From Kiritimatiellia bacterium (GTDB taxonomy: Bacteria; Verrucomicrobiota; Kiritimatiellia; RFP12; UBA1067): DNA of 37,231 nt. A program made the position numbers and the translations under genes. The notes under the pieces were generated by a model that was not told where the DNA came from, searched no databases, and worked only from the letters and a program-made list of their open reading frames with translations. The DNA lies in contig JAGYOL010000010.1 of NCBI GenBank assembly GCA_018399555.1, positions 1-37,231 of the forward strand, given 5' to 3'. Positions 1-37,231 of this stretch are shown in pieces (the first letter of the stretch is position 1; each line of letters begins with the position of its first letter).

Positions 1-229
1 GCCAGTTGAGCCCTTCGTGAGGCGTTTGGTGCGTTACGATCCAATACATAGTTGGTGCCGGTGCCGGCTTTCTCCACGAACTTGACGCGATAGAGAGGTT
101 CAGCCAATAGCGGATTCGCGGGCATGGGGGCATGGGGGCATGGGGTTCGCGCAGTTTCTCGGGCGTCAGACCGTGCGGCAGTTCGCCGGGATTGCTTGCG
201 GTTCCGGCGTTTTGCGCCGACATATTCCA
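1..229 (-). pseudogene. 3' remnant of AlbA_2/RecG-like ATP-binding protein gene, frameshifted
   Basis: Two reading frames on the minus strand together spell the C-terminal hallmark of the AlbA_2/HATPase_c_4 (RecG-related) ATP-binding family. From about 223 down to 145 one frame reads NPGELPHGLTPEKLREPH. From about 120 downward a different frame reads ANPLLAEPLYRVKFVEKAG followed by TGT. In intact relatives these two blocks are continuous, only a few residues apart. The junction is a run of 8-bp repeats at 120-145; removing one unit restores a single frame with normal spacing. After TGT the sequence no longer resembles the family. The 5' part of the gene is absent upstream of about 230, where stops appear, and the 3' part runs off the window. 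I infer a decayed fragment. Family assignment rests on motif recognition only. Confidence 0.6.
120..145. repeat. Tandem 8-bp repeat, about 3.25 copies
   Basis: GGGCATGG occurs three times in a row (120-127, 128-135, 136-143), followed by GG. The unit length is not a multiple of three, so gain or loss of a copy shifts the frame of the minus-strand gene fragment that crosses it. With two copies the two halves of that fragment would be in frame. This is typical of slipped-strand repeat change. Confidence 0.8.
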
Positions 230-422
230 TAGTTGCTTTTTTAGACATCTTACAGTTCATCCGTATGATTTTACTATCGGTGTCCAGTATTTGAAGGATG
301 GGCTAGCTTTTAAGACCTCCAATTTTTTGCTTGGGTGTCCATGACTATGACATACCGCGGGGGTGCTTTTCTTACACGATTATACTTTCACTCAGCTCCG
401 GTTCTCCGTTATCATCCCCTAC

Positions 423-1553
423 ATGCGGGAGATAGTTTACAACGGCATGATTCTGAAGGAACCCTATTCGGGTGTCGAGGTGACGGTTCATCAACTTGCC
501 AGAGCACTGGCGGAGTTCGGCTCTCTGCCTATGCGCTTCTATCTGCCTGCGGAACATCGTCCGCTATCCGCGTCCGCGCATGTTGAAGTTACGAGGGTAT
601 CATCATCGGCCATGACACGTTCAAGGCTACTGCGTATTCTTTGGGAACAGTCTGTTCTGCCCATGCGACTCGCCGCGGAAAAAGCGGCTCTGCTGCATGC
701 ACCGGCCTATGTGGCGCCGCTGGCCGCCCCCTGCCCGGTGGTACTGACAGTGCATGATCTGCATGTCATGACCCATCCCCACTTCTGCACACACGCCAAT
801 CGCCTGCATTACAATCTGATCATGCCGCAGTCAATCCGTAAAGCCGCCGCGATCATCGCCTTCTCAGCCTATACCGAACGCATTATCCACAAGCATTTTC
901 CCTGTTCCCTCGAAAAAACAACCGTCATCCCCCCCGGCATAGAAACACATTTTAAAAAAATCGAATCATTTGCCGAACACCAACGGGTTCGTCAGACCTA
1001 TAATCTGCCGCCTTCGTTTTTGCTGTTTGTGGGCGACATGACGGTACGCAAGAATATTCTCGGGCTGATAAGTGCCTTTGCGATTGTGCAGGCGGAACGC
1101 CCGGATCTGCACCTGATCCTGGTCGGCGCAATCGATGCGTACGCTCGCGACAAAATCGAAAAAGAGGTTCACAAACTCGCACTCTCCCACAGAGTAAGCT
1201 GCACCGGTTATGTGACCAGTGCTGATCTGCCGGTGATCTACTCCATGGCACAGGCCTTTGTTTTTCCATCGCACGACGAGGGCTTCGGTCTGCCGCCGAT
1301 CGAGGCGATGGCATGCGGCTGCCCGGTGGTCTGCTCAGGCGGAGCGACGGTCGAGGTCTGCGGTGATGCAGCCATGCACTGTGATCCGCTGGACCGCTCA
1401 TCCATCGCGCATGCAGTCAGTCCCCTGCTGGACAACCCGCATATCCGCAATGAACAGATTGCCGCAGGATATAAAAAGGCGGCAGAATTCTCATGGAAGA
1501 CCGCCGCCTTAAAAACCGAGGAAATTTACCGCAGAGTGCTCTCAGACGGATGA
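423..1553 (+). CDS. Glycosyltransferase family 4 protein
   Basis: A retaining GT-B glycosyltransferase that probably moves a sugar from an activated donor onto a glycan or lipid acceptor at the cytoplasmic face of the membrane. The N-terminal half has the family's acceptor-domain features, including VLTVHDLH near residue 110. The C-terminal GT4 donor domain begins near FLLFVGDMTVRKN. It contains the E-x7-E motif of the family, E286 and E294 in EGFGLPPIEAMACGCPVV. The open frame extends upstream to a GTG at 363, but those 20 residues fit poorly. The ATG at 423 gives a start (MREIVYNGMILKEPYSGVEV) typical of the family, so I chose it. No good Shine-Dalgarno is visible at either start. The gene is convergent with the mscS-like gene and has no other glycan gene next to it, so the acceptor cannot be named. 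Confidence 0.88.
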   Translation: MREIVYNGMILKEPYSGVEVTVHQLARALAEFGSLPMRFYLPAEHRPLSASAHVEVTRVSSSAMTRSRLLRILWEQSVLPMRLAAEKAALLHAPAYVAPLAAPCPVVLTVHDLHVMTHPHFCTHANRLHYNLIMPQSIRKAAAIIAFSAYTERIIHKHFPCSLEKTTVIPPGIETHFKKIESFAEHQRVRQTYNLPPSFLLFVGDMTVRKNILGLISAFAIVQAERPDLHLILVGAIDAYARDKIEKEVHKLALSHRVSCTGYVTSADLPVIYSMAQAFVFPSHDEGFGLPPIEAMACGCPVVCSGGATVEVCGDAAMHCDPLDRSSIAHAVSPLLDNPHIRNEQIAAGYKKAAEFSWKTAALKTEEIYRRVLSDG

Positions 1554-1605
1554 AGTCGCCAGCCCGAAGCATGCAGTATGCAGCAAAAGCTGATATAACC
1601 CTCGT

Positions 1606-2502
1606 TTATTTCTGATGGACATCGATCTGCGGAAAGGGAATTTCAATACCGGCTGCATCAAGTGCCTCTTTGACCGCCTGATTACAGGCGAAGACCACCT
1701 TCCAGTAGTTGGCCGGTGTGGCCCATGGCCGTACAACCAGATCGACCGACGAATCGCCCATGCCGACCACCTCGACAGTAGGCTCCATATCAGCCAGAAT
1801 TCCGTCAACCGATTTAACCGCGGCCATAATCACCTGCTTGGCCTTGCTGATATCAGAGCCATAGGATATGCCGACACTCAAATCCACACGGCGCTTGTCC
1901 ATCGATGTGTAATTCGTGATAGCGGAACCCCAGACCAGCTTGTTGGGGACAACCACCTTTTTGTTGTCGGCAGTCGAAAGTGTCGTAGCCATCATATTCA
2001 AATCCTGAACACCACCCTCAACACCACCAGCCTGCACATAGTCGCCAACCTTGAAGGGCTCATTGATACCGATCATCATACCGGCCGCCAGGTTGCCGAG
2101 CGACTCCTGAAAGGCAAACCCGATAATGAAACCGGTTACACCTAACCCGGCAATCAGCGGCCCGATATCGATGCCCATTCTCTGTGCCACAATCATCAAC
2201 AGCAGTACCCAGCAACTTTTATTAACCACATTTGCCAGGAATTTTTCCATCAGTGAGTTTATATGCCGATTGGCAACCAGCACCCTTTCAGCCGACTTAG
2301 TAATAAAACTGATGATCGCTGAACCAATCACAAGCATTATCACGGCAACCATAACATTGACCGCGAATGCCATGCCGTTCGACGCCAACCACTCCTTGGC
2401 TACATCCACCATTTCGTTTCCCTTTGAAAGTTCAGCTGAAATGACATTCGAGGCTCCCGAAGCCAAATTGCCGGACAAATCCTGTTGCGCAAACACATTC
2501 AT
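1606..2502 (-). CDS. mscS: Small-conductance mechanosensitive channel (MscS family)
   Basis: A tension-gated channel of the inner membrane that releases solutes after osmotic downshock. At 298 aa it is close to the size of the E. coli protein. Hydrophobic helices lie at about residues 44-66 and 92-108. The pore-lining TM3 lies around 115-145 and carries the small-residue pattern GVTGFIIGFAFQESLGNLAA. This is followed by the beta-domain entry EPFKVGDYV and a C-terminal cytoplasmic alpha/beta region. The first 40 residues are Gln/Ser-rich and not a clear signal peptide. A Shine-Dalgarno AAGGAAG sits upstream of the ATG. The gene lies 135 bp downstream of citrate synthase on the same strand, with a possible promoter of its own in the gap. 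Confidence 0.95.
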   Translation of the reverse strand: MNVFAQQDLSGNLASGASNVISAELSKGNEMVDVAKEWLASNGMAFAVNVMVAVIMLVIGSAIISFITKSAERVLVANRHINSLMEKFLANVVNKSCWVLLLMIVAQRMGIDIGPLIAGLGVTGFIIGFAFQESLGNLAAGMMIGINEPFKVGDYVQAGGVEGGVQDLNMMATTLSTADNKKVVVPNKLVWGSAITNYTSMDKRRVDLSVGISYGSDISKAKQVIMAAVKSVDGILADMEPTVEVVGMGDSSVDLVVRPWATPANYWKVVFACNQAVKEALDAAGIEIPFPQIDVHQK

Positions 2503-2600
2503 TATTTCTTCCTTGGTTTATAGGGGCTTAACTCTGTTTGGTCACACAAAATGCATCTTCCCCAACAGTAACAGCAATAACAGCTATACAACTAGCCCGG

Positions 2601-2629
2601 ATGATAGCTGATTATAATTCACAAGGCAA
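2601..2629 (-). promoter_or_regulatory. Possible sigma70-type promoter for mscS
   Basis: On the minus strand TTGCCT (2624-2629) and TATCAT (2601-2606) are separated by 17 bp. This lies just after the citrate synthase stop and upstream of the mscS start. Matches are moderate and only by eye. Confidence 0.25.
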
Positions 2630-2637
2630 GGGTTTAA

Positions 2638-4011
2638 TCAAAGACGTGAATCAAGGCTTACATAAGCGCGATCTTTGGTGATCGACTTGTAGGCCGGGCG
2701 TATGATCGGACCGCCATTGACCAGTTCTTCAATGCGATGAGCACACCAGCCGACCACACGCGAGACAGCAAAGAGCGGCGTATAGAGATCGACCGGAATA
2801 TTGAGCATGTCATACACAAAGCCGGAGTAGAAGTCGACATTCGCACACAGATCACGTTTCTTATCGCGGCTGCGGTTGAATATCTCCGGCCCCAGGCGTT
2901 CGATACTTTCGTACAGCTTCAATTCCTCTTCGCGTCCCTTGCTGCGGGCAAGCGTGCGGGCTTTACCGCGCAGCATGTCGGTGCGCGGATCCGACAGGGT
3001 GTAAACCGCATGTCCCAAACCGTAGATCAGGCCGGTACCGTCACCGGCCTGGCGGTCAAGAATCTTCTGTAGATAATCGGCGACTTCGCCTTCGTTATCC
3101 CAACGGTCAACATTCTCCTTGATCTCACGCATCTGCTCCATCACCCGCAAATTGGCTCCGCCGTGACGCGGTCCCTTGAGCGACAGAGTGGCCGAAGCAA
3201 TGGAGCCATAGGTGTCGGTACCCGAAGATGTGACCACATGGGTGGTGAAAGCCGAGTTGTTGCCGCCGCCGTGCTCAGCATGCAGCACCAAACACAAATC
3301 CAGTATCTCAGCCTCCAGCTTTGAGTAGCTGCCATCCTCGCGGATCAGCATCAGAATATTTTCCGCAGAGCACAATTCCGAATCGGGATTGCGCAGCATC
3401 AGACTCTGGTTCATGTGGTAGTGCGCCTTGGCCTGGTAGGCATAGGCGGCATAAACCGGGAACCGTGCGATCAGATCAATACTCTGACAGAATGTTGTTT
3501 CCAAATCGACGCGATCCGGTTCGGGATCATAAGTGTAGGCCGTCAGAACGGCGCGGGCAATGCTGTTCATCAGATCACGTCCGGGAGCGCCGATCAGGGC
3601 ATTCTCCTTGAACCCGTCCGGCAGAATCCTGCGTTCAGCAAGCAGATCACCCCAGCCCTTCAGCTGTTCTCTGTCAGGCAGCTCACCAAACAGCAGCAAA
3701 TAGGCACACTCCTCAAAACCGAACCGGCTTTCGGTCTGAAACCCCTTAACAAGATCCACAACATCAATACCACGGTAGTACAAAGCACCGGGACAGGCGA
3801 CCTTTTCGGCCTCGGATAGCACATAACCATGCACACTGCCGATGGTGGTCAGTCCCACAAGCACGCCAGTGCCGTCAGGATTGCGAAGTCCGCGCTTGAC
3901 ATTGAATTTTTCGTAGAGCGACGGGTCAATCCGCCCCCGTTCACGAATCTTGTCAGAGTAGCTCTTAACAAGCTCCATATCGATGGACTTGAGTCCGGGT
4001 TGCCGATTCAT
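2638..4011 (-). CDS. gltA: Citrate synthase
   Basis: Condenses acetyl-CoA with oxaloacetate to citrate at the entry of the TCA cycle. The three catalytic residues are visible: H283 in GPRHGGAN, H334 in GLGHAVY and D393 in NVDFYSGFVYD. The CoA and substrate loops around them are also conserved. At 457 aa the protein is slightly longer than the compact bacterial form. It has an N-terminal extension and a HAEHGGGNNSAF segment (residues 244-255), as in the citrate/methylcitrate synthase subfamily, so a methylcitrate activity cannot be excluded from sequence alone. The start is supported by GAGGAG a few bases upstream. The gene stands upstream of mscS and 320 bp away from yraN, with no other TCA gene nearby. 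Confidence 0.93.
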   Translation of the reverse strand: MNRQPGLKSIDMELVKSYSDKIRERGRIDPSLYEKFNVKRGLRNPDGTGVLVGLTTIGSVHGYVLSEAEKVACPGALYYRGIDVVDLVKGFQTESRFGFEECAYLLLFGELPDREQLKGWGDLLAERRILPDGFKENALIGAPGRDLMNSIARAVLTAYTYDPEPDRVDLETTFCQSIDLIARFPVYAAYAYQAKAHYHMNQSLMLRNPDSELCSAENILMLIREDGSYSKLEAEILDLCLVLHAEHGGGNNSAFTTHVVTSSGTDTYGSIASATLSLKGPRHGGANLRVMEQMREIKENVDRWDNEGEVADYLQKILDRQAGDGTGLIYGLGHAVYTLSDPRTDMLRGKARTLARSKGREEELKLYESIERLGPEIFNRSRDKKRDLCANVDFYSGFVYDMLNIPVDLYTPLFAVSRVVGWCAHRIEELVNGGPIIRPAYKSITKDRAYVSLDSRL

Positions 4012-4333
4012 TATAATTCTCCTCGTTCTTCGGCGTTTCCTGAACAGGGTACACTGCTTCGCCCCGCGTTCGACCAGGATACATTACGGAGCTTTCACAC
4101 TCCTTTCAAAATAAAATCACCTCTGCTTCAGCATTCAATCCAACCGATTCATACAGAGGGTCAAGCGCAGGTCATTTATGGCTTCAAGCGGACAGACAGA
4201 AATTCCGCGACGAAACACCATTTCAGGAAACACCTCTTCTTTGTTAAAGTATATTATATCATGTGGTGCGTACTTAAAATAACAGGATATATCAGGAATA
4301 ATCAATCTCAGAATCGCCAAACCGGCAATTTTT
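4012..4333. other. Intergenic stretch without a recognisable gene
   Basis: About 320 bp between yraN and gltA. A 79-codon minus-strand frame crosses it (from 4374 down to 4135), but it overlaps the end of yraN, resembles no family I know and lacks a ribosome site. The segment is more AT-rich near 4235-4300. It presumably holds the gltA leader and promoter, but I see no convincing -35/-10 pair. Confidence 0.5.
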
Positions 4334-4768
4334 TCAAACCGGAAATTTAAACCTTTTCTCAAAAGGGAAGGCATTCTCGATGTGCCTGATCTCAGGTTCC
4401 GGCCCGTCAGGCCGACCGATCACTTCGATTACATCAAAACGGTAATAAAGATCGGGGAAACGCGCTTTACGCAGATAAGCCGCCGCTGCACGGTTTAAAG
4501 AGTGACACTTGGCACCGTCAACCGCGCTGAACGGAGCACCGAAATTTTCATCAGCCCTGGTTTTAACCTCAACAAAGACCAGCGATTCGTCAATTCTCGC
4601 AATGATGTCAATTTCATCGCGTCGATCAGGACGCACATTGCATCCGATAATGCGATATCCCCTTTTTTTCAGATATCCGGCGGCCGTCTGCTCTCCCCAA
4701 ACACCCACTACGGCACTTTCCGGAAGTTGCCTGTCACTCTTCTTCCGTAAAAAATGCGGAATCTTCAT
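4334..4768 (-). CDS. yraN: YraN/UPF0102 family putative endonuclease
   Basis: A small protein with the restriction-endonuclease-like fold of the UPF0102 family. Its exact role is unsettled in the family at large. The signature is present: GEQTAAGYLKKRGYRIIGCN near residues 25-44, then DEID (51-54) followed by VFVEVKTR (64-71). E52, D54 and E67-x-K69 form the PD-(D/E)xK-type acidic cluster. The usual GEID is RDEID here, which keeps the acidic residues. Length, 144 aa, is slightly above the usual 120. The start codon overlaps the stop of the upstream adenosyltransferase gene (ATGA), so the two are almost certainly translationally coupled. Confidence 0.92.
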   Translation of the reverse strand: MKIPHFLRKKSDRQLPESAVVGVWGEQTAAGYLKKRGYRIIGCNVRPDRRDEIDIIARIDESLVFVEVKTRADENFGAPFSAVDGAKCHSLNRAAAAYLRKARFPDLYYRFDVIEVIGRPDGPEPEIRHIENAFPFEKRFKFPV

Positions 4769-5277
4769 AACTCAACCCCCTTCTGAGCCGCCATTCCCAG
4801 CTCACACCCGTGTTTCAAATTCTCTATGCAGCTGACGGTATCAGCACGTTCGATCAGCCCTGCAGGAGCATTGCGCCCAGTCAGAATAAAAATTGAACCC
4901 TCTGGTGCTTCGTCCAGCAGCCTCAGCAGCGTTGACAAAGAAATCAGGCCCAGCGATAATGCTCCGCAGATTTCATCAAGTACAAACACATCATATCCCA
5001 CCCCGATCTTGCAACGTACCAACTCCAACGCCTGTTCGGCACATTCAACGTGCCGTTCAAACCGCTTGCCCGAATGCTCGCGCACAAAACCGTCACCAAG
5101 AATATGCAGTTCAACTCCCGGCAGCATCCGGAGCGCAACGGCCTCGCCCGTACGGCACTCCGATTTAACAAACTGCACAACGCAGACCCGCATCCCATGT
5201 CCCGCCGCACGTAACACCAAACCCAGAGCCGAAGTGGTCTTGCCGCGTCCTTCACCCGTTATGACGATAATCCGCAT
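4765..5277 (-). CDS. cobO: Cob(I)yrinic acid a,c-diamide adenosyltransferase (CobA/CobO/BtuR type)
   Basis: Transfers the adenosyl group of ATP to cob(I)alamin or cobyrinate diamide, giving the coenzyme form of B12. The P-loop GEGRGKTT lies at residues 8-15. The FVLDEICGALSLGL segment supplies the Walker B-like acidic residues. The LTGRNAP block and the C-terminal MAAQKGVEL match the family ends (AQ-x-GIE). The frame stays open 14 codons further upstream, but the ATG at 5277 places the P-loop at the normal distance from the N-terminus and has an AAGGGAA site about ten bases before it, so I use it. It is the first gene of a two-gene unit with yraN. No other cobalamin synthesis gene is in the window, so it probably serves salvage. 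Confidence 0.92.
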   Translation of the reverse strand: MRIIVITGEGRGKTTSALGLVLRAAGHGMRVCVVQFVKSECRTGEAVALRMLPGVELHILGDGFVREHSGKRFERHVECAEQALELVRCKIGVGYDVFVLDEICGALSLGLISLSTLLRLLDEAPEGSIFILTGRNAPAGLIERADTVSCIENLKHGCELGMAAQKGVEL

Positions 5278-5383
5278 ATTGGTCACTTTCCCTTCAACTT
5301 CTGTCAGAGCACAAGACAATGTCTGTGCCGAATAAATCTGATTGATAACTGCGACTTAAAACAACTTCTGATATTATAATCTC

Positions 5384-5430
5384 AATTTCCGCCGCATAAA
5401 ACAAGAAATTGAATCATCATTTTTTGTGAC
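5384..5430. promoter_or_regulatory. Conserved intergenic element, copy A (cobO|asnS)
   Basis: This stretch shares three blocks, AATTTCCG, AAACAAGAAA and TTTTTGTGA, at identical spacing with 8393-8438. About 33 of 47 positions agree without gaps. Read on the minus strand, the middle block provides TTGTTT, followed after 17 bp by a weak -10 (GATTAT), which points toward cobO. On the plus strand its end overlaps the possible -35 of asnS. Confidence 0.45.
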
Positions 5431-5454
5431 AAGAGGATTCTTCCTTTTTATAAT
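5426..5454 (+). promoter_or_regulatory. Sigma70-type promoter for asnS
   Basis: GTGACA (5426-5431, five of six consensus bases) is followed after 17 bp by a perfect TATAAT (5449-5454). Transcription would start near 5461, leaving a leader of about 16 bases and little room for a ribosome site. A second extended -10, TGCTAGAAT (5462-5470), lies just before the ATG and could give an almost leaderless message. Confidence 0.6.
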
Positions 5455-5476
5455 CGACCTTTGCTAGAATGCAGAC

Positions 5477-6865
5477 ATGAAACGTCAACGTGTCATAGAA
5501 TTACTAACCTGCACACCCCCGGGCACACAGATCAAAGCCGCAGGATGGGTGCGCACCAGAAGAAGCTCGAAAGGCGGTTTCACCTTCATTGAGCTCAACG
5601 ACGGCTCATCACTGCATAATGTGCAGGTGATGGCTTTCGACAACCTTCCCAACTATTCCGATGAGATCAACCACCTGTATCCCGGTGCCTCAATCGCTGT
5701 CACAGGCCGTCTGGTGGAGTCGGAGGGCAGCGGCCAAAGCGTTGAGATTAAAGCCGACTGCATAAGAGTGCTAGGACATGCCGACCCGCTGAACTACCCC
5801 CTTGGCAAACAACGAATCAACTTTGAAACGCTGCGCGAAGTTCCACACCTCAGAGCGCGGACCAACAGCTTCGGTGCCGTTGCACGGGTGCGCAGCCTGC
5901 TGGCACATGAGATTCACCGATTCTTTCACGAACGTAAATTTCTGCTGGTCCACACCCCGATTATAACCGGCAACGACTGCGAAGGTGCCGGTGCGATGTT
6001 CCAGGTTACAACCCTCGACCCGCTTGCGCCCGCCGCTCCGGACAGCGGCACCAGAAATTACGCCGACGACTTTTTCGGACGCCGTGCCGCATTGACTGTC
6101 AGCGGCCAGCTTGAGGGCGAAACTTATGCCTGCGCACTGGGCGATATCTACACATTCGGCCCGACATTCCGCGCTGAAAATTCCAATACCCGCCGCCACC
6201 TCTCCGAATTCTGGATGGTGGAACCCGAGATGGCTTTCGCCGATCTGAATGACGATGCCGATCTGGCTCAGGATTTCTTGCGTTATCTTTTCGACGCTGT
6301 GTTGCAGCAATGCTCCGCTGATCTGGAATTTTTCGATAAACGCATTGAACCAGGGTTGATCGCAAAGCTTGAGCATCTTGTGGAACAGGAGTTCACCCGT
6401 ATCACATACAGCGACGCCATTGCCCTGCTGGCCAAATCCGAACGTGATTTCGATTTCCCCGTCTCATGGGGCATGGATCTGCAGTCGGAGCACGAAAGAC
6501 ACCTCACTGAGGAGATTTTCAAGGGGGCTGTGATTGTGACGGACTATCCCGCGCAGATCAAAGCGTTCTACATGCGGCGCAACACGAACGAGCGCACCGT
6601 GGCGGCAATGGATGTGCTGCTGCCCAAGGTGGGCGAGATCGTCGGCGGTAGCCAGCGCGAGGAACGCCTCGATTATCTGCTCGAAGCCATGCGGAACAAC
6701 AACGTTGATCCGGATAACTACACTCAATATCTCGATCTTCGACGGTTTGGCAGTGTGCCGCATGCCGGATTCGGTTTAGGGTTTGAACGATTTGTGCAGT
6801 TCTGCACCGGCATGAGCAATATCAGAGATGTCATCCCGTTTCCGCGCACTCCCCGCCGTCTCTAA
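5477..6865 (+). CDS. asnS: Asparaginyl-tRNA synthetase
   Basis: Charges tRNA-Asn with asparagine in the cytoplasm. The N-terminal OB-fold anticodon domain (about residues 15-100) includes AGWVRTRRSSKGGFTFIEL. The class II core begins at HLRARTNSFGAVARVRS. It contains HTPIITGNDCEGAGAMFQVT, motif 2 as FGPTFRAENSNTRRH, EFWMVEPEMAF, and motif 3 as GFGLGFER (431-438). This pattern separates AsnRS from AspRS. Length, 462 aa, is normal. The conserved C-terminus ends in IPFPRTPRRL, where many relatives have FPRTPG plus a few residues, a small deviation. The gene is divergent from cobO and convergent with the URO-D gene, so it is monocistronic. Confidence 0.97.
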   Translation: MKRQRVIELLTCTPPGTQIKAAGWVRTRRSSKGGFTFIELNDGSSLHNVQVMAFDNLPNYSDEINHLYPGASIAVTGRLVESEGSGQSVEIKADCIRVLGHADPLNYPLGKQRINFETLREVPHLRARTNSFGAVARVRSLLAHEIHRFFHERKFLLVHTPIITGNDCEGAGAMFQVTTLDPLAPAAPDSGTRNYADDFFGRRAALTVSGQLEGETYACALGDIYTFGPTFRAENSNTRRHLSEFWMVEPEMAFADLNDDADLAQDFLRYLFDAVLQQCSADLEFFDKRIEPGLIAKLEHLVEQEFTRITYSDAIALLAKSERDFDFPVSWGMDLQSEHERHLTEEIFKGAVIVTDYPAQIKAFYMRRNTNERTVAAMDVLLPKVGEIVGGSQREERLDYLLEAMRNNNVDPDNYTQYLDLRRFGSVPHAGFGLGFERFVQFCTGMSNIRDVIPFPRTPRRL

Positions 6866-6902
6866 CATTTTGCCGGACCTCTCCGATGTATAACAAACTG
6901 CT

Positions 6903-6929
6903 GGCAGAGAGGCGGCTACGCTGGGTTAG
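6903..6929 (-). repeat. 27-bp dispersed repeat, copy 1
   Basis: The minus strand reads CTAACCCAGCGTAGCCGCCT then CTCTGCC. It matches 26 of 27 bases of 37137-37163 at the far end of the window. This copy lies between the convergent asnS and URO-D genes and includes the stop codon of the latter. Confidence 0.8.
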
Positions 6930-8353
6930 AACGAAAGTAGCATCTGCCAGATGAACATGGCACCGTTGGCATCCACCTGGTGCCACAACCTCTCCGCAAA
7001 CTCCTCTGAACCCGGCATAGGGCCCTTCAATTCGGCTTTGTACTCATCCCAGCTGAAGCATACACCCGGAGATCGCCCCTGCCGTGCGGAGAGACCAACA
7101 CGCTCTTCAACATTTTCCGGTGTAACCAAAAGCGGGTCATCCATCAGAACACCGTCCGCATATACTCCAAACTCATGGGCGGCATCAACCATGGCCCGCA
7201 TGTTTTCAGGCTTGGTGTCATTCTGCATTATCGCGCTGGCATCCAGAATATAACCGCCGTCACGACCTATGTTTTCTATCAGAAACCTGACCTCTTCACG
7301 CACCTGCTCCGGCGTTCCCATGGCCATTGTCACATTGCTGAGTCCTCCGCTCAACGCGAATTTATCATGCAGCTTCCGATGAACCAGCTCCGGATCACCA
7401 CGATCAATGTGATAAATGATACTTCTGTCCGGCAACTCACGAAATGAGTCGAGATGGTAGTCCCAACTGCCCTCGGCATAAAACAGGGTCTGGTGCCCGC
7501 CTTTCCACAACTCTTCAATGATGGGCTTCACCGTCGGCCAGTAAATATTGTCGAAGCTCTCCGGACGGACAAACGGCACACAACCACGATGCATCCAGTA
7601 ACCGACCGGCAGTTGCCGACCTGGATCGGCGGTGGCGTTGGCCACCCAGAAAAGATGCGGCATCAGTGCCTCACAGGCCCGCATCACCTTTTCCGGTTGC
7701 TCAATCAAATCCATGGTCAAACCAAGATAACCGCGCATTTTGTCGCCTATAATATCCAGCGGAGCCTTAAATATCCCCGCCATCGCACCAGGCATACCCA
7801 CCTCCGTACGCAGCCGTGCACACTGCGGACCGAATGCATTGAAATATTGCGACACCGCCATGGCGGCACTGGTCAGCGCAACATTATGATTGAAAGTCAC
7901 CGGCTCACCGGCAGATTGAATCCGACTTGACGCACGCGGCAGCCAGATTTCATATAAAAAGGCAGTCGGATCATCAATCAGCCGGTCATACTCATCTCCA
8001 CGCATGAAAGCACGCTCTTCAGGTGGTTCACGATACTGAAAACCGAAGTCCTCCGCCATGTTAATTCCCGGCACCCCGTAATATTTAACCCCGGCTGCAT
8101 CAGTTATGCCTGTCCACACATATACCATACTCGCCGGAACAGCATCCCAATCGTAATCACGGCAGCACTGCACCATCGCATCAAAGGCAACCTGATAATT
8201 CTGCGACAGTTGCTGACATGTGTAACCGGCATGCCTTCCAGTAAACTCAGCGGCAAACGGACGCACAGGCACACGGTCCGGTTTACGATTGTTGAGTGCC
8301 GTCACATAACGTCTTAATCTCCGGCAGTAAAGTTTTTCTTTGTCTTCCATCAT
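6926..8353 (-). CDS. Uroporphyrinogen decarboxylase (URO-D) family protein, methyltransferase-like
   Basis: A 475-aa cytoplasmic protein of the URO-D superfamily. It belongs to the large branch related to corrinoid-dependent methyltransferases (MtaA/CmuA-like) rather than to heme-pathway HemE, which is shorter and has a different N-terminus. Visible family features are the RKPDRVPV opening, an internal PLDIIGDKMRGYLGLTMDLIEQP block, and the C-terminal LSGGLSNVTMAMGTPEQV with GGYILDASAI, a barrel end typical of these proteins. The frame extends to a TTG at 8413, but paired ATGs at 8353 and 8350 follow GGAAAGGGG, so the start is there. It stands alone, divergent from the PPIase gene. The related upstream element shared with cobO hints at a corrinoid connection. 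Substrate unknown. Confidence 0.8.
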   Translation of the reverse strand: MMEDKEKLYCRRLRRYVTALNNRKPDRVPVRPFAAEFTGRHAGYTCQQLSQNYQVAFDAMVQCCRDYDWDAVPASMVYVWTGITDAAGVKYYGVPGINMAEDFGFQYREPPEERAFMRGDEYDRLIDDPTAFLYEIWLPRASSRIQSAGEPVTFNHNVALTSAAMAVSQYFNAFGPQCARLRTEVGMPGAMAGIFKAPLDIIGDKMRGYLGLTMDLIEQPEKVMRACEALMPHLFWVANATADPGRQLPVGYWMHRGCVPFVRPESFDNIYWPTVKPIIEELWKGGHQTLFYAEGSWDYHLDSFRELPDRSIIYHIDRGDPELVHRKLHDKFALSGGLSNVTMAMGTPEQVREEVRFLIENIGRDGGYILDASAIMQNDTKPENMRAMVDAAHEFGVYADGVLMDDPLLVTPENVEERVGLSARQGRSPGVCFSWDEYKAELKGPMPGSEEFAERLWHQVDANGAMFIWQMLLSF

Positions 8354-8392
8354 AAAACGCAGCCCCTTTCCATAATTTGCAGATATTCTCGC

Positions 8393-8440
8393 AATTTCCG
8401 TTATAATAAACAAGAAAGTTAAGCGACCATTTTTGTGAAC
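8393..8440. promoter_or_regulatory. Conserved intergenic element, copy B (URO-D|PPIase)
   Basis: The second copy of the element at 5384-5430, with the same three blocks at the same spacing. On the minus strand it offers TTGTTT (8408-8413) and, after 17 bp, GAGAAT, which would put transcription of the URO-D gene a short distance before its ATG at 8353. Confidence 0.45.
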
Positions 8441-8467
8441 TTTTGAGTGAAAGAAACTGGATAACAG

Positions 8468-8497
8468 TTGCTAAAACCTATGCTGATACGATATCAT
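8468..8497 (+). promoter_or_regulatory. Possible promoter for the PPIase lipoprotein gene
   Basis: TTGCTA (8468-8473) and TATCAT (8492-8497) are spaced by 18 bp, upstream of an AAGGAGAG ribosome site. Moderate matches, by eye only. Confidence 0.3.
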
Positions 8498-8523
8498 AAA
8501 GGCCAGAGCTAAGGAGAGTTTAT

Positions 8524-9555
8524 ATGCCGAAAATCTTTCAGACCAGCCTTTTTTCATTGATCTGCACAGCTGTACTGTTAAGCGGATGCGGTCCCAAAGA
8601 GCCGCCACCACTTAAATCACCCGCCCAACCTCAGACACCGGATGATGACTATATCGTCGCCATGGTAAACAACACACCCCTCACTTGGAAGGCCATGGAA
8701 ATGCGCGCCGACGGCTTTCTGAATGATGATGTGAAAAACAACAACCTGATTATACCGGAAAGCAGAATGGAAGAAGCCAAAGAACACTTCCGCAAACGGG
8801 CCATCAAAGCTTTCGTCTACAAGAGTGTCATGCTTGCGGAAGCGGCAAAGAATGATGTCGTTATAACTTCTGCAGACCGCGCCCGTGGAATCAAGGCACT
8901 TGAGACTTCATTGAAAAAAAGAAATTGGAGCACCGATGACTTTTTTAACAAAGGCCCTATGCCCCCGCAGGTAATGAGCAAAGAGTTTGAAGACGGCATT
9001 ATCATTGATAAATTTGTGAAATCGCAGGTCGCCGATCAAATCGGGCTTGAAAAGGATGAGGTTGCGAACCTGACAAAAAAACTGCAGGAGTCAAATGCTC
9101 GCAAACTGGAACTGATTAAAGATATCCGCACACAAATTAGCGCCGGTGCCAACTTCGCCGAAATGGCGGAACGCTACTCAGAGTGCCCCTCCAGCAAATC
9201 CAAGGGAGGCGACCTGGGCGAGTTCGGACGCGGTAAAATGGTCAAGACCGTTGAAAAAGCCGCCTTCTCTCAGAAAATCGGCGAAATCGGCGAAATCGTC
9301 ACCTCCCCATACGGTTATCATATCATCAAGGTCACCGCACACTCACCAGCTCAGGACGCAACCGATTCCACTCCTGAAATTCCTGAAACAGTCAGAGCTT
9401 CCCATATTCTGATAAAAACCGTACCCATTATAAAAAAGAAAATCATCGAAACCCTGCAAAAAGAAAAATACCAGCAGAAATCAAAAGAACTTTACAGAAA
9501 TCTTTTGAAACAGGCCGATGTTAAATGTTTTCTCTATGATGACATCGAGTTTTAA
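8524..9555 (+). CDS. Parvulin-type peptidyl-prolyl isomerase lipoprotein (PrsA/SurA-like), rearranged domain
   Basis: An envelope folding factor, probably a lipoprotein: the signal peptide ends in LLSGC with the lipid-accepting Cys at 22. Residues 41-190 form the helical SurA_N-like chaperone part. Residues about 193-272 form the parvulin core, with FAEMAERYSECPSSKSKGGD, LGEFGRGKMV, EKAAF and SPYGYHIIKV. The oddity is order. The first strand of parvulins (xASHILV) is missing before the core and appears instead at residues 291-297 as RASHILI, after the core and a 20-residue Pro/Thr-rich linker. It is followed by a helical tail ending near residue 330. The start is supported by AAGGAGAG. The gene stands alone. 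Isomerase activity cannot be judged from sequence. Confidence 0.85.
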   Translation: MPKIFQTSLFSLICTAVLLSGCGPKEPPPLKSPAQPQTPDDDYIVAMVNNTPLTWKAMEMRADGFLNDDVKNNNLIIPESRMEEAKEHFRKRAIKAFVYKSVMLAEAAKNDVVITSADRARGIKALETSLKKRNWSTDDFFNKGPMPPQVMSKEFEDGIIIDKFVKSQVADQIGLEKDEVANLTKKLQESNARKLELIKDIRTQISAGANFAEMAERYSECPSSKSKGGDLGEFGRGKMVKTVEKAAFSQKIGEIGEIVTSPYGYHIIKVTAHSPAQDATDSTPEIPETVRASHILIKTVPIIKKKIIETLQKEKYQQKSKELYRNLLKQADVKCFLYDDIEF

Positions 9556-9651
9556 AAGGTGCACCGGCGGTCGAAGCAATGCACCACACACACTGCACCA
9601 AAGCTCTTCCTCTGATTCAACACGCAGGATGTCTGCCACCAGTGGCCATCT

Positions 9652-11445
9652 TTATTGCTGAAGCCGACGTACATAAATGTAATAAGCACCGCATACCGCT
9701 CGTTTACGTTCATCATTGAAGGCGCTCACAATCCGACTCGTCAGCTCCGCGGCGAGATCAACCGTAAAAATTGCAGCAACATCTTTATCACCAACTTCGG
9801 TGCTCCACTCTCCCACCCCTTCAATCGATAATGTCGCCGAAACAACTGAACTGAGAGCCTCTCCCGCACCGCTTTTATCCGAAGCCTTGATGGCACTGCC
9901 CTCCTCCCTTGGCCAACGCCGCAACTCAAAGCGGTATTTGCCGGGTTTTGCGAACCGCACCGCGCTGGTGCGCGATCCCCCGGCAGCACGCATCACCATC
10001 TGCTGGTTCCAGGGAGTCATCGCTTCACCAATCCAATCATGCGAATAAAGCACGTCCTCATCCATCACACCTAATACCACCGGCGGGAAATCTGCCTGCC
10101 CCGCGGATATCGTCTCCCACCACTCTTCATAAACCTTCGATAACTCCCTGACAACACGCTCGGCAAGTTCAGCGGATTCCTGCGTTAAATCAACCCTCTG
10201 CGCCCGATCGTCAACCGCATCAAAAAGTTCGAATTTTTCTTTCAGATTATTGCGCACAAGCCGCCATTTGTGCCGGATCTCTCCACCCTTCACCTCATCC
10301 CACATCACCTGCGCACGTTTCCACTTCTCCAGCCGCGCCCCGCGTTGAGTGTCAACAATCCAGCTGCGGGAAATCGGCTTATAATTATCGCCTGCTAACA
10401 TTTGGCGCAAACTTGCTCCATGCAGCGGCAACCCTCCGACAGGTTTTTGTAAATTGAACAAATCAATGAAAGTCGGTAGAAAATCGGCGGCGACCGTCAA
10501 AGACTCAACATCACGTGCCTGCTCCTGAGTGCCTGCGATCCCGCCGTTCTTCCAGCGCCAGAAACATGGCACCCGATGCCCTCCGTCATAACAGGAACCC
10601 TTTTTGCCTCGCAGCCCACCCGTGCGGGGTCCCGCCGTTCCGTTGTCGGTTGTGAAAATCAGCAACACATCATCACGTATGCCCTCCCCTGTCAGAAATT
10701 TTTCCAGCCGTCCCATATTCACATCAAGGTTTTCAACCAATCCGTCAAAACCGGGCTTTCCGCCATGCGGCGCGTTAAAGGGGCTGTGCGCAGCATTTGT
10801 GGGCAGGTAACAGAAAAAACGTCTGCCATCAGCAAGAGAATCCCGCACAAATTCCATCGCACGGCTGAACCAGTAGTCAGTGCAAAACTCATCAGCCTGT
10901 ACCAATCTTCCGTTTTCCATGTAAACATCCGGCTCCGCCTTGCCTCCATCAAACTTTTTCACCGAGTAGTAGTCATTACCCCAGTAATCCGGCATCTGCC
11001 CCACACCGCCGCCGCCATGGATCACACTGGTTTCAAACCCTCGAAAACGCGGCAGATAAGGATAACCGTCACCTAGATGCCACTTACCGAATATCCCGGT
11101 GCTCCAACCGTTCACTTTAAATATATCAGCCATCGTCTGCTCATTTTCAAACAGCAATGACCTTCCCGCAATTGTGTGCTGAACCCCGCCAGCGTTTATG
11201 TATCGCCCGGTCATCAGGGAACCGCGTGTCGGTGAACAGGTGGTACCGACATGAAAATCCGTGAACCTCAGACTTTCACCATACAACCTGTCAATATAAG
11301 GTGTTTTAAGTCCCGCATCAGGTTCCAGAACATTAATGTCGCCATACCCGATATCATCAACAAGTACCAGAATTACACCTTTTGGCAAGGCTTCACTGTT
11401 TATACCTGCCAAAATCATCAAACATGAAAATGCCAATCGCTTCAT
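9652..11445 (-). CDS. Secreted sulfatase (FGly type, S1 family)
   Basis: Hydrolyses sulfate esters, probably on polysaccharide, outside the cytoplasm. An N-terminal signal peptide (about 1-20) precedes the alkaline-phosphatase-like fold. Metal ligands D30-D31 are in VLVDDIGYGD. The formylglycine motif is C70-S-P-T-R, followed by GSLMTGR. GKWHLG (120-125) supplies Lys and His. AAHSPF (218-223) and TDNG (266-269), with GGHRVP (288-293), complete the active site. Residues beyond about 440 form a C-terminal region with YEEWWETI, as in arylsulfatase relatives, and a longer beta-rich tail. Activation would need a formylglycine-generating enzyme or anSME, which is not in the window. The gene is divergent from the AICAR transformylase gene and has no partner on its strand. 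Confidence 0.95.
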   Translation of the reverse strand: MKRLAFSCLMILAGINSEALPKGVILVLVDDIGYGDINVLEPDAGLKTPYIDRLYGESLRFTDFHVGTTCSPTRGSLMTGRYINAGGVQHTIAGRSLLFENEQTMADIFKVNGWSTGIFGKWHLGDGYPYLPRFRGFETSVIHGGGGVGQMPDYWGNDYYSVKKFDGGKAEPDVYMENGRLVQADEFCTDYWFSRAMEFVRDSLADGRRFFCYLPTNAAHSPFNAPHGGKPGFDGLVENLDVNMGRLEKFLTGEGIRDDVLLIFTTDNGTAGPRTGGLRGKKGSCYDGGHRVPCFWRWKNGGIAGTQEQARDVESLTVAADFLPTFIDLFNLQKPVGGLPLHGASLRQMLAGDNYKPISRSWIVDTQRGARLEKWKRAQVMWDEVKGGEIRHKWRLVRNNLKEKFELFDAVDDRAQRVDLTQESAELAERVVRELSKVYEEWWETISAGQADFPPVVLGVMDEDVLYSHDWIGEAMTPWNQQMVMRAAGGSRTSAVRFAKPGKYRFELRRWPREEGSAIKASDKSGAGEALSSVVSATLSIEGVGEWSTEVGDKDVAAIFTVDLAAELTSRIVSAFNDERKRAVCGAYYIYVRRLQQ

Positions 11446-11579
11446 ATTAATACCAACCCCCCCTCTCCATCTCTACAACATACACCTTAACCGAAATGTA
11501 ACAACTTTATCACAAAATTCCGCTCAGAAAAACTGAATTACCGGATATTATTTTGTGGGCTGTCAATCTGCTTCTGCAC

Positions 11580-11608
11580 TTTTTACACCCCGAATTAAAT
11601 GCTATAAT
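11580..11608 (+). promoter_or_regulatory. Extended -10 promoter for the AICAR transformylase gene
   Basis: TGCTATAAT (11600-11608) is a perfect extended -10. A weak -35 TTTTTA (11580-11585) lies 17 bp upstream. Start would be near 11615, giving a leader of about 40 bases that carries a full GAGGAGGT ribosome site. Confidence 0.6.
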
Positions 11609-11652
11609 CAACGTATCTATCAGATAATAAAAGCAGACCGAGGAGGTAGCAA

Positions 11653-12924
11653 ATGCCAACAGATCTCAAAGCCGCCTACAAAACAATCATGGATGATCAC
11701 TTCACCCCCGCCATGGAAATATCATTTATCGACGGCACCACCCGTCAGACATTGCAATACAAAAAAGTCTCGTGGATCATCGACCATGAGGAAAAAGGCC
11801 TGCGTTATGGCGAAAACCCCGGCCAGGAAGCGGCAATGTATAAGCTGGTCAACGGCAATTTGATCCTCGGTGACGTCAAACTCATCGACCCGAACAATCA
11901 TCTGGCATCAGACCCACTCCTGATTCAAAGTGGCAAACACCCCGGCAAAACCAACATAACCGATGCCGATAACTCTCTCAATATTCTGCGCTACCTGACC
12001 GATACACCCTGTGCAGTGATTGTCAAACACAACAATCCATGCGGTGTGGCAAAAGGAGACTCCCTGGCTGAAGCATACTACCGTGCCAACAAGGCCGACC
12101 GACTGGCAGCTTTTGGCGGCTGCATCGCTCTCAACCGTGAGGTCGACCTTAATACCGCCCGCCTTATAATTGAAAATTACGCCGAAGTGGTGGTTGCTCC
12201 TGAATTCGCCGACGGCGTCATGAAAATCTTTTCAGAAAAAGCTAACCTGCGGGTAATGAAAATCAATAATATGGCCCGCCTTGCCGATTTCGCTATGCAA
12301 CGTGTTGTTGATTTTAAATCATTGATCGACGGCGGAATCATAACTCAATGGTCTTTTACCCCGCAAGCCCGCACCAAAGAACAACTTCAACCAGCAAGTT
12401 GCACTCGCAAAAACGGAACAATACACACAATCAAACGCCTGCCGACCGATGCGGAATACAAAGATTTGATTTTCGGCTGGCTGGTTGAAGCAGGCGTAAC
12501 CAGCAACTCTGTTATCTACGTCAAAGATGGCATGACCGTCGGCATCGGCACCGGCGAACAGGATCGCGTCGGTGTAGCTGAAATCGCACGCGATAAAGCC
12601 TACCGCAAACTGGCCGACTGGATTGCATGGGAAAAATATCAGACCCCCTACAACGCGCTTACCCTTAAATTCGGCGACTCCGCAACCGACAAAATCGCCG
12701 CAATCGACCATGAGGTCGCCCTGCAGAAAGGCGGTCTGATCGGTTCATGTATGGTCTCGGATGCATTCTTCCCCTTCCGGGACGGAGCCGAGGTAGGTAT
12801 CCGAGAAGGCGTTAAAGCTATTGTGCAACCCGGCGGATCAATCCGCGACTGGGATGTAATAGACTGCTGTAACAACGCCGATGTGGCAATGGTTTTCACC
12901 GGCCAACGCAGTTTCAAACACTAA
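11653..12924 (+). CDS. purH: AICAR formyltransferase, stand-alone (PurH C-terminal domain type)
   Basis: Catalyses formylation of AICAR to FAICAR, the penultimate step of IMP synthesis. Conserved AICARFT blocks are RYGENPGQEAAMYK (51-64), the catalytic K125-H126 in VKHNNPCG, LAAFGGCIALNREVD, and the C-terminal GGLIGSCMVSDAFFPF with QPGGSIRDWDVI. The usual bifunctional PurH has about 200 N-terminal residues forming the MGS-like IMP cyclohydrolase. Here the protein is 423 aa and begins with about 45 residues of a different lead before the transformylase. The ring-closing activity must therefore come from another gene. The start is very well supported by GAGGAGGT at optimal distance. The gene is followed on the same strand by a hydrolase gene. 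Confidence 0.9.
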   Translation: MPTDLKAAYKTIMDDHFTPAMEISFIDGTTRQTLQYKKVSWIIDHEEKGLRYGENPGQEAAMYKLVNGNLILGDVKLIDPNNHLASDPLLIQSGKHPGKTNITDADNSLNILRYLTDTPCAVIVKHNNPCGVAKGDSLAEAYYRANKADRLAAFGGCIALNREVDLNTARLIIENYAEVVVAPEFADGVMKIFSEKANLRVMKINNMARLADFAMQRVVDFKSLIDGGIITQWSFTPQARTKEQLQPASCTRKNGTIHTIKRLPTDAEYKDLIFGWLVEAGVTSNSVIYVKDGMTVGIGTGEQDRVGVAEIARDKAYRKLADWIAWEKYQTPYNALTLKFGDSATDKIAAIDHEVALQKGGLIGSCMVSDAFFPFRDGAEVGIREGVKAIVQPGGSIRDWDVIDCCNNADVAMVFTGQRSFKH

Positions 12925-13015
12925 ATATGAACTCTTTGAACACCACTCACGCCACTTTCGTGAAAATCCCGTCGCATCATCCGACTTCCAGATAAACCTG
13001 ACACCTTTTAACCTT

Positions 13016-13930
13016 TTGAAAAAAACGTTGACTACATTCGCCATAATTGTGCTGTGCTGGATAGCAGGCAACCTGATCCATTGGAGCTGGATCAGTTATC
13101 GATATAAAATTTGGAACAAAAAAATCACCCGGAACAACAACGGTTTGTTGGAACACGCCAACTCTTTCACCTGCGGCCAAGGTACTACAGCCCTGATATT
13201 CATCCACGGCTTCGCCGATCTGCCATACGGATGGAAAAGAATTGCTGAGCGCCTGACAGAATCTCACTCCTTCACATCTTTTGTAATGCGAGTGCCTCCC
13301 TGGGGACAAACACTTTCATCCCAGCACCAACTTAAACTGAACGATATCCGTTCCGCAATCGATTCAAAAATTGCCGAAGCCGCACAATCCCACACCGACA
13401 TCTGGCTAATCGGTCACTCTATGGGTGCCGCCTTTATCATCGATGCCCTGCCACGCAATAATGAAAGTGTAACCGGAATAGTTGCCTTGGCCCCCCTTAT
13501 CCGAATCTCAAATAAACGTGTTCCTGTCGGAACAGCTGAATTCTGGTACCATCTGGGAACCAAAGTGCTGTGGCTCGCCCGTACCTTTGAATCACCATTT
13601 ACTGAAAGAATTACGGCCGCAGATGATGCCGACTTCAACTATGCGGTCGATAAATTTATACCCTACAGTGTTTATAACTCCCTCTTCGCCGTCACCGGAA
13701 GTAACCGGAATATAACCATACCAAAAAATACGCCGGTCTTCTGCGCTCTCAGTAGCCAAGATAAAGTCATTGATAACAAATATGCTAAATCCTGGTTCGA
13801 CTCGCTTCAAGGGCCTAAAGAACTTTATCTCGACAATGTTGCGAATCATGCTCTTCACGTCGGAGAAAACTGGCAGGAACTTACCGATAAAATCGCAGTG
13901 TTCATCTTGCAGCAAACAAAAACTATTTAG
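13016..13930 (+). CDS. Membrane-anchored alpha/beta hydrolase
   Basis: A serine hydrolase of the lipase/esterase fold, with an N-terminal membrane anchor of about 20 residues (LTTFAIIVLCWIAGNLIHW) just after Lys-Lys. The oxyanion region is LIFIHGFADLPYG. The nucleophile elbow is GHSMG (Ser135 from the start used). The acid is probably in SSQDKVID, and the catalytic His in VANHALH. Substrate unknown. The frame is open back to a GTG at 12881 inside the preceding gene. I prefer the TTG at 13016 because it begins a normal signal-anchor (MKKTL), while the extra N-terminus partly shadows the transformylase gene. No ribosome site supports either start. The 3' end overlaps the end of the transposase gene by four bases, tail to tail. 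Confidence 0.72.
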   Translation: MKKTLTTFAIIVLCWIAGNLIHWSWISYRYKIWNKKITRNNNGLLEHANSFTCGQGTTALIFIHGFADLPYGWKRIAERLTESHSFTSFVMRVPPWGQTLSSQHQLKLNDIRSAIDSKIAEAAQSHTDIWLIGHSMGAAFIIDALPRNNESVTGIVALAPLIRISNKRVPVGTAEFWYHLGTKVLWLARTFESPFTERITAADDADFNYAVDKFIPYSVYNSLFAVTGSNRNITIPKNTPVFCALSSQDKVIDNKYAKSWFDSLQGPKELYLDNVANHALHVGENWQELTDKIAVFILQQTKTI

Positions 13931-14946
13931 CCGTCGTCAGGAATGGAAATCACTCCGACCTGCAACTCCCTGGCTGCACATAAACCGCCCCACTCACCGT
14001 ATTTCATTATCTTAGCCCCGCGGTTGCGCTTTTTATCTGTAAAATAAAGCGCGTGCTCGCGAAACATCTTATTTACAAAACCTTTGCTCCCTATAATAAA
14101 CCCGTCAGAAAAATACCTGACTTTACATCGTAAAATATCAGGCAGCGACAACCGCCCCCCTTTCTCAAGAACCAAATCAACCATGTCTTTGGAAAAACCA
14201 GGTCGTGCCATTGCCCCTGTCAAACCATCAAACCGACACTCTCCCCGATAATATATAAATTTCCTGTATCGCATCAGAGCATCCTGTTTGCAAAGGTTAG
14301 CATCTTCATTGACAAACAGATGCGAAATACCCTGACCGGCCCTCCCCGCCATCGCCCTCGCCTCACCATACCCCGACCATCGGTAGTCTTCAGGAACACC
14401 GACGATTCCGGCTCGAACAGGATTGAGGTCAATGTAGGCCGCAATTACAAGCTGAGCATGCTGATTTTCCTCAACCAGCACACTTTTGTATCTCTCTTCC
14501 CAAAGCGTACCACGTCTCGCATGGACGGAATTGTAGAAAATTGAAAACCTTTGCTTAAAGGTCTTCATAAATTCGGAAAGATCATACATCCTTACGCGGA
14601 AATTATTGATCTGCTCCTGTACCAGATACTCCTGCCCCTGTTCTTCCCAACGTCTAAATTGCTCTTCAATCCCGGAAAACTTCTTTTTACCGTATAATAC
14701 CCTCGCCCTTGATATCACCTCAGTATCCGAAACCTCATTTTTTAAAGGCACGTGCAGTAACAGATGGAAATGATTGTCCATTATAGCGTAAGTTCTTACC
14801 TCACAACCAGTAAAAACCTCTAACCTTCTCATAAGATGCCGCAGATATTCCTTTTCCCTCTCTCCAATCAACAACTGCCGGTCTACTATCCGACTCATAA
14901 CATGATACGTCGCTGCTGTGTCCAGCTTTAACCTCGCCTTGCGCAT
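13927..14946 (-). CDS. REP-associated tyrosine transposase (RAYT, IS200/IS605-like)
   Basis: A Y1 HUH single-strand transposase of the domesticated REP-associated group. The HUH pair is H59-F-H61 in MDNHFHLLLHVP. The catalytic Tyr is Y171 in AAYIDLNPVRAG, a block diagnostic of the family. It opens with MRKARLKLDTAATYHVMSR, also typical. The C-terminal third carries GSKGFV and a basic tail, probably for binding the repeat. The upstream frame is longer by 22 codons, but the ATG at 14946, after a purine-rich AAAGGAAAAGGG, fits the family start. At 339 aa it looks intact. Short direct repeats with the sequence GTGCCTGTCCC lie just 5' of it at 15015-15065 and are the likely recognition elements. 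It sits between convergent and same-strand host genes without breaking them. Confidence 0.93.
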   Translation of the reverse strand: MRKARLKLDTAATYHVMSRIVDRQLLIGEREKEYLRHLMRRLEVFTGCEVRTYAIMDNHFHLLLHVPLKNEVSDTEVISRARVLYGKKKFSGIEEQFRRWEEQGQEYLVQEQINNFRVRMYDLSEFMKTFKQRFSIFYNSVHARRGTLWEERYKSVLVEENQHAQLVIAAYIDLNPVRAGIVGVPEDYRWSGYGEARAMAGRAGQGISHLFVNEDANLCKQDALMRYRKFIYYRGECRFDGLTGAMARPGFSKDMVDLVLEKGGRLSLPDILRCKVRYFSDGFIIGSKGFVNKMFREHALYFTDKKRNRGAKIMKYGEWGGLCAARELQVGVISIPDDG

Positions 14947-15014
14947 ATGCACCACCCTTTTCCTTTCTTTAAAACACAACCATAATAACACAAAAACACC
15001 AATTGTCAACAACT

Positions 15015-15065
15015 AAGTGCCTGTCCCTTTATCTTTTACGAACGATAAAGTGCCTGTCCCTTTAT
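15015..15065. repeat. Tandem REP-like repeat next to the transposase
   Basis: AAGTGCCTGTCCCTTTAT occurs twice, at 15015-15032 and 15048-15065, identical and 33 bp apart, between the transposase and the ABC ATPase stop. A variant, AAAGCCTGTCCCTAAT, occurs at 36561-36576 where a surface-protein gene is cut. This arrangement is usual for RAYT genes. Confidence 0.8.
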
Positions 15066-15077
15066 GATAGTGTTTTT

Positions 15078-16166
15078 TCAGGAGAGGGCGGTCACGATAA
15101 CACTTTCGGGATCGATCCATAATTCGACATGCGAGTTGATGCGGTATGAGCCTTTTCGCGGGTTCAGTTCAAATGCCTTGAGTTCGAACTCTGCGCTGTT
15201 AGCGGAATTTAGTTGGATGAGATGCTGAGCAATTTCACCTAGATAGATACACTCCTTGAATGTCCCGCTAAAGCGGTTGGGGCAACCTTCACCGGCGTGG
15301 TCGAACCTGATCGACTCCGGGCGCAGACAGACCGCAACAGGATCCCCGGCTTTTAAGTCGGTGCAAACCGCTCTGGAAACAAGAGTTCCCAGCGAAGTTG
15401 TCAGGATCACACTGTCGTTGTCAAAGTCTGAGACGTGTCCTGTTATAAAGTTACCTTCGCCGATGAAACCGGCGGTAAAGCGGTTGACCGGATAACGGTA
15501 TATCTGTTCCGGTGTTCCGATCTGCTCAATCATGCCAGCATGCATAACCGCCATGCGGTCGGCGATCGAGAGTGCCTCTTTCTGATCGTGGGTAACATAT
15601 ATCGCTGTCAGACCGAGTTCTTTACAGATACGACGTATCTCCATGCGCATTTCGATACGCAACCCGGCATCCAGATTGGAAAGCGGCTCATCAAGCAACA
15701 GGCACTTGGGCTCAACTACCAGTGCACGTGCCAGCGCAACGCGTTGCTGCTGGCCTCCGGAGAGCTCATTCGGCTTCACATCGGCACGATTATTCAGATG
15801 CACCAGTTCCAGGGCGCGCTTAACTCTTGCTGATCTTTCCGGCTTGGAAACTTGACGCATTTCAAGTCCGAAAGCCACATTCTGCGCCAGTGTCATATGG
15901 GGCCAGAGAGCGTAACTCTGGAAGACCATGCCGGTATCGCGTTTGTGCGGCGGAACAGATGTGACATCGTGGCCACCGATGCAAATGCGGCCGGAATCCG
16001 GATTGTTGAAACCAGCAATACAACGCAACAAGGTTGTTTTGCCACACCCGCTGGGTCCCAGCAGAAAGAAAAGTTCGCCGGGTTCAATCACCGCATTGAG
16101 GTTATACAATGCGGTAAAAGTGCCGAATTTTTTGGTCAGTTTCTGTACTTCAACTCTGACGGGCAT
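15078..16166 (-). CDS. ABC transporter ATP-binding subunit (PotA/FbpC/UgpC-like)
   Basis: The energising subunit of an importer of the spermidine/iron/sugar class, at the inner face of the membrane. Walker A GPSGCGKTT (37-45), signature LSGGQQQR (135-142), Walker B CLLLDE (155-160), D-loop SNLD and H-loop H193 in YVTHDQ are all intact. The C-terminal region (about 235-362) has the TOBE_2-type fold, with VAVCLRPESIRF. No permease or binding protein is next to it, so the cargo cannot be assigned and it may energise components encoded elsewhere. A GTG two codons upstream is possible, but the ATG at 16166 follows GGAG at five bases. It begins 22 bp after the HAD-like gene and is probably co-transcribed with it. 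Confidence 0.92.
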   Translation of the reverse strand: MPVRVEVQKLTKKFGTFTALYNLNAVIEPGELFFLLGPSGCGKTTLLRCIAGFNNPDSGRICIGGHDVTSVPPHKRDTGMVFQSYALWPHMTLAQNVAFGLEMRQVSKPERSARVKRALELVHLNNRADVKPNELSGGQQQRVALARALVVEPKCLLLDEPLSNLDAGLRIEMRMEIRRICKELGLTAIYVTHDQKEALSIADRMAVMHAGMIEQIGTPEQIYRYPVNRFTAGFIGEGNFITGHVSDFDNDSVILTTSLGTLVSRAVCTDLKAGDPVAVCLRPESIRFDHAGEGCPNRFSGTFKECIYLGEIAQHLIQLNSANSAEFELKAFELNPRKGSYRINSHVELWIDPESVIVTALS

Positions 16167-16188
16167 ATTCACTCCATGCTGCGGTCAA

Positions 16189-17106
16189 TCAGAAATCAAA
16201 TCCCAGTTGGCCTGAAACCACAACTTTGCGTCCATTAGGCAATGCCTTATCGCTTGTGTCGTAGATCACAAATTTCACCGAGGGGAAATGCCGGCTTAGT
16301 TCACGGCGGATATACTCTTCAACAGCCCGGACATTAGCGGCGTCATCATCCGAAAAACCGACACTGATCGAACGGTGACCTAATCCCTTGTCGCTGAGCG
16401 ACATCAAGCGGATAATGTGTTCGACAAAATCGCGGATAGCGAACTGTTTGGATTGTTCCTGTCTCTCTTTCTCTTCATCGCCGACCACTGAGTTCAGCCA
16501 TTTTTTGAAACGCGGATTTGTGACTGCGTGGTAGCGATTCAAAGAGAGGTAATACTCCAGCTCATCCACGTCGCTTCCAAACTCGGACAAATTATCGAAA
16601 GCGGCCCGGTAGCCGCGCAAATTTGCCAGCATTGTTTCGTTTTCAGCGGGCGTAAGTGCCATATCGATAAACATTTGCACTGCTTGTCGGATAGTTGCGG
16701 ACTCGTGTCCACGTGCGGTCACAATCGCAAACAAACGTCCTTCGACAAGCGTTTCCTTGAGGCTCATAAAAGAAGGTCCCGGCTTTTCCGCACCACTTAG
16801 CACACGGGTGAGTGCGGCGCGTGTATCTTTGAGAAAACCGCTCTCCTTTTCATTCTTGTAATCCTGAAAATCGCGAAATGCCAAGTCCCAGCTACCTTGA
16901 GGCGGACGGTAATTTTTGGTGTCGTTGCGAATGAGAGAGAACAGGGCCGTAGAAACGGTTTGTTCCACCCATTGTCCGTTCTGTGTTTTTTTTTCGAGAT
17001 AGATTTTAGTCGGCATATGCAGGATATTGTCATCCCAGTCGAAAATATAATATTTGAAATCGCGATCCGCGACACGTCGATTGATCTTTTTGTATTTGGC
17101 TTTCAT
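16189..17106 (-). CDS. HAD-like hydrolase family protein of unknown substrate
   Basis: I recognise the haloacid-dehalogenase catalytic motifs but not the subfamily. Motif I is F-D-W-D-D-N (22-27), with nucleophile D23 and acid D25. Motif II is T130 in FAIVTARGHES. Motif IV is the acidic run D253-D255 in VGFSDDDAANVRAVEEY, and a Lys for motif III may be K240. This supports phosphatase or phosphotransfer chemistry. Between motifs I and II about 100 residues form an unusual insert with many aromatic and charged residues. Another insert (about 150-235) separates II from IV, so a cap function is likely. The 305-aa protein has no signal peptide. No clear Shine-Dalgarno precedes the ATG. It lies 61 bp after the membrane-protein gene and 22 bp before the ABC ATPase. 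Confidence 0.65.
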   Translation of the reverse strand: MKAKYKKINRRVADRDFKYYIFDWDDNILHMPTKIYLEKKTQNGQWVEQTVSTALFSLIRNDTKNYRPPQGSWDLAFRDFQDYKNEKESGFLKDTRAALTRVLSGAEKPGPSFMSLKETLVEGRLFAIVTARGHESATIRQAVQMFIDMALTPAENETMLANLRGYRAAFDNLSEFGSDVDELEYYLSLNRYHAVTNPRFKKWLNSVVGDEEKERQEQSKQFAIRDFVEHIIRLMSLSDKGLGHRSISVGFSDDDAANVRAVEEYIRRELSRHFPSVKFVIYDTSDKALPNGRKVVVSGQLGFDF

Positions 17107-17167
17107 TGGCGGTTATAAGCGCAATCTTTTGCTACGGAATTCCAAAGCGTGTTTATTGCGTTTTGTT

Positions 17168-18646
17168 CTATTTCTGTTCACGGAGAATCGGAGCAGAGAC
17201 GACTTGGAAGAGGACCCAGTCGTCGAACTTTCTTGCATAAAGCAATCTTTCGCAGCCATATTTGTAAATCCCGGGATATGCCGCAAAGACATACTCCATC
17301 GCGGTAAAGCCTTCCGGTTTAGGTACCAGCACATACAAATCCTGGCCAAAGTAGTCTCGGCGCAGGGTATTCACATGAAAGTGCAGAGTCGGGGCAAGGA
17401 GCTCACCATTATAATCCTGCAAGAGCGACAAGCCGGTATATCCGGGTATAAAAACTCTTCCATAGGCAGTCTGTCCGGCGACAAACTGTTCGATTTCGTG
17501 ACGCAGAGTCTTTCTTTCATCGGCAGAGAGGACCTTGGGTGCTGTCAGCCGCACCACCGTGCCGGCGAACCCGATTGCGACGGCTACGGAGAGAGCTGTA
17601 CTGATTACAATCAGTGCCCGGTTGTTAAAAAACCTGACAAAAAATATCAGTAGCAGCAGCATCATGGAAAGCAGCATCTCGGATGCGCACCAGTGAAACC
17701 CGCAGATGATCAGTCCGTAAAGATAGACAGCGGCGGCAATCACAATCAACAGCGAGAATAGACGATTGCCCAGCGGCGATGCAACTTCATCAACACTGTT
17801 ACGGGCGAATATGATGCCCATCACAAGGTAGCCGATTATAATAATTGACGGGACACCAAGCACCGCCAGCATCGAAGACTCGGTGCCGCGCAAGCTGTGG
17901 GCAAGCGAACTGAGAAAGAAGAGGGGCTCGCCCATGATCAGCCAGTTCAGCAGTATCCAGGTGCCGAAGGTATAAATCCAGGGGAGCCAGCCGACCAGCG
18001 CAGTTGAAGTTGTGCGGGCGAAACGCTCGCCGGGGCGGTGCCAGAACCAGATAAAGGGGATAGCCAGAGCCAGCCAGATTGCGAGGGTGAAGAAATGGAT
18101 GCCGCTGACTGCCAGCATCCCAACGCCGGCACCGGTCATGACAACATCGCGCAGACGCATTCGGGCCGACCAGTCGAGCAAAGAGCCGAAAGCGATTGCA
18201 AAGAAAGCAACCGGCAGAACTGTACCGATGGTGAGAACCGACGCCGGGATAATACTCAGTGAGATAATTGTAATGCCGGCTTGTGCCGCAATTATATGTG
18301 TAAAGGCGTGCGCACTGCTTTTAAGTGCCTCTCTCACACTCCATAGCATCAGAGCGTAGGCCAGGAAGAAGGCCGCATAACCGGCTGCAACAGGTGGCAG
18401 CATCCATGCTACCGGCAGATAAAAAAGTGTTGCCAGGGGGCCGTTCCAACATGAGCCGGCCAGTGCCTGACGTCCTTCGGTGGTTCCTCTGACCAGTTCT
18501 TTACAGACACCGGAGAGGCGACCGGCCGGCTCCCAGCCTTCATTCATTGAGGCTGTGACAATCACAACTGCAAGCGAGAGTGTCAGCGGCAGAACCGCGC
18601 CGGTTATTAATCGTATCCAACGATATTCTTTCCGGGAATTATTCAT
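17168..18646 (-). CDS. Polytopic inner-membrane protein next to a GT2 gene
   Basis: I do not recognise the family. The 492-aa protein has about 11-12 hydrophobic segments from residue 12 to about 375. A soluble C-terminal region of some 110 residues follows, probably outside, with VFIPGYTGLSLLQDYNGEL and many Tyr. The overall layout (multi-helix membrane domain, extracytoplasmic tail) resembles GT-C or mannosyltransferase-like proteins, but no DxD-type loop stands out, so the role is open. The ATG follows GAGGAT at seven bases. It lies 97 bp downstream of the processive GT2 gene on the same strand. I infer that the two act together in making or exporting a glycan. Confidence 0.7.
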   Translation of the reverse strand: MNNSRKEYRWIRLITGAVLPLTLSLAVVIVTASMNEGWEPAGRLSGVCKELVRGTTEGRQALAGSCWNGPLATLFYLPVAWMLPPVAAGYAAFFLAYALMLWSVREALKSSAHAFTHIIAAQAGITIISLSIIPASVLTIGTVLPVAFFAIAFGSLLDWSARMRLRDVVMTGAGVGMLAVSGIHFFTLAIWLALAIPFIWFWHRPGERFARTTSTALVGWLPWIYTFGTWILLNWLIMGEPLFFLSSLAHSLRGTESSMLAVLGVPSIIIIGYLVMGIIFARNSVDEVASPLGNRLFSLLIVIAAAVYLYGLIICGFHWCASEMLLSMMLLLLIFFVRFFNNRALIVISTALSVAVAIGFAGTVVRLTAPKVLSADERKTLRHEIEQFVAGQTAYGRVFIPGYTGLSLLQDYNGELLAPTLHFHVNTLRRDYFGQDLYVLVPKPEGFTAMEYVFAAYPGIYKYGCERLLYARKFDDWVLFQVVSAPILREQK

Positions 18647-18743
18647 CTGAAATCCTCACAACCAGAATTCAATTTGCTAATTTTATCCGTTCCGTTCAGC
18701 ACAATAGCGGCTGATTTTAATCATGATTATCTGCTTCCGTAAT

Positions 18744-20195
18744 TCAGCAGGCTCGGCTTTTTTTTGTAAGTCCATGCTGAGTTTTTTCCCACACAAATGG
18801 ATCACGGAAAAACTGAAAGAAAGCGCGCCAGCCGCTGATGCTCATCAAAACCCAGTAAAGAGGCGTAAGCAAGGCATACCACAGCAGTGAATCGCGTTCC
18901 CTTTTATAACAACCCAGCAGCGTGACATAGACAAACACAAAATTGCCTGCGAAAAGGCAGAAAGCTCCTGCGGCGAAAATCGGTCCGGGGAAAAGCATCG
19001 CCACGCCGGATGGTCTGAACACGAACCAGATCAAAGCCATCAGCCAGAAGATCGGGTTAACCAGCACTGAAAAGGTCACGCCACCGATCAGCAGGTGGTA
19101 GTGTAGATAGTTAAGCCAGCCGATCTCTTGGAGCAACTGTATCGGTCGGCGCATATGCACAAACCAAGTTTGGATATAGCCTTTCTGCCAACGGGTTCGC
19201 TGTTTTATCCAGGACGGCAGGTGGCTGCAGGCCTCCTCCCAGGTGGTGGTTGTCAACATCCGTGTGGAATAGCCGGCTCTGACCAGGCGCACTCCCAAAT
19301 CGCAGTCCTCAGTCACGTTATAAGCATCCCATCCCATCAACTCCTGCAGCACTGCGGTCTTGAAATGGTTGGAAGTACCTCCCAGGGGAATCACAGCATT
19401 CAGTGCCGCCAGACCGGGAAGTTGCAGATCAAACCAGGTGGAGTATTCAGCGGTGAACCAGCGCGTCAGAATATTCTGATACGGATTGTAATAATTCAGG
19501 CGTGATTGGATGCAGGCCACTTTCTCTTCCGACTGCTCGAAAGCCATAACCGCTTTTTTAAGCTGATCGGGCTCCGGCATATCTTCGGCATCATAGATAA
19601 CAAGGTATTTACCTCTGGCTATGTTCAAGCCGATATTGCAGGCTTTTGGTTTAGTGCGCGGAAAAGATTCGGGAATTTCGACTATTCTGAAGCCCTGTGG
19701 CATTTGCATGGCACGCGCCGCATTGAGAGTCTGACGGTCATCTTCTTCCAGCAGAAACTGTACGTCTTTTTTATCGGCGGGATAATCCATGTCGGTCATA
19801 GCTTTGACCATCTGCGGCAGAACCTCCGGCTCTTTATACATCGGTATGAGTACTGTATAGACTGGCCAGTCGCGCGGTTCCTGTGAAAATATTTCCTCTG
19901 CCGTAAAATTCATAGATGCATTAGGTGAGATCGATGCCCGGATGACTATGAATTTATAGAGGGTCAGAATCATGTAAAAGAGAGTGCAGCATGCGATCAG
20001 AAAACGCGCTGTACCCAGTGGTGCTATCAGAACCGCTACAGCCAGTAGCAGAAACAACGCAAGCACGCTCTTTTTCTGCATCGGAGTTATCGGCACAGAG
20101 GCACTCCACTCCGGATGCTTCGTTGCGAGCTCCAACGGATCAATCGCCGCAATTTGCGCGCGTGCATCCCCCCCAGGATTTTTGTTATCGCACAT
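18744..20195 (-). CDS. Processive family 2 glycosyltransferase (BcsA/NdvB-like)
   Basis: A membrane-embedded polysaccharide synthase that probably adds sugars from UDP-donors and passes the chain through the membrane. Two hydrophobic helices (about 41-60 and 64-85) precede the GT-A domain. The catalytic set is complete: EEDD (150-153), DAED (202-205), TED (295-297) and Q332-R-T-R-W336 in KQRTRWQKGY. At least four more helices follow to residue 470. There is no PilZ domain. The start is ATG with GGAG ten bases before it. A dyad overlaps its likely promoter. The next gene on the strand encodes a polytopic membrane protein. Product polymer unknown; cellulose, poly-GlcNAc and beta-glucan are all possible. 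Confidence 0.9.
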   Translation of the reverse strand: MCDNKNPGGDARAQIAAIDPLELATKHPEWSASVPITPMQKKSVLALFLLLAVAVLIAPLGTARFLIACCTLFYMILTLYKFIVIRASISPNASMNFTAEEIFSQEPRDWPVYTVLIPMYKEPEVLPQMVKAMTDMDYPADKKDVQFLLEEDDRQTLNAARAMQMPQGFRIVEIPESFPRTKPKACNIGLNIARGKYLVIYDAEDMPEPDQLKKAVMAFEQSEEKVACIQSRLNYYNPYQNILTRWFTAEYSTWFDLQLPGLAALNAVIPLGGTSNHFKTAVLQELMGWDAYNVTEDCDLGVRLVRAGYSTRMLTTTTWEEACSHLPSWIKQRTRWQKGYIQTWFVHMRRPIQLLQEIGWLNYLHYHLLIGGVTFSVLVNPIFWLMALIWFVFRPSGVAMLFPGPIFAAGAFCLFAGNFVFVYVTLLGCYKRERDSLLWYALLTPLYWVLMSISGWRAFFQFFRDPFVWEKTQHGLTKKSRAC

Positions 20196-20220
20196 TCAGT
20201 TTAATCTCCGTTTTTGTAAA

Positions 20221-20257
20221 TTTGTGCAAGTTTAGCACAAAAAAATTTCAAAGACAA
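20221..20257 (-). promoter_or_regulatory. Promoter with overlapping operator-like dyad for the GT2 gene
   Basis: On the minus strand TTGTCT (20252-20257) and TAAACT (20229-20234) are 17 bp apart, with TGC just before the -10. A perfect inverted repeat, TTTGTGC-7-GCACAAA (20221-20241), covers the -10 and the expected start site. That is the geometry of a repressor site, or a hairpin at the very start of the leader. Confidence 0.45.
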
Positions 20258-20363
20258 ACATCAGAAACAGAGGTTTTTTGCCTGTTGCTCATGGTGGTTT
20301 ATTTTTGGTACACTGGGTGTGGTTTATACGGACAACAAATAATTATCACAGGGAGTTTTCGGC

Positions 20364-21530
20364 ATGGGCATCAAATTACTAACAGTGACAGGCGTGTTGT
20401 TTTGCGCAGTATTTTCGAATGCCGCACCTATACCGCAGTTTAAAATAAACAGGATCGGCAATTTCCGTTCCGAAGCCTGTAGCGTGGCGGATTTCAATGG
20501 TGATGGCAAGCTGGATATTTCGGCCAGTCCCTACATCTACTACGCGCCGGACTGGCAAGCTGTGAAGTTCAGGGAGATCGGAGGGAATGTGGATGAAAAG
20601 GGCAGTGGTTATCTCGATAACTTCTTTGATCTGGCAATCGATATCAACGGTGACGGTCGGCCTGATCTGCTCTGCGGCTCATGGTTTGACCAACAATCTC
20701 AGTGGTATGAGAATCCCGGAGTGCCGGACGCACCTTGGCGTGAACACCTGGTTGAGAAACTGGGCAATCACGAGACCGGTGTGCTGGAGGATGTTGACGG
20801 TGACGGACGGGCGCTGGAATTTGTACCACACACACACATCACCTGCTGGTATGAAGTCGGCAGGGATGCTGTCGGAGAGCCCGTTTTAGTACGCCACACG
20901 ATTTCCGAGGAACGAAATGTGCTCGGCGTGGGGGTTGGTGATATCAATGGAGACGGACGGCCGGACATCATCCGCCCCGACGTATGGTTTGAAGCACCGG
21001 AGGACATCCGTAATCAGGCATGGAAAAAGCATCCGCTCGAACTTGCAAGAATCAACGGCAAGGTGCAGCACACCTCCAACATGCACATTCTGGATGTCAA
21101 TCAGGATGGGCTCAACGATATTATCGCCTCAATCGCCCACAAACACGGAATCCACTGGTACGAGCAATGCAGAAGCGATACGGGCGTGATAAGCTGGAAG
21201 CAGCATGTAATTGACGACACCTGGACGCAGGCTCATTATTTGGCTCTTGCTGATTTAAACAACGACGGATTCAAGGAGCTGATAACCGGCAAACGCTACA
21301 AAGCCCATAACGGCAAAGACCCTGACAGTGACGGAGCCATGTGTATACGTTGCTACACCTTCAAACCTGGTGCCAATCCTGTTTTCAAGCGTCATGACAT
21401 CATCTATGACGCGGGGGTAAGTGCCGGACTGAATATTGTGGCGGCAGACATGGATGGTGACGGTGATCTTGATCTGGTGACCACTGGAAAATTCGGTGGA
21501 CCGATAATTCTGGAGAATCTGTTGAAGTAG
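20364..21530 (+). CDS. Secreted FG-GAP/VCBS repeat protein
   Basis: An exported beta-propeller with calcium-binding loops. A signal peptide (about 1-20, ending SNAAP) is followed by repeats each built around D-x-[ND]-x-D-G: DFNGDGKLD, DINGDGRPD (twice), DVDGDGR, DVNQDGLND, DLNNDGFKE and DMDGDGDLD. That makes seven loops, as expected for a seven-bladed propeller. Conserved Trp-Tyr pairs (QWYENPG, HWYEQ) recur between loops. Related proteins in this phylum are usually linked to polysaccharide use, as binding or scaffold parts or in some cases lyases, but no catalytic residues can be named here. GGGAG lies nine bases before the ATG. The gene is convergent with a sulfatase and divergent from the GT2 gene. 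Confidence 0.88.
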   Translation: MGIKLLTVTGVLFCAVFSNAAPIPQFKINRIGNFRSEACSVADFNGDGKLDISASPYIYYAPDWQAVKFREIGGNVDEKGSGYLDNFFDLAIDINGDGRPDLLCGSWFDQQSQWYENPGVPDAPWREHLVEKLGNHETGVLEDVDGDGRALEFVPHTHITCWYEVGRDAVGEPVLVRHTISEERNVLGVGVGDINGDGRPDIIRPDVWFEAPEDIRNQAWKKHPLELARINGKVQHTSNMHILDVNQDGLNDIIASIAHKHGIHWYEQCRSDTGVISWKQHVIDDTWTQAHYLALADLNNDGFKELITGKRYKAHNGKDPDSDGAMCIRCYTFKPGANPVFKRHDIIYDAGVSAGLNIVAADMDGDGDLDLVTTGKFGGPIILENLLK

Positions 21531-21552
21531 GTAGAGTTGTGGAAGTTGGGCA

Positions 21553-21597
21553 GCACGGGCGTTGCCCGTGCCGGCTGCGTTATGGGCCTGACAGGCC
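21553..21597. repeat. Cluster of palindromes between convergent genes
   Basis: GCACGGGC-GTT-GCCCGTGC (21553-21571) is a perfect 8-bp stem, followed by GGCCT-GAC-AGGCC (21585-21597). Further GC-rich partial palindromes run to about 21640. No T-run follows, so a plain terminator is less likely than REP-type units, although a two-way stop between the FG-GAP and sulfatase genes is possible. Confidence 0.6.
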
Positions 21598-21676
21598 GTA
21601 TAGGCCCTATGGGAATGCGCTTCGCAGAGGCATTGCGCAGCACACCGTAGGACTCATCCGGCCCATATCCGGCCCG

Positions 21677-23008
21677 TCAGCGTTCCGGCTTCTGCCAGGG
21701 AACTGCTCCTGCCCGCTGGATATGACGGCGCATTCTGCCGAGCAGCTCATTGAGTTTTTTTCTGTTTTTGTCGGCTCGATTGTCCGATTCATAAGGGTCT
21801 TCCTGCAGGTTGTAGAGTTCCAGAGCGGAAAAGGGATCGTTCTGCATCAGTTTCCATCCGTCGAAGATCAGTGCCTGGTATGACTTGCCGGCATAGCGGT
21901 TGCCGCCCTCGCGACGGACGAAGTACAATTCGCGCTTCTCCGGCATATGTCCGTTGGCAAACAGAGGCATCAGGCTAACGGCATCTATTCCACTCGGCAC
22001 ACTGCCGCCGGCAGCTTCGATGCAGGTGGGGAAGAGGTCGAAATTCAGGCCGTTGTAATCGCACTGTGATCCCGGTTTTATTACACCCGGCCAGCGCATC
22101 AGAAAGGGAACTCTGATGCCACCGTCGTAATGACTTTGTTTACCGTCGCGCCAGGGATCATTGTTCTGCGCATGCGGCAGAGATCCACCGTTATCTGCAG
22201 CGAAGGCAACGAGCGTGTTTTCAATCAGCCCCGTAGCATCCAGAGTTTTGAGCACTGCACCGATATTATGATCGAGGTGTTCAACAAAGGCCACATTCAG
22301 CAAACGTTTTCTGTCTATATTTTTTTCGCGCTGACTGACTTTATCGATCCATTCCTGCGGAGGCTGGATAGGAAAATGAGGCGCATTGTATGCAAGATAC
22401 AGGAAAAAAGGTTCTTTTTCATTTTTGCGTCGCTGCAGATAATCGATACTCCACTGCGTAAAAATTTCGGTGGCGTGTCCTTCAGGATCGATCTCCGTCT
22501 CATTCAGGCGCATATAATTGAAGCCTTCGCGGAGATGAGTGACATAATCGTCCATCATGTCGCCCAGAAACCCGTGAAAGAGGTCGAAGCCCCGCTCGGT
22601 GGGGGTATTGGGTGATTCCAATCCAAGATGCCACTTGCCGATGACAGCGGTGTGGTAGCCGCATTGATTCAGCTCGTCGGCCAGGGTCGGCACGGAGGTA
22701 TCTAAAAAGCCCCAGCTATTCTCAGCTCTAGTGCGTATCACACCCGGCACGCCTACGCGGTCGGGGTAACAGCCGGTCAGAAGTGCCGCTCGTGAGGGGG
22801 AGCAAACGGTGCAGTTGGCGCGCATATTGCGAAAAAGCATTCCCTCCTGCGCGATACGGTCGATATTGGGTGTTTTCACATCTGCATGACGATATGCGGA
22901 AACGTCGCCGATCCCCTGGTCATCGGTATAGATGATCAGGATATTCGGTTTCGGCGCGGCCAGAGCATGTATTGTGAGAGCCATCAAGCTGAAAAACAGC
23001 AGTTTCAT
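21677..23008 (-). CDS. Secreted sulfatase (FGly type, S1 family)
   Basis: A second sulfate-ester hydrolase, 443 aa. Signal peptide at about 1-18 (MKLLFFSLMALTIHALAA), then metal ligands D29-D30 in IYTDDQG. The formylglycine motif is C69-S-P-S-R, followed by AALLTGCYPDRVG. IGKWHLG, APHFP and AADNGG supply the remaining active-site residues. It ends soon after ELYNLQEDPYE, the usual end of the S1 core, so it lacks the extra tail of the other sulfatase. The frame begins 11 codons upstream, but the ATG at 23008 starts the signal peptide and has GGAG at six bases. It is 105 bp downstream of the 851-aa exported protein gene and probably in one unit with it. Confidence 0.95.
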   Translation of the reverse strand: MKLLFFSLMALTIHALAAPKPNILIIYTDDQGIGDVSAYRHADVKTPNIDRIAQEGMLFRNMRANCTVCSPSRAALLTGCYPDRVGVPGVIRTRAENSWGFLDTSVPTLADELNQCGYHTAVIGKWHLGLESPNTPTERGFDLFHGFLGDMMDDYVTHLREGFNYMRLNETEIDPEGHATEIFTQWSIDYLQRRKNEKEPFFLYLAYNAPHFPIQPPQEWIDKVSQREKNIDRKRLLNVAFVEHLDHNIGAVLKTLDATGLIENTLVAFAADNGGSLPHAQNNDPWRDGKQSHYDGGIRVPFLMRWPGVIKPGSQCDYNGLNFDLFPTCIEAAGGSVPSGIDAVSLMPLFANGHMPEKRELYFVRREGGNRYAGKSYQALIFDGWKLMQNDPFSALELYNLQEDPYESDNRADKNRKKLNELLGRMRRHIQRAGAVPWQKPER

Positions 23009-23113
23009 AATTATCTCCATAGTATTCGCCGCAGGTGACACTTGAACATATCTGCGGACAACAGTTACGAGCTGTTCCGGTTCCAGAACAACTGGATTGA
23101 TCCGGTCTAATGG

Positions 23114-25669
23114 TTATTCTTCTCTGACGAGGAAAAGACCATCCAAGGGTTGCAGAGTCACATTTTTACCAACAGATTCTCCAGTGTTAACGTTTTGATC
23201 CTGAAGTTCGGTGGCCGTGATTCTGCGCAGTTTCATGCCGGGGGCAATTTCATTCAAATCGAATGTACACGGTTTATGACCGGGATTGCCGAGAACGACA
23301 CCGTTTTTAAAAACACGGGCACGCATATCCGGCGAGGCATGCGCCGAAAGAGTGTGCAGCAGCACCGGTGCGGAGCCTTCAATGCTGAACACCAGGTCAA
23401 CCGTCGGAGAACGGACATCCCGGTAGTAGAAGGAAGCGTCAAAAGGCTCGGATCCAAGCCAGGTCATATAACTTTTAGCCGGAGTTATCTGTTCTTCGGC
23501 GACACCACGGCGCACCAGCATAAGATCGCCCCAATAGCCCTGGTCCGTCGTGGTGTTGTTATGTGGACCGCAGTCGGAAACAAATTTAAGCTGCACTTTT
23601 CTACCGGCCCATCTGGCCAGTGAAACCGAGCAGGGCAACCACTCATGAGCTTTGGTGTTTTTCTCAAATATTTTTGTGAAGGTTCCGGGGCTGTCATTGC
23701 TGAACTCGGCAATCAAGACGCTGAACCAGACGCCGTCAGACTTCCGCGGTGCTTTTTCTCCCATCGCCAGTGCGAACTTCAGATCGTAAGCGTGTGCTGG
23801 CAGGTTGACCTCACGTGTCCAAAAAACGTAGCCCTTCCCGGTTTTAAACGGCGGATGGACTGCGTAGGCATTTCTGGAGTGCACGCCGACATTCGTAGCT
23901 CTCTGATAGCGAACCTTGGCACCGCTCTCACTATCCAGCGGTTTTTCGTTTTCACCTCTAAGGCACTCGCCGATCAACTCATCGCTGATTGTTTCATCCA
24001 TCAGGCTGATACTGCCGCCCTCAACTGAAACGCTGGCGTAGCGCGGCATCCCTGCTGGATAATTCGACCGCGGGTAAGCGCTCAGCGCGGCAAAAACCGT
24101 TAGGTCGCAGCCTGTCGCGGGGATGTCCTGCAACCTGAAGATCAAATCATTGCAATCCGGATTCGCCGGTGCAACCAGCAATCCTCTGCGGGTGGCGGTA
24201 ACGATGACATCTCCGATTAACTTTCCAGAGATGTCGATACCGTTCAGCAGATCGGGACTGCGGGCAGCCAGCGCGACAGTATCGTCCTGCGGGGCTCCCA
24301 GCCAGCCGAGTCGGTTATCCGCTCCACAGTTAAGCTCATCCCAGATGCCTGTTCCGCGATCACGTTTCTGAGGAGGGGCAAAAGCGAACGTCACTACGGA
24401 ATCGGTGAACTGTGCGCCGGCCAGGGCGAGTCGATGACGGCTGAAGGGCACCTGAGGATGTTTATGGATGCCCGGACGTCCCGGGACCGGCTCGATCCAT
24501 TTGTGGTTGATGTAACTGAATGCGGGCTTAAACGAGTTGTGATACCAGAAGTTATGGCGATTGATTCCGCCCGACCAATCATCGAACTCCCAGTCCCGCA
24601 GATTGGGCCAGCCCTCGCTTTCAATACCATTCAAGCTGTTGTTGGCGCGGTGTGAGCGGATACCGCCCGGCCCCAATGCACCGTCGCCTTGAATGATCGT
24701 ATCCCGGCCCAGCCGTTCACGCAGTTGTGCGGCAAAATTGTACACACCGACACCGTAGGCATTAACTCCGTTGTTGATGCCATTATCTTCAGTTCCGTCG
24801 CCGTTGGTGTCGCCGTGGGTCACATGATGCAGCACATCAAATTCCAGTCCATCAAAGGCGGCCAGCTTACCGCCCTCGCCGAACCAAGCCGCAAGATCAT
24901 CAACCAGACGGTCGGCGCAACTGCGCCCATCGGCGTCAAGCGGACAATGTGTCGCAAAATTGTAGAACCACATAATGTTGTTTTTTTGACCCCAAGGACC
25001 TTCAACCTCGTGTGCAGCCGCACGTGATCTTCCCGCTTTGAAGGGAAGTGGTTCGGTGCCGTAGCAGCCGCGTTCAACTGTAATTGTGCTATTTTTTCTG
25101 TCAACCGCCAGCAACCGTACCTGTTCACAGTAGTGCCAGTCGTGTCTGCCATCCGCAGTTATGCCGAAGAGAGCAATGTCGTCACTGGAAGTTCTGTAGC
25201 GTCCGCCGCCGACTTTGAAGTCGCTGACGTCATCGACTTTGACAACACTCTCTCCGCTCTGCGCCGGCAGATCGGCGGTAATACTGACGGCCCGGCGATA
25301 AATCCAGTGGCCGGCGAAATACTGCTCCGTACCATGCCGCGGATCGCGTGCGTTGCCGTTGAAGTGCAGCAGTACCACCTGTTCAGGATGGGCTGTTTTA
25401 AAGCGGGTGAACCACTCGGGATTCCTGGCTTCCCGTCCCAGCACCTCTTCATCAAGACACTTACCCATAATACCCATCAGACGACTATAACGGGCATCCC
25501 ACTCCTGCCAGTCGGCATTCTTGCGAGAAGGCCATCCCTCACATCCGCGGAAAAAGAAAGCTTTAGGATAAAAATCTTCGCGCATAACCTGCAGTGAATC
25601 CAGCCGACTGCTGGTGCAACCGCACCACGCAGCTAGGGATGACAGCACAATTAAGAGTTTAATGTTCAT
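23114..25669 (-). CDS. Large exported protein, possible glycoside hydrolase; family not recognised
   Basis: The 851-aa product has a hydrophobic leader ending WCGCTSS, so it is probably exported and perhaps lipidated at C18, although the lipobox is not canonical. Residues about 30-430 look like a barrel: VVLLHFNG, NIMWFYNFATHCP, then FDGLEFDVLHHV (acidic pair near residues 275-277) and NSLNGIESEGWPNL. The GLEFD strand and aromatic-rich loops suggest carbohydrate chemistry, but I cannot name a GH family. A loop DTNGDGTEDNG may bind calcium. Residues about 560-760 look like a beta-sandwich that could bind glycan, and a further beta-rich part ends the protein. It lies directly upstream of a sulfatase gene. 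Confidence 0.7.
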   Translation of the reverse strand: MNIKLLIVLSSLAAWCGCTSSRLDSLQVMREDFYPKAFFFRGCEGWPSRKNADWQEWDARYSRLMGIMGKCLDEEVLGREARNPEWFTRFKTAHPEQVVLLHFNGNARDPRHGTEQYFAGHWIYRRAVSITADLPAQSGESVVKVDDVSDFKVGGGRYRTSSDDIALFGITADGRHDWHYCEQVRLLAVDRKNSTITVERGCYGTEPLPFKAGRSRAAAHEVEGPWGQKNNIMWFYNFATHCPLDADGRSCADRLVDDLAAWFGEGGKLAAFDGLEFDVLHHVTHGDTNGDGTEDNGINNGVNAYGVGVYNFAAQLRERLGRDTIIQGDGALGPGGIRSHRANNSLNGIESEGWPNLRDWEFDDWSGGINRHNFWYHNSFKPAFSYINHKWIEPVPGRPGIHKHPQVPFSRHRLALAGAQFTDSVVTFAFAPPQKRDRGTGIWDELNCGADNRLGWLGAPQDDTVALAARSPDLLNGIDISGKLIGDVIVTATRRGLLVAPANPDCNDLIFRLQDIPATGCDLTVFAALSAYPRSNYPAGMPRYASVSVEGGSISLMDETISDELIGECLRGENEKPLDSESGAKVRYQRATNVGVHSRNAYAVHPPFKTGKGYVFWTREVNLPAHAYDLKFALAMGEKAPRKSDGVWFSVLIAEFSNDSPGTFTKIFEKNTKAHEWLPCSVSLARWAGRKVQLKFVSDCGPHNNTTTDQGYWGDLMLVRRGVAEEQITPAKSYMTWLGSEPFDASFYYRDVRSPTVDLVFSIEGSAPVLLHTLSAHASPDMRARVFKNGVVLGNPGHKPCTFDLNEIAPGMKLRRITATELQDQNVNTGESVGKNVTLQPLDGLFLVREE

Positions 25670-25772
25670 CGCAGATATCTTTCTATTATGTTTAAAGGCT
25701 CAGCGGTACCGCAGATGCCGAACGCATGTCGGGGAAATTTGTCCACTGTGGCTTTACGTTTTTCTCAAACAT

Positions 25773-26969
25773 CTACTTACGCAACTGTGAAAAACGGGCG
25801 CATGGCGTCAGGGGGCCCACCAGGGGGCGGGCGTATGAAATAAATGCATCGGTCACATGGTTGCCTTCACGGTTAATGAACTCGTCAGGCATGTGGCGGG
25901 TTTCGCGCGCGACATCGTGCAGGGCCACCGGCACAAACTTCACCGCGTATTTCTTTGTCGGTTTACGTTTGATTGCGATGGAACCACTGCTAAGGCCATC
26001 CACAACAGCGGCCGTTACTGCATTTGCACCGACTGCGCGTGCTTCGCTGGCATCGCTTTCGGAGACGATACCGGGAAAGGAGCGTTGCAGATAGCCGAAT
26101 GTATCGGCGCGTACACGTCCGATTCCGGCTTTTCCCTTCAGCGTACCGGCCAACAGATCACCGAGTGCGCCGGTGCCACTCAACTGCACGTTGCCGTGTG
26201 AATCGACCTCTCGCGTATACTTAGCGATAATCGGAACTCCTCTGCGGTCGGCAATTCCCTCTGAAACTGCAATCACACAGCGTCCATAGAGTTTCATCAC
26301 GCTCTTGACATCCTTAACAAACCGGGTGATGCTGAAAGGACGTTCCGGCAGATAAATCAAGTGCGGCCCGTCATCCTCATCGTTCTTTGCCAGGGCAGCG
26401 GCAGCGGTCAGAAATCCGGCGTTGCGTCCCATAATCACATCAATTTTCACGCCGCCCAGCGCGCGGTTGTCCAGATCATCACCTTGGATAGCCGATGCCA
26501 CAAATTTAGCGGCGCTGCCGTAGCCGGGGGTGTGGTCATTTGCGCGCAGGTCATTATCGATGGTTTTGGGAATATGAAAGCAATGGATATCATACTGCGC
26601 TTTGATCGCCTCCTCATTGATGATATGAACGGTTTCAGCCGAATCGTTGCCGCCGATATAGAAGAAGTAGACAACCTCCAATTTGCGCAACACCTGAAAT
26701 ATCGCCGCACAATCTTCGGTTGTCGGCTTACGGCGAACTGATCCGAGTGCTGATGACGGTGTAGTCGCCACCTTCTCAATCGTCGCCCGGGTCTCTTTGC
26801 GCAAATCAATAAAATCTTCATCTAGAATTCCCTGAATTCCATGTAAGGCCCCATAAATTTTACCAACCTGCCGCAGCTCACGCGCTTTGAGAACCGCTCC
26901 GGCCAGACTTTGATTGATAACCATCGACGGCCCGCCGCTCTGCGCTATCAGCATATTGCCTTTTTTCAT
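25773..26969 (-). CDS. pfp: 6-phosphofructokinase, pyrophosphate-dependent type
   Basis: Phosphorylates fructose 6-phosphate in glycolysis, reversibly when PPi is the donor. Donor preference is read from two sites. The usual GGDGS of ATP enzymes is GGNDS here (106-110), with Asp at the second discriminating position. The loop is PKTIDND (134-140), with Lys instead of the Gly of ATP-PFK, and catalytic D138. Both are known marks of PPi-PFK. Further family blocks are GYGSAAKFVASAI and IDVIMGRNAGFLTAAAAL. At 398 aa it belongs to the compact group. The frame continues upstream, but two ATGs at 26972 and 26969 follow AAGGAG, so the start is there. It is divergent from dciA. Confidence 0.9.
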   Translation of the reverse strand: MKKGNMLIAQSGGPSMVINQSLAGAVLKARELRQVGKIYGALHGIQGILDEDFIDLRKETRATIEKVATTPSSALGSVRRKPTTEDCAAIFQVLRKLEVVYFFYIGGNDSAETVHIINEEAIKAQYDIHCFHIPKTIDNDLRANDHTPGYGSAAKFVASAIQGDDLDNRALGGVKIDVIMGRNAGFLTAAAALAKNDEDDGPHLIYLPERPFSITRFVKDVKSVMKLYGRCVIAVSEGIADRRGVPIIAKYTREVDSHGNVQLSGTGALGDLLAGTLKGKAGIGRVRADTFGYLQRSFPGIVSESDASEARAVGANAVTAAVVDGLSSGSIAIKRKPTKKYAVKFVPVALHDVARETRHMPDEFINREGNHVTDAFISYARPLVGPLTPCARFSQLRK

Positions 26970-27055
26970 CATCCATCTCCTTGGTGCTTTGGTAAAAATT
27001 CCGTGAACAACGTATCGCCATTTCACTAATGGTTCTTTTATGTTATCATAGTGCC

Positions 27056-27583
27056 ATGACAGAAGGCAAACAAGCGTTTCATTTTGATCCGGGCAATCAG
27101 CGGCAGATCGCCGCCATTTACCGCTCGACCAGTGCGGAAGAGCGCAGCATGCAGACTCTGCCGCACAGAGGGCGTCCCAGACTCTCAGAATCCGACCATC
27201 AACACAACCTCAATGTACGCAGACTTTTCAACAACATTATTCCAGGGTTACCGATTGATGCCGATCCGCCTGAACTGCACCGGGAACCGGATGTAATTGA
27301 GAGTGCGGTCGCCGCTGTAATGAAATCGCTTAGAATTGATACTCATGAGTGGATCGATGATCTGAGAACGGCCTGGTCCGAGCTTCTGCCGGATGAAATC
27401 GCATCGAGAACCAGACCGATTAAACTTGAAAATCATGTTCTGTTTGTGGGGGTCGGTTCATCGATCGCCATGTTTGAACTGCGGCGCACCCGCTTGAAAG
27501 AGATTGAAGAAGCGGTGCAGCGTTTCGCACCTGAAAAAAAAATACGGCACGTTAAGCTGATGACAGACTATACGAAACTTTAA
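27056..27583 (+). CDS. dciA: DciA-like DUF721 protein (replicative helicase operator)
   Basis: DUF721 proteins include DciA, which helps load the replicative helicase DnaB in bacteria lacking DnaC. The domain occupies the C-terminal half: WIDDLRTAWSELLPDEIASR, then T-R-P-I-K-L and HVLFVGVGSSIAMFELR, a good match to the family pattern. The first 75 residues are polar, basic and probably disordered. An in-frame ATG at 27029 is possible, but 27056 is preferred because the earlier one adds an unrelated hydrophobic stretch. Neither has a clear ribosome site. It is followed after 25 bp by the LUD-domain gene. Confidence 0.72.
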   Translation: MTEGKQAFHFDPGNQRQIAAIYRSTSAEERSMQTLPHRGRPRLSESDHQHNLNVRRLFNNIIPGLPIDADPPELHREPDVIESAVAAVMKSLRIDTHEWIDDLRTAWSELLPDEIASRTRPIKLENHVLFVGVGSSIAMFELRRTRLKEIEEAVQRFAPEKKIRHVKLMTDYTKL

Positions 27584-27608
27584 ACAGGTAAGTTAAGGAG
27601 ACAAATCG

Positions 27609-28265
27609 ATGCAGGAAAGAACACGCGAACTCAACAAATGGCTATCCGCGCAGAAATGTCAGGCGACGGTCGAGGCCCTCAAACGCAACAACTTCAAGGC
27701 GTCGTATTTGGCTACCGGCGCAGAAGCTGCAGAGTATATTCTACGCGAGGCCGCCGATGCGCAGAGTATCGGTTTCGGAGGATCACTCTCCGTTGCCGAC
27801 CTTAAACTGACTCAGCCGTTGCTCGATGCCGGCAAGGAGCTGCTCAATCATGGGGTGGCCGGACTCACGCCCGAACAGAAAAAAACAGTAATGCGGCGTC
27901 AGCAGAGCTGCGATCTTTTTCTCACCGGGACCAACGCCGTGACCACCGGCGGCTCATTGGTTAATATTGACGGTGTGGGTAATCGTGTATCGGCCATGAT
28001 CTACGGTCCTGAAAAGATTATTGTTTTAGCTGGACGCAACAAGGTAGTTGAGGGTGATATTGGCGAGGCACTTCAACGCATCCACAACGAATCGGCACCG
28101 CCCAATGCCAGACGCCTCGACAAAAAGACTCCCTGTGCTCAAAGCGGCTTCTGCTGCGATTGTGACTCGCCGGAGCGCATCTGCCGTGTAATAACCGTAA
28201 TCGAGCGGAAGCCTTCAGCCAGCGATATTCATGTACTGGTTGTGAATGAAGATATGGGGTTATGA
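27609..28265 (+). CDS. LUD domain protein (LutC/YkgG-like, DUF162)
   Basis: A 218-aa soluble protein of the LUD family, whose best-known members take part in lactate oxidation. Visible blocks are IGFGGSLSVADL, LTGTNAVTTGGSLVNIDG, GNRVSAMIYGPEKIIVLAG and NKVV. A Cys-rich end, PCAQSGFCCDCDSPERIC, is common in the stand-alone branch of the family. LutA and LutB are absent nearby, so a role in lactate use is not supported by context. AAGGAG precedes the ATG. It follows dciA by 25 bp and probably shares its message, and is convergent with prfA. Confidence 0.88.
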   Translation: MQERTRELNKWLSAQKCQATVEALKRNNFKASYLATGAEAAEYILREAADAQSIGFGGSLSVADLKLTQPLLDAGKELLNHGVAGLTPEQKKTVMRRQQSCDLFLTGTNAVTTGGSLVNIDGVGNRVSAMIYGPEKIIVLAGRNKVVEGDIGEALQRIHNESAPPNARRLDKKTPCAQSGFCCDCDSPERICRVITVIERKPSASDIHVLVVNEDMGL

Positions 28266-28278
28266 GTATAATCGGCGG

Positions 28279-28313
28279 GCGGGGACACCCGCTCTGTCGC
28301 TGATCTCTGCGAC
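28279..28313. terminator. Two short hairpins between convergent genes
   Basis: GCGGG-GACA-CCCGC (28279-28292) and GTCGC-8-GCGAC (28296-28313) lie between the LUD gene and prfA, whose ends face each other. There is no T-run, so termination is only possible, not shown. Confidence 0.3.
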
Positions 28314-28372
28314 GGAGCCGTGCGTGGCCGATGACCTCACAACGGCCAAAGACGGCGAGCACGCGCGCCCGG

Positions 28373-29464
28373 TCACGCTCTGATGCCGAGTTCCGTCTCC
28401 AGCCGCTGGTCTCGGTCATACGTCAGCAACGCATCAAACAGTGGCTGGAGCTCTCCCTCAACAATACGGTCGAGCGAGTAGAGGGTCAGATTAACGCGAT
28501 GATCGGTCATACGATTTTGCGGAAAGTTATAGGTGCGGATGCGTTGACTGCGGTCACCGGAGCCACGCAGATCAAGCCTGGTCTTACCCAGCCGGGCTTC
28601 TTCCTCCATGCGTTGTTTGTCAAGTATGCGCGAGCGCAACACACTCAATGCCTTCTCCTTGTTACGGTGTTGCGAACGTTCGTCCTGACACTGCGCCACC
28701 AGACCGGTCGGCAGATGGGTGATACGGATGGCGGAGTAGGTTGTATTGACTCCCTGTCCGCCGTGACCGCTGGCGCAGAAGATATCGATCCGCAGATCGC
28801 TATCCGGTATATGCAGTTCATCTTCTTCATCCGCCTCCGGAAATACAATGACCGTTGCGGCGGAGGTGTGGATACGCCCCTGGGTCTCGGTTTCGGGGAT
28901 ACGCTGAACACGATGGCCGCCGCTTTCATATTTAAAGGCGCGATAGGCCAGCTCGCCGATCACAGTGAAAACAATCTCTTTATATCCGCCGAGCTCAGTG
29001 GGACTGGCATCTATCACCGAAATTTTCCAACCCACACTCTCGCAATATCTGGAATACATCCGGAAAAGCACAGCGGCAAAAAGCGCGGCCTCGTCCCCGC
29101 CGGTACCGGCCCTGATCTCCACGACCGCGTTTCGAAAGTCCGCCGGTTCTTCCGGTAGCAAGCCGGCAAGAACGCTCTTCTCTAAAGCGGGCAACTGTTC
29201 CTCTGCAAGGCTGATTTCATCGAGAGCCATTTCCGTCAATTCAGGATCACTTCCGGGATCCTGAGCCATGGCGCGGTTTTCCTCCAGCTGGGACAACAGG
29301 TTGAAATACCGGTGAGCAATTCCTTCAAGTTTTTTAAGGGTGGCGTGTTCGCGCGCCTTTTTGCGATAGAGCGACGGATTTCCTATAACCGCTGGGTCGG
29401 AAAGGGCATTTTCCGCATCCTGGATGCGATTGAGAAACTGTTCTATCTGAGCTTTATCGATCAT
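28373..29464 (-). CDS. prfA: Peptide chain release factor 1
   Basis: Recognises UAA and UAG on the ribosome and triggers peptide release. The GGQ loop is at residues 235-237, and the codon-reading tripeptide is P190-E-T192, where E. coli has [34 protein letters not shown] and [14 protein letters not shown] are typical of RF1. Unusual residues are seen next to GGQ: the loop reads [14 protein letters not shown], with Gly where most have His after GGQ and Tyr where most have Asp. Length, 363 aa, is normal. The ATG at 29464 is chosen by family alignment; no ribosome site is visible. It follows rpmE by about 100 bp, the common order, but prmC does not follow it. Confidence 0.95.
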
Positions 29465-29565
29465 AAACCGAAACAAAAAACAGGCCGGCAAACGCAAAAA
29501 CACGCGTCACCCGACCTGATTGCGGAAACAAATCCAGGCACAACGCAGCAGATGCGCAGGCGGTT

Positions 29566-29769
29566 TTATTTCTTGATGCTGTAACGTTTCATGAAGCGAT
29601 CAACACGGCCCTCGGTATCGATCATTGTCTTCTGACCGGTAAAATACGGATGGCAGGCGGAGCAGGTGTTGACACTCATCTCTTTTTTAGTTGAGCGAGT
29701 GCTGATCACATTTCCGCAGGCACATGTGATTGTGGCTTCATCGTAGTTAGGATGAATATCTTTCTTCAT
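29566..29769 (-). CDS. rpmE: 50S ribosomal protein L31, zinc-binding type
   Basis: A 67-aa ribosomal protein of the large subunit. MKKDIHPNY is the classic start. Four cysteines (16, 18, 36 and 39) form the zinc site of the C+ type, and HPYFTGQ with DTEGRVDRFMKRY completes the family pattern. The open frame extends 23 codons upstream, but the ATG at 29769 is plainly right by homology. AAGGAAAGG lies about 13 bases before it, rather far. It is upstream of prfA on the same strand. Confidence 0.96.
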   Translation of the reverse strand: MKKDIHPNYDEATITCACGNVISTRSTKKEMSVNTCSACHPYFTGQKTMIDTEGRVDRFMKRYSIKK

Positions 29770-29802
29770 AATATCAAAAAGCCTTTCCTTAGCGGGTTGC
29801 TT

Positions 29803-29832
29803 AGGATAAAACAGAATGACTTTGGATTGCAA
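29803..29832 (-). promoter_or_regulatory. Possible promoter for rpmE-prfA
   Basis: On the minus strand TTGCAA (29827-29832) and TATCCT (29803-29808) are 18 bp apart, a short distance upstream of the rpmE start. Moderate match by eye. Confidence 0.35.
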
Positions 29833-29904
29833 GTGCAAAAAGAGTAAAATCTGAAATCTGCCGACAATGGCAGGCTTAGATGCGCGAAATCATGCCTTCA
29901 AACC

Positions 29905-29937
29905 CGGACAACAGCCCGGTCAGCCGTGAGCTGTCCG
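29905..29937 (-). terminator. Branched hairpin downstream of ppdK
   Basis: CGGACA...TGTCCG arms enclose a smaller CGG-TCAG-CCG hairpin, about 70 bp beyond the ppdK stop. No clear T-run follows, so it is only a candidate stop signal. A separate small CGACG-GCAA-CGTCG stem lies nearby, at about 29960-29975. Confidence 0.3.
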
Positions 29938-30005
29938 AGCTTTCCCCTCTGGATTGAATCTGCCGACGGCAACGTCGCTGTGAACAGTGCACAATGCCGG
30001 GCTGG

Positions 30006-32828
30006 TTATCTGGCTATAATCAATGCAGCCTGAGCCGCCGCCAGCCGTGCGATCGGCACGCGATACGGTGAACAGCTCACATAGTTGAATCCAGCGTTGT
30101 GACAAAAGGCGACTGTACGCGGATCGCCGCCGTGCTCACCGCAGACACCTATTTTTAAATCGGGGCTGGTCTTACGTCCATAATCGATAGCGATCTCAAC
30201 CATTCGCCCGACTCCGTCCTCATCCAGCACCTGGAAGGGATCATACTCATAGAAACCGCGTTTGACATAGTCGCCCAGAAACTTGCCGGCGTCATCACGG
30301 GAAAAGGCGCAGGTCATCTGGGTCAGGTCGTTGGTGCCGAACGAGAAGAACTCTGCAACCTCGGCAATCTGGTCGGCGGTAACTGCTGCACGCGGAACTT
30401 CGATCATGGTGCCGATTTTTATCTGAAGCTTTATTTTTTTCTTCTGCTCAACATCACGCACCACCTTCAGGATTATCTCCTTCTGCGAGGCCAGCTCTTT
30501 AACATGACCGACCAGCGGCACCATAATTTCCGGCTGCGAACCTTTTACCGCCGCAGCGGCTTCACAAATGGCCCGGACCTGCATCTCAGTTACTTCGGGG
30601 TAGCTTATTCCCAAACGACAGCCGCGATGACCCAGCATCGGATTGCTCTCGTGCAGCGAGTCGACAACCTTTTTAATCTGCGCTTTACTTACTCCCATCG
30701 CTTTAGCCATTTCGGACTGTCCCCTGCTATCCTGCGGCAGAAACTCATGTAGCGGCGGATCAAGCAGGCGTATAGTGCAAGGGCGCCCTTTGAGAGCTTT
30801 GAACATGCCGATGAAATCTTTACGCTGCAACGGCAACAACTCTTTCAGCGCCTGATTGTATTGCGTAAGCGGCTGCTTCAGTTTTTTCTCGAGGGCTTTA
30901 CGCTGCGACTGATTATCGGCAACGGCGATATCATCGCGCAACTGTTTGACCTGTTCCGCTACCAGAATCAGGCGGCGGAAGCTGGTAATGCGGTCGCCGA
31001 CAAAAAACATATGTTCGGTACGGCAGAGACCGATACCTTCGGCGCCGAAAGTCACCGCCTTGGCTGTATCCACCGGTGTATCCGCATTGGTACGCACACC
31101 CAGCTGGCGGTATTTATCAGCCAGCTTCATTATAGTTGCAAACGGTCCGGTCAGTTTAGGGTCCTCCGTCTCAACCGAACCCGCATAAACCAGACCGGTC
31201 GAGCCGTTAAGTGAAATCCAGTCGCCCTCTTTCAACACGGTTCTGCCGCAGGTGACGGTTTTCTTTTTGTAGTTTATCTGCAACTCTCCGCAACCTGAAA
31301 CGCAGCATTTCCCCATACCGCGTGCAACCACAGCCGCATGCGAAGTCATTCCGCCGCGGGCAGTCAGAATGCCGGACGCCACATTCATGCCGCCGATATC
31401 CTCAGGGCTGGTTTCGATACGGCATAGGATAACCACGCTGCCCTTGGCACTCCAGCGCTCGGCGTCTTCGGCACTGAAAACAAGTTGTCCGCAGGCGGCA
31501 CCCGGCGAGGCGGGCAATCCAAGAGCCAGTTTCCCGGCTTTGGCCTCGGAACTTTTGATAAAAACCGGATGCAGAAGCTGATCGAGCTGCGAGGGATCAA
31601 CCCGCATAACTGCGGTTTTTTCATCGATAATGCCCTCTTTAATCAGGTCGCTGGCAATTTTCACCGCCGCTGCCGCAGTTCTTTTGCCATTCCGGGTTTG
31701 GAGCATGTAGAGCGTGCCGTCCTCAATCGTAAACTCGATGTCCTGCATATCCTTATAGTGTTTCTCGAGTTTCAGACGGATACTGTCAAGCTGTTTGAAG
31801 ACCTTGGGCATAACTTCCTGCAGTGCCGGATATTGACTTTTACGTTCAGCCTCGGAAATATTGCGCGATTTAGCCCAGGCCCGGGAACCTTTGGTTGTGA
31901 TCTGCTGTGGTGTGCGAATACCCGCCACAACATCTTCCCCCTGCGCGTTGATCAGATACTCCCCATAAAAATATTTGTTTGCGCCGGTCGAAGGGTCACG
32001 GGTAAAAGCCACACCAGTTGCCGAATTCAAACCTGAATTGCCGAAAACCATTGTCTGGACATTAACTGCTGTGCCGAGCAGACCGCTGATATCATTCATC
32101 CGGCGGTATTTAATGGCCCGCGGATTGTTCCAGGAACTGAAGACCGCATTGATCCCCTGAAGCAGCTGTTCCATGGCGTCCACTGGAAAAGCCTTACCGG
32201 TGGCACGTTTTACCATAGCAGTGTAGCACTTGACCACCTCCTGCAGATCATCGGCAGTCAATTCTGTGTCAAACTCCACCTTCTTAGCTTTTTTAATTTT
32301 TTCCAGCTCGTGCTCAAAATTATGATGTTCCACCCCCATCACAACATTGCCAAACATCTGGATAAACCGGCGGTAGGAGTCCCAGACAAAGCGTGGATTA
32401 CCGGTACGGCTGATCATGGCATCAACGGTCTGCATGTTTAGACCCAGGTTAAGAACTGTATCCATCATGCCGGGCATCGAAGCTGCCGCACCCGAGCGTA
32501 CCGACACCAGAAGCGGATTAGAACCCTTCCCAAAGGTTTTACCGGTTGACTGCTCAAGCCTGACCAATGCCTGTTGCAACTGCTCGTCGATCAGAGCATG
32601 CAGAGCCTTCTCACCTACTTCATAATACTTGGCGCAGGCCTCGGTTGTGATGGTGAAACCAGGCGGAACAGGGAGCCCCAAAGCGGCCATATCGGCGAGA
32701 TTGGCCCCCTTGCCGCCCAACAGTGAGCGCATTGTCACATTACCTTCGGAACAGTCAGCTCCAAATGAATAGATATACTTTTTTGTATTTGTCTCATCAA
32801 CTTTTACGGCACTAACCTTCTTTGACAT
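30006..32828 (-). CDS. ppdK: Pyruvate, phosphate dikinase
   Basis: Interconverts pyruvate, ATP and phosphate with PEP, AMP and PPi, linking glycolysis or gluconeogenesis to pyrophosphate. The N-terminal ATP-grasp domain has LLGGKGANLADMAALGLPVP and SVRSGAAASMPGMMDTVLNL. The central swivelling domain has the phosphorylated His, H497, in GGMTSHAAVVARGMG. The C-terminal PEP/pyruvate barrel has GLCRTEHMFF and the catalytic Cys, C896, in IGVCGEHGGDP. At 940 aa it is somewhat longer than the usual 880, with extra residues near 600-660 and a short N-terminal lead. GAGGG precedes the ATG. It is divergent from a secreted peptidase gene. No regulator of the DUF299 type is in the window. Confidence 0.97.
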   Translation of the reverse strand: MSKKVSAVKVDETNTKKYIYSFGADCSEGNVTMRSLLGGKGANLADMAALGLPVPPGFTITTEACAKYYEVGEKALHALIDEQLQQALVRLEQSTGKTFGKGSNPLLVSVRSGAAASMPGMMDTVLNLGLNMQTVDAMISRTGNPRFVWDSYRRFIQMFGNVVMGVEHHNFEHELEKIKKAKKVEFDTELTADDLQEVVKCYTAMVKRATGKAFPVDAMEQLLQGINAVFSSWNNPRAIKYRRMNDISGLLGTAVNVQTMVFGNSGLNSATGVAFTRDPSTGANKYFYGEYLINAQGEDVVAGIRTPQQITTKGSRAWAKSRNISEAERKSQYPALQEVMPKVFKQLDSIRLKLEKHYKDMQDIEFTIEDGTLYMLQTRNGKRTAAAAVKIASDLIKEGIIDEKTAVMRVDPSQLDQLLHPVFIKSSEAKAGKLALGLPASPGAACGQLVFSAEDAERWSAKGSVVILCRIETSPEDIGGMNVASGILTARGGMTSHAAVVARGMGKCCVSGCGELQINYKKKTVTCGRTVLKEGDWISLNGSTGLVYAGSVETEDPKLTGPFATIMKLADKYRQLGVRTNADTPVDTAKAVTFGAEGIGLCRTEHMFFVGDRITSFRRLILVAEQVKQLRDDIAVADNQSQRKALEKKLKQPLTQYNQALKELLPLQRKDFIGMFKALKGRPCTIRLLDPPLHEFLPQDSRGQSEMAKAMGVSKAQIKKVVDSLHESNPMLGHRGCRLGISYPEVTEMQVRAICEAAAAVKGSQPEIMVPLVGHVKELASQKEIILKVVRDVEQKKKIKLQIKIGTMIEVPRAAVTADQIAEVAEFFSFGTNDLTQMTCAFSRDDAGKFLGDYVKRGFYEYDPFQVLDEDGVGRMVEIAIDYGRKTSPDLKIGVCGEHGGDPRTVAFCHNAGFNYVSCSPYRVPIARLAAAQAALIIAR

Positions 32829-32887
32829 ATAACCCTCATAAACGATTTTAAACTGTGATCAATACTAATGGACGCACAGTTTTCAGG

Positions 32888-32915
32888 AGTTTATCAGATT
32901 GTTTGTCAGAGTCAA
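32888..32915 (-). promoter_or_regulatory. Possible promoter for ppdK
   Basis: On the minus strand TTGACT (32910-32915) and TAAACT (32888-32893) are 16 bp apart, which would give a leader of about 50 bases. The -35 is good, the -10 is moderate. Confidence 0.35.
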
Positions 32916-32997
32916 TCATTATAAGCTGCAATGTTGTGCGGTCGAACGCTTCAGTGGGCTGGACAAAATCCAGCCTGATAGGGTAAGATTATCTCGT

Positions 32998-34641
32998 ATG
33001 AATAAGTCTTCCCATATATCAGAGCGTGTTGCCGGGATGCTCCGCTCTTCACTTTGCACCGCGTTGTCACTTTGCAGCATTGCAGCCGCCGGCTCTCCGA
33101 GTTTCCGCTCAGACAAGCTCTACCCTGAAATGGGACTTAAAATGAGGGTGCTGGGCAACTCCGAACCGGTAGCACTGGCGCAACCCGGCACCTACACATA
33201 CACTCTGACCAGAGGCGATGAAACTCTGCGTCAGGAGCGGTTTTCACCCTACGAGCTGTGGTATGCTTCGCAGCACTGCGGCACCTGGCGGGACAGTAAC
33301 GGCAACACCCTCACAATCGGGCGTGTGAAGCGGCACTCTCCCCAATTCAAGGAAGAGCATGTGTTGCGCAACGTTTTCGATCAGGCGATGGCGCAGGAGG
33401 CCAATCAGGTCAATGAACATGATGAGCAGGCACTGCTGCGATGGACATCTGCCTTTGCACGGGCAACGCCCGCTGAAATTGTCAAGCTACGTACATCACT
33501 AAATTTCAATCTCAGCAGCGCTCTGTTTCTGCCGGTCGAGGACGGCAATCCGCTGATCTATCTTTTCCGGGTGACAATTCGCACTCCGACCGGAAGAAAG
33601 GTTCCCTCGGATTGGTTCTGCGCGGTGATTGATATAAAGGATGGCAGCGACACTTCCAGCGTCCGGAAAAACTTTGAAACACAGTTCCTCAAGAAAGTGT
33701 CCGCCGCGCCACGCACCTACACCACAACCAAGCCGAACATCTCATTCAAGGAGCTCAAAACGAATCTTGGTAGCAGCCCAAAGAAGTTTACCGACACCCC
33801 TGCCAGAGCAGCCGCCCGCAAATCAATCGCCAATATGCGCGATTGGTGGTACGCTGAAACCGATGAGTATATCTTTCTCTCGGATATCCGCAGCTCCGAC
33901 GGCAAGTCACTTGTCCGTCGGCTGCAACACGATATGCCGCATCTCCGCCAGGCTTTTGTTAAACTGGTACCTCCCTTTGAGCCGATCACCGAAACCAGCG
34001 TAGTGCGCATTTTTGAAGAGGCTGCTTCCTACAAGCAGTATGTGGGCGAAACGATGGAATGGAGCATTGGAGCATGGTCGCCGATGCGACGCGAACTTGT
34101 CATTCTGGCGCAAGGCAGCGATGAAGAGAAAACCATGCAGATTATCCGGCATGAGGGTTTTCATCAATATCTCTTCCATTCCTGCTCAATGATAACAACC
34201 TCGCCCTGGTTCAATGAGGGGCACGCCTGCTTTTTCGAATCGGCGGAGGTGGAACGCAGCGGGAGAGTTGAAATAAATGAAAACAGCCGCGTGCGATATC
34301 TGTTGACTCATCTTGATCAAGCTGCAGAGATGCTGCCCGAAATGCTCGAAATCGATTACTCCCGCTTCTATGATCAGAACGCGGAGCGGCGCACACTTAA
34401 CTACACCACCGCCTGGGCTTTGATCTACTTTCTGCACAAGGGTGCACCGCTGGGAAGCTCCAATCCGTACAGATCGGTACTCTCAACCTATCTGCGTGAA
34501 CTGCAGCGTACCAGATCGGCGAACGAAGCGACCACAAAGGCATTCAGCGGTATTTTAATGAAAAATCTGCAGGAGGATTTCACCGAATTCTGGAAACACA
34601 AGCGTAGCCGCGCCCGCCGTTATAATTTGCTGTCAAAATAG
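32998..34641 (+). CDS. Secreted gluzincin-type zinc metallopeptidase (DUF1570-like)
   Basis: Probably an exported protease. A signal-like hydrophobic stretch (SSLCTALSLCSIAAAGS) lies near residues 17-33. The zinc site is H385-E-G-F-H389 in IIRHEGFHQYL. The third ligand is probably E407 in PWFNEGHACFFE, the gluzincin pattern. Around residues 305-315 MRDWWYAETDEYIFLSD opens the catalytic domain, as in DUF1570 proteins. The N-terminal 300 residues are not recognised. The frame is open back to 32899, but the ATG at 32998 gives the most sensible N-terminus; one at residue 14 (MLRSS) is an alternative. It is divergent from ppdK and tail-to-tail with the McsB-like gene. Substrate unknown. Confidence 0.75.
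   Translation: MNKSSHISERVAGMLRSSLCTALSLCSIAAAGSPSFRSDKLYPEMGLKMRVLGNSEPVALAQPGTYTYTLTRGDETLRQERFSPYELWYASQHCGTWRDSNGNTLTIGRVKRHSPQFKEEHVLRNVFDQAMAQEANQVNEHDEQALLRWTSAFARATPAEIVKLRTSLNFNLSSALFLPVEDGNPLIYLFRVTIRTPTGRKVPSDWFCAVIDIKDGSDTSSVRKNFETQFLKKVSAAPRTYTTTKPNISFKELKTNLGSSPKKFTDTPARAAARKSIANMRDWWYAETDEYIFLSDIRSSDGKSLVRRLQHDMPHLRQAFVKLVPPFEPITETSVVRIFEEAASYKQYVGETMEWSIGAWSPMRRELVILAQGSDEEKTMQIIRHEGFHQYLFHSCSMITTSPWFNEGHACFFESAEVERSGRVEINENSRVRYLLTHLDQAAEMLPEMLEIDYSRFYDQNAERRTLNYTTAWALIYFLHKGAPLGSSNPYRSVLSTYLRELQRTRSANEATTKAFSGILMKNLQEDFTEFWKHKRSRARRYNLLSK
33457..33472. repeat. REP-core-like palindrome inside the peptidase gene
   Basis: GCACGGGCAACGCCCG matches, in reverse complement, 16 of the 19 bases of the palindrome at 21553-21571, and is read in frame as part of FARATPAE. 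It could be chance in GC-rich coding DNA or a repeat that entered the gene. Confidence 0.3.
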
Positions 34642-34706
34642 CCCAGCATCGCATCAGAGACCGAAACGACTCTCCTCAACTACCGTATAGCGCAGCGATG
34701 ACGGAG

Positions 34707-35828
34707 TTACCTGAAGGTCAGTTTCACTCCGCTCAGACGTTCACGCAGCGCATTGGCGCGGGCACAGCTTACGTACTCAATTGCTTCAGCCGCTGTTCCG
34801 CGGAAACGCCCGAGAAAGCTTGAAGCCCACATCTCACGATGCAGCCGATCAAGCCGGGCAACGGTCAACCCTTTGACCAACCCTATCTGCACACCCAGTC
34901 GCAACCACGAGACATACTCAAACAACTCGGGGCGGGTCATGATAAAGGCACTTCTGAGCATTGCCAGCGAGCATGAGATTTTGTTATACAATCCCCGCCT
35001 GGAGCCCGGGTCGCCCAGCACCCTCTCCCTTGCCTGCACCTCCTGCGCGGCCAGATCTCTGACCATACGCCGGAGCTTCTCTAGAACCGCCTCTTCGCTC
35101 TCTGTGACACTCATGTTGTTGGATATGCTCAACATCTGACCGAACCCCTCCACAAGTGGGTCCTCCGGCATATCCGACTCCATCAACAACCCCGCAGCCA
35201 GACAGGCGTTTGAAATTTGTTTCAGTTCATCGAGATGCGCAAGCGCCGGCAGATGCACTCTGACCGTCAGCTGCAGACCGGTACCGCAGCACTCCGAGTC
35301 CGGCAGCAGATAACCGAAACTTCTACTCCATGCGAATTTCAGCCGGGTACTAAACAGATCATCAAGGGCATCGACCTCCCGCCAGGCTTTATCCAGCTGA
35401 AAACCCTGTCGGATATCCTGCAGAACAAGGTGATGCCGTTCGTTGACAAACCCGTGCACCGCAGTTCCGGCACAGGTCAGAACACCGCTGTATTCATTGC
35501 TCTTGCTGTTTCTGAGATTTTCGGTGATAACGCCACGTTCGAAGTATTCGATCATTTTCCAGTCGGGCACATCGGTCAGCGGCTTCAACCGCAACCGATG
35601 GATTGCGGCAATATCGCGAACAGCATCGTCAATCTTGCGAAAGACCGCACAATCTTTTTTTGAATTATCAGCGGAGACCGGTAACGCAACGGCACCCGAA
35701 AAATCCGCTTCGATCTTTTTCTCAACCTCACGGGTTGTTATAAACCGATGACCGGCCAGATTACGACACAAACGTGCTCTGCTCCAGAGCACCACACCGG
35801 ACGACCTCGGCGAAACAGATCTTTTCAC
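34707..35828 (-). CDS. mcsB: McsB-like ATP:guanido phosphotransferase, divergent active site
   Basis: Related to McsB, the kinase that phosphorylates protein arginine and marks proteins for ClpCP. The frame of the family is clear: VVLWSRARLCRNL (12-24), GFVNERHHLVLQ (126-137), FGYL...GTG...VHLPAL (171-196), and SISNNMSVTESEE near 235-250. The catalytic positions differ. The Cys of the usual CPTNxGTG loop aligns with D177 (loop DSECCGTG, same length). NEEDH is N129-E-R-H-H133. The Arg/Gly loop before the ISN block (RGLYGEG in others) reads DPLVEGFG. So arginine kinase activity is doubtful by the known mechanism, although C180/C181 lie in the loop. The start codon overlaps the McsA stop (ATGA), which implies joint expression. 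Confidence 0.8.
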   Translation of the reverse strand: MKRSVSPRSSGVVLWSRARLCRNLAGHRFITTREVEKKIEADFSGAVALPVSADNSKKDCAVFRKIDDAVRDIAAIHRLRLKPLTDVPDWKMIEYFERGVITENLRNSKSNEYSGVLTCAGTAVHGFVNERHHLVLQDIRQGFQLDKAWREVDALDDLFSTRLKFAWSRSFGYLLPDSECCGTGLQLTVRVHLPALAHLDELKQISNACLAAGLLMESDMPEDPLVEGFGQMLSISNNMSVTESEEAVLEKLRRMVRDLAAQEVQARERVLGDPGSRRGLYNKISCSLAMLRSAFIMTRPELFEYVSWLRLGVQIGLVKGLTVARLDRLHREMWASSFLGRFRGTAAEAIEYVSCARANALRERLSGVKLTFR

Positions 35829-36352
35829 GATTCGCCTTCAGAACTTCTCAGACGCTTCACCCGACTTTCAACATCCTCAAGAGCCAGTTTTAAACGAAAA
35901 ACATCATCAAACCGCTGTTCCCGTACAGCATCGTCTATCTGACTTTTCAGTGCGATTATCTCAATACCGTCCACCGGTTCCTGCGGACGTTTACCTCTGT
36001 AGCCGCCTTCAAGCTGGCGTTCTCTGATCTCCTGTTCAAATGTTTTATAACAGACGGGGCATCCCAGATTCCTGAATGACGCATTACCTGTCAACCCAAA
36101 ACCGCACTGCGGACAGCATTTGCCTGAATTCAAGCCGGCGATCTTTATGGTGGCATCCATAAACACCTTGACATTCGGAACTCTAGCCAGCGCACCATCC
36201 GGGCTGAAACGGTCGGTCGGTTCCGCCGATGAAGAGCCGGAGCACTCCACCCGCGCACAGTTCTCACAGACAAAAACATCCTGCTCAAAACCATCCACAA
36301 CCTTGCGGATGGCTCTGGTGACATCATGTGTTTCGCATATTTCACATTTCAT
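35825..36352 (-). CDS. mcsA: McsA-like zinc-finger protein with UVR motif
   Basis: The activator partner of McsB. Four Cys pairs can bind two zinc ions: C3-C6, C29-C32, C80-C83 and C98-C101. A C-terminal UvrB/UvrC-type motif lies around residues 133-168 (LKSQIDDAVREQRFDDVFRLK). The linker between the first and second zinc halves is Ser/Pro-rich. Length is 175 aa, usual for McsA. The frame extends upstream, but the ATG at 36352 sits eight bases after GAGG and begins the first finger (MKCEIC). It is the first gene of the unit, with mcsB overlapping its end. ctsR and clpC, the usual neighbours in Firmicutes, are not here. Confidence 0.9.
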   Translation of the reverse strand: MKCEICETHDVTRAIRKVVDGFEQDVFVCENCARVECSGSSSAEPTDRFSPDGALARVPNVKVFMDATIKIAGLNSGKCCPQCGFGLTGNASFRNLGCPVCYKTFEQEIRERQLEGGYRGKRPQEPVDGIEIIALKSQIDDAVREQRFDDVFRLKLALEDVESRVKRLRSSEGES

Positions 36353-36426
36353 AACTGAATCCTCACCATTGTCTGAATATATTGTTTTGCGGTTGCCGAT
36401 CCCGGCCAATTCACTTAATTTAACTC

Positions 36427-36456
36427 ATTCTAGCATACCAACCCTTCCGAAATCAA
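36427..36456 (-). promoter_or_regulatory. Promoter for mcsA-mcsB with extended -10
   Basis: On the minus strand TTGATT (36451-36456) and TAGAAT (36427-36432) are 18 bp apart, with TGC immediately before the -10. The expected leader is about 68 bases. The same TGCTAGAAT string stands just before asnS. Confidence 0.5.
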
Positions 36457-36560
36457 TCCGCAGGCGAAAAATAATCACCGCATCGGCGAAACCTTTAACC
36501 TTTGAACCAGCACCGCCCTGCGGTGCGATCAAACCAACACCCCTCGCAGCGAAAATAATT

Positions 36561-36576
36561 AAAGCCTGTCCCTAAT
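36561..36576 (+). repeat. Variant of the transposase-associated repeat
   Basis: AAAGCCTGTCCCTAAT shares the GCCTGTCCCT core with the two repeats at 15015-15065. It lies exactly at the 5' border of the truncated surface-protein fragment. Confidence 0.65.
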
Positions 36577-37063
36577 TCTTACCTGGGATATTGATAGTAG
36601 CGGCACAACTATAAGTGACGGAGGTACGGGCAAAACCACCGCCCAGATGCATGATGTCTTCACCTTCACCACTGTTGGCTGGGACTTCTTCAACACCTGG
36701 TATATGAATGGATACCCGGAACTGATTCACTCCTTTAATGAAGATTCATTTGAGCGCTGGATTGCCACGGAGTGGGCACTTGTACACCAGCGAGAGCAGA
36801 ACGATACCCCCGCCGACGACAACATCCCCAACCTGATCAAATACGCCTGTGGTCTATCAGCCACAACCGCTTACACTACGCAGGATATGATGACAATGTC
36901 ACGCGACCCGCTCACAGGGCTGTTCTCGATTAAATACATGGAGTCAAAGCTGACTCATGATGTGATGTTGCAACCGATCTGGTGCCCGACACTCGATCAA
37001 CCCTGGACAACCGACAACATCACAATAAATCTGCTCGACGAAACGGCAGAACACAAGCTCTGA
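36563..37063 (+). pseudogene. 3' fragment of a GLUG-motif surface protein
   Basis: From 36563 the frame is open to the TGA at 37061. The first residues after the repeat, TWDIDSSGTTISDGGTG then KTTAQM, followed by FTFTTVGWDFFNTWYMNGYP, are one GLUG-type repeat with its terminal Trp-Pro pattern, entered in the middle of a protein. The C-terminal part, with DDNIPNLIKYACGLSATT and FSIKYMESK, resembles the tail found on many exported proteins of Lentisphaerae and Verrucomicrobia. An in-frame TAA (36560-36562) stands just before it, at the GCCTGTCCCT repeat, so the large N-terminal part is lost. The ATG at 36647 has no ribosome site. I infer a remnant left by rearrangement at the repeat. Confidence 0.7.
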
Positions 37064-37136
37064 CGGGCATCAATACCCTTAGGAGAAAGCGGCTTCATGC
37101 GACTGCGCGCAACCTTGATTGAGGAGTTACACTAAA

Positions 37137-37170
37137 CTAACCCAGCGTAGCCGCCTGTCTGCCGACAGGC
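37137..37170 (+). repeat. 27-bp dispersed repeat, copy 2, with hairpin
   Basis: Matches 6903-6929 (opposite strand) at 26 of 27 bases through 37163. Its end forms a perfect hairpin, GCCTGTC-TGCC-GACAGGC (37153-37170), which copy 1 lacks. It lies beyond the surface-protein fragment, in DNA without genes up to the window end. Confidence 0.8.
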
Positions 37171-37231
37171 AGGGAACCAAGCGGGGTCGTAGTTAAAATA
37201 TTTGACATTTGTTTTGATATTTTTGAACAAT

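Follow-up and report, generated by a model that had tools for sequence, protein, structure and literature searches.

A McsB homologue without the known catalytic residues in Verrucomicrobiota and its possible kinase-free service to ClpC

What can a homologue of McsB, the bacterial arginine kinase that marks damaged proteins with phosphoarginine, still do once the residues that support phosphorylation have gone? This question is raised by a gene of a Kiritimatiellia bacterium located in a window of 37,231 nucleotides, i.e. the whole stretch of DNA analysed here, which is an entire contig (C2) of a genome of 2.86 Mb that is 82% complete. The first-pass annotation had read the gene as a McsB homologue deprived of the known catalytic residues, and this reading is borne out by Pfam (PF00217), PDB and fold matches together with the alignment. 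The features concerned are the following.

34707..35828, minus strand: mcsB homologue (putative McsB pseudokinase), 373 aa, GTG start, recognized by Pfam, PDB and fold matches
35825..36409, minus strand: mcsA homologue with two zinc fingers of four Cys each and, at the C-terminus, a UVR-like segment, overlapping mcsB by 4 nt
35430..35444, minus strand: NERHH (residues 129-133) replacing NEEDH, the equivalent of E121 being R131 (alignment)
35298..35300, minus strand: codon of Asp177, in place of the catalytic Cys167 (alignment)
35265..35315, minus strand: former catalytic loop GYLLPDSECCGTGLQLT (residues 172-188), the equivalent of R176 being Q186 (alignment)
35160..35180, minus strand: former RG-x-YGEG substrate loop, ESDMPED (residues 217-223; alignment)
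34971..34973, minus strand: codon of C286, in place of Arg272 (alignment)

Elsewhere in the window, genes identified by eye include a convergent gene downstream of mcsB with a zinc-metallopeptidase-like RHEGFHQY motif (32899-34641, plus strand), two sulfatase-like genes (9652-11445 and 21677-23041, both minus strand) and a REP-associated-transposase-like gene (13927-15012, minus strand).

The protein and its former active site

As judged from its sequence, the protein is certainly a homologue of McsB. It matches Pfam family PF00217 (ATP:guanido phosphotransferase) with an E-value of 7.8e-26 and, over residues 70-365, the McsB chains of the PDB with E-values of 1e-24 to 1e-25; the NCBIfam McsB models give E-values of 1e-19 to 1e-46, every one below the curated cut-off. 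The best fold matches of its AlphaFold2 model (mean pLDDT 85, pTM 0.84) are solved McsB chains, aligned over the full length (6tv6, E 1e-25, TM-score ~0.8), and by homology the McsB-specific dimerization domain at the C-terminus is present besides the guanido-kinase domain. Fold, length, dimerization domain and an overlapping mcsA partner are thus shared with the McsBs of Bacillus, Geobacillus and Staphylococcus (PDB 6fh1-3, 6tv6, 8gqd, 8wtb/c), but the catalytic Cys, the NEED glutamate, R125/R176/R207, RG-x-YGEG and R337 of these enzymes have been lost. The phosphagen (arginine, creatine and taurocyamine) kinases belong to the same superfamily and have the same catalytic-domain fold; they act on free guanidino compounds, whereas the window protein is devoid of their shared catalytic residues.

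In the numbering of Geobacillus McsB (native number = PDB chain index minus 4), the position of Cys167 is occupied by Asp177, since the Cys loops align without gaps (GYLTSCPTNVGTGLRAS against GYLLPDSECCGTGLQLT in the window). In the NEEDH region E120/E121 correspond to E130/R131, the phosphate-binding arginines R125, R176 and R207 to V135, Q186 and E217, and the phosphoarginine (pArg) receptor R337 of the C-terminal domain to V353. The replacement of the catalytic Cys by Asp and the change of NEEDH to NERHH (N129-H133), both reported by the first-pass annotation, are therefore confirmed by the alignment. The RG-YGE loop, described there as missing, is in fact present and two residues longer; its residues R207, G208, G211 and G213 are indeed changed, to E217, S218, P221 and D223, and ‘missing’ is inexact because the alignment still pairs E222 with E212 (Asp is found there in sister species G182). 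Model confidence in this loop is low at residues 221-228. The N-terminal RxRLxRN motif, found in 55/55 active McsBs versus 8/105 pseudokinases, is kept in the genus of the window, as RARLCRN in the window protein, and nucleotide binding may be possible because R17 and R19 remain.

A sequencing or frame error was ruled out, the changes being common to two other species and the frame being open. The active-site changes exceed chance, as they are shared within the genus and the columns lost in pseudokinases include known active-site residues. On this alignment it is nearly certain that the window protein has lost canonical catalysis: with the catalytic Cys, the Glu, three phosphate-binding arginines and the receptor arginine lost, no arginine phosphorylation by the known mechanism is expected, and inactivity would be the outcome according to established phosphagen-kinase chemistry.

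Among the alternatives, the chief one to have any support is that the site was rebuilt for another chemistry or ligand, with the participation of residues such as D177, C180/C181, R17 and R19. DSECC, which holds D177, C180 and C181, is common to all three species of the genus (the window's, G181 and G182), a Cys at the position of C181 is met in nine pseudokinase genera and in 0/56 active McsBs, which have V, L or I there, and the RARLCRN motif is kept. Against this, E121, R125, R176 and R207 are all gone and the new chemistry at C180/C181 suggested in the first pass finds no positive evidence; a comparison of columns revealed no common set of new polar residues across pseudokinases, the substrate loop is predicted at low confidence, and relatives of genus g94 do without the whole region (see below). 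Such a repurposed enzyme is unlikely. The Cys at the C181 position (window 35286-35288) is the residue before the GTG motif, and its equivalents occur in family f1 (genera g1, g2, g91, g93 and g97), f4 (g108), f33 (g153 and g171) and f23 (g32, one genome).

Recurrent loss under selection and a fused gene

The pseudokinase reading, supported by the loss of residues, applies far more widely than the first-pass annotation could see. A score counting nine active-site residues was computed for 164 McsB rows, of which 163 come from the phylum (one genome being represented by two fragments) and one is the Geobacillus reference; nearly all compared genomes are fragmented assemblies. The score is 9/9 in 56 rows and 0-5 in 108, with no row at 6-8; within the window's order the PF00217 matches fall into strong (E <1e-46) and weak (E >1e-35) ones. 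Identical McsB sequences connect other families of the phylum with Opitutaceae and Lentisphaeria, which identifies the phylum as Verrucomicrobiota, whereas the window's class differs from both of theirs. A genus-limited oddity is ruled out by these surveys of order and phylum. Both states were read inside families f1, f13, f23, f27, f35 and f45, and f21, f34 and f69 also hold both, on the basis of sequence for one side and of the score for the other. Loss is thus recurrent, because active and dead forms coexist within at least six families; provided that the families are monophyletic, that descent was vertical and that the nine residues were never regained, there were at least six independent losses and probably nine or more. 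On the McsB protein tree 8 changes are needed, of which supported branches impose 4; the tree serves as a guide only because of its long branches and low support. The annotation ‘protein arginine kinase’ would be wrong for such genes in many Verrucomicrobiota.

The positions invariant in active McsBs and lost in pseudokinases include E120, E121, R125, C167, N170, R176, R207, G208, G211, E212, G213 and R337, the pArg receptor R337 being rarely kept. Pseudokinase genera conserve the fold and the C-terminal half, for instance E251 (100%), R255 (96%), R272 (86%) and E287 (84%), as well as D268 and A342. In S. aureus, R262 and E277, which are the counterparts of R272 and E287 in the register of the PDB alignment, join McsB subunits by a salt bridge (PMC12467219, citing Lu et al. 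2025). At R272 the genus of the window departs from the rule, with C286.

The partner McsA is retained. The window homologue matches NCBIfam McsA with an E-value of 4.5e-14, under the curated cut-off; its true start is likely the ATG at 36352 (MKCEIC...), the listed reading frame starting at an upstream TTG. As announced by the first-pass annotation, all eight zinc cysteines are present (residues 22, 25, 48, 51, 99, 102, 117 and 120 of the long TTG-started reading) and the gene overlaps mcsB, the GTG start of which shares 4 nt with the mcsA stop (gaatcGTGAaaag). Across the survey the eight cysteines are kept in 50/50 McsAs beside an active McsB and in about 101/102 beside a pseudokinase, with exceptions mostly at contig ends, and mcsA adjoins the full-length pseudokinase mcsB in nearly all loci.

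These observations bear on the idea of mere decay, according to which the pArg pathway became dispensable, the kinase gene came under relaxed selection and is being lost, and the protein has no function. Degeneration in many lineages, a broken mcsB in two genomes of genus g2 and the lack of any PF00217 match in some surveyed genomes would agree with it. However, dN/dS between close pairs is 0.05-0.34 for pseudokinase mcsB, similar to the 0.04-0.22 of active mcsB, with both halves of the protein constrained in pairwise comparisons; this purifying selection extends to the genus of the window (0.13-0.24, with dS near saturation). Intact frames in ~100 genomes, the kept zinc cysteines of McsA and the constraint on the fused protein described below also argue against decay, which is improbable. 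The two g2 genomes may represent true decay, G084 (L061) having an in-frame TAG in mcsB and G192 (L132) an mcsB split over contigs.

In genus g94 (61 genomes, same family as the window), a single frame of ~295 residues stands upstream of clpC. In the encoded protein, a linker joins the first zinc finger of McsA to the C-terminal half of McsB, which starts after the catalytic loop; with phmmer the protein aligns on B. subtilis McsB 173-318, i.e. after Cys167. This fused gene was found in 56 of the 61 genomes and in 10/10 of those of good quality; most copies are whole and in a single frame, a few being cut at contig ends or broken. It stops a few bases from the clpC start, and its dN/dS is 0.05-0.31. 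The true absence of McsB from g94, which was the impression given by Pfam, is ruled out by this fused and shortened gene. In S. aureus, the catalytic Cys is oriented by an McsB loop with which the second zinc finger of McsA is in contact (PMC12467219); the pieces lost in g94 fit together, because the second finger and its McsB contact loop are both absent. The fusion loci are L371-L380, L204, L205, L208, L209, L210 and L135, and escape recognition by Pfam.

ClpC and the remainder of the phosphoarginine pathway

The N-terminal domain of ClpC has two pArg sites, with E32 and E106 as pocket glutamates, and R9, at or near the pArg1 site, anchors the resting state (PMC12583610). Numbering follows the B. 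subtilis ClpC domain, the letters of which match the residues named in that paper. R9, E32, T81, R83 and E106 are all intact in 47/47 genomes with an active McsB, whereas in pseudokinase genomes of the window's order R9 is kept in 4/62 and E106 in 40/62; in the genus of the window, ClpC displays R9Q and E106I. The co-change of ClpC is rarer in pseudokinase genomes outside the order, and it does not always follow the pseudokinase state, because genus g32, with many pseudokinases, keeps the tested pArg-pocket residues in 11/11 cases. In a reduced set of rows the ClpC pocket is intact in 47 with active McsB, and altered in 36 and intact in 19 with pseudokinase (n=55). This association is confounded by ancestry: a test on independent pairs gave 4 supported pairs and none opposite, too few for significance. 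K85 of ClpC is lost in half of the pseudokinase genomes of the order and R9 in nearly all; as read from sequence, these losses suggest that the repression of ClpC has itself changed in the order.

The rest of the pathway was also surveyed. YwlE-like phosphatase loops (C-T/S-G-N-x-C-R-S-P) are present in 13/16 examined genomes with active McsB, 7 of them with the Thr that marks YwlE. Among the copies typed, such loops occur in 0/28 genomes with a pseudokinase, fused or undetected McsB, where the loops met were all of the tyrosine type (C-H/L-G-N-I-C-R-S) or arsenate-reductase-like (CTGNSCRSQ). The first-pass annotation had proposed searching the genome for YwlE and for a second McsB: no low-molecular-weight phosphatase match and no second guanido-kinase gene were found in this genome (82% complete), and no YwlE-type phosphatase in three genomes of the genus. 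With R337 replaced by V353, a ClpC without E106 and R9 and no second guanido kinase seen, its suggestion that the protein binds phosphoarginine is left unsupported. ClpP is present in the genome.

The gene clpC lies directly downstream of mcsB in the two sister species (G181 and G182), as in the McsB systems of Bacillus, Geobacillus and Staphylococcus, and in many other relatives. The binding of ClpC by the McsB pseudokinase is plausible because of this adjacency. Against a model based on ClpC, clpC of the window's own genome is located on another contig (C253), apart from mcsB, and the interface residue R272, kept elsewhere, is absent from the genus.

Another partner could be a heat-shock repressor, on which the protein might act as a kinase-free transcriptional regulator, given that B. 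subtilis McsB removes CtsR from DNA independently of its kinase activity (PMC5506225). Unlike the Bacillus, Geobacillus and Staphylococcus systems, however, the order of the window is without CtsR, which was not found in 157 genomes of the order by a search in which the Lactococcus control matched; a role linked to CtsR is ruled out by this absence, and regulation of transcription is quite improbable. The B. subtilis control genome yielded no match for PF00217, Clp_N or CtsR even though the species has these genes; its operon seems to be missing from the control, the negatives of which carry no weight. Least probable of all is a genuine atypical arginine kinase with low activity supported by E222 and the remaining nucleotide-binding arginines: E222 aligns with E212, R17 and R19 are kept and animal arginine kinases in which the Cys alone is mutated retain some activity, but here the loss affects several essential residues at once, G182 has Asp at the place of E222, ClpC of the genus is without R9 and E106 and the three genomes yielded no YwlE-type phosphatase, so that this reading is very doubtful.

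A possible kinase-free role of McsA–McsB

We consider it rather likely that the McsB pseudokinase is retained, bound to McsA, to regulate ClpC or act as its adaptor independently of pArg. The window McsB has preserved the fold of a guanido kinase, its dimerization domain and its McsA partner, but would no longer phosphorylate arginine. The pArg pathway appears to have been dismantled around it, with ClpC pArg sites degraded in the genus, no YwlE-type phosphatase and no second kinase seen, and McsA–McsB most likely persists as a kinase-free regulator or adaptor of the unfoldase ClpC. Recurrent loss of the active site, combined with selection on the gene and its partners, likewise makes service to ClpC without kinase activity probable. 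McsA–McsB may bind ClpC and either control its assembly or bring clients to it directly, in a MecA-like manner devoid of chemistry, with a presumed function of scaffold, adaptor or brake. The fusion of a McsA finger with the C-terminal half of McsB immediately upstream of clpC in g94 could represent the end state of this path.

The parallel with MecA-type ClpC adaptors, which concerns the proposed non-enzymatic binding of ClpC controlling its assembly or substrates, is a likeness of working only, and no kinship of sequence or fold is claimed; MecA covers both ClpC pArg sites (PMC12583610). Bacterial Ser/Thr pseudokinases also retain a kinase fold for regulation without catalytic residues (PMC12599244), but theirs is the eukaryote-like kinase fold, whereas the window protein belongs to the phosphagen kinase superfamily. 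McsB appears in that review in the reference list only. In the accessible part of the open-licence literature on McsB with pseudokinase, pseudoenzyme or Verrucomicrobia, a dead McsB is not described, and no open-licence paper was found that combines McsB and Kiritimatiellae. A kinase-free adaptor is without precedent in McsB itself, because B. subtilis McsB must be active as a kinase to serve as an adaptor of ClpC (PMC5506225, PMC2628427). Against the B. subtilis case, the pseudokinases would be either a counter-example or the bearers of a newly evolved contact.

For the phylum as a whole the proposal is more tentative: it may well be, although we would not quite count on it, that McsA–McsB of Verrucomicrobiota repeatedly became a kinase-free regulator of ClpC, giving rise to a new fused family in one genus and revealing a conserved non-catalytic function of McsB. 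Recurrent and near all-or-none loss, accompanied by change of the ClpC pocket, also makes it possible to test by phylogeny where the Clp system relies on pArg. In B. subtilis, the kinase and adaptor roles of McsB have not proved separable (PMC5506225), and the natural pseudokinases, above all the g94 fusion, are natural separation-of-function forms. If a pseudokinase or the fusion still binds and controls ClpC, then a kinase-independent role of McsB exists.
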